The notes under the pieces were generated by a model. It was not told where the DNA came from. It worked only from the letters and a program-made list of their open reading frames with translations, and did not search any database. A program made the position numbers and the translations under genes. From a bacterium (lineage in GTDB: Bacteria; UBA9089; JAHJRX01), in contig JAHJRX010000020.1 of the NCBI GenBank assembly GCA_018830565.1, positions 1-57,102 of the forward strand: DNA of 57,102 bases, written 5' to 3'. Positions 1-57,102 of the stretch are shown one piece after another; position 1 is the stretch's first letter; the number at the start of each line of letters is the position of its first letter.

Positions 1-41
1 CACTCTTTTTTGCTCATTTCGAAAATGTCCTTTTCTTCCAT
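1..41 (-). CDS. 5' fragment of a probable transposase/integrase gene (cut by window edge)
   Basis: On the minus strand an ATG at 41-39 follows a good ribosome binding site (GGAGGGA, complement of about 43-50) and opens a frame that runs off the window, beginning MEEKDIFEMSKKE. Short acidic N-termini of this kind occur in IS transposases, and the gene starts about 40 bases inside a pair of direct repeats that look like transposon ends. Only 13 residues are visible, so the family cannot be named. The transposase reading rests mainly on the neighbouring repeats. Confidence 0.4.
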   Translation of the reverse strand, partial: MEEKDIFEMSKKE

Positions 42-81
42 TTCTCCCTCCTTTTTTGAGGGATATTTTACATCCTTAAAC

Positions 82-122
82 AGGACATTTTCATTTTGCC
101 AGATTAGGACATTTTCATTTTG
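82..122. repeat. Tandem end repeats of a probable insertion sequence
   Basis: The 17-mer AGGACATTTTCATTTTG occurs at 82-98 and again at 106-122, 24 bp apart. The complementary word GAAAATGTCC is also seen at 21-30, inside the start of the minus-strand gene. Repeated short words just outside a transposase start codon are typical of transposase-binding sites at IS ends. The region from 130 to 383 holds no gene that I can see. Confidence 0.45.
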
Positions 123-255
123 GTATTACAGATATTTTTCAGCAATTCTCATTATAAGATTTTACAAATTTGATTAACCTAATAACATAAACATAAGGCT
201 AGATGAGGTCTTAGTTTTACAAAGTTGGGGAATTCGTAACAAAAGTAAATATATA

Positions 256-285
256 TTGACAAAAAATGCTTGTGTGTGGTAGCTT
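256..285 (+). promoter_or_regulatory. Possible sigma-70 promoter for the HD-GYP operon
   Basis: A perfect -35 TTGACA at 256-261 is followed 18 bp later by a weak -10-like TAGCTT at 280-285. It lies about 100 bp upstream of the ATG at 384, in otherwise non-coding DNA. The -10 box is poor, so this is tentative. Confidence 0.3.
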
Positions 286-383
286 TACTCAAGTTAGCTA
301 TTCATAGACATCACCTGATTTTCTTGGTTTTAACTTCCTGCTTAACCTTTGGGCTGAACGTTTACCTTTAAGGGATATAAGCA

Positions 384-2423
384 ATGATAAATTTAGGACT
401 CTTAAAAGGAATAGTCTTTTTAATCATTTCTTTATTGAATTTTGGTCTGGCTATATTTATCTTAGCTAAAAATCCCAAGCATAAGATTAATATTTCTCTC
501 TCTTTAGCTGCTTTATTTTCAGGAATTCATCCTCTGAGCTACTCACTGATATATCTTTTGTTTCCAAAATATAGCTTTTTTTTTCATAAAATGGCCTGGC
601 TGGGCATCTTTATTGTCCCTTCTTTCTTAACCTTTGTTTTATTTTTTAGCCAGATAAATCCCAAGAAGACAATTCTTATTACTACTATTACTTATTCCAT
701 AGGCCTTATTCTTTTTATTCTTTCGCTTATTACTTCTTTACTGGTCAAAGAAGTACTTATCTTACCTTCTCAAATAGTAGCTAAGACAGGACCTTTAGAT
801 ATAGTAATGAGAAGCTATATCCTTATCTTAATAGGCCTGACTTTTTACTATCTCTTCAAAGATTATCAAAAAAGTAACTTTAAAAGAAGAGAGTGCATTA
901 AGTATCTCTTTACCGGTATCTTCATTTACGGCTTAGGAGGTTTAATTTTTAGTGTTTTCTTACCTTTAATCTTAAAACATACGGCCTTTTCATATCTAAC
1001 TTTCTTTTTTTCATTAATCTGGCTTTCTCTAACTACCTATTCCATCTTGTATTATCACCTTTTAGATATTAAAGTAGCTTTTAAAAAGATCACCTTAATT
1101 ACTTTAACGGGTATCGTTAGTTTAATCCTCATCTACTCTATCACCATTTTTACTAAAGAGACCTTTAGCGAAATATTAGGTTCGATGTGGTTCTTATTCC
1201 CTATCTTAATCTCTTTAATCATCGGATTCTTATTTAACCATCTTACTTCATTAATTATTAACTTAAAAGAAGAAGAATTTTCAAGAGAAAAGTATAGATA
1301 TCGAGCTTATCTCTGGCAAGAAATAGAAAAGATAAGCCAAGCTAAGAACATGGGTGAACTTTTCTCAAGAATTACCCATAGTCTTAAGTATGCCCTTAAC
1401 CCCTCTTTTATTAAGATCTTCTTAAACCATGAAGAATTAAACAAGTATTTACTCCAATATGGAGATTTTAATAATTTAAGAGAAAACCCAAACTTTCATC
1501 ATTCTAAGATAGAATTTTCCCATAACCACTGCTTAATCCTTTACTTAAAAGAACAAAAAGAATTGATCGATCTAAATAAGATAAACTTTTTACTTAATCT
1601 TGGAAAAGAGTCTTTAGATCAAAGAAACTCTTTTCTTTCGATAAAAGATGAATTAACAAGAATAAAAGCCGAGCTCTGTTTACCTATCTTTAAAGAAGAT
1701 AACCTTCTTGGTCTTATCTTGATGGGTAATAGACTTACCTTACCTTATCTTTACTCTTCTGAGGATCTACGTTTAATCTCCTTGATGACTAATTATCTAG
1801 GAGAAACACTCCACAAACTTACATTAGAAGATAAAAATCTACGGCTGATCTTAAGCTCTATCCAAACCATCGTTAACTCTGTAGAAGCAAAAGATTCGTA
1901 CACCGGGGGCCACAGCCTTCGTGTCTTTAATATTTCACTTTCCTTAGGAAAAAGGCTATTAAGACACCTGCCCAGCACTTCAGATAATTTAATCGGCCTT
2001 AAGAGAGCCGCTATTTTACATGATGTAGGTAAACTCAGTATTCCAGAAGCCATCTTAACTAAGTATGAAAAGTTATCAAAAGAAGAATTTGAAGTCTTAG
2101 CTAAACATCCTGAAAAAGGTATCGAGCTTATTAAACCTTTAGAAGACTGGCTGAGTGAAGATACGAGGTTAGGCATCTTGCAACATCACGAAAATTTTGA
2201 TGGGTCGGGTTATCCTAAAAGAATAAAGGAAAAAGATATCCATATTTATGCCCGCATCATCAGAGTAGCTGATGCTTTTGATGCTTTAACTACCGATCGG
2301 CCTTATTCTAAAGCCATGGAAAAGAAGGTAGCCATTGAAGAGTTAAAAAAATTAGCTCATCTTCACTTTGACTCTGAAGTGATTGATAAGTTAGTAGAGC
2401 TAAACGAAGAAGGGTTGATTTAA
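384..2423 (+). CDS. Membrane-bound HD-GYP cyclic-di-GMP phosphodiesterase with 7TM and GAF-like input
   Basis: Probable c-di-GMP phosphodiesterase of the inner membrane. The first ~300 residues contain about eight hydrophobic segments and resemble the 7TM input domain often found on histidine kinases. A GAF-like region follows at about 310-480, and an HD-GYP domain at about 500-679. The metal-binding HD pair is at residues 546-547 (LHDVGKL), and the signature GYP is at 609-611 within HHENFDGSGYP, followed by ADAFDALTTDRPYS. All the motifs expected of an active enzyme are present. It is the first gene of an operon: the next HD-GYP gene begins 6 bp after its stop. What the membrane domain senses cannot be read from the sequence. 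Confidence 0.88.
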   Translation: MINLGLLKGIVFLIISLLNFGLAIFILAKNPKHKINISLSLAALFSGIHPLSYSLIYLLFPKYSFFFHKMAWLGIFIVPSFLTFVLFFSQINPKKTILITTITYSIGLILFILSLITSLLVKEVLILPSQIVAKTGPLDIVMRSYILILIGLTFYYLFKDYQKSNFKRRECIKYLFTGIFIYGLGGLIFSVFLPLILKHTAFSYLTFFFSLIWLSLTTYSILYYHLLDIKVAFKKITLITLTGIVSLILIYSITIFTKETFSEILGSMWFLFPILISLIIGFLFNHLTSLIINLKEEEFSREKYRYRAYLWQEIEKISQAKNMGELFSRITHSLKYALNPSFIKIFLNHEELNKYLLQYGDFNNLRENPNFHHSKIEFSHNHCLILYLKEQKELIDLNKINFLLNLGKESLDQRNSFLSIKDELTRIKAELCLPIFKEDNLLGLILMGNRLTLPYLYSSEDLRLISLMTNYLGETLHKLTLEDKNLRLILSSIQTIVNSVEAKDSYTGGHSLRVFNISLSLGKRLLRHLPSTSDNLIGLKRAAILHDVGKLSIPEAILTKYEKLSKEEFEVLAKHPEKGIELIKPLEDWLSEDTRLGILQHHENFDGSGYPKRIKEKDIHIYARIIRVADAFDALTTDRPYSKAMEKKVAIEELKKLAHLHFDSEVIDKLVELNEEGLI

Positions 2424-2429
2424 AAAGCT

Positions 2430-3092
2430 ATGTTTTCTAAATTATATTCCTCTAAATTATATTCCAAGATTATCACTGCTTTAAAAAATGTAGGACTAAA
2501 GAAAAAGAAAGCTAATCTTAAGCTCAAAGAGATGCTAAAGATTGCTCATTCTCTAACAACCGTCGTCGAAACAAGGGATCCCTCTACCTTTGAACATGGA
2601 AAAAGGGTGCAAGAGTATTCTCTCTTAATTGCCCAAAAGTTAAATGTTCCTCAAGAAATGATCAAGGTAGCTTCAGTTCTTCACGATATAGGCAAGATAG
2701 GTATCCCAGAAAGTATTCTCTTGAAAAAAGATAGACTTACCCATGAAGAATGGGAGATCATCAAACAACATCCTGAGATTGGCCAAGAGTTGTTAAAAAA
2801 ACAACTCCTTGATTTTCCAGAAGAAGTATTTGATGCCATAAAACATCATCATGAAACTTTAGATGGAGAAGGATATCCAGATTCTTTGGAGGCAGAAAAG
2901 TTACCCTTAGCTATTCGTATCCTTTCCGTAGCCGATGCTTTTGAAGCCATGACTTCAGAGCGAATATATAGGAAAATAATATCCCAAGAAGAAGCCTTAG
3001 CGGAATTAGAGAGATGCAAAGGAAAAAAATACGATCCTCTGGTGGTAGAAGCCTTAATCTCCATAATTAAAGAAAAAAATATCAATCCATGA
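2430..3092 (+). CDS. Stand-alone HD-GYP domain protein
   Basis: A 220-residue cytoplasmic protein that is almost entirely an HD-GYP domain. HD is at residues 85-86 (LHDIGKIGIPESI) and GYP at 148-150 (HHHETLDGEGYP), with ADAFEAMTSERIY downstream. It has no membrane segment and no recognisable input domain; the first ~35 residues are basic. Being directly downstream of a membrane HD-GYP protein suggests a paired or duplicated c-di-GMP phosphodiesterase. Its stop overlaps the start of the U32 gene by 4 bases (ATGA), so translation is probably coupled. Catalytic residues are intact; activity is inferred from the family. Confidence 0.85.
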   Translation: MFSKLYSSKLYSKIITALKNVGLKKKKANLKLKEMLKIAHSLTTVVETRDPSTFEHGKRVQEYSLLIAQKLNVPQEMIKVASVLHDIGKIGIPESILLKKDRLTHEEWEIIKQHPEIGQELLKKQLLDFPEEVFDAIKHHHETLDGEGYPDSLEAEKLPLAIRILSVADAFEAMTSERIYRKIISQEEALAELERCKGKKYDPLVVEALISIIKEKNINP

Positions 3093-4279
3093 AGAAGATA
3101 GAATTAGTCTCTCCTGCTTCTAATTGGCCTATGCTTATGGCTAGCGTAGAAAATGGGGCAGATGCTGTTTACCTTGGTTTAAAAGAGTTTAATCTTAGAA
3201 TCTCAGCCGAAAATTTTCATTTAAGAGAATTAAGAAAGGTCGTTGACTACTGCCATAAAAACAACGTTAAGGTTTATCTGGCTTTAAATACCCTTATCTA
3301 TGACCAAGAAGAAAAAAAGATTAAGAAGATCCTCTTCAAAGCTAAAGAATATCAAGTTGAGGCTATTATTTGTTGGGACTATTTAGTTATCTCTGAAGCT
3401 TTAGCTTTAAATTTAAATGTCCACCTTAGCACTCAAGCCAGTGTCTCTAACTCATCTACCGTTAATTTTTATCAAAATTTGGGCGTGAAGAGAATTGTCT
3501 TAGCCAGAGAATTAAGCCTTAAACAAATATCGGCCATCAAGAAGAAAAATAGTATTGAGCTTGAATGCTTTGTTCATGGGGCAATGTGTTTAGCTCTTTC
3601 CGGGAGGTGTCTTTTAAGCCAATATTTCTTTCAAAAGAGCGCTAATCGAGGAAACTGTTTACAACCTTGCAGAAGAAAGTATCAAAGTTTAGATGATCAA
3701 TTAGAAATAGAAATAGGCCCTAATTACATTTTAAGTGCTAAGGATTTATGCACCATTGAGATAATTGATAAATTAATTAAGGCCGGGATAGATGTTTTTA
3801 AGATTGAAGGTCGGTCTAAATCGCCCGAATACGTCAAGGTAGTTACCCAGTGTTATCGAGAAGCTTTAGATGCTTATTACCAAAAAGCTTATCACCAGGA
3901 ATTAACTGATAAATTACTAAAAAAACTACAAACTGTATATAATCGAGGCTTTTCTAAAGGCTTTTACTTGGGGTTGCCCAATGATCAAGACTTAACTAAG
4001 AGCGAAGGAAACATCGCTTCTAAGAAAAAAAAATATGTAGGAAGAGTCTTAAATTATTATAAAAAAGTTGGCGTGGCTGAAATCGTCATTGAAGATCATC
4101 CTCTCTCTAAAGGAAATGAAATCTTATTTGTGGGTTATAAAACTGGTCTTAAAAATATGACTATTAATTCCTTAGAGATAGACCACCAAGAAGTAGATAA
4201 AGCTAAAAAAGGTGAAAAAGTAGGCATATTTTCAACGGAAAGAGTAAGGAGTAATGATCAAGTATATCTCTTAAGTTAA
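3089..4279 (+). CDS. U32 family protein, probable tRNA/rRNA hydroxylation enzyme (TrhP/RlhA-like)
   Basis: Member of 'peptidase family U32'. Its characterised bacterial relatives (TrhP/YegQ, RlhA/YhbU-YdcP) are prephenate-dependent RNA hydroxylation factors rather than proteases. The family signature is clear: the block FVHGAMCLALSGRC carries C167 and C174, and NRGNCLQPCR carries C190 and C194. These four cysteines are expected to bind an Fe-S cluster. At 396 residues it matches the shorter tRNA-type members, which modify U34 to 5-hydroxyuridine, but the exact RNA target cannot be assigned here. It is co-transcribed with the two HD-GYP genes (4-base overlap); there is no obvious functional link. 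Confidence 0.8.
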   Translation: MKKIELVSPASNWPMLMASVENGADAVYLGLKEFNLRISAENFHLRELRKVVDYCHKNNVKVYLALNTLIYDQEEKKIKKILFKAKEYQVEAIICWDYLVISEALALNLNVHLSTQASVSNSSTVNFYQNLGVKRIVLARELSLKQISAIKKKNSIELECFVHGAMCLALSGRCLLSQYFFQKSANRGNCLQPCRRKYQSLDDQLEIEIGPNYILSAKDLCTIEIIDKLIKAGIDVFKIEGRSKSPEYVKVVTQCYREALDAYYQKAYHQELTDKLLKKLQTVYNRGFSKGFYLGLPNDQDLTKSEGNIASKKKKYVGRVLNYYKKVGVAEIVIEDHPLSKGNEILFVGYKTGLKNMTINSLEIDHQEVDKAKKGEKVGIFSTERVRSNDQVYLLS

Positions 4280-4317
4280 GGCTCTTCTCTTGCTTCTAGT
4301 TTGAATACTTCATATTT

Positions 4318-4348
4318 TATAGCACTTATTAATGAAAATTTGACATAG
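4318..4348. mobile_element. Solo terminal repeat of MITE family A
   Basis: This 31-bp stretch matches, in reverse complement, the right terminal repeat of the copy ending at 20021 (it begins TATAGCACTTATTAATGA and ends GACATAG). Only one end is present, so this is a decayed or truncated copy lying downstream of the U32 gene. Confidence 0.6.
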
Positions 4349-4403
4349 TGCATTTTTAATCTTTAAATGATATTTTAATCTTTAAATAATTATAAAATTT
4401 TAC

Positions 4404-4431
4404 TTGACAAATTTTTGATTATTCGTATAAT
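4404..4431 (+). promoter_or_regulatory. Strong sigma-70 promoter for the small secreted protein
   Basis: Perfect TTGACA (4404-4409) and perfect TATAAT (4426-4431) are separated by 16 bp. It lies 87 bp upstream of the ATG at 4518. Between the two, the word AATGCTAAATTATTTTAGTA occurs twice (about 4440-4459 and 4468-4487), giving a direct repeat in the untranslated leader. Confidence 0.8.
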
Positions 4432-4517
4432 TTCTCTCTAATGCTAAATTATTTTAGTAATGCTATTAATGCTAAATTATTTTAGTAGGATATTTTAATA
4501 AGAAAGGAGTAAGATAT

Positions 4518-4706
4518 ATGAAGAATTTATTAGTTTTGCTGGTAGCAGTCTGCTTTGCTTTTACTTTAGCTATGGGTATTAATTGTTGTGCTCCAAAAGC
4601 TACTGAAGATAAAGCTCCAGTTGCAGAAGATGAAGCTCCAGCTCCAGAAGCTCCAGCTCCAGAAGTTCCAGCTCCAGAAGTTCCAGCTCCAGCTCCAGCA
4701 CATTAA
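4518..4706 (+). CDS. Small secreted Ala/Pro/Glu-rich protein, possible lipoprotein
   Basis: A 62-residue protein. It has a hydrophobic N-terminal signal, a Cys-Cys pair at about residue 23-24 and a low-complexity tail built from repeats of APEAPAPEVP. The lipobox is imperfect (GINCC), so lipid attachment is possible but not certain. It has its own strong promoter, a good ribosome binding site (AAAGGAG at about 4502-4508) and its own terminator, so it is probably an abundant single-gene transcript. The acidic, proline-rich tail would be extended in the periplasm. No family is recognised. Confidence 0.65.
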   Translation: MKNLLVLLVAVCFAFTLAMGINCCAPKATEDKAPVAEDEAPAPEAPAPEVPAPEVPAPAPAH

Positions 4707-4740
4707 TATTTAGTTCTATAAAAATAGTTCTATAAAAAAT

Positions 4741-4777
4741 AAAAAAGGGAAGAGGTAAAACTCTTCCCTTTTTTATT
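4741..4777. terminator. Bidirectional rho-independent terminator
   Basis: The stem AAAAGGGAAGAG/CTCTTCCCTTTT with a 6-base loop has A-tracts and T-tracts on both flanks. It lies between the convergent small-protein gene (plus) and accB (minus) and can serve both. It overlaps the last codon of accB. Confidence 0.85.
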
Positions 4778-5201
4778 CTACTAAAAAGAGGACTTGGTTG
4801 GTAGCTACCGTTTGTCCATCTTTAAATAATATTTTTACAATCTTACCTTCAAATTCTGATTTTATTTCATTAAATAACTTCATCGCTTCTACCAAGGCAA
4901 CGGTTTGTTCTTTTATAATAAAGTTTTCTTCTTCCACGAAAGGAAGAACTCCAGAAAAAGGAGCTCGGTATATAGTTCCAGCTAAAGGAGATCTTATCTC
5001 TTTATACTCCTTCTTTTTTTCATTCTTAGCTGCATCTTCAAAAGAAGTAGGATCTTTCTTCTCAGAAGAGATGCTCTTTATATTTTTTTTAGCTCTTATT
5101 CTTATCTTCTCTTCTTTGATATCTATTTCTTCTAAATGGTATTTACCTAAAAACTTGATTACTTCTTCTACTTTTTGAACATCAATATCTTTCTTCTTCA
5201 T
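4773..5201 (-). CDS. accB: Biotin carboxyl carrier protein (acetyl-CoA carboxylase type)
   Basis: Carries the biotin that shuttles carboxyl groups, normally in acetyl-CoA carboxylase for fatty acid synthesis. The C-terminal ~75 residues form a biotinyl domain with the modification motif EAMKL, the biotinylated lysine being K108. The N-terminus (MKKKDIDVQKVEEVI) and a charged Ser/Lys/Glu linker match AccB, and 142 residues is normal length. Unusually, no accC (biotin carboxylase) is next to it; the upstream gene is an FAD oxidoreductase. It could instead serve another biotin enzyme, but the N-terminal region favours AccB. Confidence 0.82.
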   Translation of the reverse strand: MKKKDIDVQKVEEVIKFLGKYHLEEIDIKEEKIRIRAKKNIKSISSEKKDPTSFEDAAKNEKKKEYKEIRSPLAGTIYRAPFSGVLPFVEEENFIIKEQTVALVEAMKLFNEIKSEFEGKIVKILFKDGQTVATNQVLFLVE

Positions 5202-5221
5202 TTTAAATTACTCCAAATTTG

Positions 5222-6337
5222 TTAAATATCTTTAATCATCTTTTGGACATATTTAGCAATAGATAAGGAAGCAGTAAGACCAGGCGAATCAATGCCAATA
5301 AGATTAATAAATCCTGGATAACCTTTATCTTCTTCATGTCTTATCACAAAATCCCTAAAATCCTCATCTTGTCCTTGAAGTTTTGGTCTAATTCCTGCTA
5401 GATCAGGGCTTAAGTCATCCTCATTTATAAAAGGTAAAAATTGTTTTACAGAACGATAAAATAAAGTTCCTTTAGAAGGATCAACCTGATAATTTATTTC
5501 TTTATTAATATATTCAGCGTCAGGACCTAAACGTAGGCGACCTGTCTTGTCTAAAACCACATGAATACCTAAACTAACCTCAGTAGGGACAGGATAAATT
5601 AAATGTTTTATAGAATGTAATTTGTGCGCTTGAAAATAACTTCCTTTGCAATATTTTAGTAAATAGTCACAATTTAGGATATCTATGCCTGCCATTTGAG
5701 CTATGATATCACTATTAAGGCCGGCACAGTTAACTACCATTCTTGAGGTAAAAGTATATTCTTTTTTAGATTCTAAGATTACTACCTCATATCCCGAGGA
5801 TATTTTTCTAATATTTATTACCGGGGTTTGATATAAAATTTCTACCTTTCTTGACATGGCTTTTTGTAAAAGATATTGCATTAATTGGTGAGTATCTACG
5901 ATACCGGTAGAAGGAGAATATAAAGCAGTTTTAGCTTTAAGATCTGGCTCTAATTCTTTTACTTCTTTTTCAGATAGGATCCTTAAATCATCTACTCCAT
6001 TTTCTCTTCCATTCTTTAGTAATTTTTCTAACTTTTCTTCCTCAGCTTGGCTTTGAGCGATAATTAATTTACCTATCTTCTTGAAAAAGATATTATTTTT
6101 TTCGCAGGTTTCATAAAGAAGATTTTTTCCTTCTACACAAGTCATAGCTTTTAAAGTATCTTTAGGATAATAAAGACCAGCATGGATAACTTCACTATTA
6201 CGACTACTAGTTTCTTCTCCAAAACTTGAGTTTTTTTCTAAGATAAAGATATCTTGTCCCTGACTTTCAATTTCAGAAGCAATGGCTAATCCTACAACCC
6301 CTGCTCCAATGATGATTAGATCAACCTTTTCAGCCAT
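5222..6337 (-). CDS. FAD-dependent oxidoreductase, L-2-hydroxyglutarate oxidase/dehydrogenase-like (LhgO)
   Basis: A DAO-family flavoprotein. The FAD-binding dinucleotide motif is at the N-terminus (IIIGAGVVGLAIASE), followed by SSRNSEVIHAGLYYP, which is characteristic of the LhgO/YgaF group that oxidises L-2-hydroxyglutarate to 2-oxoglutarate. The C-terminal LAGIRPKLQG and the Gly-rich GIDSPGLTASL blocks also match that group, and 371 residues is close to its usual length. A glycerol-3-phosphate dehydrogenase-like activity is the main alternative. It lies just upstream of accB on the same strand (20-bp gap) and is probably co-transcribed. Confidence 0.75.
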   Translation of the reverse strand: MAEKVDLIIIGAGVVGLAIASEIESQGQDIFILEKNSSFGEETSSRNSEVIHAGLYYPKDTLKAMTCVEGKNLLYETCEKNNIFFKKIGKLIIAQSQAEEEKLEKLLKNGRENGVDDLRILSEKEVKELEPDLKAKTALYSPSTGIVDTHQLMQYLLQKAMSRKVEILYQTPVINIRKISSGYEVVILESKKEYTFTSRMVVNCAGLNSDIIAQMAGIDILNCDYLLKYCKGSYFQAHKLHSIKHLIYPVPTEVSLGIHVVLDKTGRLRLGPDAEYINKEINYQVDPSKGTLFYRSVKQFLPFINEDDLSPDLAGIRPKLQGQDEDFRDFVIRHEEDKGYPGFINLIGIDSPGLTASLSIAKYVQKMIKDI

Positions 6338-6371
6338 AATTTTCTACCATATTTCTACCATAATTAAGAAA

Positions 6372-7169
6372 CTAAAAGATACTTTGCAAAATCTCTAACT
6401 CTTTCTTCATCTTTGTCTCTTTTTCTCTTTCCACTAATAAGTCATTTCGATGAAAACGTTCTAAAGTGAAAGGAACTACTTTATTCTTTAGCCGAGGCAC
6501 CCTTTCTTCTTCTTTTAGTAAAAACTTAAACTTTATTCCCCCTCCTCTTAAAAAAAGGTAAAGGGGAAGCAAAAAACTTGGTAAGGTAATTAATTTTTTT
6601 ACCTTTACCTTTTCTAATAATGGTTCCCATTTAGTCAGCTTAAAATATTGGCTAAAATATCTTTGATAGTTAAAAAAACTATATCCATGGTGAGAAAGCC
6701 CACTCTTACGTATCTCTTCATCTTCTTTTTTCTCAAGTATACCTTTTACCGGTTCCCAAACAACACACTTTCCTTTTGGTTTTAAAATACGAGCTATTTC
6801 ACTTACCACATTGGAGAGTGAAGGCAAATGGTGAAGTATTTCTTTGCAAAAGACCAGATCAAAAGAATGATCAGCAAAAGGGAGTATCTCTATATCTCCA
6901 ACGAGACGTTCAAAGTAATGATCTTGGTCGATAAATGCTTGGCCACAACGGATAAATTCTGGCATCATATCCATCGCGATTACCCAAGCTCCATAATGAG
7001 TAAATAAGTAGCTTGTTTCGCAACACCCGGCACCTAAATCTAAGATTACTTTTTCTTTCTCAACAATATCTTTTATTCCTTTATTGATCAGAGGAAGATA
7101 ATTCTTTAAGTAGGTTAAATGTTCTTCTTGGTCATGCATTTCATAAACCCATTGATACTCTCCCTCCAT
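6372..7169 (-). CDS. Class I SAM-dependent methyltransferase (catalytic part of a frameshifted gene)
   Basis: A Rossmann-fold methyltransferase. Motif I is VILDLGAGCCETSYL at about residue 41-55, an acidic residue ends strand 2 (AMDMMPE), and the post-motifs FDLVFCKEILHHL and LKPKGKCVVWEP are clear. The substrate is unknown. The ATG at 7169 has no convincing ribosome binding site, and the frame stays open upstream to about 7247. The DNA just before it encodes a zinc ribbon in another frame (see 7220-7376), so the true protein probably started there and this is the downstream part of a broken or recoded gene. Its last ~55 residues are basic and Leu-rich and may touch membrane. Confidence 0.7.
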   Translation of the reverse strand: MEGEYQWVYEMHDQEEHLTYLKNYLPLINKGIKDIVEKEKVILDLGAGCCETSYLFTHYGAWVIAMDMMPEFIRCGQAFIDQDHYFERLVGDIEILPFADHSFDLVFCKEILHHLPSLSNVVSEIARILKPKGKCVVWEPVKGILEKKEDEEIRKSGLSHHGYSFFNYQRYFSQYFKLTKWEPLLEKVKVKKLITLPSFLLPLYLFLRGGGIKFKFLLKEEERVPRLKNKVVPFTLERFHRNDLLVEREKETKMKKELEILQSIF

Positions 7170-7219
7170 CTCTGATAATTTTTCCTTAAGGCTAAGATTG
7201 TCTTTTATTCCTAAGATAA

Positions 7220-7376
7220 CTATGCCTTCTTTAATAAAAAAGGTATAGTTACAACTCGGACACTTTAAGGTACCTTCTACAATCTCTTCACCTTTAACGA
7301 GACTACTTTCTAATTGGAATCTAGAAAGACAGCCTGGACAGCAAAGAATATTTAAAAAAGAATGTTTTATAATAAT
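7220..7376 (-). pseudogene. N-terminal Trm112-like zinc ribbon of the same methyltransferase, out of frame
   Basis: Reading the minus strand from about 7370 gives KHSFLNILCCPGCLSRF, a Lys/Glu-rich stretch, then GTLKCPSCNYTFLLKKA and a TAG stop at 7222-7220. The two CPxC pairs and their spacing are those of the Trm112/UPF0434 zinc ribbon that commonly precedes bacterial methyltransferase domains. A one-base shift between about 7222 and 7246 would join it to the frame of the 6372-7169 gene, giving KEGIVILGIKDN, a natural linker. There is no ATG at its start: after the GGGGG ribosome-binding run the codons are ATT ATT ATA AAA. Either the gene is decaying, or there are sequencing errors, or the expression is unusual. 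Confidence 0.65.
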
Positions 7377-7582
7377 CCCCCTTCTGAAAAGATTATAGCA
7401 TTTGTTATAGTTATTTTCAAATAATTAAATGTTAAAAAGGCTGGGCTAGAATCAAATTAAGTTTCTTTTTAATTCAAGCTTTGGGAAAATTTATTAATGT
7501 TTCTATGAAAATCGTAGAAATTAGGTTAATCTGTCTTGTAAGTTTTCATAATTAGAATTGCTGGAAGAATTGCTGGAATATC

Positions 7583-7612
7583 TTGACAAAAAATAAAATA
7601 ATAAAGTATAAT
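7583..7612 (+). promoter_or_regulatory. Sigma-70 promoter for tRNA-Thr/tRNA-Tyr
   Basis: Perfect TTGACA at 7583-7588 and perfect TATAAT at 7607-7612, spaced by 18 bp, 28 bp before the tRNA-Thr 5' end. It probably also drives the downstream receiver and kinase genes by read-through. The region from 7381 to 7582 otherwise holds no gene that I can see. Confidence 0.8.
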
Positions 7613-7639
7613 ACTTAATGTTCTAAGTTTGATTAATAT

Positions 7640-7714
7640 GCTGGCGTAGCTCAATGGTAGAGCAGCGGTTTTGTAAACCGCAGGTTGCGGGTTCAATTCC
7701 CATCGCCAGCTCCA
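7640..7714 (+). tRNA. tRNA-Thr (anticodon TGT)
   Basis: Complete cloverleaf: acceptor GCTGGCG pairs with CGCCAGC, the anticodon stem GCGGT/ACCGC encloses TTTGTAA, and the T arm contains GTTCAATTC. CCA is encoded. It is nine bases upstream of tRNA-Tyr. Confidence 0.96.
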
Positions 7715-7722
7715 ATATAAAA

Positions 7723-7808
7723 GGGGAGATACCCTAGTGGCCAAAGGGATCAGACTGTAAATCTGACGGTGTATACCTTCGGAGGTTCAAATCCTCCTCT
7801 CCCCACCA
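7723..7808 (+). tRNA. tRNA-Tyr (anticodon GTA)
   Basis: Long-variable-arm tRNA of 86 nt with encoded CCA. Acceptor GGGGAGA pairs with TCTCCCC, the anticodon loop is CTGTAAA inside TCAGA/TCTGA, and the variable arm is about GGTGTATACC. Confidence 0.96.
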
Positions 7809-7833
7809 TAATTTTACACAACGGAGGTCAATA

Positions 7834-8226
7834 ATGACAGAAAACAAAAAAACAAAGGTCTTAGTAGTGGATGATGAAATTGATATCCTACGTATTTTGA
7901 AAAAGGTCTTAGAGTTAAAAAATTATGAAGTCATTACTGCTTCTACAGGAAAAGAAGCTTTAGAAAGGATTAATGAAACAATAGATATCGTCTTATTAGA
8001 TATAATGCTCCCTGATCTCATGGGATATGACGTATGTGAAATAATAAAAGAAAATCCTGCCTTAAAAAAAATTCCGGTGATTATGCTCTCGGCTAAAACT
8101 CAAATGAGCGATATTAGAAAAGGTTTAGACATAGGGGTAGAAATGTATATTACTAAACCATTTGATCCTTTTAATATTCCAGAGCAATTAGAAGATATCT
8201 TACAAAGAAAAGGAGAAAAAAGATGA
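7834..8226 (+). CDS. CheY-like single-domain response regulator
   Basis: A 130-residue stand-alone receiver. The acidic pocket is VVDDEID, the phospho-acceptor Asp is in VLLDIMLPD, the switch Ser/Lys is in MLSAKTQ, and the conserved Lys-Pro is in TKPFDP. It has no output domain, so it probably acts by protein contact or as a phosphorelay step. It has a strong ribosome binding site (CGGAGGT) and overlaps the next gene, the hydrogenase-kinase fusion, by 4 bases (ATGA), which makes that kinase its likely partner. No flagellar or chemotaxis genes adjoin it. Confidence 0.9.
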   Translation: MTENKKTKVLVVDDEIDILRILKKVLELKNYEVITASTGKEALERINETIDIVLLDIMLPDLMGYDVCEIIKENPALKKIPVIMLSAKTQMSDIRKGLDIGVEMYITKPFDPFNIPEQLEDILQRKGEKR

Positions 8227-11200
8227 GTGTTGTCTACACTAAAAAAGGCAAGTGTAAGAAATGTTATAGTTGCATTCGAGGTTGTGTCGTTAAAGCTATT
8301 AAAGTCACGGAAGATCGGGCCTCTATTATAGCTAAACGTTGTATTTCTTGTGGAATTTGTTTTAATATGTGTAGTCAAGGGGTAATTCATTATAGAAATG
8401 ACCATGAAAAAGTAAAAAGGATCTTAAACAGGTTAGGTAAAAAGATAGCCATTATTGACCCTACTTTTCCAGGAGCTTTTAATGAGGCAAATGGTCGTAA
8501 AATCATCACCGCGATCAAAGAATTAGGTTTTGATGAAGTCTGGGAAGCAGCTGCGGGAGGAGAGATTGTTAATGAAAAATATCAAGAAATTCTAAAAAAT
8601 AGTCAAGCTGGAGATGCTTATATTACCACTCATTGCGCAGCCATTGTTAATCTTATAGAGATCCACTACCCCATATTATTACCTCAGTTAATTCCTGTTG
8701 TTTCTTCTATGTTTGCTACCGCTAAGATTATAAAAAAAGAAGATCCTTCGGCTATGATTGTTTATATTGGTCCTTGCTTGGCTAAAAAAGTAGAAGTAAA
8801 AGATAAAGACATCCGAAATGGCATAGAAGAAGTGATTACCTACCAAGAGTTAAAGGAACTACTGGAAGAAAAAAATATTAATTATCAAGAATTACCTCCT
8901 TCAGAAACAGATGGCTATAATGCTTCTTTTTCAAGACTTTATTTAGCTTGCGGAGGAATGGTTGCTGGCGCTTATAGCCACCCGAGTTCTTTAATCTCAA
9001 AGAATGATGTCCTTACTTTAGATGGCCCTAGAGGAATAGAAACTTTACAAGCTATGGCTGCTGGAAAAAAGGTTAAAGCTAAGATGATCGATATTTATTT
9101 TTGTCGAGGTTGCATTGATGGCCCGGCTATGGATATAGAGAAGAGTTATTTTGAAAAGAGAGAAGACGTGATGAATTACGTCCTCTCAAAAAGCCATCTT
9201 CCTGTTCCTGATTACCAGAAACTCTCAGCGGAGATTGAAATCAAAAGAAATTTCTCGAATTGGCAAACTCCTACTAAGGAAATACTTAAAAAAGAAATGG
9301 ATGAAATTCTAAGGCAGATAGGAAGATACAAAAAAGAAGATGTCCTAAACTGTGGTGCTTGTGGTTACTCCACTTGTGAAGAAAAGGCTAAATTTGTGGT
9401 CTTAGGAATTGCTTCGCCAGAATTATGCCTTCCTGCCTTAATCCATAAAATTACCAGTGAAAAAAATAAGACCATCGAGGTTGTTATTAACAGTATGAGC
9501 GATGGGGTTCTTACCATAGACAAGAATTTAAAGATAGGTGTGTTTAATGATGCCCTAGAAAAACTCTTTGGATATACCCAAGAAGAAGCATTAGGCAAGA
9601 CCTGTAAGGATATGCTTTGTCAAGATCTCGGGGATAAAGAATGTAGTTTTTATAAAGTCTTAGCTACTGGAAAACCAGTAGTTGATCATGAAAGAGAAAT
9701 CACAACTAAAGATGGTAGAAAAATTAAAATTAGCGCCAGCTTATCTCCTTTGCAGGATCTAAATGGAGATATTATAGGAGGGGTAGAGGTATTACGAGAT
9801 ATTACTCTTTTAAAAGAAATAGATAAGATGAAGTCTGGTTTTGTTTCTAACGTTTCTCATGAACTAAGAACTCCTTTAACTTCAATTAAAGGCTCGGTAG
9901 AACTTTTGCTGGGTGAAGCCGAAGGACCTGTCGGGGAAGGCCAACGGATGTTTTTAAACATCATCAAGAAGAATACGGAACGGCTGATTCGATTAATTAC
10001 TGACCTTTTAGACTTAGCTAAAATTGAATCAGGCAAGATCAAGATGCACAAAAGATTGACTGATATTAAAAATTTAACAGAAGAGGTAATTGTTTCTTTA
10101 AATCCATTATTAAAAGAAAAGAGTATCAACTTAGAAAATATAACCGAAGAAAACCTTCCGGCGGTCATGGTCGATGAAGATAGAATCAAACAAGTCTTAG
10201 TAAATTTAATCTCTAATTCCATTAAGTTTACTTCACCCCAAGGAGTTATTAAGATAAACTCTACTCAAAACTCTCAAGAGGTAGTCATTGGGGTACAAGA
10301 TAATGGAATTGGGATTGATTCTTCTAATTTCAAAAAAATATTTACTAAATTTGAAACTATAGATGTACCTGCTTCCGTACGAAGTCAAATCAAAGGAACT
10401 AACTTAGGTTTATCCATCTGTAAAAATATTATCGAAGCTCATGAAGGTAAAATTTGGGTAGAAAGCCAACTTGGACAAGGAAGCACTTTTTACTTTACCT
10501 TACCTAAATTAAAGGAAGAAGAGATAGAAATAACCAAAAAAGTTAGATTTGGAGAAAGAATAACCAAGAAAGTTTTAGTAGTCGATGATGACCACGACGT
10601 GGTGAAAGTAGTAAAATCTTATCTAATGCGGGAAGGAATGGAAGTTATCACCGCCTATGATGGAAATGAAGCCGTGAGAAAAGCCAGAGAAGAGACTCCA
10701 GACATCATTACTTTAGATATTCTCATGCCTGGAAAAAATGGCTTTGAGATTATTGAAGAACTACGTCTCTATGAAGAAACTAAATTTATTCCAGTGATTA
10801 TTATCTCTATAGTTCAGATTGATGATCAAGAAAAAATCTTTAGATTAGGGGTGGCGGACTATTTAAATAAGCCAATCGAACCGGCTAAATTAATTTCTTG
10901 CCTTAAAGATATTGAAAGATGGATCCAGTCACCGAGAAAGAAGAAGAAAATATTGCTGGTTGATGACGAAAAAGATGTCCTGACGGTAATAAGAGCACTT
11001 TTGCAAGACCACAACTATCTAACCATGGAAGCTTATAATGGTCAAGAAGCAGTGGAAATAACAGAAAAACGTAAACCTGATTTAATTATTATGGATTTGA
11101 TGATGCCAGTGATGGATGGCTTTGAAGCCATTAAAAGAATTAAATCAAATAAGAAGACGGCTCATATTCCTATTGTTGTCCTTACCGTCCGTAACTTAGA

Positions 11201-11321
11201 AGAAGACAGAATACAGGCTTTAATGTTAGGGGCCTCGGAATATTTAACTAAGCCATTTACCAAGGAGACTTTAATAAGTAAGATCAGTGATATGCTAAAC
11301 GAGGAAAAACCTGTTTTTTAA
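8223..11321 (+). CDS. [FeFe]-hydrogenase-like sensor fused to PAS, histidine kinase and two receiver domains
   Basis: A single 1032-residue protein. Order: two [4Fe-4S] ferredoxin motifs (C11/14/17/21 and C40/43/46/50); an [FeFe]-hydrogenase H-cluster-type domain with cysteines at C138 (TTHC), C185 (GPCLAKK) and C294/C297 (FCRGC), the third motif being one residue shorter than in catalytic enzymes; a further Fe-S domain starting C377 (CGACGYSTC); PAS at about 410-530; HisKA with H546 (SHELRTP); HATPase; receiver 1 with acidic pocket at 788-790 and phospho-Asp D832; receiver 2 from about D914 with phospho-Asp D958. It looks like a cytoplasmic H2- or redox-responsive hybrid kinase related to the sensory (non-catalytic) hydrogenase groups. 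Translationally coupled to the upstream receiver. That it senses H2 is inference. Confidence 0.88.
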   Translation: MSVVYTKKGKCKKCYSCIRGCVVKAIKVTEDRASIIAKRCISCGICFNMCSQGVIHYRNDHEKVKRILNRLGKKIAIIDPTFPGAFNEANGRKIITAIKELGFDEVWEAAAGGEIVNEKYQEILKNSQAGDAYITTHCAAIVNLIEIHYPILLPQLIPVVSSMFATAKIIKKEDPSAMIVYIGPCLAKKVEVKDKDIRNGIEEVITYQELKELLEEKNINYQELPPSETDGYNASFSRLYLACGGMVAGAYSHPSSLISKNDVLTLDGPRGIETLQAMAAGKKVKAKMIDIYFCRGCIDGPAMDIEKSYFEKREDVMNYVLSKSHLPVPDYQKLSAEIEIKRNFSNWQTPTKEILKKEMDEILRQIGRYKKEDVLNCGACGYSTCEEKAKFVVLGIASPELCLPALIHKITSEKNKTIEVVINSMSDGVLTIDKNLKIGVFNDALEKLFGYTQEEALGKTCKDMLCQDLGDKECSFYKVLATGKPVVDHEREITTKDGRKIKISASLSPLQDLNGDIIGGVEVLRDITLLKEIDKMKSGFVSNVSHELRTPLTSIKGSVELLLGEAEGPVGEGQRMFLNIIKKNTERLIRLITDLLDLAKIESGKIKMHKRLTDIKNLTEEVIVSLNPLLKEKSINLENITEENLPAVMVDEDRIKQVLVNLISNSIKFTSPQGVIKINSTQNSQEVVIGVQDNGIGIDSSNFKKIFTKFETIDVPASVRSQIKGTNLGLSICKNIIEAHEGKIWVESQLGQGSTFYFTLPKLKEEEIEITKKVRFGERITKKVLVVDDDHDVVKVVKSYLMREGMEVITAYDGNEAVRKAREETPDIITLDILMPGKNGFEIIEELRLYEETKFIPVIIISIVQIDDQEKIFRLGVADYLNKPIEPAKLISCLKDIERWIQSPRKKKKILLVDDEKDVLTVIRALLQDHNYLTMEAYNGQEAVEITEKRKPDLIIMDLMMPVMDGFEAIKRIKSNKKTAHIPIVVLTVRNLEEDRIQALMLGASEYLTKPFTKETLISKISDMLNEEKPVF

Positions 11322-11334
11322 GCATAAGATTTAA

Positions 11335-11410
11335 GCGGAAGTAGCTCAGTTGGTAGAGCGACAGCCTTCCAAGCTGTAGGTCGCGGGTTCGAGACCCGTC
11401 TTCCGCTCCA
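11335..11410 (+). tRNA. tRNA-Gly (anticodon TCC)
   Basis: Acceptor GCGGAAG pairs with CTTCCGC, the anticodon loop CTTCCAA lies in ACAGC/GCTGT, the T loop is GTTCGAGAC, and CCA is encoded. It starts 14 bases after the kinase stop and may be processed from the same transcript. Confidence 0.96.
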
Positions 11411-11485
11411 AAGAATATCAGATTATTGATACCCAAAAGATTGACTTCAAAAAGATTGACTTTAAGATAAATTAATTTAAAATGA

Positions 11486-11968
11486 ATGGATAGAAAAGAT
11501 GAAAATAAACAGTTAATTTCTTCTAATAAAAAAGCTCTATTTGACTATCACCTTTTAGAAAAATACGAAACTGGAATAGTCCTTAAAGGGACGGAAGTAA
11601 AATCATTAAGAGTAAATGGGGCTAGTCTTCACGAGAGTTATGCTGATCTTAAAAACAATGAAGTCTACTTAATTAACTGCCATATTAGCCCTTATCAATA
11701 TGGAAATAGAGTTAATCATGACCCTTTAAGAAATAAGAAGTTATTACTCCACAAGGATGAAATAAATAAGATTTCCAGAAAAATAAAAGAAAAAAATTTA
11801 ACTTTAATTCCTTTAAAAATATATCTAAAAAATGGTCTAATTAAAGTAGAAATAGCTTTAGCCAAAGGAAAGAAATTATACGATAAAAGGGAAAGATTAA
11901 AGGAAAAGATCATAGAAAGAGAAGTAGAAAGAGAAACAAGATTTAAGATTAAATTAAGGGGGCGATAG
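11486..11968 (+). CDS. smpB: SsrA-binding protein SmpB
   Basis: Binds tmRNA and brings it to stalled ribosomes for trans-translation. The 160 residues match the family throughout: KALFDYHLLEKYETGIVLKGTEVKSLR at the N-terminus, HISPYQYGNRVNHDPLRNKKLLL in the middle, and the basic tail rich in GKKLYDKRE. The start ATG has only a weak ribosome binding site. Its last codons and TAG stop overlap the 5' end of the tmRNA gene itself by 11 bases, so protein and RNA partner are on one strand and probably one transcript. Confidence 0.96.
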   Translation: MDRKDENKQLISSNKKALFDYHLLEKYETGIVLKGTEVKSLRVNGASLHESYADLKNNEVYLINCHISPYQYGNRVNHDPLRNKKLLLHKDEINKISRKIKEKNLTLIPLKIYLKNGLIKVEIALAKGKKLYDKRERLKEKIIEREVERETRFKIKLRGR

Positions 11969-12304
11969 GCTTCGACGGAGATTGACAAATTAAGAGTGGC
12001 ATACCGAGGAATACTGCTGGCCTCGTAAAAAAGCAGTAAACAAACAAACGCTAAACAAGAATTAGCACTAGCTGCTTAGATAGCAGCACATTTTGGTAAG
12101 TCTTGCTTACGGACTTATTAAAATGTCGGTTTGTAAGCTAGCTCCTTATTATTTGGCTTAAGTAGTAAGGAGTGAAATAAGTTAAGCCAAGTCTTTAAAC
12201 TTTGCTTATGGAAGTTCAAAGGAATTTATAAACATAAGCTATGTATGTAGAAGCTCTTCAATTTGAATTTTCGGACGTGGGTTCGACTCCCACCGCCTCC
12301 ACCA
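11958..12304 (+). ncRNA. ssrA: Transfer-messenger RNA (tmRNA)
   Basis: The 5' end GGGGGCGATAGGCTTCGACG and the 3' end GTTCGACTCCCACCGCCTCC plus ACCA are classic tmRNA. The 7-bp acceptor stem GGGGGCG/CGCCTCC forms with one G-U pair, and CCA is encoded. The tag reading frame begins near GCT at 12050 and gives AKQELALAA before TAG at 12077-12079, the usual hydrophobic ALAA degron. The resume codon could lie a few codons earlier. Total length 347 nt. Several pseudoknot-like stems follow the tag. Confidence 0.97.
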
Positions 12305-12323
12305 AAAATAGAAAGGTTTATTT

Positions 12324-12356
12324 AAGCGTATCAGCTTGAAAGATACGCTTTTTTTT
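12324..12356 (+). terminator. Rho-independent terminator after tmRNA
   Basis: Inverted repeat AAGCGTATC (12324-12332) and GATACGCTT (12342-12350), then a run of T. It ends the smpB-tmRNA transcript. Confidence 0.88.
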
Positions 12357-12402
12357 AGTGATGATGAGCTTATCCCATATTTTTACTTCCCAAAAGAATA
12401 AA

Positions 12403-13923
12403 ATGATATTTAATTTAAAAAGAAGAGCTTTTTTATTGATAGTCTTTCTCTTTTTAGCCTCCTCGGTAGTTCCTTGGTCTCTTGGTGCTTTTACGATTAA
12501 AGATATCCTAGTTATGGATAATATAGAAAACCTGAGACATTCTGTGGTTCTTATTAATAAAAATGAAATAGAATATATCTCTATCACAGATTTTGCTTAC
12601 ATATTTGATGGTTATTTAGAAAAAGAAGACTTATTTACTAAAGTCATATTTAAAGAAAGAGGTAAAGAAGTTATCTTTAACCATGGAAGCAAAGAAGTGT
12701 TTATTGATAATGAAAAGATTTTTTTAGATACGCCTTGTCAGATAATAAAAAGAAAATCATATATTCCTTTTAGTTTTATCAGAGAAAGATGGGGAGAAAT
12801 TATAAATATAAGTATTATCTGGAAGAAAGAACAAGATACCTTAATCTTAGAAAAAAAGAAAGAAGAGAAAGACAAAAAAGTTAAAGAACAATCATTAAAA
12901 GTATTTCCACCCCCTTACCCCCGCCAGCGGGGGATAGAGAAAGATAAAGAGGTTAAAGAGCAATCTTTGGCGAAAGAAGAGAGAAAGAAGGAAGAGAAAG
13001 ATAAAGAGGTTAGAGAGCAACTATTGGTGAAAGAAGAGAGAAAGAAGGCAGAGAAAGATAAAGAGGTTAAAGAGCAACTTTTGGTGAAAGAAGAAAAAAA
13101 GAAGGCAAGGAAAGAAGAGAGTTTAATTAAAGAAAAAGATAGCCAAGAAAAAACGGTCTCTTTCTTAAAAAAAGAAGAGGTTGTTTTTGATAAAAGATCT
13201 CATAAAAGATCAAACCAGGGGGTAGTTGATCTCATCACTATTGACCCAGGACATGGAGGTAAAGACCCAGGAGCTGTAGGCTCAACTGGTTTAAAAGAAA
13301 AAGATGTAAATTTAGAAGTAGCTAAACGAGTCAAAGAATTAATTGAAACAAAATCAAATATTAAGGTCATGATGACTCGCCAGCTTGATGAATTTATCCC
13401 CCTAAGAAGAAGAAGTGAGATGGCCAATGCTATTAAATCAAAATTATTTATCAGTATCCATGCTAATGCCTCTTTTTCAGAAGGCGCTGATGGATTTGAA
13501 ACTTATTATCTCTCAGCAGTAGCTTCTGATAATACAGCTCGAGCCGTCTCATTGTTAGAAAACGGGGTTATTGAAATTGAAAATGGGGCTGCTTCTAAAG
13601 ATTATGGTTATTTAGAATTTATCTTAGCCGATATGGCTCAAAATCAATTTATTGAAGAAAGTATAGAATTAGCAGGAATTTTACAAGAAATAGCCAAAAA
13701 GAAACTAAATATTAAATCTCGGGGTATCAAGAGTGCTCTCTTTTATGTTTTAAAAGATACAACTATGCCAGCCATCTTGGTTGAAGTAGGTTTTGTCTCT
13801 AACCCCACAGAAGAACAAAGACTTAAAGATAGCTGTTTTAAAGAAAAGATTGCTGAATGTATTAGTGAAGCTATTTTAGCTTACAAAGATAAATATAAGG
13901 AAAGTTTAGGATTTACTAAGTAA
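12403..13923 (+). CDS. N-acetylmuramoyl-L-alanine amidase (Amidase_3) with repeat-rich linker
   Basis: Zinc amidase that cleaves peptide stems from peptidoglycan. The C-terminal catalytic domain shows the zinc ligands in DPGHGGKDPGA, the Glu in STGLKEKD, the His in LFISIHANAS, and the catalytic Glu in ILVEVGFVSNP. The N-terminus is a signal sequence (RRAFLLIVFLFLAS) followed by a beta-rich stalk-like domain of ~110 residues. The linker has about four copies of a charged unit like KDKEVKEQLLVKEERKK. An in-frame piece of a GC-rich palindromic repeat (12901-12934) encodes VFPPPYPRQRG inside it. I prefer the ATG at 12403: the upstream ATG at 12358 abuts the terminator and would add 15 residues before the signal peptide. 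Confidence 0.88.
   Translation: MIFNLKRRAFLLIVFLFLASSVVPWSLGAFTIKDILVMDNIENLRHSVVLINKNEIEYISITDFAYIFDGYLEKEDLFTKVIFKERGKEVIFNHGSKEVFIDNEKIFLDTPCQIIKRKSYIPFSFIRERWGEIINISIIWKKEQDTLILEKKKEEKDKKVKEQSLKVFPPPYPRQRGIEKDKEVKEQSLAKEERKKEEKDKEVREQLLVKEERKKAEKDKEVKEQLLVKEEKKKARKEESLIKEKDSQEKTVSFLKKEEVVFDKRSHKRSNQGVVDLITIDPGHGGKDPGAVGSTGLKEKDVNLEVAKRVKELIETKSNIKVMMTRQLDEFIPLRRRSEMANAIKSKLFISIHANASFSEGADGFETYYLSAVASDNTARAVSLLENGVIEIENGAASKDYGYLEFILADMAQNQFIEESIELAGILQEIAKKKLNIKSRGIKSALFYVLKDTTMPAILVEVGFVSNPTEEQRLKDSCFKEKIAECISEAILAYKDKYKESLGFTK
12901..12934. repeat. Half copy of GC-rich palindromic core inside the amidase gene
   Basis: GTATTTCCACCCCC and the adjoining CCCCCGCCAGCGGGGG match the left half of the MITE B core seen at 39232-39422, with one or two differences. 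It interrupts the charged linker repeat in frame. The right half of the element is absent. Confidence 0.75.
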
Positions 13924-13924
13924 A

Positions 13925-14512
13925 GTGGCTCATAAAAAACATAAAACTATCTTAATAATCATAACCATGGTTATCGTATCGGTGTCGATAGGTTTTACTT
14001 ACTTATATCTTCGCCATAAAGAAATGCCTTTTCTAGATAAAATGGCTATTTCTTCTTTTTTTGAAGAAGAGGAGGTCAAGGTAAGATTATATTTTTCTTC
14101 CTTTGATGCTTCTTGTTTGGCTTTAGAAGAAAGAAAGATTAAAAAATGTGAAGATAAGATCGAACAAGCTAAACTAATGATCAAAGAGTTAATCAAGGGT
14201 CCTTTGGCTAATAATCTAAAACCTACCCTACCTCTAAATTGTCAAATAAAAGAAGTCTTTAGTCATAAAGAGACTATCTTTGTAGACTTTGATCAAAATT
14301 TCGTAGAAGAACATTGTAAAGGGAGTTGTGGGGAAATTTTAACTATTTATTCGATAGTCAATACCTTGTTAGATAATTTAAATAGCTACAAAAAAGTTCA
14401 ATTTTTAGTAGAAGGAAAAGAAATAGAGACTTTAGCAGGACATATCTTTCTCCAACAACCATTATTTAAGGAGAAGAGGTTAATTAAAGTTGAAACCAAA
14501 AGAGGTAAGTAA
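13925..14512 (+). CDS. Membrane-anchored GerMN domain protein
   Basis: 195 residues starting at a GTG one base after the amidase stop. A single N-terminal membrane segment (about residues 8-28) is followed by a GerMN domain: the region from KVRLYFSSFD to the C-terminus has the alternating pattern with IKELIKGP, IFVDFDQNFVEEH and FLVEGKEIETLAGH. GerMN domains occur in spore germination GerM and in LpqB-like cell-wall proteins. Next to a peptidoglycan amidase, an envelope role is likely. Nothing here indicates sporulation. Confidence 0.78.
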   Translation: MAHKKHKTILIIITMVIVSVSIGFTYLYLRHKEMPFLDKMAISSFFEEEEVKVRLYFSSFDASCLALEERKIKKCEDKIEQAKLMIKELIKGPLANNLKPTLPLNCQIKEVFSHKETIFVDFDQNFVEEHCKGSCGEILTIYSIVNTLLDNLNSYKKVQFLVEGKEIETLAGHIFLQQPLFKEKRLIKVETKRGK

Positions 14513-14563
14513 AAATAAATAATCTATCAATAAAGAGAAAGATTTTATGAAAGGATGTTTCTT

Positions 14564-15166
14564 ATGAGCTTCATTAATACTTGGAAAAAATTTCGTCAAA
14601 GTAAGATCTATGAATACTTAGAAGTAATTGTGATTGCTTTAAGCTTAGCCTTAGTTATCAGAACTTTTGTCATTCAAGCTTATAAAATTCCTTCTGGGTC
14701 AATGATTCCTACTCTTCAAGTAGGTGATCACTTATTTGTCTCTAAGTTTGCTTATGGAATAAAGATACCTTTTACTGAGAAAAAGATATTAAAATTTAAA
14801 AGTCCCCAAAGGAAAGATATTATTGTCTTTAAATGTCCGGTTGATCCAAGCAAGGACTTCATTAAAAGAATGATCGGTCTTTCAAAAGAAGAAATAATGA
14901 TTAAAGAGAAAAAAGTTTATATCAACCAGAAGTCAATAGAAGAACCGTATGTAATAAAATCTATCTCTTCTTTTAAAAATATTTACTCCATCAGAGATAA
15001 TTGGGAAGAACCTTTAATCGTACCAAAAAACAAATATTTTGTCATGGGTGATAACCGTGATTCAAGTTATGATAGTAGATTTTGGGGATTTTTATCCGAA
15101 GAGATGATTAAAGGCAAAGCCTTGTTTATCTATTGGCCTCCTAATAGAATTAGCTTAATCCGATAA
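14564..15166 (+). CDS. lepB: Signal peptidase I
   Basis: Inner-membrane protease that removes signal peptides from exported proteins. One N-terminal transmembrane segment (YLEVIVIALSLALVIRTF) precedes the catalytic motifs. The nucleophile Ser46 is in PSGSMIPTLQVGD, the general base Lys101 is in FIKRMIGL, and box E is YFVMGDNRDSSYDSR. Two ATGs compete: 14564 has AAAGG at a good distance and is preferred over 14555, which would add three residues. Length about 200 is normal for the compact bacterial type. Confidence 0.92.
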   Translation: MSFINTWKKFRQSKIYEYLEVIVIALSLALVIRTFVIQAYKIPSGSMIPTLQVGDHLFVSKFAYGIKIPFTEKKILKFKSPQRKDIIVFKCPVDPSKDFIKRMIGLSKEEIMIKEKKVYINQKSIEEPYVIKSISSFKNIYSIRDNWEEPLIVPKNKYFVMGDNRDSSYDSRFWGFLSEEMIKGKALFIYWPPNRISLIR

Positions 15167-15247
15167 TTTTTTTGAATCCTTTTGCTAATTTAAGCGTCAA
15201 TTAAGGAAGAAGATAAAATTTTTAAGAGGAGGTATTAAATAGAAAAT

Positions 15248-15856
15248 ATGCCAGAAAAAGAAGAAGAGAAAAAAGAGCCATTAGAAGAGGTATCAGAAGA
15301 AGAAGTATTAGAAAAAGAACCATTAGAAGAGGTATTAGAAAAAGATATCTTGATTGATCAAGAGAGATTGAAGAAATTAGAGGAGGGATGCAAATTAGCT
15401 GATGAATACTTAGATCACTTAAAAAGATTAAAAGCCGAGTTTGAAAACTATAAAAAAAGAACATTAAAAGAAAGAGAAGAATTAATAAAATATGCTAATG
15501 AAGATTTAATAAGTCAACTTTTGCCTATTATTGACAATTTTGAAAGAGCTCTTCTCAGTGAATATGAAAAACATAATCTTAGTTTTTTTAAAGAAGGAAT
15601 TTTATTAATTAAAAAACAATTTTCTGACCTTCTTTCTGAAAGAGGATTAAAAGAGATGGACCCCTTAGGAAAGGCATTGGACTCTAACTTACATCATGCC
15701 TTAATGCAAAAAAGCAGTGAAGAATATGAGGAAAATATAATTATTGAAGAATTACAAAAAGGATACCTGCTATATGATAAAGTAATCAGGCCTTCTCAAG
15801 TCGTGGTATCCAGTGGAAGAAATTCAGGAGAAGGAAAAAAAAAGGAGGAAGAATAA
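15248..15856 (+). CDS. grpE: GrpE nucleotide exchange factor
   Basis: Exchanges ADP for ATP on DnaK. A Glu/Lys-rich disordered N-terminus (repeats like EEVLEKEPLEEVL) leads into a long coiled coil (RLKAEFENYKKRTLKEREE) and the C-terminal beta-wing domain with VIRPSQVVVSSG. 202 residues is typical. It is the first gene of grpE-dnaK-dnaJ, with dnaK starting 3 bp after its stop. An AGGAGG lies rather far (about 16 bases) upstream of the ATG. No CIRCE operator was seen upstream. Confidence 0.92.
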   Translation: MPEKEEEKKEPLEEVSEEEVLEKEPLEEVLEKDILIDQERLKKLEEGCKLADEYLDHLKRLKAEFENYKKRTLKEREELIKYANEDLISQLLPIIDNFERALLSEYEKHNLSFFKEGILLIKKQFSDLLSERGLKEMDPLGKALDSNLHHALMQKSSEEYEENIIIEELQKGYLLYDKVIRPSQVVVSSGRNSGEGKKKEEE

Positions 15857-15859
15857 ATT

Positions 15860-17785
15860 ATGAGTAAAGTGATCGGTATTGATTTAGGAACTACCAATTC
15901 GGTAGTAGCAGTAATGGAAGGGGGAGAGCCTATCGTTATTGCCAATAAAGAAGGATTTCGGACTACACCTTCAGTAACAGCCTTTACTAAATCTGGTGAA
16001 CGTTTAGTAGGTCAACCAGCTAAAAGACAAGCGATAACTAATGCTGAAAATACTATCTATTCTATTAAGAGATTTATGGGCAGAAAACTAAATGAGGTAT
16101 CTCAAGAAGATCAAGAAGTTTCTTATCAATTAAAGGCTGCTTCTAATGAAGACGTGAGAGTAATCACCAGAGAAAAAGAATATTCTCCGCCAGAACTATC
16201 AGCGTTGATCCTTAGAAAATTAAAGGAAGATGCTGAAAGTTATTTAGGAGAAGAGGTAACTCAAGCTGTCATTACGGTCCCTGCTTATTTTAACGACAGT
16301 CAAAGGCAAGCCACCAAAGACGCCGGTAAGATAGCAGGATTAGAAGTATTAAGAATTATTAACGAACCTACCGCTGCTTCCTTAGCTTATGGATTAGATA
16401 AGAAAAAAGAAGAGAAGATTGCCGTTTATGATTTAGGTGGAGGAACTTTTGATATTTCTATCTTAGAAATAGGAGATGGAGTCTTTGAAGTAAAAGCTAC
16501 TAATGGAGATACTCATTTAGGAGGAGATGATTTTGATCAGAGAATAATAGATTGGTTGGCTGATGAATTTACCAAAGAACAAGGAATAGATTTAAGAAAA
16601 GATGTTATGGCTTTACAACGTTTAAAAGAAGCAGCAGAAAAAGCTAAATGCGAGCTTTCTACTACGGTAACTACAGAGATAAATCTACCTTTTATTACGG
16701 CTGATGCTAATGGTCCAAAGCATTTAAATGTAACTTTGACCAGAGCTAAATTAGAACAATTAGTAGATGATTTAGTTAAAAGAACTATTGGTCCTTGCGA
16801 ACGGGCTTTAGCTGATAGTGGGTTTGCTACTAAAGATATTGATGAGGTAATACTAGTGGGCGGACAAACGAGAATGCCTAAAGTAGTAGAGATAGTAAAA
16901 AATTTGTTTGACAAAGAACCTCATAAAGGAGTAAATCCAGATGAGGTGGTAGCGATAGGAGCAGCTATTCAAGCTGGCGTTTTAAAAGGCGAAGTTAAGG
17001 ATGTTTTACTTTTAGATGTTACTCCTTTATCTTTAGGAATCGAGACTTTAGGACAAGTTTTTACTAAGCTGATTGAACGAAATGTTACCATTCCTACCAG
17101 AAAGAGCCAAGTTTTTTCTACGGCGGCGGATAACCAAACAGCAGTAAGTATCCATGTTCTTCAAGGTGAAAGAGCTTTGACAACTGATGAAGGAATGAAG
17201 ACTTTAGGAAGATTTGACTTAGTGGGTATTCCTCCTGCCCCACGAGGCATTCCTCAGATTGAGGTAACTTTTGATATTGATGCTAATGGGATTGTTCATG
17301 TTTCGGCTAAGGATTTAGGAACAGGTAAGAAGCAAAAGATTAAGATTGAATCTTCTAGTGGGCTTCCTAAGGAAGAAATAGAGAAGATGGTAAAAGAAGG
17401 GGAATTACACGCTCAAGAAGATGAAAAAAAGAGAAATTTAGCTGAAGCTAAAAATAAAGCCGATAGTTTAGCTTATTCCGCCGAAAAGAGCTTAAAAGAG
17501 TACGGAGATAAGATTTCTCAAGAAGACCGCCAAAAAATAGAAGAGGCTCTTAGCAGCTTAAAAAAGGCAACTGAAGGAAAAAGTATCGATGAAATTAATA
17601 AAGCTATTGATGAATTAAGCAAAGCTTCTCATAAGTTAGCTGAAGAAATGTACAAAAAGGCAGCCGAGCAACAAGCGAAAGAACAAACGAAAGACGGGAA
17701 AGAAACAGAAACAGCCAAGGACCAAAAGAAAGACCAAGAAGAAGTAGTTGATGCTGAATATAAAGTAGAAGATGAAGATAAATAA
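15860..17785 (+). CDS. dnaK: Chaperone DnaK (Hsp70)
   Basis: ATP-dependent chaperone. The N-terminal ATPase motif [17 protein letters not shown], phosphate 2 [12 protein letters not shown] and adenosine motif [12 protein letters not shown] are all present. The substrate-binding domain and a Lys/Glu-rich lid follow, ending in an acidic tail ([12 protein letters not shown]). At 641 residues it is full length. It lies between grpE and dnaJ; a good ribosome binding site (AAGGAGGAA) overlaps the end of grpE. Confidence 0.97.
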
Positions 17786-17789
17786 TAAG

Positions 17790-17843
17790 CAGTAAGCAGT
17801 CAGGTGTCCGCTTTTAGTTATTAGGCTGACTTCTGACTGCTAC
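17790..17843. repeat. Imperfect hairpin after dnaK
   Basis: AAGCAGTCAG and CTGACTGCT form an inverted repeat around a 25-30-base loop. The word belongs to a dispersed CAGTCAG/CTATCAGC type seen in several gaps of this window. It has no T-run, so it is not a clear terminator. Confidence 0.5.
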
Positions 17844-17844
17844 T

Positions 17845-17957
17845 AATAAATAATAAAAAGTATATAATAAGAAGTATATAATAAGAAGTAAATAATAAAA
17901 AGTGAATAATAAGAAGTGAATAATAAGAAGTAAATAATAAGAAGAGGAAATAATAAA
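17845..17957. repeat. Short tandem repeat between dnaK and dnaJ
   Basis: About seven imperfect copies of a 13-15-bp unit close to AATAATAAGAAGTRA run from 17845 to the dnaJ ribosome binding site. The repeat is purine- and A/T-only and puts stop codons in all forward frames. Confidence 0.75.
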
Positions 17958-17958
17958 G

Positions 17959-19101
17959 GTGACTAAAAGAGATTACTATGAAATATTAAGTGTCAATAAA
18001 GATGCTGCTGCCGATGAGATTAAAAAAGCTTACCGAGTTTTAGCTAAAAAACACCATCCCGATAATAATCCCGGAAATAAAACAGCCGAGGAAAAGTTTA
18101 AAGAAGCTGCCGAAGCTTATGAAATATTAAGTGACCCTGAAAAAAGAGCTCGTTATGATCAATTTGGCCATGAAGGAGTATCTTCTGCCTTTGGCAAGGA
18201 AGGATTTACCTGGTCTAATTTTACCCACTTTGGAGATGTTGAAGACATTCTGGGAGAATTTTTTGATAGTAGTATTTTGGGTAATATTTTTGGTTTTGGC
18301 AGTAATAGAAAAAGAACTCAACGAGGAGCTGATTTAAGATATGATCTAACTTTAAGTTTAAAAGAAGCAGCTTTTGGTTGCGAAAAGAAGATTAAGATAA
18401 ATCGGAAAGAAATATGCACTACCTGTAATGGCACAGGAGCCAAGCCAGGAAGTAGCAGCACTACTTGTTCTACTTGCCAGGGAAAAGGCCAAGTAAGACA
18501 AGTGCAAGGATTTTTTAGTATCAACGCTACTTGTCCTCGTTGCCAAGGAAGGGGTGAAGTCATTAAAAACCCTTGTCTATCTTGTGGAGGAAGTAGGCAG
18601 GTTAAAAATACTCGTCAGATAGTAGTTAAGATTCCCGCAGGAGTAAATAATGGCAATAGTATTAAGATACCCAAGGAAGGAGAAATAAGTTCAAGTGGAG
18701 GAGCTCAAGGTAATTTATATGTAGTCATTAACGTGGAAGAAGATGAGCTCTTTATTCGAGAAGATAGTGATATCTTATGCGAAGTAGCTATTAGCTTTAC
18801 CCAAGCAGCTTTAGGGTGTGAAATATCTATTCCTACCTTGGAAAAAGAAAATATTAAGATGAAGATTCCATCTGGTACTCAATCCCATAAAGTATTTAGA
18901 TTAAAGGGAAAAGGCATTCCATCTCTTCACGGAGGAGAAAGAGGAGACCAACATGTAAGGGTTATCGTTAAAACTCCCACTGATTTAACAGAAGAGGAAA
19001 AAAATACCTTACGAGAATTTGCTCAAAAAAGAGGCGAGGAAGTAGCTTATATTGAAGCCAAAGAGAGCATCTTTAAAAAATTTAATCTAAAATTTAAATA
19101 A
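17959..19101 (+). CDS. dnaJ: Chaperone DnaJ (Hsp40)
   Basis: Co-chaperone that stimulates DnaK ATPase. A J domain with HPD ([11 protein letters not shown]), a Gly/Phe region, four zinc-finger repeats ([39 protein letters not shown]) and a C-terminal substrate domain are all intact in 380 residues. Start is GTG ([10 protein letters not shown]). It is separated from dnaK by a ~115-bp tandem-repeat stretch, so the spacing is unusual although the gene order is standard. Confidence 0.96.
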
Positions 19102-19136
19102 GCCTAACATGGTCTTGATCAAAATAATCATTCACT

Positions 19137-19871
19137 ATGAATCATAAAAGGTTGTTTATCTCAGAAATAAAGGATCATAACTTTGAGATTACCTCTCCAG
19201 AACAAGTTCATTATTTAAAAAATGTCTTACGTCTTAAAAAGAAAGAAGAAATAATAATATTAGATGGAAAGGGATGGGAATACAAGACCGAAGTTGAAAG
19301 GATAAATACTAACAAGATCAAGGTGGTCTCAAAAGAAGAAATTTTTCATCCTTTGGAAAATTATAGTCTTATCTTATATCAAAGTCTTTTAAAAAGTCCT
19401 AAAATGGATTTTTTAGTTCAAAAGACAAGCGAATTAAATGTAAGTAAATTTGTCCCTATTGTAACCACCAGATCCTTAAGATACTTATCAAAAGAAGTAG
19501 TCAAGAATAAAGTAGCTCATTGGCAAAAGATAGCTATGTCTTCTGCTTCTCAATCTAAAAGAGTTAGATTGATGGAGATAGCAGAACCCATCTGGCTAAA
19601 AAAAGATTTTTTAAAAAAAGAAACTTTTGGTAAGGCAGTTGTCTTCTGGGAAGAAGAGCAAAAAAACTTAAGAGAAGAACTACTTTTCTTAAAAGATCCA
19701 AAAAGCATATCTTTATTTGTAGGACCAGAAGGGGGTCTCACTAAAGAAGAGATAGATCTTTTAAGATCTCAAGGAGTAGTTTCTGTTTCTTTAGGAAACC
19801 AAATATTGCGAAGCGAAACAGCAGCCGTGGTAGTAGTAGCTATCATCTTGTATCAATGGGGAATAATATAA
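19137..19871 (+). CDS. rsmE: 16S rRNA m3U1498 methyltransferase RsmE
   Basis: SPOUT-class methyltransferase for U1498 of 16S rRNA. The C-terminal knot motif is evident: LFVGPEGGLTKEEIDLL then VSLGNQILRSETAAVVV. The N-terminal PUA-like region (HYLKNVLRLKKKEEIIILDGKG) is also typical. 244 residues, normal length. Its position after dnaJ is common in many bacteria. Confidence 0.93.
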   Translation: MNHKRLFISEIKDHNFEITSPEQVHYLKNVLRLKKKEEIIILDGKGWEYKTEVERINTNKIKVVSKEEIFHPLENYSLILYQSLLKSPKMDFLVQKTSELNVSKFVPIVTTRSLRYLSKEVVKNKVAHWQKIAMSSASQSKRVRLMEIAEPIWLKKDFLKKETFGKAVVFWEEEQKNLREELLFLKDPKSISLFVGPEGGLTKEEIDLLRSQGVVSVSLGNQILRSETAAVVVVAIILYQWGII

Positions 19872-19880
19872 AAGACTAAC

Positions 19881-20021
19881 TATAGTAGTTACTAACGAAA
19901 ACTAGACATAGGAAATAATACCGAGTAATAAAAGATAAACTTGTTTGCCCTCAATTAATTTGCTCTATGTCAAATTTTCATTATAATTTTCATTAATAAG
20001 TGCTAATTAATAAGTGCTATA
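19881..20021. mobile_element. MITE family A, copy 1 (with internal duplication at right end)
   Basis: The left end begins TATAGTAGTTACTAACGA and continues through GACATAGGAAATAATACC. The right end is CTATGTC...TTTTCATTAATAAGTGCTATA, with the end segment partly duplicated, giving about 141 bp against 116 bp in the other two copies. It has no coding capacity. It ends right at the ribosome binding site of pilB, so pilB is expressed through or from the element. Confidence 0.85.
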
Positions 20022-20031
20022 AGAGGTGATC

Positions 20032-21756
20032 ATGGTAGACATTTCTGAGGATCAATCTAAAAAGAAGAAATACCGCTTAGGTGAAATGTTAGTAAGCGCT
20101 GGAATAATTACTCACGAGCAATTAGAAGTAGCCTTAAAAGAACAAAATAAGACCAGGGATCAGTTAGGAAGGTTACTGGTAAAGTTAAACTTTGCAACAG
20201 AAGAAGTAATTGCTTCTTTTATAGCTTCTCAGCTCGGAATCTCCTTTGTAAGTTTAGCTGAAATTGGTTTTTCTGAAATTGATCCTAAGGTAGCTAAGTC
20301 TATTCCTGACAATATTATCCAGAGACAAAAATTAATTCCTATTGCTCGAGAAGGAAATATTTTAACAGTAGCTATGGCTAATCCTTTAAATATTATCGCC
20401 ATAGATGACATTGGTATAATTACCGGTTATGAAGTAAAACCAGTTATTGCTACGGAAAGTGAAATTAATGCGGCTATAGAAAAGTATTACGGCACAGATT
20501 TAATGAGGAATGTAGTCAAGGATACTGAAGCCCGAAAAGTAGAGATAGTAGAAGTAGAAGATATAGGTAAAGCTATAATGGAGGGAGGCGGAGCTCCGGT
20601 AGTAACCTTAGTTAATCATATCTTAATAGAAGCTATAAAAAATAATGCCAGTGATATTCATATAGAACCTTTTGAAAAAACATTAAGGGTTCGTTATCGG
20701 ATTGATGGTTTATTACATGAAGCTATTACCCCTCCTAAGCAATTACAAAATGCTCTTATTTCCCGAATAAAAATTATGTCTCATTTAGATATTGCTGAGC
20801 GGCGATTGCCTCAGGATGGACGAACAAAAGTAAGACTACACGACCGGGACATAGATTTAAGAATTTCTATTTTACCTACTACCTTTGGAGAAAAAGCAGT
20901 CATGAGAATTTTAGACTCTTCAGCTTTAGCGATGGATATTACTAGTTTAGGATTAGAGCCAGATGCTTTTCCTGTTTATAGAAAGAATGTGCAAGTTCCT
21001 TATGGATTTATTTTAGTCACTGGCCCTACTGGTAGTGGAAAAACAACTACTCTTTATTCAACTTTAAAACTAATAAACACTATTGGTAAAAATGTGATAA
21101 CGATTGAGGACCCGGTTGAGTATGTCTTGCCTGGAATTAACCAAGTTCAAGTGCGACCAGATATTGGTTTAAATTTTGCTAATGGATTAAGATCTTTCTT
21201 AAGACAAGATCCAGATATTATCATGGTAGGAGAAATAAGGGATAAAGAGACAGCCGAAGTAGCTATTAATGCTGCCTTAACTGGACACTTAGTCTTTAGC
21301 ACCCTCCATACTAATGATGCCTCAGGAGCTGTTACTAGATTATTAAATATGGGGGTAGAACCATTTTTAATCTCTTCTACTGTGGTGATGTGTGTAGCTC
21401 AAAGACTTATTAGAGTAATCTGTCCAAATTGTAAAGAACCTTATCCTCCCGATGAAGGAACACTCGCGGAATTAGGAAAAAAATGGAAGGATCTAGAAAC
21501 TTTATATCGAGGAAAAGGATGTAAAAACTGTGCTAAGATAGGATACAAAGGGAGAGTAGCTATTTTTGAGGTCTTAGAAATAGATGAAGCAATTAAGGAA
21601 ATGATTGCTCGTCGAGCTACTGCTTCAGAGGTAAAAAATTGTGCTCGCCAAAAAGGAATGATCACTTTACGAGAAGCAGCGATTAGGAAAGTAGCCACTG
21701 GTCTCACTACTATAGAAGAGCTTAGAAGAATTACGGCTGAAGAAGCTATTTTATAA
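20032..21756 (+). CDS. pilB: Type IV pilus/type II secretion assembly ATPase PilB
   Basis: Hexameric ATPase powering pilus extension. An N-terminal MshEN-type domain of ~150 residues (LGEMLVSAGIITHEQLEVAL) precedes the GspE ATPase with Walker A GPTGSGKTTT near residue 331, the Asp box (DPDIIMVGEIRD) and a His box. A zinc-binding pair follows: C464/C467 (CPNC) and C497/C500 (CKNC). The ATG at 20032 has AGAGGTG just upstream and is preferred over GTG 20026. First gene of pilB-pilT-pilC; no pilin is in the window. Confidence 0.93.
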   Translation: MVDISEDQSKKKKYRLGEMLVSAGIITHEQLEVALKEQNKTRDQLGRLLVKLNFATEEVIASFIASQLGISFVSLAEIGFSEIDPKVAKSIPDNIIQRQKLIPIAREGNILTVAMANPLNIIAIDDIGIITGYEVKPVIATESEINAAIEKYYGTDLMRNVVKDTEARKVEIVEVEDIGKAIMEGGGAPVVTLVNHILIEAIKNNASDIHIEPFEKTLRVRYRIDGLLHEAITPPKQLQNALISRIKIMSHLDIAERRLPQDGRTKVRLHDRDIDLRISILPTTFGEKAVMRILDSSALAMDITSLGLEPDAFPVYRKNVQVPYGFILVTGPTGSGKTTTLYSTLKLINTIGKNVITIEDPVEYVLPGINQVQVRPDIGLNFANGLRSFLRQDPDIIMVGEIRDKETAEVAINAALTGHLVFSTLHTNDASGAVTRLLNMGVEPFLISSTVVMCVAQRLIRVICPNCKEPYPPDEGTLAELGKKWKDLETLYRGKGCKNCAKIGYKGRVAIFEVLEIDEAIKEMIARRATASEVKNCARQKGMITLREAAIRKVATGLTTIEELRRITAEEAIL

Positions 21757-21771
21757 AATTTTGGATTATTT

Positions 21772-22878
21772 TTGTCTAAAAACTTATCTTACCAAGAGAG
21801 AGTGAAAGAAAAAGTGTATAAGTTAAACGAGTTAGTCTATCTGATGTCTGAAAAAAATGCTTCTGACCTCCACTTAATAGTAGGAACTTCTCCTCAATTT
21901 CGAATCGATGGTGTTTTAACTTCTTTAAGTTATGAAGAAAAATTACTACCTGATACTTGTAAGGATTTAGTTTATAGCGTCTTAACAGAAGATCAAAAGC
22001 AAATTTTTGAAAAAAATGGAGAGTTAGATCTTTCTTTTGGGGTAAAAGGTGTGGGTAGAATAAGAATGAATGTCTTTAGACAAAGAGGTTCTGTGGGAGC
22101 GGCTTTAAGAAATATTCCCAGTCAAACTAAAACCTTTGAGGAGTTAAGTTTACCTGAAGTAGTAAATAAGATTGTCCAGTATCCCAGTGGTTTAGTCTTA
22201 GTCACCGGTTCTACCGGTAGTGGGAAATCTACTACCTTAGCTTCCATGATAGATTATATTAATGAAAGAAAACAATGTAATATTATCACCATAGAAGATC
22301 CTATTGAATTTCTTCATCGTCATAAGTCTTCCATTGTCTCTCAAAGAGAAGTCCGATTTGATACTAAATCTTATGCGACTGCCTTAAAATACATTCTTCG
22401 TCAAGATCCAGATGTAATCTTAATTGGAGAAATGAGAGACTTAGAGACTATCTCGGCTGCTTTAATTGTAGCTGAAACTGGTCATTTGGTCTTTGCTACC
22501 TTACATACTTCTGATGCTATTCAATCAATAAATCGGATTATTGATGTCTTTCCTTCTCATCAACAACAACAAATAAGGACCCAACTCTCCTTTGTCTTAA
22601 AAGCTGTAATTTGTCAACAACTATTATTGGGAGCTAATGGAAGAGGAAGAATATTAGCTTGTGAAGTTCTAATTGCCACTCCGGCGATAAGAAATATTAT
22701 TCGAGATAATAAGATTCAACAAGCTTACACTACTATGCAAGGGGGAAGATCTTTAGGTATGCAAACTATGAATATGTCTTTATATGAGTTAGCGATTAGT
22801 CGAAAAATCACTGAAGAAGAAGCTTTAAACCACACTACCGAACCTGGTGACTTAAGAAAGATGCTTAAATTAGATTAA
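21772..22878 (+). CDS. pilT: Type IV pilus retraction ATPase PilT
   Basis: ATPase for pilus retraction and twitching. It has the N-terminal PAS-like region with KNASDLHLIVGTSPQFRIDG, Walker A GSTGSGKSTT near residue 146, and the conserved retraction-type block AETGHLVFATLHTSDA. Length 368 is normal for PilT. The start is probably the TTG at 21772 (reading MSKNLSYQER); its ribosome binding site is weak and a few residues of uncertainty remain. It lies 15 bp after pilB. Confidence 0.92.
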   Translation: MSKNLSYQERVKEKVYKLNELVYLMSEKNASDLHLIVGTSPQFRIDGVLTSLSYEEKLLPDTCKDLVYSVLTEDQKQIFEKNGELDLSFGVKGVGRIRMNVFRQRGSVGAALRNIPSQTKTFEELSLPEVVNKIVQYPSGLVLVTGSTGSGKSTTLASMIDYINERKQCNIITIEDPIEFLHRHKSSIVSQREVRFDTKSYATALKYILRQDPDVILIGEMRDLETISAALIVAETGHLVFATLHTSDAIQSINRIIDVFPSHQQQQIRTQLSFVLKAVICQQLLLGANGRGRILACEVLIATPAIRNIIRDNKIQQAYTTMQGGRSLGMQTMNMSLYELAISRKITEEEALNHTTEPGDLRKMLKLD

Positions 22879-22970
22879 AAGTTAACAGTTTACCGGGGTC
22901 AGGGGTCAGCTCTTAGGATTTAAGGTTAAATCTCAATCTCTAAATTTGAAACACAATTATAAGGATAAAA

Positions 22971-24194
22971 ATGGTTTCTTTTGAATATAAAGTAAGAACC
23001 GTAGATAAAAATATAATCGTAGGAACGATAGAAGCATCAAACCAAAAAGCAGCAATAACTGATTTACACCAAAAAAAATATATGATCCTTTCCATTAAAG
23101 AAAAAGGATCTACTTTACCTTTTAAATTAACTGGATTCTCTATCAAACCAGGAGCTAAAATCAACCAAAAAACTTTGGTTATTTTTAGTAGGCAATTAGC
23201 TACCTTGATAAATGCCGGCATTCCTATTATCCAAAGCTTAAATATCTTGATTGAAGAAGAAAGAAATAAAAGATTTAAACCAACCATTATTGAAATTTGT
23301 TCTGATATTGAAAAAGGATCAACTATTTCAGAGGCTTTAGGTAAGCATCCTAAAGTATTTTCTCAGTTATATGTAAGTATGGTTAGATCTGGGGAATTAG
23401 GGGGAATTTTAGATGTTCTCTTATTAAGGTTAGCTACTTATTTAGAATTTTTAGACGATTTAAGAAAAAAAGTTCGAAGTGCGATGGTTTATCCTTCGAC
23501 TGTCTTTGCTATTGCTGCCATTATCATAAGTTTTTTATTAGCGGTAGTGGTGCCTAAATTTAAAGAAACTTTTTCTAGTTTTGGGGCTTCCTTGCCTATG
23601 CCCACCCAAATAGTAATAGCAGCAGGAGATTTTGTTGGGAATTATATTATCTATATGATAATATGCTTAATAGCCTTTATTTATGGAATTATTTTCGTAA
23701 GAAAGACAACCAAAGGAGGATTTTTTTTAGATAAACTACTCTTGAAGATCCCTGTCCTGGGAGAAGTAATTCGTAAGGTGGCTATCACTAAATTTTCTCG
23801 CACTTTAGGTAGTTTAATTAAAGGCGGGGTTTCCATCTTGGAATCTTTAGAAGTAGTAGCTTTAACTGCTAATAATAGAGTAATTGAAAAAGCTATTATG
23901 GATTCTCGAGTTTCAATCAGAGAAGGTGAACGGATTGCTGATCCTTTAAGGCAAAGTGGAGTATTTCCTCCTATGGTAGTTCAGATGATCGCTATTGGAG
24001 AAGAGACTGGCTCTTTAGATGAAATGCTATCTAAAATAAGTGAGTTTTATGACCGAGAAGTTAGTACGGCTATATCTACGATGACTTCTCTGATTGAACC
24101 TATTTTAATCTTATTTTTAGGTGTAGTGGTAGGGGGAATTCTCATCTCTATGTTTTTACCTATCTTTTCCTTAAGCGGAGTTATAAAATATTAA
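22971..24194 (+). CDS. pilC: Type IV pilus inner-membrane platform protein PilC
   Basis: Polytopic protein on which PilB and PilT act. There are two T2SSF domains (about 70-190 and 270-395), each with FSRQLATLINAGIPI or FSRTLGSLIKGGVSI openings, and three or four membrane segments. 407 residues, typical. Start ATG with AAGGATAAAA just upstream. Its last codons (GTT ATA AAA TAT TAA) form the first partial unit of the 49-bp tandem array that follows. Confidence 0.92.
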   Translation: MVSFEYKVRTVDKNIIVGTIEASNQKAAITDLHQKKYMILSIKEKGSTLPFKLTGFSIKPGAKINQKTLVIFSRQLATLINAGIPIIQSLNILIEEERNKRFKPTIIEICSDIEKGSTISEALGKHPKVFSQLYVSMVRSGELGGILDVLLLRLATYLEFLDDLRKKVRSAMVYPSTVFAIAAIIISFLLAVVVPKFKETFSSFGASLPMPTQIVIAAGDFVGNYIIYMIICLIAFIYGIIFVRKTTKGGFFLDKLLLKIPVLGEVIRKVAITKFSRTLGSLIKGGVSILESLEVVALTANNRVIEKAIMDSRVSIREGERIADPLRQSGVFPPMVVQMIAIGEETGSLDEMLSKISEFYDREVSTAISTMTSLIEPILILFLGVVVGGILISMFLPIFSLSGVIKY

Positions 24195-24445
24195 GACCCT
24201 GATGTTTGCCGTCTTCTTTAAAAGTAGAGTTATAAAATACTAAGAAAGTAATGTTTGCCGTCTTCTTTAAAAGTAGAGTTATAAAATACTAAGAAAGTAA
24301 TGTTTGCCGTCTTCTTTAAAAGTAGAGTTATAAAATACTAAGAAAGTAATGTTTGCCGTCTTCTTTAAAAGTAGAGTTATAAAGTATTAAGACCCTGATG
24401 TTTGCCGTCTTCTTTAAAAGTAGAGTTATAAAGAATACTAAAGAA
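24184..24445. repeat. Tandem array of a 49-bp unit (five copies) from the pilC stop to the MerR-like gene
   Basis: The unit begins ATGTTTGCCGTCTTCTTT and recurs at 24202, 24251, 24300, 24349 and 24398, exactly 49 bp apart. The segment GAGTTATAAAATAYTAAG in each unit copies the last codons and stop of pilC. Units 1-4 each contain a full mini-frame reading MFAVFFKSRVIKY or MFAVFFKSRVIKY-like before TAA; the fifth runs on in frame into the MerR-like gene. Units have almost no variation, so the expansion is recent. Confidence 0.93.
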
Positions 24446-24457
24446 GTAAAGATAACC

Positions 24458-24778
24458 ATGCCAGAAAAATTACTTTTTACTATTAGCGAAGTATCTCGTT
24501 TAGTTAAAATAAAGCCTCATGTTTTAAGATACTGGGAAAGTGAATTTAGTAATCTAAGACCAGAAAAGAGTGAATCTGGCCAAAGGAAGTATCGACAAAA
24601 AGACTTAGATTTAATCCTAAAGATTAAAGAATTATTATATAATAAAAAATACACCATTTTAGGAGCCAAAGAAGTCTTAAAAAAAGAACCAATAGAGTTA
24701 GAAGTAAAAAGTAGTTATCTTGATCTAAGTTGGATCAGAAAAGAACTAAATGACCTCCTTCAGATATTAGAACAGTAG
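24458..24778 (+). CDS. MerR-family transcriptional regulator (small)
   Basis: About 106 residues. A MerR-type winged HTH covers the first ~75: FTISEVSRLVKIKPHVLRYW, then the wing SESGQRKYRQKDLDLILKIK and YTILGAKEVLKKEP. This short type, without a metal-binding C-terminus, is common in anaerobic bacteria. The open frame extends back to an ATG at 24398 in the last 49-bp repeat, but the N-terminus expected for the family starts at the ATG at 24458. Target genes are unknown. Confidence 0.8.
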   Translation: MPEKLLFTISEVSRLVKIKPHVLRYWESEFSNLRPEKSESGQRKYRQKDLDLILKIKELLYNKKYTILGAKEVLKKEPIELEVKSSYLDLSWIRKELNDLLQILEQ

Positions 24779-24790
24779 TTTCACCTTTTT

Positions 24791-24917
24791 TGTTCCTCTC
24801 TTTGGAAAAGAGGGGTTAGGGGAGATTTTATAGTCCGGAATACTCCTTTAAAATTTTATCATATTGAAGTATGTCTTTTTAAAATCCCCCTTACCCTCTT
24901 TAGAAAAAGGGGGATGG
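24791..24917. repeat. Palindromic repeat element with GC-rich arms
   Basis: Left arm CTTTGGAAAAGAGGGGTTAG followed by GGGAGATTTTA is roughly repeated in inverted form on the right as TAAAATCCCCCTTACCCTCT followed by TTAGAAAAAG. The arms are separated by about 50 AT-rich bases. It looks like a small non-autonomous element. It fills most of the gap between the MerR-like gene and tRNA-Pro. Confidence 0.55.
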
Positions 24918-24977
24918 AAAAAATTTGAAAGGGAGGTATCCACACAATTCTCGGAAGAACCTTAATAATTAACCATT

Positions 24978-25055
24978 CGGGGCGTAGCGCAGCTTGGTTA
25001 GCGCACCAGCATGGGGGGCTGGGGGTCGGCCGTTCAAATCGGCTCGCCCCGACCA
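24978..25055 (+). tRNA. tRNA-Pro (anticodon GGG)
   Basis: Acceptor CGGGGCG pairs with CGCCCCG, the anticodon loop ATGGGGG lies in CCAGC/GCTGG, the T loop is GTTCAAATC, and CCA is encoded. Confidence 0.95.
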
Positions 25056-25115
25056 AAGATAAAAGACAGAGCACAGATAACAAATTTATCCTTTGTCTTC
25101 TCTGTTCTGATTTAT

Positions 25116-25192
25116 GCGCCCGTAGCTCAGTAGGATAGAGCAGCGGTTTCCTAAACCGTTGGCCGGAGGTTCGAATCCTCTCGGGCGCACCA
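25116..25192 (+). tRNA. tRNA-Arg (anticodon CCT)
   Basis: Acceptor GCGCCCG pairs with CGGGCGC, the anticodon loop TTCCTAA lies in GCGGT/ACCGT, and CCA is encoded. It decodes AGG. Confidence 0.95.
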
Positions 25193-25312
25193 GTATCAAA
25201 CTTTCAGAAATTTTGCCGATTGATTCAGCCGCGTGAAGAGCGTCAGTTTCGCTCAAAAAAGGTTCGGATTTCGTCAAACAATCGCACCAAAATAATATCA
25301 ACTAAAACCATC

Positions 25313-26146
25313 ATGAAAGCATATGCTCCAGCCAAAGTAAACTTATATTTAAGAGTATTAGCCAAGCGAAAAGATGGTTACCATAATATTGAAACAATAA
25401 TGCAGACTATATCTCTGTACGACACTCTTATTTTTTCAAAAAGAGACGATGCTAAGATTATTCTTTCTGGTGATAATTCTTTAATTCCCAACAATAGTGA
25501 TAATTTAGTTTTTAAAGCTGCTAAAATTTTAAAGAAGTATACTAATTATAAAAAGGGAGTAAATATCTTTCTCAAGAAAAGAATCCCCATAGCCGCAGGA
25601 TTAGGAGGAGGAAGTAGTGATGCGGCTTCAACTTTAATGGCTTTAAATAAATTTTGGGAAATAAATTTAAGTCAAGATAAGCTGATAGCTTTAAGCCAAA
25701 AATTAGGAGCGGATGTGCCATTTTTTTTAGTCAGAGGAACTGTCCTGGCTACCGGAACTGGAACTACCCTTACTCCCCTGAAACCAATTCCTAAAACTTG
25801 GTTAGTCCTTATTTATCCTAAGATTAAAATTTCGACTAAGTGGGTCTATAATAAAGTAAAAATTAAGTTGACAAAAAATAATCTAGACATTAGAATAAGG
25901 CAATTAAATTATGAGTATAAATTTATCCCATTATTGTTTAATTCTTTAGAAGAGGTAGTGCTAAAATATTATCCTTTGGTAGGAGAAATAAAAAAGGAAC
26001 TTAAAGAAAAAGGATCTTTGGGAGTTTTGATGTCTGGAAGCGGCTCTAGCGTTTTTGGAATTACTGCTACCAAGGAAGAAGCTAAATTAATTTATAGATA
26101 CTTTAAATCTATTAATTACCCAGTCTGGATAGCTTATTTTATTTAA
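25313..26146 (+). CDS. ispE: 4-diphosphocytidyl-2-C-methyl-D-erythritol kinase
   Basis: GHMP kinase of the non-mevalonate isoprenoid (MEP) pathway. The N-terminal AYAPAKVNLYLRVLAKRKDGYH, the ATP loop IPIAAGLGGGSSDAA and the C-terminal LMSGSGSSVFG are diagnostic. 277 residues from the ATG at 25313 is the normal length. An upstream in-frame extension to 25220 is open but unlike any IspE and lies just after tRNA-Arg, so I reject it. Confidence 0.94.
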   Translation: MKAYAPAKVNLYLRVLAKRKDGYHNIETIMQTISLYDTLIFSKRDDAKIILSGDNSLIPNNSDNLVFKAAKILKKYTNYKKGVNIFLKKRIPIAAGLGGGSSDAASTLMALNKFWEINLSQDKLIALSQKLGADVPFFLVRGTVLATGTGTTLTPLKPIPKTWLVLIYPKIKISTKWVYNKVKIKLTKNNLDIRIRQLNYEYKFIPLLFNSLEEVVLKYYPLVGEIKKELKEKGSLGVLMSGSGSSVFGITATKEEAKLIYRYFKSINYPVWIAYFI

Positions 26147-26160
26147 GCTAAATTAATGCT

Positions 26161-26235
26161 TGGGGTGTCGCCAAGCGGTAAGGCACGGGACTTTGGATCC
26201 TGTATTCGGGGGTTCAAATCCTCCCACCCCAGCCA
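26161..26235 (+). tRNA. tRNA-Gln (anticodon TTG)
   Basis: Acceptor TGGGGTG pairs with CACCCCA, the anticodon loop CTTTGGA lies in CGGGA/TCCTG, the T loop is GTTCAAATC, and CCA is encoded. It starts 14 bp after ispE. Confidence 0.95.
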
Positions 26236-26400
26236 TAAATTATAGGTAACTGTTCAGGTATCAGCTTTCAGCTATCAGTTTTATTAAGAATAAGTCCATA
26301 TTAAGGCAAGAGAGAGAAGGATTTCGTCAAACACGCTCCTCTCTGATTTTGTTAGCTTTAACTGACGCTGATTGCTGATGACTGAATGGTTATAATTATA
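26236..26400. repeat. Large imperfect inverted repeat of the CTATCAGC type
   Basis: The left arm contains TTCAGGTATCAGCTTTCAGC; the right arm, about 26360-26400, contains GACGCTGATTGCTGATGACT and ends TATAATTATA, pairing loosely with the left end. Between them are AAGAGAGAGAAGGA and TCCTCTCTGAT, a second internal pairing. Non-coding. It fills the gap before the ferredoxin gene. Confidence 0.55.
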
Positions 26401-26466
26401 GTTAGCCAGAGGAGCTAATTAATCTTAATAAAGTAAGAAATAATCGGTAAAGAAAGGAGGTAAGTT

Positions 26467-26643
26467 ATGACTTATATGATCACTGATGAATGCGTAGCCT
26501 GTGGCGTTTGTCAATCTGAATGCCCTTCTGAAGCTATTATAGAAGGTGAAGATAAATACTCCATAGATATTGATAAGTGTACAGAGTGTGGTTCTTGCGC
26601 AGAAGTTTGCCCTTCCGAAGCTTGTGTTATAGCAAAGGATTAA
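26467..26643 (+). CDS. 2[4Fe-4S] ferredoxin (58 residues)
   Basis: Small soluble electron carrier. There are two CxxCxxCxxxCP clusters, CVACGVCQSECPSEAI and CTECGSCAEVCPSEA, in the standard clostridial-type arrangement. The ribosome binding site AAAGGAGG is ideal. It stands as a single-gene unit between repeats and a terminator. It is a plausible partner for hydrogenase-type or other anaerobic redox enzymes, although none is adjacent. Confidence 0.93.
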   Translation: MTYMITDECVACGVCQSECPSEAIIEGEDKYSIDIDKCTECGSCAEVCPSEACVIAKD

Positions 26644-26689
26644 TCATAAATAATGTAGGAGAAAGTCGTTCCACCATAAGTTTCACCAG

Positions 26690-26726
26690 CTTCCGAAGAT
26701 TGTGTTATAGTAAGGGATTAATCATA
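26690..26726 (+). pseudogene. Degenerate duplicate of the ferredoxin 3' end
   Basis: CTTCCGAAGATTGTGTTATA followed by a near copy of the ferredoxin stop region repeats 26612-26648 with three base differences. Only the last ~10 codons are duplicated, about 78 bp downstream, with no start codon. It is best read as a scar of a partial tandem duplication. Confidence 0.7.
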
Positions 26727-26772
26727 GAGCAATTATAAAGGAGAATGTTAAGATCTTCTTAACAATTCTTAA

Positions 26773-26813
26773 TAAAAAGAGATTATTTGAATTTGCCAAG
26801 TAATCTCTTTTTT
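26773..26813 (+). terminator. Rho-independent terminator after the ferredoxin
   Basis: AAAAAGAGATTA (26774-26785) pairs with TAATCTCTTTTTT (26801-26813) around a ~15-base loop, ending in a T-run. Confidence 0.8.
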
Positions 26814-26863
26814 GCTTTAATTTATAGTCTATGAATTTAAAAATGAAATGAAGGCACTTATCA

Positions 26864-27583
26864 ATGAGGGTAGAGAGATTACAAAAAGTCCTTTCTAAAG
26901 CCGGTATTACCTCTAGAAGAAAAGCAGAAAAGTTAATTTTAGAAGGAAAAATTAAGGTAAACCATCAAGTAGTTAGTAAGTTAGGGATCAAAGTCGATCC
27001 TGAAAAAGATGAAATCTTAGTTGACCATAAAAAATTAAGTCTCGAAAAGAAGGTTTACTTGTTACTTTATAAGCCAAAAAACTATATAACCACCTTATCT
27101 GATAATTTCAAAAGACCGACGGTAATGGACTTAATAAAAGATATTAAAGAACGGGTATATCCAATAGGAAGATTAGATTATGATACGGCAGGAATCTTAT
27201 TATTAACCAATAATGGAGATTTTTCTTACCAACTTACTCATCCTAAATTTAAAGTTGAAAAAACTTACTTAGTGAAATTTAAGAATTTTGTTTTAGATGA
27301 AAAGATAAAAAGCTTAAGAAGGGGGGTTAACTTAAGCGATGGTCTTACTTTGCCAACTAAAGTAAAAGTTTTACAGAAAAAAGAAACTCATACTTGGATC
27401 TCTATAACTTTAACTGAAGGAAGAAATAGACAAATTAAGCGAATGGGAGAGGCTATTGGCCACAAGGTAACCTCTTTAAAAAGAATAGCTTATGGATGCC
27501 TAAGATTAGGTAATTTAAAAGAAGGCCAATATAGAGAACTTACCTCAACTGAAATAAGTAAACTATTAAAAGAGACAAAATGA
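26864..27583 (+). CDS. RsuA/RluB-family pseudouridine synthase
   Basis: Isomerises a uridine in rRNA. An N-terminal S4 RNA-binding domain (RLQKVLSKAGITSRRKAEKLI) is followed by the catalytic domain with Asp in YPIGRLDYDTAGILLLTNNG and the family block TLTEGRNRQIKRMGEAIGH. 239 residues fits RluB (23S) or RsuA (16S); RluB-like is slightly favoured by analogy with Gram-positive homologues. It overlaps the next gene by 4 bases (ATGA). Confidence 0.9.
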   Translation: MRVERLQKVLSKAGITSRRKAEKLILEGKIKVNHQVVSKLGIKVDPEKDEILVDHKKLSLEKKVYLLLYKPKNYITTLSDNFKRPTVMDLIKDIKERVYPIGRLDYDTAGILLLTNNGDFSYQLTHPKFKVEKTYLVKFKNFVLDEKIKSLRRGVNLSDGLTLPTKVKVLQKKETHTWISITLTEGRNRQIKRMGEAIGHKVTSLKRIAYGCLRLGNLKEGQYRELTSTEISKLLKETK

Positions 27584-28242
27584 TTAATTTACATACGCAT
27601 TCATTATTTAGTGATGGAATCTTACTTCCTTCTGAATTAGTTAGTCAAGCTAAGGAAAAAGGTTATCAGATCATAGCTATCACTGACCATGCTGATTCTT
27701 CTAATTTAGATTTTATTATCCCCAGAATAGCAAAAGTAAGTCAAGAATTAAGCTTATATTTTGAGGTTGAGGTAATACCAGGAATTGAAATTACCCATGC
27801 TCCTCCTTTGCTTATTCCTAATTTAGTTAAAGAAAGTAGAAATTTAGGAGCTAAGATTGTTCTTGTTCATGGAGAGACTATTTGTGAACCAGTAACCAAA
27901 GGAACTAATTGGGCAGCTTTAAATTGTGATATTGACATCTTAGCTCATCCTGGCTTAATTACTGAAGAAGAAGTTAAATTAGCCCGAAAAAACAAGATTG
28001 CTTTAGAAATAACCACTCGATTAAATCACGCCACCTGTAATGGTTATTTAGCTAATTTGGCTAGAAAAATAGGGGCTCGTTTAGTCATAAACTCTGATGC
28101 CCATACAGATCAAGACATGTTAGGCTATACGAGAACATGTCAGATAGCTAAAGGAGCAGGTTTAAGCGAAGAAGAGATAAAAGAAGCTTTCAATAATGGC
28201 CAAGAAATAGCTAAAAAGATTAGAGAGAAAGAGAGAAGGTAA
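27580..28242 (+). CDS. PHP-domain phosphoesterase
   Basis: Metal-dependent phosphoesterase of the PHP family. It begins MINLHTHSLFSDGILLP with the HxH metal motif, then ITDHAD, a central Glu (VIPGIEITH), VLVHGET, ILAHPG and the closing NSDAH. The full set of metal ligands is present. Histidinol phosphatase-type PHP proteins are longer; the substrate here is unknown. It is translationally coupled to the pseudouridine synthase, and its stop is directly followed by the next ATG. Confidence 0.83.
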   Translation: MINLHTHSLFSDGILLPSELVSQAKEKGYQIIAITDHADSSNLDFIIPRIAKVSQELSLYFEVEVIPGIEITHAPPLLIPNLVKESRNLGAKIVLVHGETICEPVTKGTNWAALNCDIDILAHPGLITEEEVKLARKNKIALEITTRLNHATCNGYLANLARKIGARLVINSDAHTDQDMLGYTRTCQIAKGAGLSEEEIKEAFNNGQEIAKKIREKERR

Positions 28243-28911
28243 ATGACCAAGAAGATTAATAAGAAGACTCTAAAGAGAGATAAATTCTTAAATTTTATGA
28301 TCACTAAGTTAGACTCTTTTAAAAAAGATAAAGCTTCAATTAAGAAAAAACTATACCTCGCAGGCATCATTTGTTTAATCATTTTTGTGGGATTTTCTTA
28401 TCTAAAAGGACAAAAAAGAGAAGCTGAAACATTATATGCCGAAGCTTTGAGAATTTACCATGAAAGCAATAACGAAGAAGGATATAAAAAAGCTAAGGAA
28501 ATCTTTAAAAAGGCAGTGAAATTTAAGCAGACCAAAGCTGGAAAATTGTCTCTCCTTTATGCAGGAAACTGTTGTTCTAAACTTAAAGAATATCAAGAAG
28601 CTTTAAATTATTATAAAATTTTCACCAGTAGTTTTAAGGAATATCCATTAACTGCTCTTGGTCTCATCTCCTTAGCTAATACTGCCGAAGAACTAAATAA
28701 CTTTAAGGAAGCCATTAATAGCTATAAAAAACTTATTAATCTTTATTCCCAAAGTAATTTTATTCCTTATGCTATGATCAGATTAGCTAAATGTTACCAA
28801 GAGATAAAAAATACCAGCCAAGCAGAAAAGACCTTAAAGGAAGTTATAAAAAAATATCCCAAGACTAATTGGGAATTCGATGCTTCTTTTGCCTTAAATA
28901 CCTTAAAATAA
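28243..28911 (+). CDS. Membrane-anchored TPR protein
   Basis: 222 residues. A basic N-terminus leads into one transmembrane segment (about residues 37-53, AGIICLIIFVGFSYL). The rest is about four tetratricopeptide repeats with the characteristic pattern, for example AGKLSLLYAGNCCSKLKEYQ and YAMIRLAKCYQEIKNTSQAE. The orientation suggests the repeats face the periplasm, as in YfgM-like or BamD-like scaffolds. The start codon immediately follows the stop of the PHP gene. Partner proteins are not indicated. Confidence 0.78.
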   Translation: MTKKINKKTLKRDKFLNFMITKLDSFKKDKASIKKKLYLAGIICLIIFVGFSYLKGQKREAETLYAEALRIYHESNNEEGYKKAKEIFKKAVKFKQTKAGKLSLLYAGNCCSKLKEYQEALNYYKIFTSSFKEYPLTALGLISLANTAEELNNFKEAINSYKKLINLYSQSNFIPYAMIRLAKCYQEIKNTSQAEKTLKEVIKKYPKTNWEFDASFALNTLK

Positions 28912-28932
28912 GATAATCTTTAAAGATGCTTA

Positions 28933-29508
28933 ATGAACAAACTATCGCCTTTATTCTTTAATCGAGATACTCTGGTTGTAGCTCAAGATTTATTAGGAAA
29001 GTATTTAGTTCGAATTTGCCATCAGACTAAATTAATAGGGAAGATTGTAGAGACAGAAGCATATATAGGCAATAAAGATCCAGCTTGCCACGCTTATAAA
29101 AGCAAGACTCTTCGGAATGAAGTAATGTATAGAGAAGCAGGATGTTTCTATGTTTACTTTATTTATGGAATGTATTATTGTTTAAATATCGTGACTGAAG
29201 AAGAAGGGAATCCTTGTGCGGTCTTAATTAGGGCTTTAGAGCCGGTGAGCGGCCTCCAACAGATGATGGAGCATAGAAGAGTAAAAAAGATCGAAGAACT
29301 TACCAATGGGCCAAGTAAACTTTGTCAAACTTTAAATATTAATAAAGAACACAATGGCTTAAAGGTAAGTAGCCAAGAAATATACTTAGTTGATGGAAAA
29401 GAAGAAAAAATTGAGATAGTGAAAACTTCTCGCATTGGAATAAGAGTAGGTACTGAAAACTTATGGCGTTTTTATATCAAGAATAGTCCTTTTGTCTCTA
29501 AAAAGTAG
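28933..29508 (+). CDS. mpg: DNA-3-methyladenine glycosylase (AAG/Mpg family)
   Basis: Base-excision repair enzyme that removes alkylated purines. The family blocks are present: FFNRDTLVVAQDLLGKYLVR, IVETEAYIGNKDPACHAY with the catalytic Glu, GCFYVYFIYGMYYCLNIV with the intercalating Tyr, and NGPSKLCQTLNI. At 191 residues it is a normal single-domain bacterial AAG. It ends back to back with a convergent gene. Confidence 0.93.
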   Translation: MNKLSPLFFNRDTLVVAQDLLGKYLVRICHQTKLIGKIVETEAYIGNKDPACHAYKSKTLRNEVMYREAGCFYVYFIYGMYYCLNIVTEEEGNPCAVLIRALEPVSGLQQMMEHRRVKKIEELTNGPSKLCQTLNINKEHNGLKVSSQEIYLVDGKEEKIEIVKTSRIGIRVGTENLWRFYIKNSPFVSKK

Positions 29509-29895
29509 TTAATTACTTGCTGCCTCCTTTTTCTCCTTAAGATCTATCTTTTGTTTGGCTCTTTTTAAGGACTCTTTCTTCTGCTTTCTGATTTTATTAA
29601 TTCTTTGACTTATCTTACTCTCTTTTCCTAAGACCTTCTCTTCGATCTTATCGACTATCAGCCTTAAGGCTAAGAACCGATTTAAAGACTGGGATCTTTC
29701 TCTTTGACATTTTACCTCCAGCCCACTGGGAAGATGTTTTAGATAAACACAGCTCGAAGTCTTATCTTTCTTTTGTCCTCCTTTTTTACTGGATCGAATA
29801 AAATGTTCTTCTATCTCTTTATCGGCTATCCCTAATCTCTCCATTTTATCAAGAAGAGCTTTTTCTTTCTCTGGAGTAACGCCAAATTTACCCAA
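29509..29895 (-). CDS. RF-1 domain protein with GGQ (ArfB-like peptidyl-tRNA hydrolase)
   Basis: 128 residues built around a release-factor GGQ loop, SSKKGGQKKDKTSSCV, followed by a basic Lys/Arg-rich C-terminal tail. It lacks the codon-recognition domains of RF1/RF2, as does ArfB, which rescues stalled ribosomes by putting such a tail into the mRNA channel. The typical RF order RSSGPGGQ is slightly altered (SKKGGQ). Ribosome rescue alongside the tmRNA system is the likely role, but release-factor-like proteins of unknown function also look like this. Confidence 0.78.
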   Translation of the reverse strand: MGKFGVTPEKEKALLDKMERLGIADKEIEEHFIRSSKKGGQKKDKTSSCVYLKHLPSGLEVKCQRERSQSLNRFLALRLIVDKIEEKVLGKESKISQRINKIRKQKKESLKRAKQKIDLKEKKEAASN

Positions 29896-29914
29896 TTCTT
29901 TATGATGCCTTAAC

Positions 29915-30295
29915 CTAGAGCTTACTCTTTTCTTTTATCTCATATAAATTACCAGAAAAATCTCTGATAAAGAGAAGCTCTTTCTCTCCCTTTTTAATTA
30001 TCTTTGGCTTTAAGCCATGCTTCTTGCTCCTATCGATAAAACTTTCTTTATTTTCTACTTCCAGACAAAGATGAAGATATCCTTTGTCTAATCTTCTATC
30101 AGTAATAAAGACTTCAAGCTCTATTCCTTCTCCGGTAAAGACTTCTACTTCTACCTCTTCTTCTAGATTAAAAATATCTTTAGTTAAACTTAGATTTAAT
30201 AAAAAACTTTTGGTCTTTTTAAGTCCTAATACTTCCAAAAAGAAAGTCATTGCTTTCTCTTTATCTATTACTTCTAATCCCACATGTCTTAACAT
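29915..30295 (-). CDS. VOC superfamily (glyoxalase/bleomycin-resistance fold) protein
   Basis: 126 residues with the beta-alpha-beta modules of the VOC fold: RHVGLEVIDKEKAMTFFLEVLGL at the start and the closing FIRDFSGNLYEIKEKS. His5 and the terminal Glu could be metal ligands. Reaction and substrate are not evident. It lies between an RF-1 domain gene and a hybrid kinase on the same strand, with no obvious functional link. Confidence 0.72.
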   Translation of the reverse strand: MLRHVGLEVIDKEKAMTFFLEVLGLKKTKSFLLNLSLTKDIFNLEEEVEVEVFTGEGIELEVFITDRRLDKGYLHLCLEVENKESFIDRSKKHGLKPKIIKKGEKELLFIRDFSGNLYEIKEKSKL

Positions 30296-30312
30296 AAAAC
30301 CCTTCTTCCTAA

Positions 30313-32892
30313 TTACTCGGTGATTACTTGATGTAAAACCTGGCTTAGTTCTTCAATCTTATATGGTTTGGTAATAAAGTTTTTGAAACCATAATTCTTA
30401 TGATCATACAAGACTGAGTTTTCAGCATAACCACTGAGGACAATAGCCTTAACTGCAGGATCAATCTTCATCAGTTCCTTGATGGTTTCTTTTCCTCCCA
30501 TTCCATCAACTATAGTTAAATCTAACAATACTACCTTAAAGGGCTTTTTAGATTCTTTAGCTTTTTTATATGCCTCAATGGCTTCTTGGCCATTTCTGGC
30601 TAACTTTACTTGATAGCCAAGATACTTAAGGAGCTCACCCGTAGTCTCCAAGACCTCTTTCTCGTCATCCATCAATAACACCCTTCCTTTTCCCTTAATG
30701 ATCTTATTTTCTTTCTTTTTAGGAATCTTTTCTTTTTCTTGACTAGCAGGTAAATAAAGATAAAAAACCGTTCCTTTATTCACCTCAGAAGTCGCCTCGA
30801 TATATCCTCCATGCCTTTTAATAATAAGATAAACAATGGAAAGTCCTAAGCCTCTTCCTTTGTCTTTAGTCGTAAAATAAGGATCAAATATCTTTTGAAG
30901 ATGCTCAACAGGTATACCGCAGCCTTGATCTTTAATAGAAACTTTTATGTAATCTCCCCTGGATAAGGGAATAGGCTTTTCTTCTTTTTCTATGGTTATA
31001 TTTTTTGCTTTAATCTCTATTTCTCCGCCATTAGGCATGGCTTCTTTAACATTAAGGATTAAGTTATTAAAAACTTGCATTATTTGTCCAGAATCGCCAA
31101 TGATAGAGTGAAGATCATCCACTATAGAGATCTTGGCCTGGATCGTAGAATCACTTAAATTAAACTTAACTACTTCTTTTACTAATTCGGAAATAGAAAC
31201 AAGGCTTTTAACCAGCCCACTATCTTTTGAGAGAGTAAAAAGCTGTGAAGTTAATTCCTTGGCTTTCAAAGATATATCTTCTATCTCAGAGAGCTTTTTA
31301 AAGATTCTATCCTCTGGCGCTAAATTTATTTTAGCTAAAGTAACATTACTTAGGATAGCCATTAAAATATTATTAAAATCATGGGCAATGCTTTCTGCAA
31401 AAAGGTAAAAGGTTTCAAGTCTTTGAGTCCTTTTTAGTTCTTCCTCTCTTTGCTGTTTTTCAGTAATATCACGAAAGACCAGGACTACGCCTACTACTTC
31501 ACCTCTCTTATTGTGAATAACTATCCCACTATCATCAAGAAGTCGATGTTTTCCATCTCGACTAATAAGCATAGTATTATTTCCTAATCTAACAATTTCA
31601 CCAGTCTGAAGTATTTTTTTTACCGGATCGGGATAACTTTCTTGAGTGTAAGCATCAACAATATTAAAAACCTGACATAGGTGTTGACCTAAAGCTTCTT
31701 TTTGAGTCACTCCACATAGCTTTAAAGCCATTCCATTGATTAAAACTATTTTGCCTTTGATATCAGTAACAATAACGCCATCGTCAATTGAACCTAAGGT
31801 AATAGCTAAGAGTTCTTTTTCAGAAGTTAAAGCTTCTTCTATTTGCTTATGTTTAGTCATATCAGTAAGAACACAAGCAAAACCTCCTATATGGCCTAAC
31901 TTATCTTTTAAGATAGAAGTAGCAAAAACTACCGGAATATTTTTATTAAGCTTTGATTTAAGGGTTACTTCATAATTCTCAAGGATTCCTCCACTATTGA
32001 GCTTATTTAACTTATTTAATAAGATATCTTTTAAATTTTCTGGAAAAATTACCTCTATCTTTTTTCCTTCTAATTCATCTTTATTATATTCTAATAAATT
32101 CAAAGCAGCCTGGTTTATAGTAACTATATTTCTCTTTTGATCTAATAAGATTAAGCCGTCACTCATCGTTGAAATAATATTATCTGCTGCCATTGCCGGA
32201 GTAATAACTAAAATTTTATACTTAACGATAACATAAGTTATTCCTAAAACCCAGATAAGGGCAAAAATATTCTCTATCTCAGGAACCCCAAGATTTAGCC
32301 TTGGTAAAATAAGATTAGTTAAAGAACCAATAAAGAGAGAGATAATGATTACGGTAACCATAACCAAGGCTTGTTTTTTTTCAATTATATTTGTTGTTCT
32401 TCTCTCAAAAATAAGAAGCAAGTAAAGACCTAGACCCATTAATAAAAAATGGTATCCATAAAAAAGATAAGGCCAGATGGAGGTTGACCACATTAATCTA
32501 TATCCATAAGGTCCTTGGCTATAATCAACGATCATAAAATTAGTAAGTTGTTTATAGATAAAGAATAAAGGCAGGGTAAAGATAATAAAGTAAAATATCT
32601 TGGTCTTTAATACCCGCTCATTTTTAGTAAAAATCAAAACAAACCATAAAAAGAAGCTACCATAACTAATTGCTCCTAAAAAAATTATTTGACCAAATAA
32701 TTTAGCCATTCCCTTTGAGGTATGAGGATGAGAAAGAAAAATTTGACCAAGACTCCATAGCGCCAAGCAGATAGTTAAGCTTAAAAATACTCTCTTAAGG
32801 GAAGATTTTGGACTTTTTACTAAAATAAAAGCAGCTAAATATAAATAAATTAAAAAAGCAAAAAAATGTAGATATGATAAAAAAAACTTCAT
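30313..32892 (-). CDS. Membrane hybrid histidine kinase (7TM-PAS-PAS-kinase-receiver)
   Basis: 859 residues. The N-terminal ~235 contain seven or so transmembrane segments of the histidine-kinase 7TM type, similar in layout to the HD-GYP protein at 384. Two PAS domains follow (from MSDGLILLDQKRNIVTINQA and GSIDDGVIVTDIKGKIVLIN). The kinase has H504 in ESIAHDFNNILMAI, the HPK4-type H box, and ATP-binding motifs DQGCGIP and GRGLGLSIV. The C-terminal receiver has MDDEKE near 742, phospho-Asp D791 (LLDLTI) and TKPYKIEE. An internal phosphorelay is likely. The signal and target genes are unknown. Confidence 0.88.
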   Translation of the reverse strand: MKFFLSYLHFFAFLIYLYLAAFILVKSPKSSLKRVFLSLTICLALWSLGQIFLSHPHTSKGMAKLFGQIIFLGAISYGSFFLWFVLIFTKNERVLKTKIFYFIIFTLPLFFIYKQLTNFMIVDYSQGPYGYRLMWSTSIWPYLFYGYHFLLMGLGLYLLLIFERRTTNIIEKKQALVMVTVIIISLFIGSLTNLILPRLNLGVPEIENIFALIWVLGITYVIVKYKILVITPAMAADNIISTMSDGLILLDQKRNIVTINQAALNLLEYNKDELEGKKIEVIFPENLKDILLNKLNKLNSGGILENYEVTLKSKLNKNIPVVFATSILKDKLGHIGGFACVLTDMTKHKQIEEALTSEKELLAITLGSIDDGVIVTDIKGKIVLINGMALKLCGVTQKEALGQHLCQVFNIVDAYTQESYPDPVKKILQTGEIVRLGNNTMLISRDGKHRLLDDSGIVIHNKRGEVVGVVLVFRDITEKQQREEELKRTQRLETFYLFAESIAHDFNNILMAILSNVTLAKINLAPEDRIFKKLSEIEDISLKAKELTSQLFTLSKDSGLVKSLVSISELVKEVVKFNLSDSTIQAKISIVDDLHSIIGDSGQIMQVFNNLILNVKEAMPNGGEIEIKAKNITIEKEEKPIPLSRGDYIKVSIKDQGCGIPVEHLQKIFDPYFTTKDKGRGLGLSIVYLIIKRHGGYIEATSEVNKGTVFYLYLPASQEKEKIPKKKENKIIKGKGRVLLMDDEKEVLETTGELLKYLGYQVKLARNGQEAIEAYKKAKESKKPFKVVLLDLTIVDGMGGKETIKELMKIDPAVKAIVLSGYAENSVLYDHKNYGFKNFITKPYKIEELSQVLHQVITE

Positions 32893-32937
32893 AAATTACC
32901 TTCCCGTCTAATAAAAAAGCACATTTAGGCTCATTTA

Positions 32938-33089
32938 CATGCAATCCATTAATTAAGTTGACATACCTCGTAGGGAAAATCCACCCCCTAACCCCCGCCA
33001 GCGGGGGACAGCCTCGTGGATGTCCCCCGCTGGCGGGGGTTAGGGGGTGGAAATACAACTATTATGTCAAGTTATTTATCAGATTGCAT
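32938..33089. mobile_element. MITE family B, copy 1 (GC-rich palindromic core)
   Basis: Outer ends ATGCAATCCATTAATTAAG and CTTGACATA-type arms form an imperfect terminal inverted repeat (TTGACATA on the left, TATGTCAA on the right, ATGCAATC/GATTGCAT at the tips). The core is a GC-rich palindrome, CCACCCCCTAACCCCC / GGGGGTTAGGGGGTGG, around CGCCAGCGGGGGACAGCC and a short loop. It is strikingly GC-rich against the AT-rich background. Non-coding. It sits between the hybrid kinase and ruvB. Confidence 0.85.
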
Positions 33090-33102
33090 TTATATATAAA
33101 GA

Positions 33103-34140
33103 CTATAATAATTGGTAACTCTTCTTAAGATGTTGATAAGCTAAAGGGGTAGCCACCCTACCTCTATTGGTGCGATCGATAAATCCAATCTTAATTAAGT
33201 AAGGCTCATAGATATCTTCTATGGTTTCTGCTTCTTCATATAAAGAGGTAGTTAAAGTATTAATCCCTACTGGTCCTCCTTTAAATTTTTCAATAATCAC
33301 CTCTAAGATCTTTCTATCCATATTATTTAAGCCCATTTCATCTATCTCTAAACTACTTAAGCTATTAAAGGATACTTCTCCATTAATTACCCCATCTCCT
33401 TTTACTTGAGCAAAATCTCTAATTCTTTTTAAAAGCCTATTGGCCACTCGAGGTGTTCCTCGAGAACATTTAGCAATGTTGGCTATGCCTTCTTGAGTTA
33501 TTTCAATATTTAAGATCCGAGAAGACCTCTTGATAATCTCAGCTATCTCTTCTTGATGGTAAAAATCTAAACGATCAACAATGCCAAATCGATCCCTTAA
33601 AGGAGAGCTTAGCATACCCGGTCTGGTAGTAGCTCCAATTAAGGTAAATTTAGGAAGATCAAGTTTTATGGTTCGCGCTGAAGGCCCTTTGCCAATCATA
33701 ATATCAATCTTAAAATCTTCCATCGCTTGATAAAGAACTTCTTCTATATTTCGATTAAGTCGGTGAATTTCATCAATAAATAAGACATCATCGGGATTTA
33801 AATTAGTTAATAAAGCAGCTAAATCACCCGACTTTTCTATGACTGGAGCAGAAACACTCTTTATGCCTACCCCTAACTCAGAAGCAATAATACAAGCTAA
33901 TGTTGTCTTTCCTAAGCCTGGAGGGCCATAAAACAAGGCATGATCTAAAGGTTCCTGTCGTTTTTTAGTAGCTTGAAGGTAAATTAAGAGATTTTCCTTA
34001 ATCTTTTCTTGACCAATAAACTCCTTAAGCTGAAGAGGTCGTAGTCCTTTTTCAAACTCTTTATCTTTGCCTAATAAGAATGAACTTAAACCTTCTTCTT
34101 TTATCGCGTGATTAAGCATAAAAGACTCGATCTTTTCCAT
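33103..34140 (-). CDS. ruvB: Holliday junction DNA helicase RuvB
   Basis: AAA+ motor that drives branch migration with RuvA. Walker A is [11 protein letters not shown], Walker B is LFIDEIHRL, sensor I is [10 protein letters not shown], and the C-terminal winged helix includes [20 protein letters not shown]. 345 residues, normal. The frame overlaps the 3' end of the upstream GGDEF gene by 29 bases; an internal Met at 34119 would reduce the overlap to 8 and may be the true start. It is separated from ruvA and ruvC by that GGDEF gene. Confidence 0.96.
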
Positions 34141-35032
34141 TTTTTTTAGCTTTATACATCGCTTTATCTGCTAAGCCAATCAGATCCTTTATATTTTCAG
34201 CATCATCAGGATAATTTGATACTCCTAAACTTATGGTCACCTTTAGCTGTATTTGATGATAATCAAATTTAAAATTTCTAATTAAAGAACAAATCCTCTC
34301 GGCGACTAATATTCCCTGGTCTTTGGGTGTTTCTGGTAAAACAATTACTATCTCTTCTCCACCATAACGAGCTACCACATCAGCTCCGGAGTGAACATTG
34401 CTCCTGATTAAATTAGAGAGAATCTTTAAAACATAATCTCCGGTCAAGTGCCCGTGTTGATCATTAATTCTCTTGAAATTATCAATATCGATCATAATTA
34501 AAGAAAAAGTCTCTCCATGTTCATAAGAACGAGCAGTCTCTTTTTCTAAATAACTCTTAAGATATTTATGGGTAAATAAATTAGTCAGTCCATCAATAAT
34601 AGAGTCTTCTTCTGCAAAAACAGTCCGTTTATCCATTTCTCTAAGTCTACTTCCCAAAGTCTTTATTACCGTAAAAGCAATAGAGTCATCTAATTTGATT
34701 AAAGCTTGAAATTCATTCCTCCTAATCATAATTAACTGACAATCTTCCACAGCTTCTACCGTAGCGTTCCTATTATCTCCTTCTATTAAAGCCATCTCTC
34801 CAAAAAAATCTCCTCTTTCTAAGGTAGCTATTATAGAATCTATCCCCTCTTTAACTTGCTTCAAGACACAAACCTTACCTTCCTTAATCACATAAAAAGC
34901 ATCCCCGGGGTCATTTTCTTTAAAGATAATACTTCCTTTAGGATAAAGCTTTTCTTGGGCGATCTTAGTAATTTTTCTTAGCTTATCCTCACTTAAATTA
35001 GTAAAAAAAGGAACTTGTTTTAAATACTCCAT
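34112..35032 (-). CDS. Cyclic-nucleotide-binding domain fused to GGDEF diguanylate cyclase
   Basis: 306 residues. The N-terminal ~120 are a cNMP-binding domain ([38 protein letters not shown]). A GGDEF domain follows, with [13 protein letters not shown] as active-site loop, [17 protein letters not shown] and [15 protein letters not shown] is a functional variant, so c-di-GMP synthesis is expected. The usual RxxD inhibitory site five residues before is replaced by SGAD, so product inhibition at that site is probably absent. It offsets the HD-GYP phosphodiesterases. It lies inside the ruv cluster. Confidence 0.9.
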
Positions 35033-35083
35033 CTTAAATACTCCATCTTAAAATCTTCATATTAAAATCTTATCAATAAACCA

Positions 35084-35144
35084 TTAGCTATCAGCTATCA
35101 GCTATCAGCATTCAGCTATCAGCCTAATAATTGATAGCTGAATG
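35084..35144. repeat. CTATCAGC repeat and perfect 13-bp hairpin
   Basis: AGCTATC AGCTATC AGCTATC repeats at 35087-35107 run into a perfect hairpin, CATTCAGCTATCA (35109-35121) and TGATAGCTGAATG (35132-35144). It has no T-run on either side. Same word family as at 26236 and 55970. Confidence 0.75.
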
Positions 35145-35145
35145 T

Positions 35146-35736
35146 TTATAAATAACTTAGGGACTTTCTAATTATTTCTTCAACATTCTTAATTTGAGGT
35201 AAATTTTCTTTAACTTTCGAAAGAGCTATTAAGGCTTGATTCTTTTTAAATCCTAAAGAAACTAAAGCCATAAGTGCTTCTTCAAAAAAAATCTGGTCTT
35301 TCTCTTGAAAAAAAACTTGATCTTCTTCTAAAACTTTATATCTTTCTTTTAACTCTAGAATTATCCTCTCGGCAGTCTTTTTGCCAATACCACTAAATTT
35401 AGTTAAAAAATTAACTTCTCCTCTCCCGATAGCCAGCTTAAAATCTCTTAAAGAAGTTATTTGGGATAAGATGGAAAGAGCACCCTTAGGTCCTATTCCA
35501 GCAATAGATGTCAACGACCAAAAGATCTCCCTCTCTTCAAGAGTAAAAAATCCATATAAAGCTACAGACTCTTCTTTAACTACTAAATGAGTAAATAAAG
35601 TAACTTCTTTGGGTTTTTCAGGAAGCTTATGGTAAGTAGATAAGGGTACATGTGCCTTATACCCAATACCGCTATTGTCTATAACCACAGAGGTTGGTAA
35701 TTTTTCTACTAATCTGCCGGTAATTGACTCAATCAA
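35146..35736 (-). CDS. ruvA: Holliday junction branch migration protein RuvA
   Basis: Tetramer that grips the four-way junction. N-terminal OB domain, the paired HhH motifs FWSLTSIAGIGPKGALSIL and FLTKFSGIGKKTAERIILEL, and the mobile C-terminal domain (EALMALVSLGFKKNQALIAL) are all present. 196 residues is normal. It overlaps ruvC by 4 bases. Confidence 0.95.
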   Translation of the reverse strand: MIESITGRLVEKLPTSVVIDNSGIGYKAHVPLSTYHKLPEKPKEVTLFTHLVVKEESVALYGFFTLEEREIFWSLTSIAGIGPKGALSILSQITSLRDFKLAIGRGEVNFLTKFSGIGKKTAERIILELKERYKVLEEDQVFFQEKDQIFFEEALMALVSLGFKKNQALIALSKVKENLPQIKNVEEIIRKSLSYL

Positions 35737-36230
35737 GCATTTGCCTCTTTTAAGATTTCCATCTTAAAACAATGAGCATGGCAAATAGCCACCGCTAAAG
35801 CATCAGCCGCATCGTCAGAATAAGGTTTGTCTTTTAAATGGAGTAATAATTTGACCATTTCTTGAACTTGATCCTTCTTGGCATGTCCAAAACCTACGAT
35901 GGCTTGTTTTATTTGCAAAGGCGTATATTCTTTAATCTTAATATTTCCTTGGCTTCCTGCTAAAATGATTACTCCTCTGGCTTGACCTACATTCAAAGCG
36001 GTTTTTATGTTCTTACAAAAAAATAATTCTTCTATCGCCATTACGGCAGGCTGATAATCTTTGATTAATCTATAAACTTCATCGTAAATCTTTTCCAATC
36101 TCTTCATATATTCCTGATTACTTTTAGTGATAATGCAGCCATAATCTACCACCTTTAAACTATCCCCATCTTTATCTATGACTCCATACCCAATGTTAGC
36201 TAAGCCAGGATCTATGCCTAAAATTATCAA
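35733..36230 (-). CDS. ruvC: Crossover junction endonuclease RuvC
   Basis: Resolves Holliday junctions. The first catalytic Asp is in ILGIDPGLANIGYGV, a catalytic Glu in AIEELFF, and the closing acidic pair in DDAADALAVAICHAH. 165 residues. It sits in the standard yebC-ruvC-ruvA order with a 3-bp gap to yebC and a 4-base overlap with ruvA. Confidence 0.96.
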   Translation of the reverse strand: MIILGIDPGLANIGYGVIDKDGDSLKVVDYGCIITKSNQEYMKRLEKIYDEVYRLIKDYQPAVMAIEELFFCKNIKTALNVGQARGVIILAGSQGNIKIKEYTPLQIKQAIVGFGHAKKDQVQEMVKLLLHLKDKPYSDDAADALAVAICHAHCFKMEILKEANA

Positions 36231-36233
36231 AAG

Positions 36234-36989
36234 CTAAATTTCCTCAATCTCTCTTAAAATTTCATCAGGAATGTTAAAGTTAGAAAATACTTGTTGCACA
36301 TCATCATCTTCGTCTAAGCTTTCAATTAACTTTAAAAGTTGCAAAGCAGTGCTTTTATCCACCTCGAGATAATTTCGAGGAATCATCGATAAAGTAGTCA
36401 ACTCAATCTTAATCTTATTTTCTTCTAAAATCTTTCTCATTATTTCTAATCTTGAAGGATCGGTATAGACTTCATAAGCATCTTTCTCTACCTTGTAGTC
36501 CTCTGCTCCTGCTTCAGTAATAATATCAAGCAACTTTTCTTCGGAAACTTCATCCTTGTTAACGGCTAAGTATCCTTTTTTATTAAACATCCAAGAAACA
36601 CATCCAGATTCACCTAAACTACCACCTCTTTTAGAAAAAATATTTCTTATATTTGAAGTAGTTCTATTTTTATTATCAGTCATCGCTTCAACTAAAATCG
36701 CCACTCCTCCTGCGCCATAACCTTCATATATTACCTCTTCGGGCATGGTCTCTCCTGAAGACTCCCCTGTTGCTTTTTGAATAGCTCGTTTAATATTATC
36801 TATAGGCATATTATAATCCTTAGCTTTTAAAATAGCTAAACGTAACCTAGAATTTCCTTCTAAATCAGAACCCCCCAATTTCACCGCTACCACAATCTCT
36901 TTAATTAACTTAGAAAATAATTTACCTCTTTTAGCATCTACCACTGCCTTCTTTCGCTTAATACCAGCCCACTTAGAGTGCCCTGACAA
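36234..36989 (-). CDS. yebC: YebC/PmpR family protein
   Basis: TACO1/YebC family member. These proteins were long annotated as transcriptional regulators; members are now tied to translation of proline-rich stretches. Family marks are the start MSGHSKWAGIKRKKAVVDAKRGKLF, the block PIDNIKRAIQKATGE, and YEGYGAGGVAILVEAMTDN. 251 residues, full length. Good Shine-Dalgarno (GGAGGTAAATT). First gene of the yebC-ruvC-ruvA group. Confidence 0.94.
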   Translation of the reverse strand: MSGHSKWAGIKRKKAVVDAKRGKLFSKLIKEIVVAVKLGGSDLEGNSRLRLAILKAKDYNMPIDNIKRAIQKATGESSGETMPEEVIYEGYGAGGVAILVEAMTDNKNRTTSNIRNIFSKRGGSLGESGCVSWMFNKKGYLAVNKDEVSEEKLLDIITEAGAEDYKVEKDAYEVYTDPSRLEIMRKILEENKIKIELTTLSMIPRNYLEVDKSTALQLLKLIESLDEDDDVQQVFSNFNIPDEILREIEEI

Positions 36990-37004
36990 CTTAATTTACC
37001 TCCT

Positions 37005-39071
37005 TTATTCTTCCTCTTTTTCTTTTTTAGATTCACTAATAATTTGTTCGGTAAGATGAGGCGGCACTACTTCATATTGGGCAAACTTCATGGTATGCCT
37101 TCCTCTTCCTTGGGTAACCGAACGTAAAGTAGTGGAATATTTATACATCTCGGCTTCTGAAACTAAAGCAGTGACTACTTGAAGCCTATCTTCTGAACTC
37201 ATTCCTAATATTTTTCCTCTTTTGCTGTTTAGATCGCTGATAATATCACCCATGTATTCTTCAGGAACATAAACTTTTACTTCCATAATAGGTTCTAACA
37301 AGACTGGATTGGCTTGTTCAAAAGCTTTCTTAAAAGCAAAGGAAGCAGCAATTTGAAAAGCAATATCAGAAGAATCCACGCTATGATAAGAGCCATCATA
37401 TAAAGTAACCTTAACATTGATAATAGGATAGTTGGCTAATATTCCTTTAGATAAAGTATCTTTAACTCCTTTCTCGATAGCTGGAATATATTTAGACGGA
37501 ATAGCTCCCCCAAAAATCTTATCAACAAATTCATAAGTTTGTTCTCCATATAAGGGTTCTAATTCTAAAAAAGCATGTCCATATTGGCCTTTTCCTCCAG
37601 ATTGCTTCTTATACTTGCCTTCTCCTTTAGCGGTAATTTGAATAGTTTCTCGATAAGCGATTCTTGGTTTACTTAATTTTACTTCTACTCCAAACTTTTC
37701 TTTTAACTTGTGGATCATTACTTCTAAATGGACTTCTCCCATCCCATAAATTAAGGTCTGTTTTAGCTCGTGATCATGCTTTATTACAAAAGTAGGATCT
37801 TCTTCTGTGAGCCTACTTAGCCCTAAGCTCATTTTCTCCTGATCAGCTTTGGTCTTGGGTTCAAGAGCCATAGAGATTACCGGTTCTGGAAAATTAATTT
37901 TATCAAAAACTATAGGTTTACTATGATCACACAAGACATCAAAGATAGAAGCATTCTTTAGTTTAACAAAGGCAGCAATATCGCCGGCTTCTACTTTTGG
38001 GGTATCTTCCCGCTTTTTACCATTAACCCAACAAATTTTTCCTACTCTCTCTTTTATTCTTTTAGTGGCATTATAAACTTCGCTATTGGCATTTAAAACC
38101 CCAGAAAGTACTTTAAAATAAGTAAGTTCTCCGATATGAGGATCGGTTTCTACCTTAAAGATAAGAGCTGAAAAAGAATCATCAGGAGTCGCTTTTCTTT
38201 CTTCCTCTTGATTGGTAAGGGGGTTAATCCCTTTGCTATTCTTTCTCTCGATAGCCAAAGGCATAAAATCTGAAATAAGATCAAGTAATTTATTTATGGC
38301 TATATTATTAAGAGCACTTCCACATAATAAGGGAGTAATGCTTCCTTGTTTGATGCCTAATTTTAACCCTTTAAAAATTTCTTCCTTGGTCAGTCCTTCT
38401 CCTTCTAAGTATTTTTCTGTTAATTCATCATTGCTTTCGGCAATCTTTTCTATTAATTTATCCCGGTAGGCTAAGGCTTTGCCTTTTAATTCGTCTTTTA
38501 TTTCCTCTTCTGTTACTTTACCATTTTGATAGATCAGGGCTTTTAAGTCTATTAAATCTATAATTCCTTTAAAATCACTGCCTTCGCCAATAGGTAGTTG
38601 CAACAAGACTACTTGGGGTCCAAAAGAATCTTGGATATTTTTTATTTTTTCATAAAAGTTAATATTCTCTTTGTTTAATTTATTTATAAATATAACTTTG
38701 GGAATTCCTTCTTCATCGGCATACTTCCAAACTAATTCTGTACCAACTGTTACTCCTGAAGTAACATCAATCACGATAATAACTGATTCTACTACGTTAA
38801 ATGGTCTTCTAATTTCCCCAATAAAGTCTGTATATCCTGGAGTGTCGATAATATTTATCTTGCTATTATTCCAGTTCATCATAGCCAAAGTTGACTTTAT
38901 GCTGATCTTTCTCTTGATCTCTTCAGGATCAAAATCAGTAAAACTACTACCATGATCAACTCTTCCCAATCGATCTATAACTTTACCATTATAAAGCATG
39001 GCCTCTACTAAAGATGTCTTTCCTGTCCCTCCATGGCCACCAATCATTATATTCTTTACTAAATTAGCCAT
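37005..39071 (-). CDS. EF-G-like GTPase (FusA2/EF-G-II type)
   Basis: Five-domain translation-factor GTPase, 688 residues from the ATG at 39071, which has GGAGGAGAG just upstream. The ATG at 39086 lies in that ribosome binding site. G1 is GGHGGTGKTSLVE rather than the AHIDAGKTT of housekeeping EF-G, and switch I is KRKISIKST rather than ERGITI. G3 DTPGYTDF and G4 INKLNKE are intact. These changes mark the EF-G-like subgroup; its function is less clear than that of canonical EF-G (ribosome recycling or a specialised role). No tuf, rpsL or rpsG genes adjoin it. Confidence 0.9.
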   Translation of the reverse strand: MANLVKNIMIGGHGGTGKTSLVEAMLYNGKVIDRLGRVDHGSSFTDFDPEEIKRKISIKSTLAMMNWNNSKINIIDTPGYTDFIGEIRRPFNVVESVIIVIDVTSGVTVGTELVWKYADEEGIPKVIFINKLNKENINFYEKIKNIQDSFGPQVVLLQLPIGEGSDFKGIIDLIDLKALIYQNGKVTEEEIKDELKGKALAYRDKLIEKIAESNDELTEKYLEGEGLTKEEIFKGLKLGIKQGSITPLLCGSALNNIAINKLLDLISDFMPLAIERKNSKGINPLTNQEEERKATPDDSFSALIFKVETDPHIGELTYFKVLSGVLNANSEVYNATKRIKERVGKICWVNGKKREDTPKVEAGDIAAFVKLKNASIFDVLCDHSKPIVFDKINFPEPVISMALEPKTKADQEKMSLGLSRLTEEDPTFVIKHDHELKQTLIYGMGEVHLEVMIHKLKEKFGVEVKLSKPRIAYRETIQITAKGEGKYKKQSGGKGQYGHAFLELEPLYGEQTYEFVDKIFGGAIPSKYIPAIEKGVKDTLSKGILANYPIINVKVTLYDGSYHSVDSSDIAFQIAASFAFKKAFEQANPVLLEPIMEVKVYVPEEYMGDIISDLNSKRGKILGMSSEDRLQVVTALVSEAEMYKYSTTLRSVTQGRGRHTMKFAQYEVVPPHLTEQIISESKKEKEEE

Positions 39072-39114
39072 ATCTCTCCTCCCCATCTAAAATAGTAAGT
39101 GTTTAGTAAGTGTT

Positions 39115-39230
39115 TATAGTAGTTATTAACGAAAACCGGACATAGGAAATAATACCGAGCAATAAAAGATAAACTTGTTTGCCCTCAAATTAATTTGCTC
39201 TATGTCAAATTTTCATTAATAAGTGTTATA
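39115..39230. mobile_element. MITE family A, copy 2
   Basis: 116 bp. Left end TATAGTAGTTATTAACGA, right end TTTTCATTAATAAGTGTTATA, internal GGAAATAATACCGAGCAATA and TTGTTTGCCCTCAAATT shared with the other copies. It abuts MITE B copy 2 (one base between them). Non-coding. Confidence 0.88.
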
Positions 39231-39231
39231 T

Positions 39232-39422
39232 ATGCAATCTGATAAATAACTTGACATAATAGTTGTATTTCCACCCCCTAACCCCCGCCAGCGGGGGACA
39301 GCCTCGTGGATGTCCGTTGTTTCGTTGCCTTTTTCGGACAGGGACAAGCTTATCCCCCGCTGGCGGGGGTTAGGGGGTGGATTTTCCCTACGAGGTATGT
39401 CAACTTAATTAATGGATTGCAT
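39232..39422. mobile_element. MITE family B, copy 2 (outer arms inverted relative to core)
   Basis: 191 bp. The outer left arm equals the reverse complement of the outer right arm of copy 1, and vice versa, but the core CCACCCCCTAACCCCC...GACAGCCTCGTGGATGTCC runs in the same direction as in copy 1. About 40 extra bases (including GTTGTTTCGTTGCC and GGGACAAGCTTATC) lie in the loop. Non-coding. No other gene is seen between 39087 and 39546. Confidence 0.85.
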
Positions 39423-39546
39423 ATAATATAAATAGTATCTAAACACTTACTAAAATATAATAACCTTATCTCTTTGTCAAGGTAGAATTCAGCAATTTGA
39501 TAAGGCCTTGATTATAAAATTTCCCCTTAGCTAAAGTTACTGATTA

Positions 39547-39990
39547 TTAATACATAGAAGAGATTTTAAATTTAACTATCTTACTTTCTCCATATGACTT
39601 ACCTACTGTAACTTTTAAGACGGCCACATGAGAACCTACTCCAATGGCACCAACACTAAGATTACCGGTGATACCAGTAAGTAAATTCTTTCCATCTATC
39701 TCCCACTTATAAGCATTCCATTCGGTAACATCTCTTCCATCTTTATATTGTGCTCTTCCTGAAAAAGGAATTTGGAAAACAAATTCTATGATAAAATTTT
39801 GTTCTTGATTAGGATCTGGTTTATCAATATAAACATTAAGATCTTGTTCTTGGGTCGTTTTATAACTTGGATCATAAGGATTAGAACGTTTTAAGTTACC
39901 ACAGTTATTTAATAAAATAACAAAAGCTACTAAAAAAGTTAGTAAAATTAGATAATATCTTTTAAGTTTAATAATTTTTAATGGTAACAT
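39547..39990 (-). CDS. Putative lipoprotein with NPYDPS motif
   Basis: About 147 residues if started at the Met at 39990; a longer frame opens at 40023. A hydrophobic signal (YLILLTFLVAFVILL) ends in a lipobox-like LLNNC, followed by GNLKRSNPYDPS, a motif shared with the neighbour upstream (DIKRENPHDPS). The rest looks like a beta-sandwich, Ig-like domain (WEIDGKNLLTGITGN, SHVAVLKVTVGKS). It overlaps its upstream neighbour by about 20 bases. Probably an outer-membrane or periplasmic lipoprotein; function unknown. Confidence 0.62.
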   Translation of the reverse strand: MLPLKIIKLKRYYLILLTFLVAFVILLNNCGNLKRSNPYDPSYKTTQEQDLNVYIDKPDPNQEQNFIIEFVFQIPFSGRAQYKDGRDVTEWNAYKWEIDGKNLLTGITGNLSVGAIGVGSHVAVLKVTVGKSYGESKIVKFKISSMY

Positions 39991-40387
39991 TGATAGAATT
40001 TCTTCCCACATTCCCGTCATCATCAGAAACTTCTAAAGTTATAACATGCTTTCCGTAACTCTTAAGAAGAATTCCCCGTAATTGAATATTGTTACCCTTG
40101 CAACTTCCAGCGTCTATATTTGATTTCCAAGTATATCTACTACTATCTGTTATTATTCCTTCTTGTGGATCTTTGGCCGTACCACTATAAAAACCATCAG
40201 TATATAGTATTTGATTATCCTTAGGATTAGTAATAGTTACCCTTGGTCCTTCAAAGTTATTGGTGCTTGGGTCATGAGGATTTTCTCTTTTTATATCTCC
40301 ACAAGAATAAAGAAAAAAAGTTAGTAAGCAGACTAAAAAAACTTTTCTAGACCTAATCCACCCAAATAACAATCTTAATCTGGTCAT
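39968..40387 (-). CDS. Putative lipoprotein with NPHDPS motif and Ig-like domain
   Basis: 139 residues. Signal VFLVCLLTFFLYSC with a lipobox LYSC at about residue 26-29, then GDIKRENPHDPST. The remainder is a probable Ig/PKD-like beta domain ending KHVITLEVSDDDGNVGRNSINVT. It is a paralogue of the gene that overlaps its 3' end, apparently an old duplication. It lies downstream of the propeller protein on the same strand. Function unknown. Confidence 0.65.
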   Translation of the reverse strand: MTRLRLLFGWIRSRKVFLVCLLTFFLYSCGDIKRENPHDPSTNNFEGPRVTITNPKDNQILYTDGFYSGTAKDPQEGIITDSSRYTWKSNIDAGSCKGNNIQLRGILLKSYGKHVITLEVSDDDGNVGRNSINVTIKNY

Positions 40388-40434
40388 AATTTATCCAACC
40401 TTAACTATCGGTTACAGAAGGTAATTTGCCTTCT

Positions 40435-41835
40435 TTAAGGTATCACTTTGAAAATACACTTTTTGTCTAAACACCATAGATAAAAACCATCAAAAACTAA
40501 TCCACTTCCCAAGGAGGTAGGAGCAGGATAAGACTCTAAAATACTTCCATCTTCAGGATTAATTTTATAAAGAAAATCATTCTTATACTCTAAACACCAC
40601 AAGCACTCACCATCCCAAGCAATACTATAAGTTTCGCTCTCTGGAGCACGAATTTGATGTAAAATAACTCCATCTTTAGTATCTATACGATAAATGATAC
40701 CAACTACCTCATCGCAACACCATAATGCTTCTCCATCATGAGCTAAGCCACTAATCCAACGATTAGGAGCAGGAATTTCAGATACGACCATTCCTGTTCT
40801 TGGATTAATTTTATAAATTTTACCTTCTTTTTTATCGGAATTCCAAAGATAACCTTCTCCAAAGGAAAGTCCGGCAGAATCCTCTCCTGGGGCAGGAAAA
40901 GAATATCTTTGATCCCCAGTTAAAGGGTCTATCTGGTAAATTTTCTTTTCAATAAAATCACTATACCATAAACTATTTCCATCAAAAGCTAATCCCGAAG
41001 GAAAGGAAGTAAGAATTTTAAGACTAGAAATAACGGTACCACTTGCGTATTCAAAATGTTCTTTTTGAAAATAAGAAGGATAGCCTTCTTCCTCTGTTGT
41101 CTTTTCTTTAGCCGGTATAGGCGGGGCTTCTTTAGCCAACTGATCTAAATCTTTATACGACTGTCTTTTTTCTAAGATAGAATAAATAGACCAAATCTGA
41201 TGATAAGGATCGGGATAAGGGGAAGGCAAGATATCTTTAGATGGTATTCCTATCTCTTCTTTGGGTTGTTCTTGGTAGTTAGAGACAACCTTTTTTTCCG
41301 GCATCATTCTTTCCTTATCTAAGCTCTTTTTTTCCTGATCTTCGTCTTTTCCTAAAGATAACTTACTAATATTTTGAGCATCCAAGAAAGCATCTAAGAT
41401 GCTCATTCCCATAATACCAAGAGCTACCCAAAAAAGAGAATTCCTAGTCTTATAATTATCGTTAGCTTGATTGAACCATTTATCAAAAGTTTCTGGATCT
41501 GTCCCTGGCGGTAAACCTTGATATGTTTTATAAGAATCATCATACTTCAGATGAAAGATAAGGGCCGTCGTTAAAGAAAGAACATAGAGACTTGCCATGA
41601 CTAATCCTTTGGCTCTTTTTTTATTATAAAACTGTCCCATACCGGGAATTAAAGACATTAATCCTACTTTAAAAGGACTTACTTGTTGGTGGATAACCAG
41701 CTCTTTTTTTTCTTTAGAGCTTACTTCTTGGGAAATAAGGCTATTCTTTTTCTTGTTATAATACTTAGCCAGAGACTCCCCCGGAAAAGAAATAAACAAT
41801 AAAAAGACTAAACAGAGAGAAATTATCTTCTTCAT
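40435..41835 (-). CDS. Exported DUF5683-type protein with C-terminal beta-propeller
   Basis: 466 residues. Signal peptide (ISLCLVFLLFISFPGESLA), then a membrane-associated region PGMGQFYNKKRAKGLVMASL of the DUF5683 kind with two hydrophobic segments, a variable charged Pro-rich middle, and from about residue 260 a propeller of five or more blades. Each blade carries the pattern GLAFDGNSLWYSD / KIYQIDPLTG / SIAWDGECLWCLE. Such NHL-like propellers bind other proteins or glycans. It starts directly at the end of valS and precedes two lipoprotein genes, so the three may be one envelope module. Confidence 0.7.
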   Translation of the reverse strand: MKKIISLCLVFLLFISFPGESLAKYYNKKKNSLISQEVSSKEKKELVIHQQVSPFKVGLMSLIPGMGQFYNKKRAKGLVMASLYVLSLTTALIFHLKYDDSYKTYQGLPPGTDPETFDKWFNQANDNYKTRNSLFWVALGIMGMSILDAFLDAQNISKLSLGKDEDQEKKSLDKERMMPEKKVVSNYQEQPKEEIGIPSKDILPSPYPDPYHQIWSIYSILEKRQSYKDLDQLAKEAPPIPAKEKTTEEEGYPSYFQKEHFEYASGTVISSLKILTSFPSGLAFDGNSLWYSDFIEKKIYQIDPLTGDQRYSFPAPGEDSAGLSFGEGYLWNSDKKEGKIYKINPRTGMVVSEIPAPNRWISGLAHDGEALWCCDEVVGIIYRIDTKDGVILHQIRAPESETYSIAWDGECLWCLEYKNDFLYKINPEDGSILESYPAPTSLGSGLVFDGFYLWCLDKKCIFKVIP

Positions 41836-44487
41836 TTATAAACTCTCTTCCACCACCCTTAAATGACTACCGAAATGGTCTCTTTTTAGTAAAAGTTCTT
41901 GTTCCAGCTCTTTTTGCTTTTTAACTACTTCTTCCTTAGCCTTACTTAAAAAGTCTTTATTACTTAATTTATCCTTAATCTTAGATAATTCTTTTTCTAT
42001 GTTTTGGATTTCCTTTTTAAGCCTTTCTTTCTCTTTCTTAAAATCTACAATTCCTTCTAAGGGTAAATATATTTCTAATTCTCCTAAAGCCGTAGAAACT
42101 GAAGATTTAGGTTTTTTGATATCTTCTCTTATTTCTAATCTTGAAATAGCAATCAAAGTTTTAAGATAATGGCTATAGTTCTGGAGTAAACTTAATTTTT
42201 TTAAATCTTTGGTTTTTAGCACTAGATCGACTGATCTTTTGGGAGATATGCCAACTTCCCAAAGAAGATTCCTAATTAAAGATATGACTTCTTTTAAATA
42301 ATCCATATCTTGAATTGATTCTTTATCTATTAACCACGAACAAGACTTTGGCCATTGGCTGATCATAATGCTTTTTTCTTCTTTTCTCACGGGAAGACTC
42401 TGCCAGATCTCTTCGGTCAGAAAAGGCATAAAAGGATGAAGAAGCTTTAAAGTATCTTCAAAAACCTTTAATAAGACTAACTGGGTTTCTAACTGATGCT
42501 CACTCTTTAAATTTATCTTAGCAATTTCTATGTACCAATCACAAAATTCGTGCCATAGAAAATCATAAATAGCTTGAGAAGCTTCATTAAATTGATAGTC
42601 ATCTAAACTCACCGTTACTTTCTCAATAAGCTGATTAACCTTACTTATTATCCATCTATCGGCTAAAGTTAAATTTGAAGGAAGGTCAAGTTTGATTTCT
42701 TTAAAAGAGTTTGTATTAATAAGAATAAATCGAGCCGTATTCCAAACCTTATTACAAAAATGTCGATACCCTTTAATTCTCTCTTCGGAAAGGAGAATAT
42801 CTCTACCTTGGGCAGTCATAATTGCTAAAGTAAAACGTAAGGCATCAGTCCCAAATTTATCTATTACCTCGATAGGATCAATCACATTACCTGAAGATTT
42901 ACTCATCTTCTGTCCGTGGGCATCTCTAATTAAAGCATGGAGATATACTTTCTTAAAAGGAACTTTTTTCTGAAATTTCAAGCCCAGCATAATCATCCTG
43001 GCTACCCAGAAAAAAATGATATCAAAACCTGTTGACAAGACCGAAGTAGGATAAAAAACCTCTAAATCTTTGGTCTTTTCAGGAAAGCCTAAAGTTGAAA
43101 ATGGCCAAAGAGCAGAAGAAAACCAGGTATCTAAGACATCTTCTTCTTGTCTTAAGTTTTTACTTTGACAATAAGGACATTCTTTAAGATCAACTCGGGA
43201 AGCAATAGTTTCTTGGCAGTTGTTACAATACCAAACAGGAAGACGATGTCCCCACCAAATTTGCCTTGAAATACACCAATCTTTAATATTATCCAGCCAT
43301 TCAAAATAAGTCTTTTCCCATGACTTAGGAATAAATTCTACCTTATTTTCTTTTACCGCGGTAATAGCTGAAAGAGCTAACTCTTTCATTCTTACAAACC
43401 ATTGCTTAGAAAGGTATGGCTCTACAATAGTCTGGCAACGATAACAATGTCCGACCGCATGCCGATAGTCCTCTATCTTTTCAATTAAGTTTATCTCCTT
43501 TAAATCTTCTATTAATTTAGCTCGAGCTTTAAAACAATCTAAGCCTTGATAAGAACCAGCTTGGTGGTTTAAAGTAGCATCTTTATTTAAGATATTAATT
43601 ACTTCTAAACGATGCCTCTTTCCTATCGCAAAATCATTAAGATCGTGAGCTGGAGTTACTTTCACCATGCCCGTTCCAAAAGAAGGATCAACAGAGCTAT
43701 CAGCGATAATAGGAATTTCTCGTTTTAAGATAGGAAGTAAGACATACTGACCTAATAAGCTTGAATATCTTTGATCATTAGGGCTTACGGCTACCGCGGT
43801 ATCTCCTAACATTGTCTCTGGACGAGTAGTGGCTACGACTATATATTTTTGCCTATCATAGACCAAAGGGTACTTAAGATAATAAAGTTTCCCTGAAGTC
43901 TCTTGATGTTCTACTTCGATATCAGATAAAGCGGTATGACAACGAGAACACCAATTAACAATATAGTCACCTTGATAAATAAGACCCTCTTCATACAAAG
44001 AAACAAACACTTCCCGAACCGCCATGGAAAGACCTTCATCCATAGTAAATCTAAGGCGGGACCAGTCACAAGAACATCCTAATTTTTTTAATTGGAAGAT
44101 GATCTGATCTCCATACTTTTCTCGCCATTGCCAAACCTTTTCTATAAATCTTTCCCTGCCTAATTCTTCTCTCTTTATCCGATCTTGCTTTTCTAATTCT
44201 TTTTCCACTCTATTTTGAGTAGCAATGCCAGCATGATCTGTTCCAGGAATCCATAAAGCATTATATCCTTGCATCCGTTTAGTTCGGATAATAATATCTT
44301 GTAAAGTGTTATTTAAAGCATGACCCATATGAAGAGAACCAGTAATATTTGGTGGAGGAATGACCATCGAAAAAGGAAGTTTTAAAGAAAGATGGTCAGC
44401 TTTAAAGAAATCCCCTTCTTCCCAATATTTATACCATTTCTCTTCTACCTCTTTAGGTTCATAAGTCTTAGAAATTTCCATAATCAT
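41836..44487 (-). CDS. valS: Valyl-tRNA synthetase
   Basis: Class Ia synthetase that charges tRNA-Val. HIGH-type motif GSLHMGHA in PPPNITGSLHMGHALN, KMSKS in GQKMSKSSGNVIDP, an editing domain with ATTRPETMLGDTAVAV and a C-terminal coiled coil (KKEIQNIEKELSKIKDKL). 883 residues, normal. It overlaps the stop of cimA by 4 bases. The Met at 44481 is an equally good start. Zinc-type cysteines appear in HCYRCQ and CNNCQ. Confidence 0.96.
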   Translation of the reverse strand: MIMEISKTYEPKEVEEKWYKYWEEGDFFKADHLSLKLPFSMVIPPPNITGSLHMGHALNNTLQDIIIRTKRMQGYNALWIPGTDHAGIATQNRVEKELEKQDRIKREELGRERFIEKVWQWREKYGDQIIFQLKKLGCSCDWSRLRFTMDEGLSMAVREVFVSLYEEGLIYQGDYIVNWCSRCHTALSDIEVEHQETSGKLYYLKYPLVYDRQKYIVVATTRPETMLGDTAVAVSPNDQRYSSLLGQYVLLPILKREIPIIADSSVDPSFGTGMVKVTPAHDLNDFAIGKRHRLEVINILNKDATLNHQAGSYQGLDCFKARAKLIEDLKEINLIEKIEDYRHAVGHCYRCQTIVEPYLSKQWFVRMKELALSAITAVKENKVEFIPKSWEKTYFEWLDNIKDWCISRQIWWGHRLPVWYCNNCQETIASRVDLKECPYCQSKNLRQEEDVLDTWFSSALWPFSTLGFPEKTKDLEVFYPTSVLSTGFDIIFFWVARMIMLGLKFQKKVPFKKVYLHALIRDAHGQKMSKSSGNVIDPIEVIDKFGTDALRFTLAIMTAQGRDILLSEERIKGYRHFCNKVWNTARFILINTNSFKEIKLDLPSNLTLADRWIISKVNQLIEKVTVSLDDYQFNEASQAIYDFLWHEFCDWYIEIAKINLKSEHQLETQLVLLKVFEDTLKLLHPFMPFLTEEIWQSLPVRKEEKSIMISQWPKSCSWLIDKESIQDMDYLKEVISLIRNLLWEVGISPKRSVDLVLKTKDLKKLSLLQNYSHYLKTLIAISRLEIREDIKKPKSSVSTALGELEIYLPLEGIVDFKKEKERLKKEIQNIEKELSKIKDKLSNKDFLSKAKEEVVKKQKELEQELLLKRDHFGSHLRVVEESL

Positions 44488-46046
44488 CCCTGCTCTTTCT
44501 TGGAAAGGACATACTCAAGACTATCAGCTAAAGCTTTATAACTAGCTTCGATAATATTCTCAGACACTCCTACTGTTTCCCAGGTATCTTGTAAATTACT
44601 AGATTCTATCAAGACTCGAACTTTAGCGGCTGTTCCTTCTTTAGTATCTAAAACCCTTACTTTATAATCAGTTAAGTGAATTCCCTTGACGATAGGATAA
44701 AATTCTTCTAAAGCCTTTCTTAAAGCATTATCCAAGGCATTTACTGGCCCATCTCCTTCAGCAACCGTATATTCTTCTTCTCCTTCTACCTCTAATTTTA
44801 CGGTAGCTTCAGAGACAAGTTTCCCATCCCTTTTTTCAATTATTACTCTAAAGCCTTTTAATTCAAAGAAGTTGCCACAAAGTCCTACTTTCTTTCTCAT
44901 TAACAACTCAAAAGAAGCATCGGCCCCTTCAAACTGATAACCTTCATCTTCCATCTTTTTTAAAACCTTTAGAATATTAGCTACTTCTGGACCATCTTTA
45001 TCTAATTTAATATTTAGTTCCAAAGCTTTCTTCAAGACGGTAGATTTTCCAGCTAATTCTGAGATTAATAAACGTCGATGATTTCCTACCACTTCTGGAT
45101 TAATGTGTTCATAGGTTTCCGTACACTTATTAATCGCATCTACATGGACACCACCTTTATGAGCAAAAGCGCTAATCCCTACATAAGGTTGATGAATAAA
45201 AGGGGAAACATTGGCTACTTCAGTCACAAATCTTGACAGCTCAGTTAATTTTTGTAACTGGTCGTCATTGATCCAATCAATTCCTAATTTTAATTTCAAA
45301 TTAGGAATTACCGAGCACAAATTAGCATTTCCACATCTTTCACCATAACCATTAATCGTTCCTTGAACTTGAATACACCCAGATCTTACGGCTGAAATAG
45401 TATTAGCTACCGCCATTTCGCTATCATTATGGCTATGAATCCCTAAAGGCATACTTAATTTACTCCTTACTACTTTAACTATCTCTTCTAATTCAAAGGG
45501 CATCGTGCCGCCATTAGTATCACAAAGAACTAAAGTTATACATCCGGCTTCTTTGGCTACTTTTAAAGTTTCCAAAGCATAGTCAGCCTTAGATTTAAAA
45601 GCATCAAAAAAATGTTCGGCATCGTAAATAACCTTTCTCTTTTTTGAAACCAAGTAAGAAATAGAATCTCTTATTAATCTTAAATTTTCTTCTAAAGTAA
45701 TCCTTAAAGTTTTAACTACATGGAAGTCCCAACTCTTTCCAAAGATAGTAAGATACTCACATTCTGTATCAATCAAAGCTTTAACATTAAGATCTTCGTC
45801 TACTTTACTCTTAGCGTGTCTGGTGCTTCCAAAAGCTACAAGGTGAGCCTGTTTAAGTCTTAATTTTTTTACTTCCTGGAATAACTTGATATCTTTAGGA
45901 TTTGAGCCAGGCCAACCAGCTTCAATAAAATTTATGCCAAATTCATCTAACTTCTTAATAATCTTTAACTTGTCTTCCAGAGAGAAAGAGATTCCTTCTG
46001 ACTGAGCTCCATCTCGAAGAGTAGTATCGTATAATTCTATCTTCAT
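44484..46046 (-). CDS. cimA: (R)-citramalate synthase CimA
   Basis: Condenses pyruvate with acetyl-CoA, giving a threonine-independent route to isoleucine. HMGL-like catalytic domain starts KIELYDTTLRDGAQSEGISF; metal-binding GIHSHNDSEMAVANT is clear, and a LeuA-type dimer/regulatory domain occupies the C-terminus (FRVIIEKRDGKLVSEATVKL). The 520-residue length and the AQSEGI block favour CimA over LeuA. The ATG at 46046 gives the family N-terminus; an upstream ATG at 46061 adds five residues. No other isoleucine genes are nearby. Confidence 0.9.
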   Translation of the reverse strand: MKIELYDTTLRDGAQSEGISFSLEDKLKIIKKLDEFGINFIEAGWPGSNPKDIKLFQEVKKLRLKQAHLVAFGSTRHAKSKVDEDLNVKALIDTECEYLTIFGKSWDFHVVKTLRITLEENLRLIRDSISYLVSKKRKVIYDAEHFFDAFKSKADYALETLKVAKEAGCITLVLCDTNGGTMPFELEEIVKVVRSKLSMPLGIHSHNDSEMAVANTISAVRSGCIQVQGTINGYGERCGNANLCSVIPNLKLKLGIDWINDDQLQKLTELSRFVTEVANVSPFIHQPYVGISAFAHKGGVHVDAINKCTETYEHINPEVVGNHRRLLISELAGKSTVLKKALELNIKLDKDGPEVANILKVLKKMEDEGYQFEGADASFELLMRKKVGLCGNFFELKGFRVIIEKRDGKLVSEATVKLEVEGEEEYTVAEGDGPVNALDNALRKALEEFYPIVKGIHLTDYKVRVLDTKEGTAAKVRVLIESSNLQDTWETVGVSENIIEASYKALADSLEYVLSKKEQG

Positions 46047-46126
46047 CTTTACATTCCTCATACCAAATTATAATTTAAAAATGGTTCATTCCAGATTATG
46101 ATGTAGGCAAGTAATCTCTTGAAAGG

Positions 46127-46198
46127 GTTGCCTCGAAAAGGGTATGATAACTCTCTAAATCTCCATTAAGAAAGGAGGGCGATCCAGATAGAGGCAAC
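46127..46198. other. Candidate structured leader or hairpin upstream of cimA
   Basis: GTTGCCTC (46127-46134) and GAGGCAAC (46191-46198) are perfectly complementary, with an inner CTCC/GGAG stem. On the minus strand this lies ~80-150 bases before cimA and could be a regulatory leader; no known riboswitch or T-box consensus was recognised. The rest of 46062-46410 holds no gene that I can see. Confidence 0.35.
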
Positions 46199-46416
46199 AG
46201 ATAAATTATATTACAAAGCTTTTAAGATTTCAAGGATTTTATGTAAAGAGTATAGAGATAGAAAGGGATAAGGATATAGAGAAAGTTATCTAAAAATTAT
46301 CTATGAAAAGGGTTAAAAACAAGGATAGGTATAGCTCGAGTAACAATGAGGTCTTAAGTAAGCCTACAGTCTTCTTTAACTACTTTTTTGCAAAAAAATA
46401 ATTATAAAACTTTTTA

Positions 46417-46487
46417 CTTGCATAATATCTTAAATCTTGCATAATAACTTAATTACTTGCATAATATTTTAAATTTTACTTGCATAA
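46417..46487. repeat. Four spaced copies of a CTTGCATAA motif upstream of fliS
   Basis: CTTGCATAA recurs at 46417, 46436, 46456 and 46479 (steps 19, 20 and 23 bp) with similar flanks (ACTTGCATAATATCTTAAAT). The spacing of about two helical turns makes it look like an operator array; a slipped AT-rich repeat is the plainer alternative. Confidence 0.6.
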
Positions 46488-46531
46488 TATCTTAAATTAT
46501 GATAATTACCTTAAAATAAGAAGGGGGAGTT

Positions 46532-46909
46532 TTGCCTAATCCTTACGAATCTTATCGTCAAACAAGAATTTCCACAGCTAGTCAAGGGCAATTAATCTTA
46601 ATGCTTTATGACGGAGCCGTTAAATTTTTAAACTTAGCCAATGAAGCTATCCCAAAAAAAGAGTTTATGACGGCTAATACTAATATCATAAAGAGTCAAA
46701 ATATCATTACTGAGCTTATGGTTTCCTTAAATATGGAAGTAGGAGAGATTGCCAAAAATCTTTATAGTTTATATGATTATATGAATCGTAGATTAATCCA
46801 AGCTAATATAAAAAAAGACCCTAAGATAATAAATGAAGTAAAAGGCATGCTCTTGGAACTTCGAGAAGTATGGGATCAAGCTATCAAGAAAACTGGTGGT
46901 AAATATTAA
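46532..46909 (+). CDS. fliS: Flagellar export chaperone FliS
   Basis: Binds flagellin before export. The family start PNPYESYRQTRISTASQGQL and the helix block LILMLYDGAVKFLNLA are clear; 125 residues is normal. The start is TTG (46532) behind a strong GGGGGAG site. Together with two small genes after it and the Maf genes further on, it marks a flagellar locus, although flagellin and filament-cap genes are not in the window. Confidence 0.93.
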   Translation: MPNPYESYRQTRISTASQGQLILMLYDGAVKFLNLANEAIPKKEFMTANTNIIKSQNIITELMVSLNMEVGEIAKNLYSLYDYMNRRLIQANIKKDPKIINEVKGMLLELREVWDQAIKKTGGKY

Positions 46910-46933
46910 TTGTTTGGGTCATGTATTTAAGTT

Positions 46934-47392
46934 ATGCTCGGTGATCAAAGTAATTCTGCTTTATATAAATCTCTCTCTTTTGTCATTCAAGAAGAAATAA
47001 ACAAGTTAAAACAGGTTTTTGAGATAACTTTAAAAATTGAAAAATCACTTCAAGAAAATGAACCTAACTCCTTAGAAGATTTAGTTTATAAAAGGGGAGA
47101 ATATATCCAATTTTATCTCCAACTAACTAATCAAGAATTAGCTTTAAAAAAACAAAATCAGGAGGTTGAATTAGAAGATTCGAATATTTCTTATTTAAAC
47201 CAATTAAAAGAAGATTATCTTAGGCAAATTAAAGAAACAGAATTAAAAGCAGAAGTTTTGTTAAAACAACTAATGAAAGAAACTAAAAAAAACTTGACTA
47301 ATATTTATAAATATAGAGAATTAAGAAAGACATATGTTAAAGAGAGCGGAAAATTTTTTAACGAAGCTTTCTTTATAGATAAGAAAAAGTAA
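46934..47392 (+). CDS. Small coiled-coil protein in the flagellar cluster (FlgN/FliT-like, uncertain)
   Basis: 152 residues, nearly all helical, with heptad-like patterns (EEINKLKQVFEITLKIEKSL; YLNQLKEDYLRQIKETELKA). Size, helical content and its place after fliS fit the flagellar chaperones FliT or FlgN, but no diagnostic motif is seen. It starts at an ATG 25 bp after fliS. Role inferred from position only. Confidence 0.5.
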   Translation: MLGDQSNSALYKSLSFVIQEEINKLKQVFEITLKIEKSLQENEPNSLEDLVYKRGEYIQFYLQLTNQELALKKQNQEVELEDSNISYLNQLKEDYLRQIKETELKAEVLLKQLMKETKKNLTNIYKYRELRKTYVKESGKFFNEAFFIDKKK

Positions 47393-47403
47393 GGGGTGGA
47401 GCC

Positions 47404-47727
47404 ATGAATATTGATAAAAGTACTCTCAAAATTAAACAAGAAGATAAGAATGTTACTTCTGAAAAGACTGTAGCTTCAAAACCAAGCTTTAAATTTAAGG
47501 AAAAAGTTATCGAAGAAACAGATCTAAAGAAAAGGTCTAACAAAGATAAAATTTTAGATATTGCTGAAGAAAATTTACTAGCTTCTCAATCAAAATTGGC
47601 TGATACTGAAAAGGCTAAAGAATTATTAGAAAGTATTCAAGGGCAAATATCAGAAAAATCTAATCTAGTTTTTAATATTCATAGTAACATAAGAGAAAGC
47701 GATCTCTCCGATATTCTTAGTAGTTAG
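47404..47727 (+). CDS. Small flagellar-cluster protein (possible FlgM-like anti-sigma factor)
   Basis: 107 residues: a polar, probably disordered N-terminal half followed by helices (KILDIAEENLLASQSKLADT and EKAKELLESIQGQISEKSNL). FlgM has this layout, with helices that bind sigma-28, and is often encoded beside flgN-like genes. The match is weak, so this is a hypothesis. A good ribosome binding site (AAGGGGTGGAG) precedes the ATG. Confidence 0.4.
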   Translation: MNIDKSTLKIKQEDKNVTSEKTVASKPSFKFKEKVIEETDLKKRSNKDKILDIAEENLLASQSKLADTEKAKELLESIQGQISEKSNLVFNIHSNIRESDLSDILSS

Positions 47728-47746
47728 CTTAATTTTTTATTTAACT

Positions 47747-47822
47747 GCCGAGATAGCTCAGTCGGTAGAGCGCAGGACTGAAAATCCTGGCGTCCCCAGT
47801 TCGATTCTGGGTCTCGGCACCA
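47747..47822 (+). tRNA. tRNA-Phe (anticodon GAA)
   Basis: Acceptor GCCGAGA pairs with TCTCGGC, the anticodon loop CTGAAAA lies in CAGGA/TCCTG, the T loop is GTTCGATTC, and CCA is encoded. Confidence 0.96.
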
Positions 47823-47833
47823 TTTTTGCATAT

Positions 47834-47900
47834 AAAGGTGGAAGGTGATACAAAAAGGTAGCTTTTACCTTAAATAAACACTTTTCCACCTTTTTTATTT
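47834..47900 (+). terminator. Terminator between tRNA-Phe and tRNA-Thr
   Basis: Outer stem AAAGGTGGAA (47834-47843) pairs with TTCCACCTTT (from 47884), with an inner AAGGTA/TACCTT hairpin and a terminal T-run. Confidence 0.7.
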
Positions 47901-47902
47901 TT

Positions 47903-47974
47903 GCCGGTGTAGCTCAGGGGAAGAGCAACTGATTCGTAATCAGTAGGGCGGAGGTTCGATTCCTCTCACCGGCT
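47903..47974 (+). tRNA. tRNA-Thr (anticodon CGT), no encoded CCA
   Basis: Acceptor GCCGGTG pairs with CACCGGC, the anticodon loop TTCGTAA lies in ACTGA/TCAGT, and the T loop is GTTCGATTC. The discriminator is T, and the next bases are TAA, not CCA. The other seven tRNAs in the window encode CCA, so this one needs CCA addition. Confidence 0.92.
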
Positions 47975-48106
47975 TAATTTAAAAGTAAAAGTAAGAAGGC
48001 GGAAAGTATTAGGAAAGAGGAAGAAATATCTTTTCATTTCTTAACTTCTTACTTCTTGCTTATCAACTAAATTAGAGAAATTTTAAGCTTTAAATAAGCA
48101 ACTAAG

Positions 48107-50053
48107 ATGAAAAATCAAAAAATCCGTATCTTGATCTTTTTTGTCATTATCTTCTCTCTCTTTGGTGGGATAATTTTTAGATTAGGCTATCTTCAACTTT
48201 TACAAAATAAAAAGATGGCTAAGTTAGCCATATCTAACTACTTAAAAAAAGAATCAATTGATTTAGAAAGAGGAATTATTTACGATCGCAATATGAAAGA
48301 ATTAGTGGTAAGCATTGAAACTGACTCTTTATATGCGCATCCCCAAAAAGTTATCCTTAAGGACCAAGTAGCTGCCCTCCTTTCTCCTTTATTAGAAATG
48401 CCTAAAGAAGAAATATTAGAAAAGCTTTATAAAGATAGTCCTTTTGTCTGGTTAAAAAGAAAGCTAAATAAAGATATTCCTAAAAAAATAGAACAATTAA
48501 ATTTAAATGGCTTGGGCTTTATTAAAGAATATAAAAGATTTTATCCTAAACAAGAATTAGCTAGTCAGTTAATTGGTTTTGTAGGTTTAGATAATCAAGG
48601 ATTGGAAGGGATTGAGCTTTACTTCGATCAACAATTAAGGGAGACAGGAAAAAAGGTTGAAATTACTAAAGATGCTCTCGGTAGAGCAATTTCTCTCAAG
48701 AAAGGCCTACCTCAAGTTTTTAGTGGGTTTAATATGGTGTTAACCATTGAGGAAGTTTTTCAAAATATCTGCGAAGAAGAATTAAAGGAGGTTTGTAAAA
48801 ACTCTCAAGCTATTAGCGGAACTATCATTATTATGGATCCTAAAAATGGAGAAATCTTATCCTTAGCTAACTATCCTTCCTTTAATCCTAATTATGCTGC
48901 CAACTCTTCCTCTTGTTTATGGAGAAATCGAGCTATTACCGATACCTTTGAACCTGGTTCTACTTTTAAAATATTTACGGCAGCCACTGTCTTAATAAAT
49001 AGAGTGGTTACAAGCCACGACTTCTTTGAATGCCAAGGAAATACAGAAATTGCTGGACGTAAAATTCGTTGCCATGAATCTCATGGAAGATTAACATTTG
49101 AAGAAGTAATTGCTAATTCCTGTAATGTAGGAATTATAAAAAGTGCAATGAGGCTTAATAAATACGACTTCTATCATTGTTTAAAAAAATTTGGATTTAA
49201 CAATTATACTGGTATTAATTTACCTGGCGAAAGAAAAGGAATACTTTTACCTCCTCGAAGGTGGAGTAAACTTACTTTAGCTAACTTTGCCATTGGTCAA
49301 GGGATAACCACTACGGCTATTCAATTAACTGCTGCTGTTTGTAGCGTAGCTAATGGAGGCTTTTTAATGAAACCTCTAATTGTAAAAAAGATAATAAATT
49401 CAAGAAATGAAATTATCAAAGAATACCAACCTACTTGCATTAGAAGAACTATTCCTCCTAATGTAGTTAAATATCTTACTTCTATCTTACAAAAAGCAGT
49501 TTCCGAGGGCACCGGTAAAAAAGCTAAGGTTATGGATTATCCTATCGCTGGAAAGACAGGAACTGCTCAAAAAGTAGATCCAGTTACAGGAACATATACT
49601 AGAAATAAGTTTTTGGCTTCTTTTATTGGATATCTTCCGGCAGATAATCCAAGATTACTAATTTCCATCTTTATAAACGAGCCCAAGGGGCTTTATTATG
49701 GAGGAGAAGTAGCAGCTCCTGTCTTTAGAAAAATAGTAGAAAAGATTTTAGCTTATAAAAAACCATACTTTCTCGACAAAGATCCAAGCTATGAGTACGT
49801 CAGGGCAACCAAAGACAATCTGTCTTCTTTAAGAGAAAAAGATAACCTTCCTTTAATTAATGATTCCTTAAACGAATATATTATGCCAGATGTTCACGGA
49901 AAAAGTATGAGAATGGCATGGAAGATCTTATCTTCTTATCAAGTCAAGCTTAAATTTTACGGCCGCGGAGTAGTAGAAAGTTCTATACCTAATTCTGGAG
50001 AAAAACTTGTTCCTGGTCAAGAGATAAAGATTTGGTGCTCTCCAAAGATTTAA
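48107..50053 (+). CDS. Class B penicillin-binding protein (FtsI/SpoVD type) with PASTA domain
   Basis: Peptidoglycan transpeptidase for cell division. One N-terminal membrane anchor (LIFFVIIFSLFGGIIF), a PBP dimer domain, then the transpeptidase with active-site Ser in FEPGSTFKIFTA, SxN in ANSCNVGI and KTG in AGKTGTAQK. A C-terminal PASTA domain follows, starting about residue 590 (YIMPDVHGKSMRMAWKIL). 648 residues. It is not within a recognisable dcw cluster here; tRNA genes are upstream and a Maf gene is downstream. Confidence 0.92.
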   Translation: MKNQKIRILIFFVIIFSLFGGIIFRLGYLQLLQNKKMAKLAISNYLKKESIDLERGIIYDRNMKELVVSIETDSLYAHPQKVILKDQVAALLSPLLEMPKEEILEKLYKDSPFVWLKRKLNKDIPKKIEQLNLNGLGFIKEYKRFYPKQELASQLIGFVGLDNQGLEGIELYFDQQLRETGKKVEITKDALGRAISLKKGLPQVFSGFNMVLTIEEVFQNICEEELKEVCKNSQAISGTIIIMDPKNGEILSLANYPSFNPNYAANSSSCLWRNRAITDTFEPGSTFKIFTAATVLINRVVTSHDFFECQGNTEIAGRKIRCHESHGRLTFEEVIANSCNVGIIKSAMRLNKYDFYHCLKKFGFNNYTGINLPGERKGILLPPRRWSKLTLANFAIGQGITTTAIQLTAAVCSVANGGFLMKPLIVKKIINSRNEIIKEYQPTCIRRTIPPNVVKYLTSILQKAVSEGTGKKAKVMDYPIAGKTGTAQKVDPVTGTYTRNKFLASFIGYLPADNPRLLISIFINEPKGLYYGGEVAAPVFRKIVEKILAYKKPYFLDKDPSYEYVRATKDNLSSLREKDNLPLINDSLNEYIMPDVHGKSMRMAWKILSSYQVKLKFYGRGVVESSIPNSGEKLVPGQEIKIWCSPKI

Positions 50054-50216
50054 AATTTTAACTTAAAAAGAGAAATAAGAGGTTAATGAAGAGAATTAAA
50101 CTTGAGCTTAAGATTAAGACTTATTTTATTACAGGACTATTATCACTATTTGTTTACTTATTATAATTTGAATTATAAGCATTTTCTTGAAGATATTAAA
50201 TAGTTACTATCTAACA

Positions 50217-50251
50217 ATTTCCTATGTCTAATTTTCGTTAATAACTACTAT
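50217..50251. mobile_element. Solo terminal repeat of MITE family A
   Basis: TTTCCTATGTCTAATTTTCG followed by TTAATAACTACTA matches the right terminal repeat of the copy at 53546-53661 with one change. The rest of the element is missing. It is just upstream of the first Maf gene. The remaining gap 50054-50216 shows no gene. Confidence 0.6.
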
Positions 50252-50274
50252 TTGAGATTTTAAAAAACACTTAT

Positions 50275-51783
50275 ATGTACTATGAAAAAAATATAACTTT
50301 ATTAAGACAACTTTATCCTTATCTTTATGAAAAATTAAAAGAATTTTCTACCCAAGATCTCATTATCTACAACTCCCGGATACAAGCTCCTACTTTAAGC
50401 ATCAAAAGACAAGGTAGAGAAATATTTCTTCATAGTCAATACAATCCCCAAAAAGAAGCTCAAAGGCAAGTAAGTGCTCACTCTTTATCTCTTGGAGATA
50501 AAGTAGTTCTCTTTGGTGGTGGCTTAGGATATTTCATTCCAGAAATCTTAGCTAAGATTACCTCCGCTGGAACTTTGCTGGTTATTGAGCCAAATCTTTC
50601 AGTATTTAAAGTAGCTTTGGAATTAGTTGACTTTTGGTCTTATCTCTCTAACCCTCAACTGGTATTTTCGGTCAGCGATAACTTAAAAGAGATCACAAAA
50701 GATCTCCATAATTTTCTTAAAAAGACTCCTCCTGATAAGATTAAGATTGTTATCCATCAACCTACCTTAGAAAGTCTTCCTTCCTCTCTCTCTGGTCTTG
50801 AAGAATTTTTAAGAAATATTATCTTGTCACGTAAATCTTCTCAAGTCTTTACCCCTCTTTTAAAGAAGAATCTCTACCTGAATACTAAGTATATTATTGA
50901 AAGCCCTGGAGTAGCGGAGTTATTCTCTAAATGCAGCCATCTGCCTATCTTCGTAATTTCTGCTGGCCCTTCTTTAGATCAAGAGACCTGTCTCTTGTCA
51001 AGGATTCAAAGTCAAGTAATTATTATCTCCGTCGGCACAGCCTTAAGACCCTTATTAAATAACGAGATTGTTCCTGATTTTGTAGTCATTACTGATGCCC
51101 AAGAAGCTGTTTTGGAGCAATTTAAAAACCATCTTCACCAAGAGATACCTTTAATTTTCATTCCCACCGCTTATCATGGAGTAATTAAAGAGTATCAGGG
51201 TAAAAAAATTGTGGCTTTAATAAAAGATGAATTTTCTTTAGAGGATTTAAAAGATTTATGCCAATTAAAAGGTGAAATTGAAACAGGAGGTTCTGTAGCT
51301 ACAGCTAGCTTAGATCTAGCTATTCGGATGGAAGGAAATCCTATTGTTTTAGTAGGTCAGGATCTTTCTTTTCCTTCTTGTAAGCCTTATGCTCAAAATA
51401 CTTATCACTTTGACCAGAGCTTAAATAGCCTTAATAAATTTACTACCTTAGAGATGATTTATCGGGAAAATGCCAAGAGAGGAGATCTTCTTGAAATTCC
51501 TAATATCCACGAGGAAATAACTATTACTCATCGTAATCTTTTAATTTACTTAAGATGGATTGAAAGTAGAATAAGAAGGGAAAAAGATAAAATATTTATT
51601 AATACCTCAACTGAAGGAGCTAAGATTAAAGGCTCTATCAGTTTAAGTTTAAGAGAGGTTTACGAACGTTACTGCTTGAAAAAGATCGACAAGGATATAA
51701 CTTTACCTAAACCAATTATTCCTGAAAGCCAATATCAAAGATGGAAGATGGCGCTGGAAAGCTTAGGAGGAGAAAGACTATGA
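50275..51783 (+). CDS. Maf-type motility-associated glycosyltransferase (DUF115), paralogue 1
   Basis: 502 residues. The DUF115/MptE-like core shows the family motifs IFVISAGPSLDQE, EIETGGSVATASL and VLVGQDLSFPS. Maf proteins transfer pseudaminic- or legionaminic-type sugars to flagellin before export. It is the first of three tandem paralogues and is shorter than the other two. It overlaps paralogue 2 by 4 bases (ATGA), so the pair is translationally coupled. The sugar donor is unknown. Confidence 0.85.
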   Translation: MYYEKNITLLRQLYPYLYEKLKEFSTQDLIIYNSRIQAPTLSIKRQGREIFLHSQYNPQKEAQRQVSAHSLSLGDKVVLFGGGLGYFIPEILAKITSAGTLLVIEPNLSVFKVALELVDFWSYLSNPQLVFSVSDNLKEITKDLHNFLKKTPPDKIKIVIHQPTLESLPSSLSGLEEFLRNIILSRKSSQVFTPLLKKNLYLNTKYIIESPGVAELFSKCSHLPIFVISAGPSLDQETCLLSRIQSQVIIISVGTALRPLLNNEIVPDFVVITDAQEAVLEQFKNHLHQEIPLIFIPTAYHGVIKEYQGKKIVALIKDEFSLEDLKDLCQLKGEIETGGSVATASLDLAIRMEGNPIVLVGQDLSFPSCKPYAQNTYHFDQSLNSLNKFTTLEMIYRENAKRGDLLEIPNIHEEITITHRNLLIYLRWIESRIRREKDKIFINTSTEGAKIKGSISLSLREVYERYCLKKIDKDITLPKPIIPESQYQRWKMALESLGGERL

Positions 51784-53576
51784 ACTATTATCTTCAAAAT
51801 ATTAATCTCCTAAAAAATAAAGATCCAGAATTAGCAACCAGACTTGAAGACCTTTCTTTTAGCAAGGGCAAAATTTTTATTTCAGAAGATCTTTCGATGA
51901 AGGATGAGGATTGCGATGTCTTGGTAATCTTTGGTTTTGGCAATGGCAGCCAGGTTAAAGAAGCCATTAAGCATGCTTCCAAAAAGATTTTAGTCTTAGT
52001 CATTGATCATGATATTGCAAATTTTAAAAACATTCTTACTCTCTACGACTTGAAGGATATCTTCAACCACGAAAGAGTGAGCTTAGCTATTGGTGAAGAG
52101 CCGTTAAAAGCTACTCGAATACGGATGGAAAATTATTTTCAGGTAATAACGATCAAGGATATTATCGTGATTGACCTTTATAAAAACCAAGTAAATCCAG
52201 CTTACTATCAAGAAATTATAAAACACTTAAATGAATCTATAAACGCTTCTCTCCAAAATATTGCCACGATGTCTGAGTTTGCCTCTCTTTGGGAAAAGAA
52301 TATCTTAGCCAACATTAGTTATTTAGTCTTAAATCCAGGTCTTAACTTATTAAAAGATAGCTTTAAAGACTTTCCAGCCATTATTGTTTCAGCTGGTCCT
52401 TCTTTAGATAAAAATGTAGGTCTTTTATCCGAAGCTAAGAATAAATCCTTGATTATCTGTGTTGATACTGCCTTAAAGACACTCCTTGCCCATAACATCA
52501 AACCTGAGATCGTTGTTTCTATTGATCCTAAAGAAGAAAACTTTAAACACTATCAAGGCTCAGGGATAGAAGGAATTACCTTAATTACTGAACCAGTAGT
52601 GTCATCCCAGATATTTTCTTTATTTAAAGAAAACCTGATCTTTATCACCAGTTATGGTCATCCTTTAATGATGTGGATAGAAGATATTATTGGCTCAAAA
52701 GGCACTTTTCCAGTAGGAGGGTCGGTAGCGACTACAGCTTTTAGCATAGCCAGAGAATTAGGGAATAACCCCATTATCTTTATCGGGCAAGATCTTTCTT
52801 ATAGCAAGGACAGAGTTTATTCTAAAAACACTTTCTATATGGATAACTGGATAAATTCTATGGACAAGTTTTTGACCTTAGAAACGATAACGAGAAACTA
52901 TCTTCAAGAATATAATCTTATTTATGTAAAAGGTAATTACGAAGAAAAGGTTTTAACTAATAGTCAAATGGCCTCGTGGGCTAAGTGGTTTAGCCATCAA
53001 TTTAAAAACACCAAGTCTTTGTGTATTAATGCTACCGAAGGTGGAGCTAAGATAGAAAACTGCGTTACTATGTCTTTAAAAGAAGCTATAAATAATTACT
53101 GTCAGCAGATCCAAGATCCTAAAAATATTCTCCAAGATCTTCATCGAAGGTACAAGACTCCAGATATTGATAACCTTATCAAGAAGATAAAAAAGGTTTC
53201 CGATGATTATTTATTAGCCGAATATTATGCTCAACAAGCCATAGAAACAACTAAGCGCTTAGAAAAGACTTCTCAAAATCTCCTTTCTCAAAAAGACAAT
53301 TTTTCTCAAAGAGAACTAAATTTATTGCAACACATCAATATGCTCTATGGAGAATTAAAAGTGATGGAGAATGTGCTGATGATTTCACGTTGGCATCTTG
53401 ACCCTTTATTAATTAAGTTAAATTCTATCAGAGATAGTTCTTTAGGCGGACAAATAGAGATATATAATTTATTCTTTCAAAAGATCTTAAGTATTAGTCA
53501 AAATATAAACAGTCAATTTTTAAAAGCTACGGAAATACTCCAAAATATAGTAGTTATTAATGAAAATTTGACATAG
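51780..53576 (+). CDS. Maf-type motility-associated glycosyltransferase (DUF115), paralogue 2
   Basis: 598 residues from the ATG at 51780, which has AGGAGG at a good distance. An upstream in-frame ATG (51741) lies within paralogue 1 and is rejected. Core motifs are IIVSAGPSLDKNVG, PVGGSVATTAFS and IFIGQDLSYS. A helical C-terminal ~130 residues extends beyond paralogue 1. The last nine codons and the TAG stop are supplied by MITE A copy 3 (reading IVVINENLT), so the original C-terminus has been replaced. Confidence 0.85.
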   Translation: MNYYLQNINLLKNKDPELATRLEDLSFSKGKIFISEDLSMKDEDCDVLVIFGFGNGSQVKEAIKHASKKILVLVIDHDIANFKNILTLYDLKDIFNHERVSLAIGEEPLKATRIRMENYFQVITIKDIIVIDLYKNQVNPAYYQEIIKHLNESINASLQNIATMSEFASLWEKNILANISYLVLNPGLNLLKDSFKDFPAIIVSAGPSLDKNVGLLSEAKNKSLIICVDTALKTLLAHNIKPEIVVSIDPKEENFKHYQGSGIEGITLITEPVVSSQIFSLFKENLIFITSYGHPLMMWIEDIIGSKGTFPVGGSVATTAFSIARELGNNPIIFIGQDLSYSKDRVYSKNTFYMDNWINSMDKFLTLETITRNYLQEYNLIYVKGNYEEKVLTNSQMASWAKWFSHQFKNTKSLCINATEGGAKIENCVTMSLKEAINNYCQQIQDPKNILQDLHRRYKTPDIDNLIKKIKKVSDDYLLAEYYAQQAIETTKRLEKTSQNLLSQKDNFSQRELNLLQHINMLYGELKVMENVLMISRWHLDPLLIKLNSIRDSSLGGQIEIYNLFFQKILSISQNINSQFLKATEILQNIVVINENLT

Positions 53577-53661
53577 AGCAAATTAATTTGAGGGCAAACA
53601 AGTTTATCTTTTATTGCTCGGTATTATTTCCTATGTCTAGTTTTCGTTAATAACTACTATA
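53546..53661. mobile_element. MITE family A, copy 3, inserted in the 3' end of Maf paralogue 2
   Basis: 116 bp in the opposite orientation to copies 1 and 2. Its ends TATAGTAGTTATTAATGA and TCGTTAATAACTACTATA are near-perfect inverted repeats over about 30 bp (TTTGACATAG against CTAGACATAG inwards). The inner segment has GAGGGCAAACAAGTTTATC. Its first 31 bases are read as coding sequence of paralogue 2. Confidence 0.9.
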
Positions 53662-53689
53662 AAAAGTAACTTAATTATTAAGGGATTAC

Positions 53690-55426
53690 ATGGACTATTA
53701 TCATGATAATTGCTTACTTTTAGCTAAAAAAGAACCTTTGCTGGTAGAAAAATTAAAAGATGTACCGGTGGAAGACTCTTGCCAAGAAATTAAAGGGATC
53801 GTCTCTTTTGGATCAAAAGAGATTAAGGAGGCTGACTTATTGGTAATATTAGGCTGGGGAATGGGTCTTTGTTTGGAAAGCATTCTAAAGTTATGTTCTC
53901 CTAAGACATTTATCTTAGTGATTGAAGAAAGCCTTAGTCGTTTTAAGGATGTTCTTTCTAAAAGAGATCTCTCGGTTATCATAGAATGCGAAAGAATAAG
54001 TATCTCGGTAAATGAAAGCCCATTTATAGCAACTTTACTTCGATTAGAAAGATATTTTTCTGTCCTTACCTTCAAAGAAATGTATGTTATCGAGCACCTT
54101 CCTTCTATAAAAGAAAATCCTAAGTATTATCAAGAAGTAGAAGCTAAATTAAAAGAAGCCCTATATATGGCCACCGTTAATGTAGGTACTTTTTTACGTT
54201 ATGGTGCTATCTGGAAAAACCATATCTTAACTAATTTTCCTCTTATCTTAAAACATCCTGGAGTAAATTGCCTAAACCATAAATTTAAAGAATTACCTGT
54301 TATTATTGTTGGCGCTGGCCCTTCCTTAGATAGAAATATTACTACTCTTAAAGAAGTTAAAGATACAGCTCTTATTATTTCTACTGATACAGCTTTAACG
54401 ACCATGCTTAAAAATAAGGTCCTACCACATCTTGTTATGACTGTAGATGGTACTATCAAGAATTTTACTAAATGCTACCAAAACCTTGATATTCCAAAAA
54501 ACATCTTTCTAATCTCAGATTTAATGGCTTATCCTGAAACATTTTCTAAGTTCTCTTCTGAAAAGATATTTATCTTAAACGATGGCCATCCTTTACTCCA
54601 ATGGTTGGGAAGATTTGCAGGTTTTGATAGCTATATTCCCCGAGGAGGAAATGTATCTACGGCTGCCTTTAATTTAGCTTTAAGATTAGGCAGTAAGACT
54701 ATTATCCTCATTGGTCAAGATCTCTCTTTCCCGGGAGGAAAATTTTATAGCCAAGGAATTGTAAAAAAGACAAGCAGGTATTTAAAAAATAACTTAGACT
54801 CTTCTCAGTTAATGGAAATTCAAGATATATTTGGCCATAAGTTGACTACTTCCAGGACACTCTATGGTTTTATTAAGTGGTTTGAAAATCGGATTGATCA
54901 CCTTGATATTGACGGCATAAACGCCACTGAAGGTGGAGCTAATATCCAAGGATTTAAAAATCTTTCTTTAAAAGAAGCTATCAAAGATTACTGTCTAAAA
55001 CCTTTTCCTATTTACGAAACCCTTCAAAGTCTATCATCTAACTTTCAAAAACCAGTAATTTCTCCTCTTTTAGAGAAAATTAATCAACTTTCAGAAGAAT
55101 ACCAAATGGTAAATATTTTATGCGACCAAGCTTTAAATATCATCAAAAGATTTCTTTTTGATTCATTGAATAGTTCTTACTTTAATAATCTTCTCTGGCG
55201 CTTAAATGACCTTAAAAAAGAGATTGTTAGTCTTGAAAATTTTATATTTTGTGAAAGATTTCAGATGGAACCTTTAATTCACCAATTAAGTAATCAAGAA
55301 GAAGATATTCCTTTTTTAGAAAAAGTAAAAACCATCAAGACTATCTTTTTTAGGCTTCAATATATAAGTAAACATACTCTTTTCTTGCTTGAAGATTTAA
55401 AAATGGCATTTCAAGGGACTATCTAA
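53690..55426 (+). CDS. Maf-type motility-associated glycosyltransferase (DUF115), paralogue 3
   Basis: 578 residues with core motifs VIIVGAGPSLDRNIT, IPRGGNVSTAAFN and IILIGQDLSFPGG. It is closest to paralogue 2 in layout, including the NATEGGA block and the helical C-terminal region. A MITE separates it from paralogue 2. It is followed one base later by kdsC. Several Maf proteins in one genome often act on different sugars or different flagellins. Confidence 0.85.
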   Translation: MDYYHDNCLLLAKKEPLLVEKLKDVPVEDSCQEIKGIVSFGSKEIKEADLLVILGWGMGLCLESILKLCSPKTFILVIEESLSRFKDVLSKRDLSVIIECERISISVNESPFIATLLRLERYFSVLTFKEMYVIEHLPSIKENPKYYQEVEAKLKEALYMATVNVGTFLRYGAIWKNHILTNFPLILKHPGVNCLNHKFKELPVIIVGAGPSLDRNITTLKEVKDTALIISTDTALTTMLKNKVLPHLVMTVDGTIKNFTKCYQNLDIPKNIFLISDLMAYPETFSKFSSEKIFILNDGHPLLQWLGRFAGFDSYIPRGGNVSTAAFNLALRLGSKTIILIGQDLSFPGGKFYSQGIVKKTSRYLKNNLDSSQLMEIQDIFGHKLTTSRTLYGFIKWFENRIDHLDIDGINATEGGANIQGFKNLSLKEAIKDYCLKPFPIYETLQSLSSNFQKPVISPLLEKINQLSEEYQMVNILCDQALNIIKRFLFDSLNSSYFNNLLWRLNDLKKEIVSLENFIFCERFQMEPLIHQLSNQEEDIPFLEKVKTIKTIFFRLQYISKHTLFLLEDLKMAFQGTI

Positions 55427-55427
55427 G

Positions 55428-55955
55428 ATGAATGAATTGAAAAAGCGATGTCAAAAAATAAAGCTTTTAGCGATGGATGTAGATGGGGTAATGACTGATG
55501 GAAGGATGGTCTTAGATAGCCAAGGCAATGATCTCAAGATCTTTAATGTTAAAGATGGAGTAGGTATTGAATTATTACATCAGAGCAGCATAAAGACTGC
55601 TATTATCACTAGAGAAATCAGTAAAATTGTCACTAACAGGGCCCTTAAATTAAAGATTGTTGATGTTTATCAAGGAATGCATGAAAAAGTAGCTGCTTTT
55701 AAAGATCTATCTAATAAATATCAAATTCCTTATCAAGAGATAGCTTATATTGGCGATGATCTTCCTGATATTCCTGTTCTTAATTTAGCAGGACTTAGCA
55801 TTTGTCCAGAGGATGCTATTTTAGAAGTAAGAAAAAATTGTTATTATATCACCAAAAAAAGTGGAGGACAAGGAGTAATTAGAGAAGTTGCAGATTTGAT
55901 CTTAAAAGCTCAAGGGAAATTTAATTCTACTATTAAAGACTATTTGAGATTATAA
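55428..55955 (+). CDS. kdsC: 3-deoxy-D-manno-octulosonate 8-phosphate phosphatase (KdsC), HAD family
   Basis: Removes phosphate from Kdo-8-phosphate on the way to LPS inner core. HAD motif I holds D17 and D19 (AMDVDGVMTDGRMVL), motif II includes TAIITRE, and motif IV is IGDDLPDIPVL. 175 residues is typical of the C0-type tetramer. Related family members dephosphorylate nonulosonate phosphates (legionaminate/pseudaminate type), and the tight link to three Maf genes makes that alternative worth holding. Start ATG one base after the Maf stop. Confidence 0.86.
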   Translation: MNELKKRCQKIKLLAMDVDGVMTDGRMVLDSQGNDLKIFNVKDGVGIELLHQSSIKTAIITREISKIVTNRALKLKIVDVYQGMHEKVAAFKDLSNKYQIPYQEIAYIGDDLPDIPVLNLAGLSICPEDAILEVRKNCYYITKKSGGQGVIREVADLILKAQGKFNSTIKDYLRL

Positions 55956-56009
55956 TAACACAACGTTCAGCTATCAGCTAAAGGGGTTGACCGTACAAGA
56001 TAGGAGGTG

Positions 56010-56044
56010 TGAAATCATTAGAATTGCTGCGTCAAGCCAAAACT
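56010..56044. repeat. Left copy of a degenerate direct repeat around the hicBA module
   Basis: GAAATCATTA and TCAAGCCAAAACTT occur here with 11 bases between them, and again fused at 56858-56881. The gap 55956-56237 otherwise shows only a short CTATCAGC fragment near 55970 and no gene. Confidence 0.45.
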
Positions 56045-56237
56045 TGATGCCAGGGGTATTCTTTTAAAATTAATGATTCCTTATCTTATATTAATACATA
56101 AATTATGAGAAGGTTTTTTAAAATGGTTGAAATATTAAAAAGAAGTTATCCAAAGAGAAACTTGTTTATTCCAGAAGTCTTATCTGCGACTAATGCCAGA
56201 CAGATATTCTTCTTATCGAATTAAGGAGGTTATTTTT

Positions 56238-56456
56238 ATGAGACAGTATAAAATTATTATAGAGAAACATTCTGATGGATATGTGGCTTATCCATTAGGA
56301 TTTAAAGGTGTTGTTGTTGGCGAGGGAGATACCTACGAAGAAACTCTTTCTGATGTAAAATCTGCAATCAGTTTCCATATCGACACCTTCGGGGAAGATG
56401 TTTTTGATGTCGAACCACCAATACTCGAAGCATTCGTTGCTGAGGCAAGAGTATAA
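56238..56456 (+). CDS. hicB: HicB-family antitoxin
   Basis: 72 residues with the HicB ribonuclease-H-like fold: YKIIIEKHSDGYVAYPLGFK, then VVGEGDTYEETLSDVKSAIS. The start at 56238 has a perfect AAGGAGG; an upstream in-frame ATG at 56193 lacks this and overlaps non-coding DNA. The HTH tail of some HicB proteins is absent, so DNA binding may come from elsewhere. It sits 5 bp before hicA. Antitoxin-before-toxin order is seen in part of the family. Confidence 0.85.
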   Translation: MRQYKIIIEKHSDGYVAYPLGFKGVVVGEGDTYEETLSDVKSAISFHIDTFGEDVFDVEPPILEAFVAEARV

Positions 56457-56461
56457 GACTT

Positions 56462-56701
56462 ATGATGAAATTTCCTATTGATGCACCAAAACGAAGAGTA
56501 ATAAAAACTTTTGAATTATTAGGTTTTCAGTTGGTTCGAGAAAAGGAACATATTTCTATGGAACGAGAAAATTCTGATGGAACTAAAACTCCTTTAACCA
56601 TGCCAAATCATTTAAAAATAAAAGCTTTTACATTAAGAACAATTTGTACTCAAGCAGGAATTCCAAGGGATGAATTTCTTAATGCTTATGAAAGAACTTA
56701 A
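56462..56701 (+). CDS. hicA: HicA-family mRNA interferase toxin
   Basis: 79 residues with the dsRBD-like HicA fold. The catalytic His is H30 in LVREKEHISM; most HicA proteins have GSH there, and here it is KEH. The C-terminal LRTICTQAGIPRDEFLNAY matches the family. Two adjacent ATGs (56462 and 56465) are possible starts. Forms a toxin-antitoxin pair with hicB. Confidence 0.82.
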   Translation: MMKFPIDAPKRRVIKTFELLGFQLVREKEHISMERENSDGTKTPLTMPNHLKIKAFTLRTICTQAGIPRDEFLNAYERT

Positions 56702-56857
56702 TACCAGTAGGTGGTCAAGTAATTGTTTCCCTTACTGATTATCGATTACCAAAGTTTTACTTTAGATGATAAAAGTGTTATCAGGCATCTGGATTACCAA
56801 TAAAGCGGGTATGGATTTTTAGTCAATTTTGGCTAATTCCTCTAAAATATAAAATGA

Positions 56858-56881
56858 GAAATCATTATCAAGCCAAAACTT
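56858..56881. repeat. Right copy of the degenerate direct repeat around hicBA
   Basis: GAAATCATTATCAAGCCAAAA and the following CTT match the halves of 56010-56044 with 11 internal bases missing. A TTGACA follows at 56884. The gap 56702-56857 shows no gene. Confidence 0.45.
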
Positions 56882-56976
56882 TATTGACAAAAAGATTAAA
56901 ATTAATTACTATCAATAAAATAATAATTAATCTTAGGATAAGGGTGCTTACCAGCTAAACTAATTAAGAAAAGCAC

Positions 56977-57102
56977 TTTTTTTAGATGTCAATGAAATTT
57001 ATTTAATTCAAGATAAGATAAGAAATGTATCTTATCTTTAACTGCGATGGGTTATTTAGCTTTTTTTTAGATGTCAATGAAATTTATTTAATTCAAGATA
57101 AG
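56977..57102. repeat. 85-bp-period repeat with hairpin, cut by window end
   Basis: TTTTTTTAGATGTCAATGAA followed by the same ATTTATTTAATTCAAGATAAG occurs at 56977-57017 and again at 57062-57102. Between the copies is a hairpin, AAGATAAGATA / TATCTTATCTT (about 57010-57038). More copies may lie beyond the window. Confidence 0.8.

Follow-up and report, generated by a model that had tools for sequence, protein, structure and literature searches.

A bacterial hybrid histidine kinase that may be a sensory hydrogenase outliving its hydrogen-binding cofactor

We analysed a 57,102-nucleotide stretch of bacterial DNA (the window) that encodes a hybrid histidine kinase with a hydrogenase-derived sensory module. 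We propose, with a probability of about 0.6, that this kinase is a relative of the [FeFe]-hydrogenases that lacks the [2Fe] subcluster, as Nar1 does, and acts as an Fe-S redox sensor kinase. In databases and papers, the putative H2-sensor label is given to group C [FeFe]-hydrogenase domains by sequence alone. Genomes that contain such a kinase but neither maturase matches nor an [FeFe]-hydrogenase are a natural test of what the module can sense without its H2-binding site; the same genomes are a warning against the H2-sensor annotation.

Results

Domain architecture of the kinase

A preliminary description of the window had listed two ferredoxin clusters, a hydrogenase-type domain (H-domain) with C138, C185, C294 and C297, another Fe-S domain and a PAS domain, and all of these were found by Pfam and by cysteine positions (Table 1). 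The Fer4_9 match scored 19.7 bits vs a cut-off of 27; all eight cysteines of this domain (C11/14/17/21 and C40/43/46/50) are nevertheless there, and none of them varies among 57 aligned relatives. The cysteines of the H-domain occupy all four H-cluster ligand positions. The HisKA box SHELRTPL begins at residue 545, making H546 the phospho-acceptor, and the HATPase_c N and G boxes are in place, as is the phospho-acceptor Asp in both receivers (D832 and D958). The protein is a hybrid histidine kinase on these features, with the kinase domains and receivers as intact as had been described, and input, kinase and relay do lie on a single polypeptide.

AlphaFold2 predicted a hydrogenase fold for residues 1-412 with a mean pLDDT of 91.5, and the model matches solved [FeFe]-hydrogenases with query TM-scores reaching 0.70.

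Table 1. Features of the kinase gene and its surroundings in the window
Feature	Position	Strand	Details	Basis
tRNA-Thr (tgt)	7640..7714	+	upstream border of the conserved locus; order identical in L043	ARAGORN
tRNA-Tyr (gta)	7723..7808	+	ends about 25 bases 5' of the CheY gene; order identical in L043	ARAGORN
CheY-like single-domain receiver	7834..8226	+	kept upstream of the kinase in G001 and G004	ORF and Pfam
Hybrid histidine kinase with hydrogenase-derived sensory module	8223..11321	+	ATG start, 1032 aa	ORF and Pfam
2x[4Fe-4S] ferredoxin domain	8250..8387	+	residues 10-55; 8 invariant Cys	Pfam Fer4_9, below cut-off
Fe_hyd_lg_C / H-domain	8445..9125	+	residues 75-301	Pfam, 137.8 bits; predicted fold
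C-terminal FeS domain (PF04060)	9345..9434	+	residues 375-404; C377/C380/C385/C402	Pfam and alignment
PAS domain	9498..9806	+	residues 426-528	Pfam
HisKA	9831..10034	+	residues 537-604; phospho-acceptor H546	Pfam and motif positions
HATPase_c	10173..10508	+	residues 651-762; N/G boxes intact	Pfam and motif positions
Receiver 1	10572..10913	+	residues about 784-897; D832, K883	Pfam and motif positions
Receiver 2	10950..11285	+	residues 910-1021; D958, K1010	Pfam and motif positions
tRNA-Gly (tcc)	11335..11410	+	downstream border; also in L042, L043 and L044	ARAGORN
smpB	11486..11968	+	syntenic anchor common to G001 and G004	named from its sequence
tmRNA	11958-12304		comes after smpB	ARAGORN

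The kinase locus within the phylum

The hybrid PAS-kinase-REC-REC version has four members in one 19-genome phylum: the window genome (G000; 1.70 Mb, 99.3% complete), G001 (98%), G004 (98%) and G005 (84%), in the last of which the kinase is truncated. In a profile search of all 19 genomes, the kinase was the sole Fe_hyd_lg_C gene in each of these four, and no Fe_hyd_lg_C gene was detected in the other 15. Other genera and families of the phylum also have the gene, with this domain order and at this locus, at 39-60% identity in the N-terminal part; because of this recurrence and the predicted hydrogenase fold, the gene is not a chance product. The four members were grouped in the best tree with a branch support of only 64/33, and we did not rely on their monophyly.

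The coupling of the CheY gene to the kinase described previously was borne out, as the end of the former and the start of the latter share 4 bases (ATGA). The order tRNA-Thr, tRNA-Tyr, CheY, kinase, (REC-GGDEF), tRNA-Gly, smpB, tmRNA is common to the window and G004, which belongs to another family of the phylum, and the stretch of G001 examined, spanning CheY to tmRNA, has the gene order of the window. This common order speaks for vertical descent of the locus in the phylum. That nothing follows the kinase in its operon is true of the window genome, where tRNA-Gly and smpB come next, and no REC-GGDEF gene was present at the kinase locus in the window or G001; G004 and G005 differ in that a REC-GGDEF gene, its motif reading GGDDF, follows the kinase. 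This gene hints at a c-di-GMP output in these relatives.

The sensory module belongs to a large family

A scan of named genomes yielded at least 564 confirmed relatives, the best 80 of which have 30-37% identity and share the order ferredoxin - H-domain - FeS. In trees, the H-domain of the window kinase stayed among H-cluster proteins and grouped with sensory H-domains, not with hydA. The earlier opinion that it is probably not an H2-producing enzyme holds. The CRGC spacing of the third cysteine motif is that of the sensory lineage, since 59 sampled homologues have CxxC when counted by alignment. A C-terminal [4Fe-4S] domain followed by PAS or an output domain is a feature of sensory [FeFe]-hydrogenases (PMC13104023), and the window kinase has this group C-type arrangement.

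The statement that sensory [FeFe]-hydrogenases usually signal to separate kinases did not hold. In most of the relatives sampled (the best 80 of at least 564), the fusion partner is a histidine kinase, across many phyla; moreover, the module is fused to a sigma54-type AAA+ activator in L060, L062, L063, L070 and L076, and to GGDEF and an HD-type domain in L067 (all named from sequence). One-chain fusion of the module to a histidine kinase, with the CxxC motif seen here, is thus common across phyla and already published, as group C3/BfuT (PMC11406978) and as group C1 of HydDB (PMC5037454). On the question whether the architecture had been described before, the fusion as such had been; the hybrid REC-REC version was not found described in the literature searched, mostly without subscription journals, and the PAS-HisKA-HATPase-REC-REC tail was not found outside the window's phylum among the best 80 of at least 564 relatives. 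What is new here is the hybrid PAS-kinase-REC-REC form at a conserved tRNA/smpB locus. Most histidine-kinase-fused relatives have the phospho-acceptor box AHEINNPL vs SHELRTPL in the window kinase, and this difference suggests that the kinase fusion in the window's phylum was a separate event.

Maturases and other hydrogenases in the genomes of the kinase

Assembly of the H-cluster requires HydE, HydF and HydG. In profile searches, none of the three had a match over the family cut-off in the window genome, G001, G004 or G005, while T. maritima, the positive control, was over the cut-off in each search. The maturase-free set comprises three genomes at 98-99% completeness from two families and one at 84%. 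None of the four has a second H-domain, and no [FeFe]-type hydrogenase partner was present in the 19 genomes of the phylum. Outside the phylum, the closed Dehalococcoidales chromosome L058 likewise lacks all three maturases and any further H-domain.

Maturase absence calls from MAGs are unreliable: a HydG match was missing in 19 of 50 sampled holders of the family, and 15 of these 19 still had a catalytic-type hydA. Maturase absence alone was rejected as proof for the whole family, as many MAGs with hydA also have no maturases. We also considered whether a Q325-to-H change (SPHE) in ignavibacterial hydA tracks missing maturases, and discarded this because HydG-positive genomes have the same change. 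In G043, rated 100% complete, a CxxC kinase is the only H-domain gene, and hydE-hydG-hydF lie directly downstream in the absence of hydA; this arrangement suggests that kinases of the CxxC type can bear an H-cluster where the maturases exist.

The pocket around the [2Fe] site

CpI numbering was anchored via the hydA genes in the loci, with A230, M353 and the VMAC stretch falling exactly. The second-sphere residues of the window kinase (CpI in brackets) are D79 (A230), T81 (S232), H137 (C299), A139 (P301), S162 (P324), G183 (M353), K188 (K358), E191 (E361) and Y292 (M497). The pocket set comprised 12 second-sphere positions with at least 85% conservation among 56 other CxxC homologues. The window kinase differs at five of the 12 (A79D, S81T, P139A, P162S, L292Y), and G001 (A79D, P80S, S81T, P139S, L292Y) and G004 (A79S, P139S, S161P, P162H, L292S) also differ at five each; the truncated G005, with 9 of the 12 positions readable, has P139H only. 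L058 has four changes (A79S, P80S, M163T, L292Y) and keeps all cysteines. None of these pocket changes occurs in 50 of the 56 other CxxC homologues. The pockets of L122, L070 and L079 are changed as well.

The cluster cysteines are kept throughout the phylum members (16/16 in the window, G001 and G004; 8/8 in G005), the equivalents of K188 and E191 are kept in these four and in L058, and the window kinase has kept the IGPC loop. The pocket, which the preliminary description had singled out for checking, gives a mixed picture, with its cysteine ligands and K358/E361 equivalents intact and several second-sphere positions changed.

Pocket changes were enriched relative to other conserved positions in G004 (p=0.012 at 85% conservation, p=0.007 at 95%) and likewise in L058 (p=0.0125 at 95%). 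Enrichment at the 85% threshold was not significant for the window (p=0.30) or G001 (p=0.34), because their branch is long and has diverged broadly. Three further apparent orphans, L050, L073 and L100, all from fragmented MAGs, have 1, 0 and 0 pocket changes, respectively. A Mann-Whitney comparison of the seven holders without maturases or another H-domain (partial G005 excluded) with HydG-positive holders gave p=1e-5; as the holders are phylogenetically non-independent, this value was not used as support.

Discussion

What the kinase may sense

The preliminary description had proposed a compact H2 or redox sensor. The H2 half is weakened by the lack of HydE, HydF, HydG and a second H-domain and by the substitutions around the [2Fe] site, and the redox half, though tentative, is favoured as the better of the two. 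That the kinase is a genuine H2 sensor, with a complete H-cluster that switches it in response to H2 and with maturases missed in assembly or replaced by an unrecognised route, appears quite improbable to us. It would fit the retention of the four H-cluster cysteine ligands and the K358/E361 equivalents, and the position of family members, usually beside hydA and once, in G043, beside hydE-hydG-hydF. Moreover, TmHydS has activity with C299, M353 and M497 all replaced (PMC10055695), so that pocket changes by themselves do not exclude an H-cluster. However, the maturases are absent from three genomes at 98-99% in two families as well as from one at 84%, the phylum offers no [FeFe]-type hydrogenase partner, and the equivalents of A230, P231, S232, P301 and P324, otherwise conserved in the family, are substituted.

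Alternatively, the H-domain could be an inert structural remnant, and sensing could fall to the ferredoxin clusters, to the FeS domain, or to the PAS domain through some unrelated ligand. As a class, PAS domains accept many ligands, and identity between the families is low in the Hyd-domain (35% for window and G004) vs 50-72% in kinase and receivers. Against this, none of the four proteins of the phylum has lost any of the four H-domain cysteines, which speaks for a bound cluster and against decay, and we regard a remnant as unlikely. A narrower form of the redox reading, in which the kinase contacts NuoEF/HydBC-like modules and senses the NAD(H)/ferredoxin balance, not free O2 or H2, is tentative and would be somewhat surprising. 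In L058, the neighbours of the orphan include 2Fe-2S thioredoxin-like (NuoE-type) and Complex1_51K (NuoF-type) genes but no hydA, and the L050 orphan has a NuoE-type gene nearby; these Chloroflexota neighbourhoods fit sensing of electron-carrier balance, but no NuoE/NuoF-type gene was identified beside the window kinase, whose neighbours are CheY, tRNAs and smpB.

We judge it slightly better than an even bet that a sensory [FeFe]-hydrogenase was kept after H-cluster synthesis was lost and became a [2Fe]-free Fe-S redox sensor on a hybrid kinase, and that the same happened independently in Dehalococcoidales. The claim covers the window's phylum and L058, not the whole family, because absences in MAGs are weak, the orphans L050, L073 and L100 have nearly intact pockets and G043 has maturases. 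If it is true, group C 'H2 sensors' would include maturase-independent ones that do not sense H2.

Proposed mechanism

As a [2Fe]-free redox sensor, the protein would be a hybrid histidine kinase of the cytoplasm, its sensory module being derived from a group C-type sensory [FeFe]-hydrogenase. It would carry four cubane [4Fe-4S] clusters and no [2Fe] subcluster: two clusters in the ferredoxin domain, one at C138/C185/C294/C297 and one in the C-terminal FeS domain. The kinase would respond to the redox state of these clusters or to their integrity, which would in turn depend on low-potential carriers (ferredoxin, for example) or on oxidants (O2 or NO, for example). The signal would pass from the FeS domain via PAS to the kinase, and phosphate from H546 to D832/D958 and/or the adjacent CheY. 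Because the last gene of the locus in sister genomes is REC-GGDEF, the ancestral output plausibly extended to cyclic di-GMP. The domains, phosphotransfer residues, cluster cysteines, pocket changes, maturase results and conserved locus are observed features; the cofactors, the stimulus, the route of the phosphate and the output are inferred.

Comparison with known systems

BfuT (group C3, from sub-type IV/V BfuABC clusters of Hydrogenedentota and Calditrichota; PMC11406978) resembles the window kinase in that an [FeFe]-hydrogenase domain is fused to PAS or a histidine kinase, and the Hydrogenedentota loci L051 and L069 encode CxxC-type kinases of the window's family adjoining hydA, as family members commonly do in the loci sampled. 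BfuT is encoded beside a bifurcating hydrogenase, whereas the window kinase has neither such a neighbour nor maturases and differs in its hybrid PAS-HisKA-HATPase-REC-REC form. The putative histidine kinase-linked group C1 of HydDB (PMC5037454) likewise has a predicted histidine-kinase output from a group C-like domain. In Hydrogenedentota, C1 is reported to have HATPase_c and hardly any discernible H-cluster motifs (PMC11406978); in the window kinase, placed here by trees, the cysteine motifs can be recognised, and its genome has no maturase matches. TmHydS shares with the window kinase altered C299/M353/M497 positions, a C-terminal FeS domain and PAS (PMC10055695). TmHydS can be matured artificially and turns over H2, and its host has further [FeFe]-hydrogenases, which the window genome does not. 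PMC10055695 describes neither a fused kinase nor receivers for TmHydS; the window kinase has both.

Nar1, which occurs in organisms that have no maturases, retains the [4Fe-4S]H site but not [2Fe] (PMC12621388). The window kinase resembles Nar1/CIAO3 as an [FeFe]-hydrogenase relative: the [4Fe-4S]H ligands are kept and maturases are absent in its genome and relatives, and the absence of [2Fe] is predicted. Nar1/CIAO3 differs in being a eukaryotic cluster-trafficking factor, not a signalling kinase, and is presumed to have a separate evolutionary origin. We conclude that Nar1 is the nearest precedent for the proposed cofactor state, as an analogy of state with no homology claimed beyond the shared fold. 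The window kinase may be a sensory hydrogenase that has outlived its hydrogen-binding cofactor, a bacterial parallel to Nar1 in which autophosphorylation of the kinase would serve as a simple readout for studying the loss of [2Fe].

Maturase genes and relatives of the sensor kinase

In G043, a genome rated 100% complete, the genes hydE-hydG-hydF for the H-cluster maturases lie (locus L046, contig C13) downstream of genes for a sensor kinase with CxxC at the third H-domain cysteine motif and for a REC-histidine kinase. No Fe_hyd_lg_C gene besides that of the sensor kinase was found in this genome. Together these genes may form a self-contained operon for H2 sensing, with its own dedicated maturases.

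In the Ignavibacteria-type loci L053, L059, L065, L066, L071, L082 and L089 and their genomes, catalytic-type H-domain genes adjoin or co-occur with the sensor kinase; hydA motifs were verified in L053, L059, L066 and L071. In these assemblies HydG had no match, and HydE and HydF were mostly unmatched. The closed Dehalococcoidales chromosome with locus L058 encodes an orphan CxxC kinase, with neither hydA nor hydEFG. Beside this kinase lie genes for a protein with a sigma-54 DNA-binding domain, for a response regulator of the sigma54 type and for more receivers, as well as NuoE/NuoF-type genes.

Features in the window and in loci of relatives
Feature	Location	Strand
tmRNA, tag AKQELALAA, immediately 3' of smpB (11-base overlap)	window 11958-12304	+
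Another hybrid sensor kinase with 7TM, two PAS, HATPase and receiver domains, not related to the hydrogenase module	window 30313-32892	-
hydE-hydG-hydF	L046 3677-7337	
Locus of the orphan CxxC kinase and its neighbours	L058 6886-16751	

Homologues with an altered pocket

In the relatives L122 and L070, 6-8 [2Fe]-pocket positions are changed, and these changes include loss of the K358 equivalent (CpI numbering). The second motif of L079 is altered in a similar way. All three are candidates for additional hydrogenase-derived sensors that would lack [2Fe].

Follow-up and report, generated by a model that had tools for sequence, protein, structure and literature searches.

The window, that is, the whole stretch of 57,102 nt of bacterial DNA analyzed here, carries a cluster of Maf-like genes, and a small palindromic element lies between two of them, overlapping the 3' end of Maf paralogue 2 (Table 1). 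In a profile search, the 611-aa open frame of this gene matches PF01973 (residues 186-356) with 155 bits, the cut-off being 34.6; this domain places the product in the Maf/MptE-like class, so that its putative activity would be the transfer of a nonulosonic acid to flagellin. Although the listing of open reading frames puts an upstream ATG at 51741, the start at 51780 is the more likely one, because it is preceded by aggagg and opens with the same M-N/D-Y-Y pattern as paralogue 3. The predicted structure of the protein, built from the three paralogues of the window, was too poor for use (mean pLDDT 49).

Table 1. Features at the 3' end of Maf paralogue 2 and around it (window coordinates).
Feature	Position	Strand	Details
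First Maf paralogue	50275..51783	+	PF01973 and Maf_flag10_N
Maf/MptE-like glycosyltransferase gene (Maf paralogue 2)	51780..53576	+	598 aa; PF01973; orthologue L032, 62%
MITE copy	53546..53661	+	116 nt including the outer TA on each side; 98.3% identity to family consensus
Left terminal inverted repeat	53546..53576	+	gives the Maf gene its final nine codons and TAG
Element-derived codons IVVINENLT and TAG stop	53547..53576	+	reading frame
Right terminal inverted repeat	53631..53661	-	inverted-repeat search
Right-hand TA	53660..53661	.	putative TA target duplication, the other half being 53546-53547; TA at outer edges of full-length copies
Next Maf paralogue	53690..55426	+	PF01973; ATG 29 nt past the element

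The two arms of the element, each of 31 nt, are 90% complementary and enclose 54 nt. The first base of the element is the T of an AAT codon (N589), and all the codons that follow lie within the left arm, giving the protein end ...KATEILQN-IVVINENLT-TAG. Hence, the arms and the reading frame confirm the original prediction that a MITE arm supplies the last nine residues and the stop codon of this gene. The ribosome-binding region of the next Maf paralogue lies outside the element, which, being 116 nt long and having stops in every frame close to either end, encodes no transposase.

This sequence is repeated well beyond chance. In particular, the 116-nt query retrieved 40 scored copies from the same genome (40 of 135 candidates were scored), 90-100% identical to it along the whole or most of its length; the copies with at least 80 aligned nt number 66, or 72 if shorter pieces are counted. 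An internal 38-mer of the element occurs in 64 places of the genome and nowhere in the reversed-pattern control, and the arm pattern in 187 places as compared to 12. Full-length copies, tallied only where the alignment reached both ends, show TA at both outer edges. Being short, framed by terminal inverted repeats, devoid of a transposase and present in many near-identical dispersed copies, the element is a MITE. Its RNA is predicted to fold very stably (-43 kcal/mol, z -8.6), as might a host regulatory hairpin, i.e., a terminator or an mRNA end that belonged to the gene all along and was never a mobile insertion. Such an origin is, however, refuted, and its probability is negligible: near-identical copies adjoin many unrelated genes, a search of 53400-53760 gave no terminator-like site, the orthologous gene in the related genome G001 lacks a copy at its end, and a transposase remnant occurs in a longer element whose ends are similar.

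This longer element, of 291 bp (locus L066, same genome), shares 28 and 26 of 31 bases with the MITE at its two ends. It contains a DDE_3 remnant (C14:12320-12457; Pfam, 31.9 bits against a cut-off of 28.6), and its translation includes YSPDLNPIEELW, a motif typical of IS630/Tc1-mariner transposases. Because this piece of DDE_3 lies between similar ends, the source of the MITE is likely to have been an IS630-type transposon. The TA edges, the short AT-rich inverted repeats and the existence of a longer relative carrying a DDE_3 remnant are all shared with MITEs derived from IS630/Tc1-mariner elements, which target TA; unlike those, the present family has no intact partner that could be found in the genome of the window (G000), and a search of G001 for an intact transposase with these ends gave none either, the DDE_3 gene of G001 having no matching ends. 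Within the same family, the comparison covered G001 only. This genome contains ten partial matches to the left end, of which nine span 44 nt and one spans 69 nt, along with a 296-bp element whose ends are similar and in which no clear coding sequence is seen; the full-length 116-nt element was not found there. Thus, the ends of the element probably predate the expansion of the 116-nt form. A 27-mer of the MITE had no exact match in other named genomes of the genome contig database, from which the window's own genome is possibly left out. A broken IS630-type transposase gene elsewhere in the genome (L065, about 780-1850; G000:C44) has ends that do not match the MITE family.

The 3' end of Maf paralogue 2 can then be envisaged, with a probability of about 0.92, as the product of an insertion: a non-autonomous IS630-type (Tc1/mariner-like, TA-targeting) MITE, presumably mobilized by an IS630 transposase, would have entered a TA among the final codons of the gene, so that translation would now run nine codons into the left arm and end at the TAG of the element. 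That it ends within the arm would follow from the fact that all three frames of the arm stop within 31 nt. IS630 elements duplicate TA at their target. Since TA is also seen at both edges of the element, the preferred reconstruction of the ancestral end, conditional on the presumed duplication, is the one in which the flanks are joined with one TA kept, which gives N-K-K-stop; joining the flanks with no duplication assumed gives K-K-V-T-stop, and a TATA duplication would give 16 residues from N589 before the stop.

It is also conceivable, if very improbable, that the element landed just past a natural stop that a later point mutation or indel then removed, letting the frame run on. Many copies do lie no more than 30 nt downstream of a stop, the comparable enhC case in Coxiella is tied to an indel in the account given in PMC5896051, and the copy at G000:C8:11009-11125 (L019, around 1501-1617), which has the natural end of the neighboring gene on both sides, demonstrates that a close insertion without loss of the stop does happen. 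For the Maf gene, however, the flanks joined with one TA kept reach a stop two codons past the junction, making a second mutation unnecessary. The C8 copy is bounded by a 16-nt direct repeat, which includes the stop codon of the neighboring dehydrogenase gene and contrasts with the TA edges of the other copies.

The orthologue L032 (G001:C43, from the nearest genome compared) is 62% identical over residues 1-590 and carries no element at its end; immediately upstream of it lies a Maf-1-like match, the same arrangement as in the window. Comparison with an orthologue lacking the insertion had been proposed as a check, and it bore the prediction out: L032 aligns up to the insertion point (N) and continues as FRQYSKIS-stop, a tail unrelated to IVVINENLT, so that the proteins are of 597 and 598 aa, respectively. 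The last eight residues of L032 match none of the three reconstructed ends, and a part of this difference may reflect ordinary drift, the orthologue being only 62% identical. A different palindromic repeat occupies the spacer after the orthologous gene (L032 3360-3455; G001:C43:4125-4220; 40 scored matches in that genome) and is an independent insertion into the same spacer. Flank matching among the fetched loci for a true empty site yielded only self-matches and a neighboring repeat, and no close orthologues of Maf paralogue 2 were found in the genome contig database.

Whether homologous C-terminal sequence continues past the element had been proposed as a further check. Across 12 relatives, taken from the 30 loci of the homologue search (L031-L060) after removal of the window's own locus, incomplete matches, second paralogues and genomes from other phyla, nothing is conserved past the junction, the tail being variable or, in three of them (L034, L042 and L044), absent. 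Loss of a conserved C-terminal sequence can accordingly be rejected. If the preferred N-K-K-stop end is accepted, about two codons would have been exchanged for nine in an unconserved tail at the natural end of the protein, a change that would be nearly neutral. Of the "recent re-ending" originally claimed, the first word is reasonable (two of 116 bases differ from the consensus, and G001 yielded no full-length element), and the second holds for a minimal change at a naturally variable end.

Nor is this gene special among those ended by the element. Open frames of 60 codons or more run into 14 of the 132 element sides; nine of these frames match a Pfam family above the cut-off and five match none. 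Seven of these nine end within the element, so that Maf paralogue 2 is joined by six other recognized genes, those for an HD-domain protein, RibBA, an ABC permease and glycosyltransferase-28-like, DciA-like and FMN-reductase-like proteins; the other two, the FMN-dependent dehydrogenase at C8 and SerS, whose stop is at the element border, are doubtful cases. The reconstructed ancestor of the HD-domain gene ends at the same residue. A comparison of the homologue ends of two other genes gave no clear signal on the TA target duplication.

Special targeting of gene ends was considered and rejected. Insertions in the last ten codons account for seven of 65 copies (11%; the 66 copies minus one, at ribBA, called "inside"), and 468 of 2620 permitted TA sites (18%), i.e., those intergenic or in the last ten codons, lie in such positions, the genes in this count being open frames of at least 100 codons from a rough caller that omits the 96-codon DciA-like gene; these seven copies, called by position, are not the same set as the seven Pfam-recognized genes. 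As the observed share does not exceed that expected from random TA insertion, such re-endings would arise without targeting. Where both ends of a copy are intact, all three frames are stopped by nt 31 in 90 of 94 element ends, as compared to 1100 of 20,000 random 31-mers of the window. Being a property of one repeat sequence, this is a single observation and no evidence of selection; nearly any frame that enters the element is lengthened by no more than about ten codons.

C-termini supplied by MITEs have been published, and the Maf gene is a further example. In the account of Delihas 2007 (PMC2759123), RU-1, likewise a small palindromic, TA-flanked element at a gene 3' end, replaces the normal stop of the amidase gene ECA3499 of Erwinia carotovora and provides the C-terminus, extending the protein past its conserved domain; that extension is longer (ending at 496 rather than 461), whereas the Maf gene receives nine residues from an arm that stops all frames at once. 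Similarly, PMC5896051 describes QMITE2 as the source of the C-terminus of enhC in Coxiella burnetii Dugway and lists many overlaps with gene ends, other copies overlapping by a few bases; there, 33 residues are supplied, the stop lies past the element, and the element family is another one. The Maf case suggests that TA-targeting MITEs could reshape bacterial gene 3' ends with hardly any cost, because every frame is closed by the element ends within some ten codons and the tail is unconserved in relatives.

A regulatory effect acquired after the insertion is possible. The final nine codons and the stop of Maf paralogue 2 are predicted to lie within a long, nearly perfect mRNA stem, and cutting of the QMITE2 stem by RNase III is proposed in the Coxiella study (PMC5896051). 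By analogy, RNase III might cut the arm stem here, producing non-stop messages and less Maf enzyme relative to the neighboring genes, with the arms serving the seven ended genes as a portable 3'-end regulator; we consider this improbable. If it were true, insertions would be well tolerated owing to the stops that both ends place in all frames.

Two minor observations concern the surroundings of the element. Single MITE ends without a partner arm are found in the window at 4318-4352 and 50218-50252, the second directly before the first Maf gene. A second repeat, starting at about TATATGCAATC and containing CCCCCTAACCCCCGCCAGCGGGGG, abuts several MITE copies, including the ribBA copy, and occurs in the window at 32913-33011, 39216-39310 and other sites.
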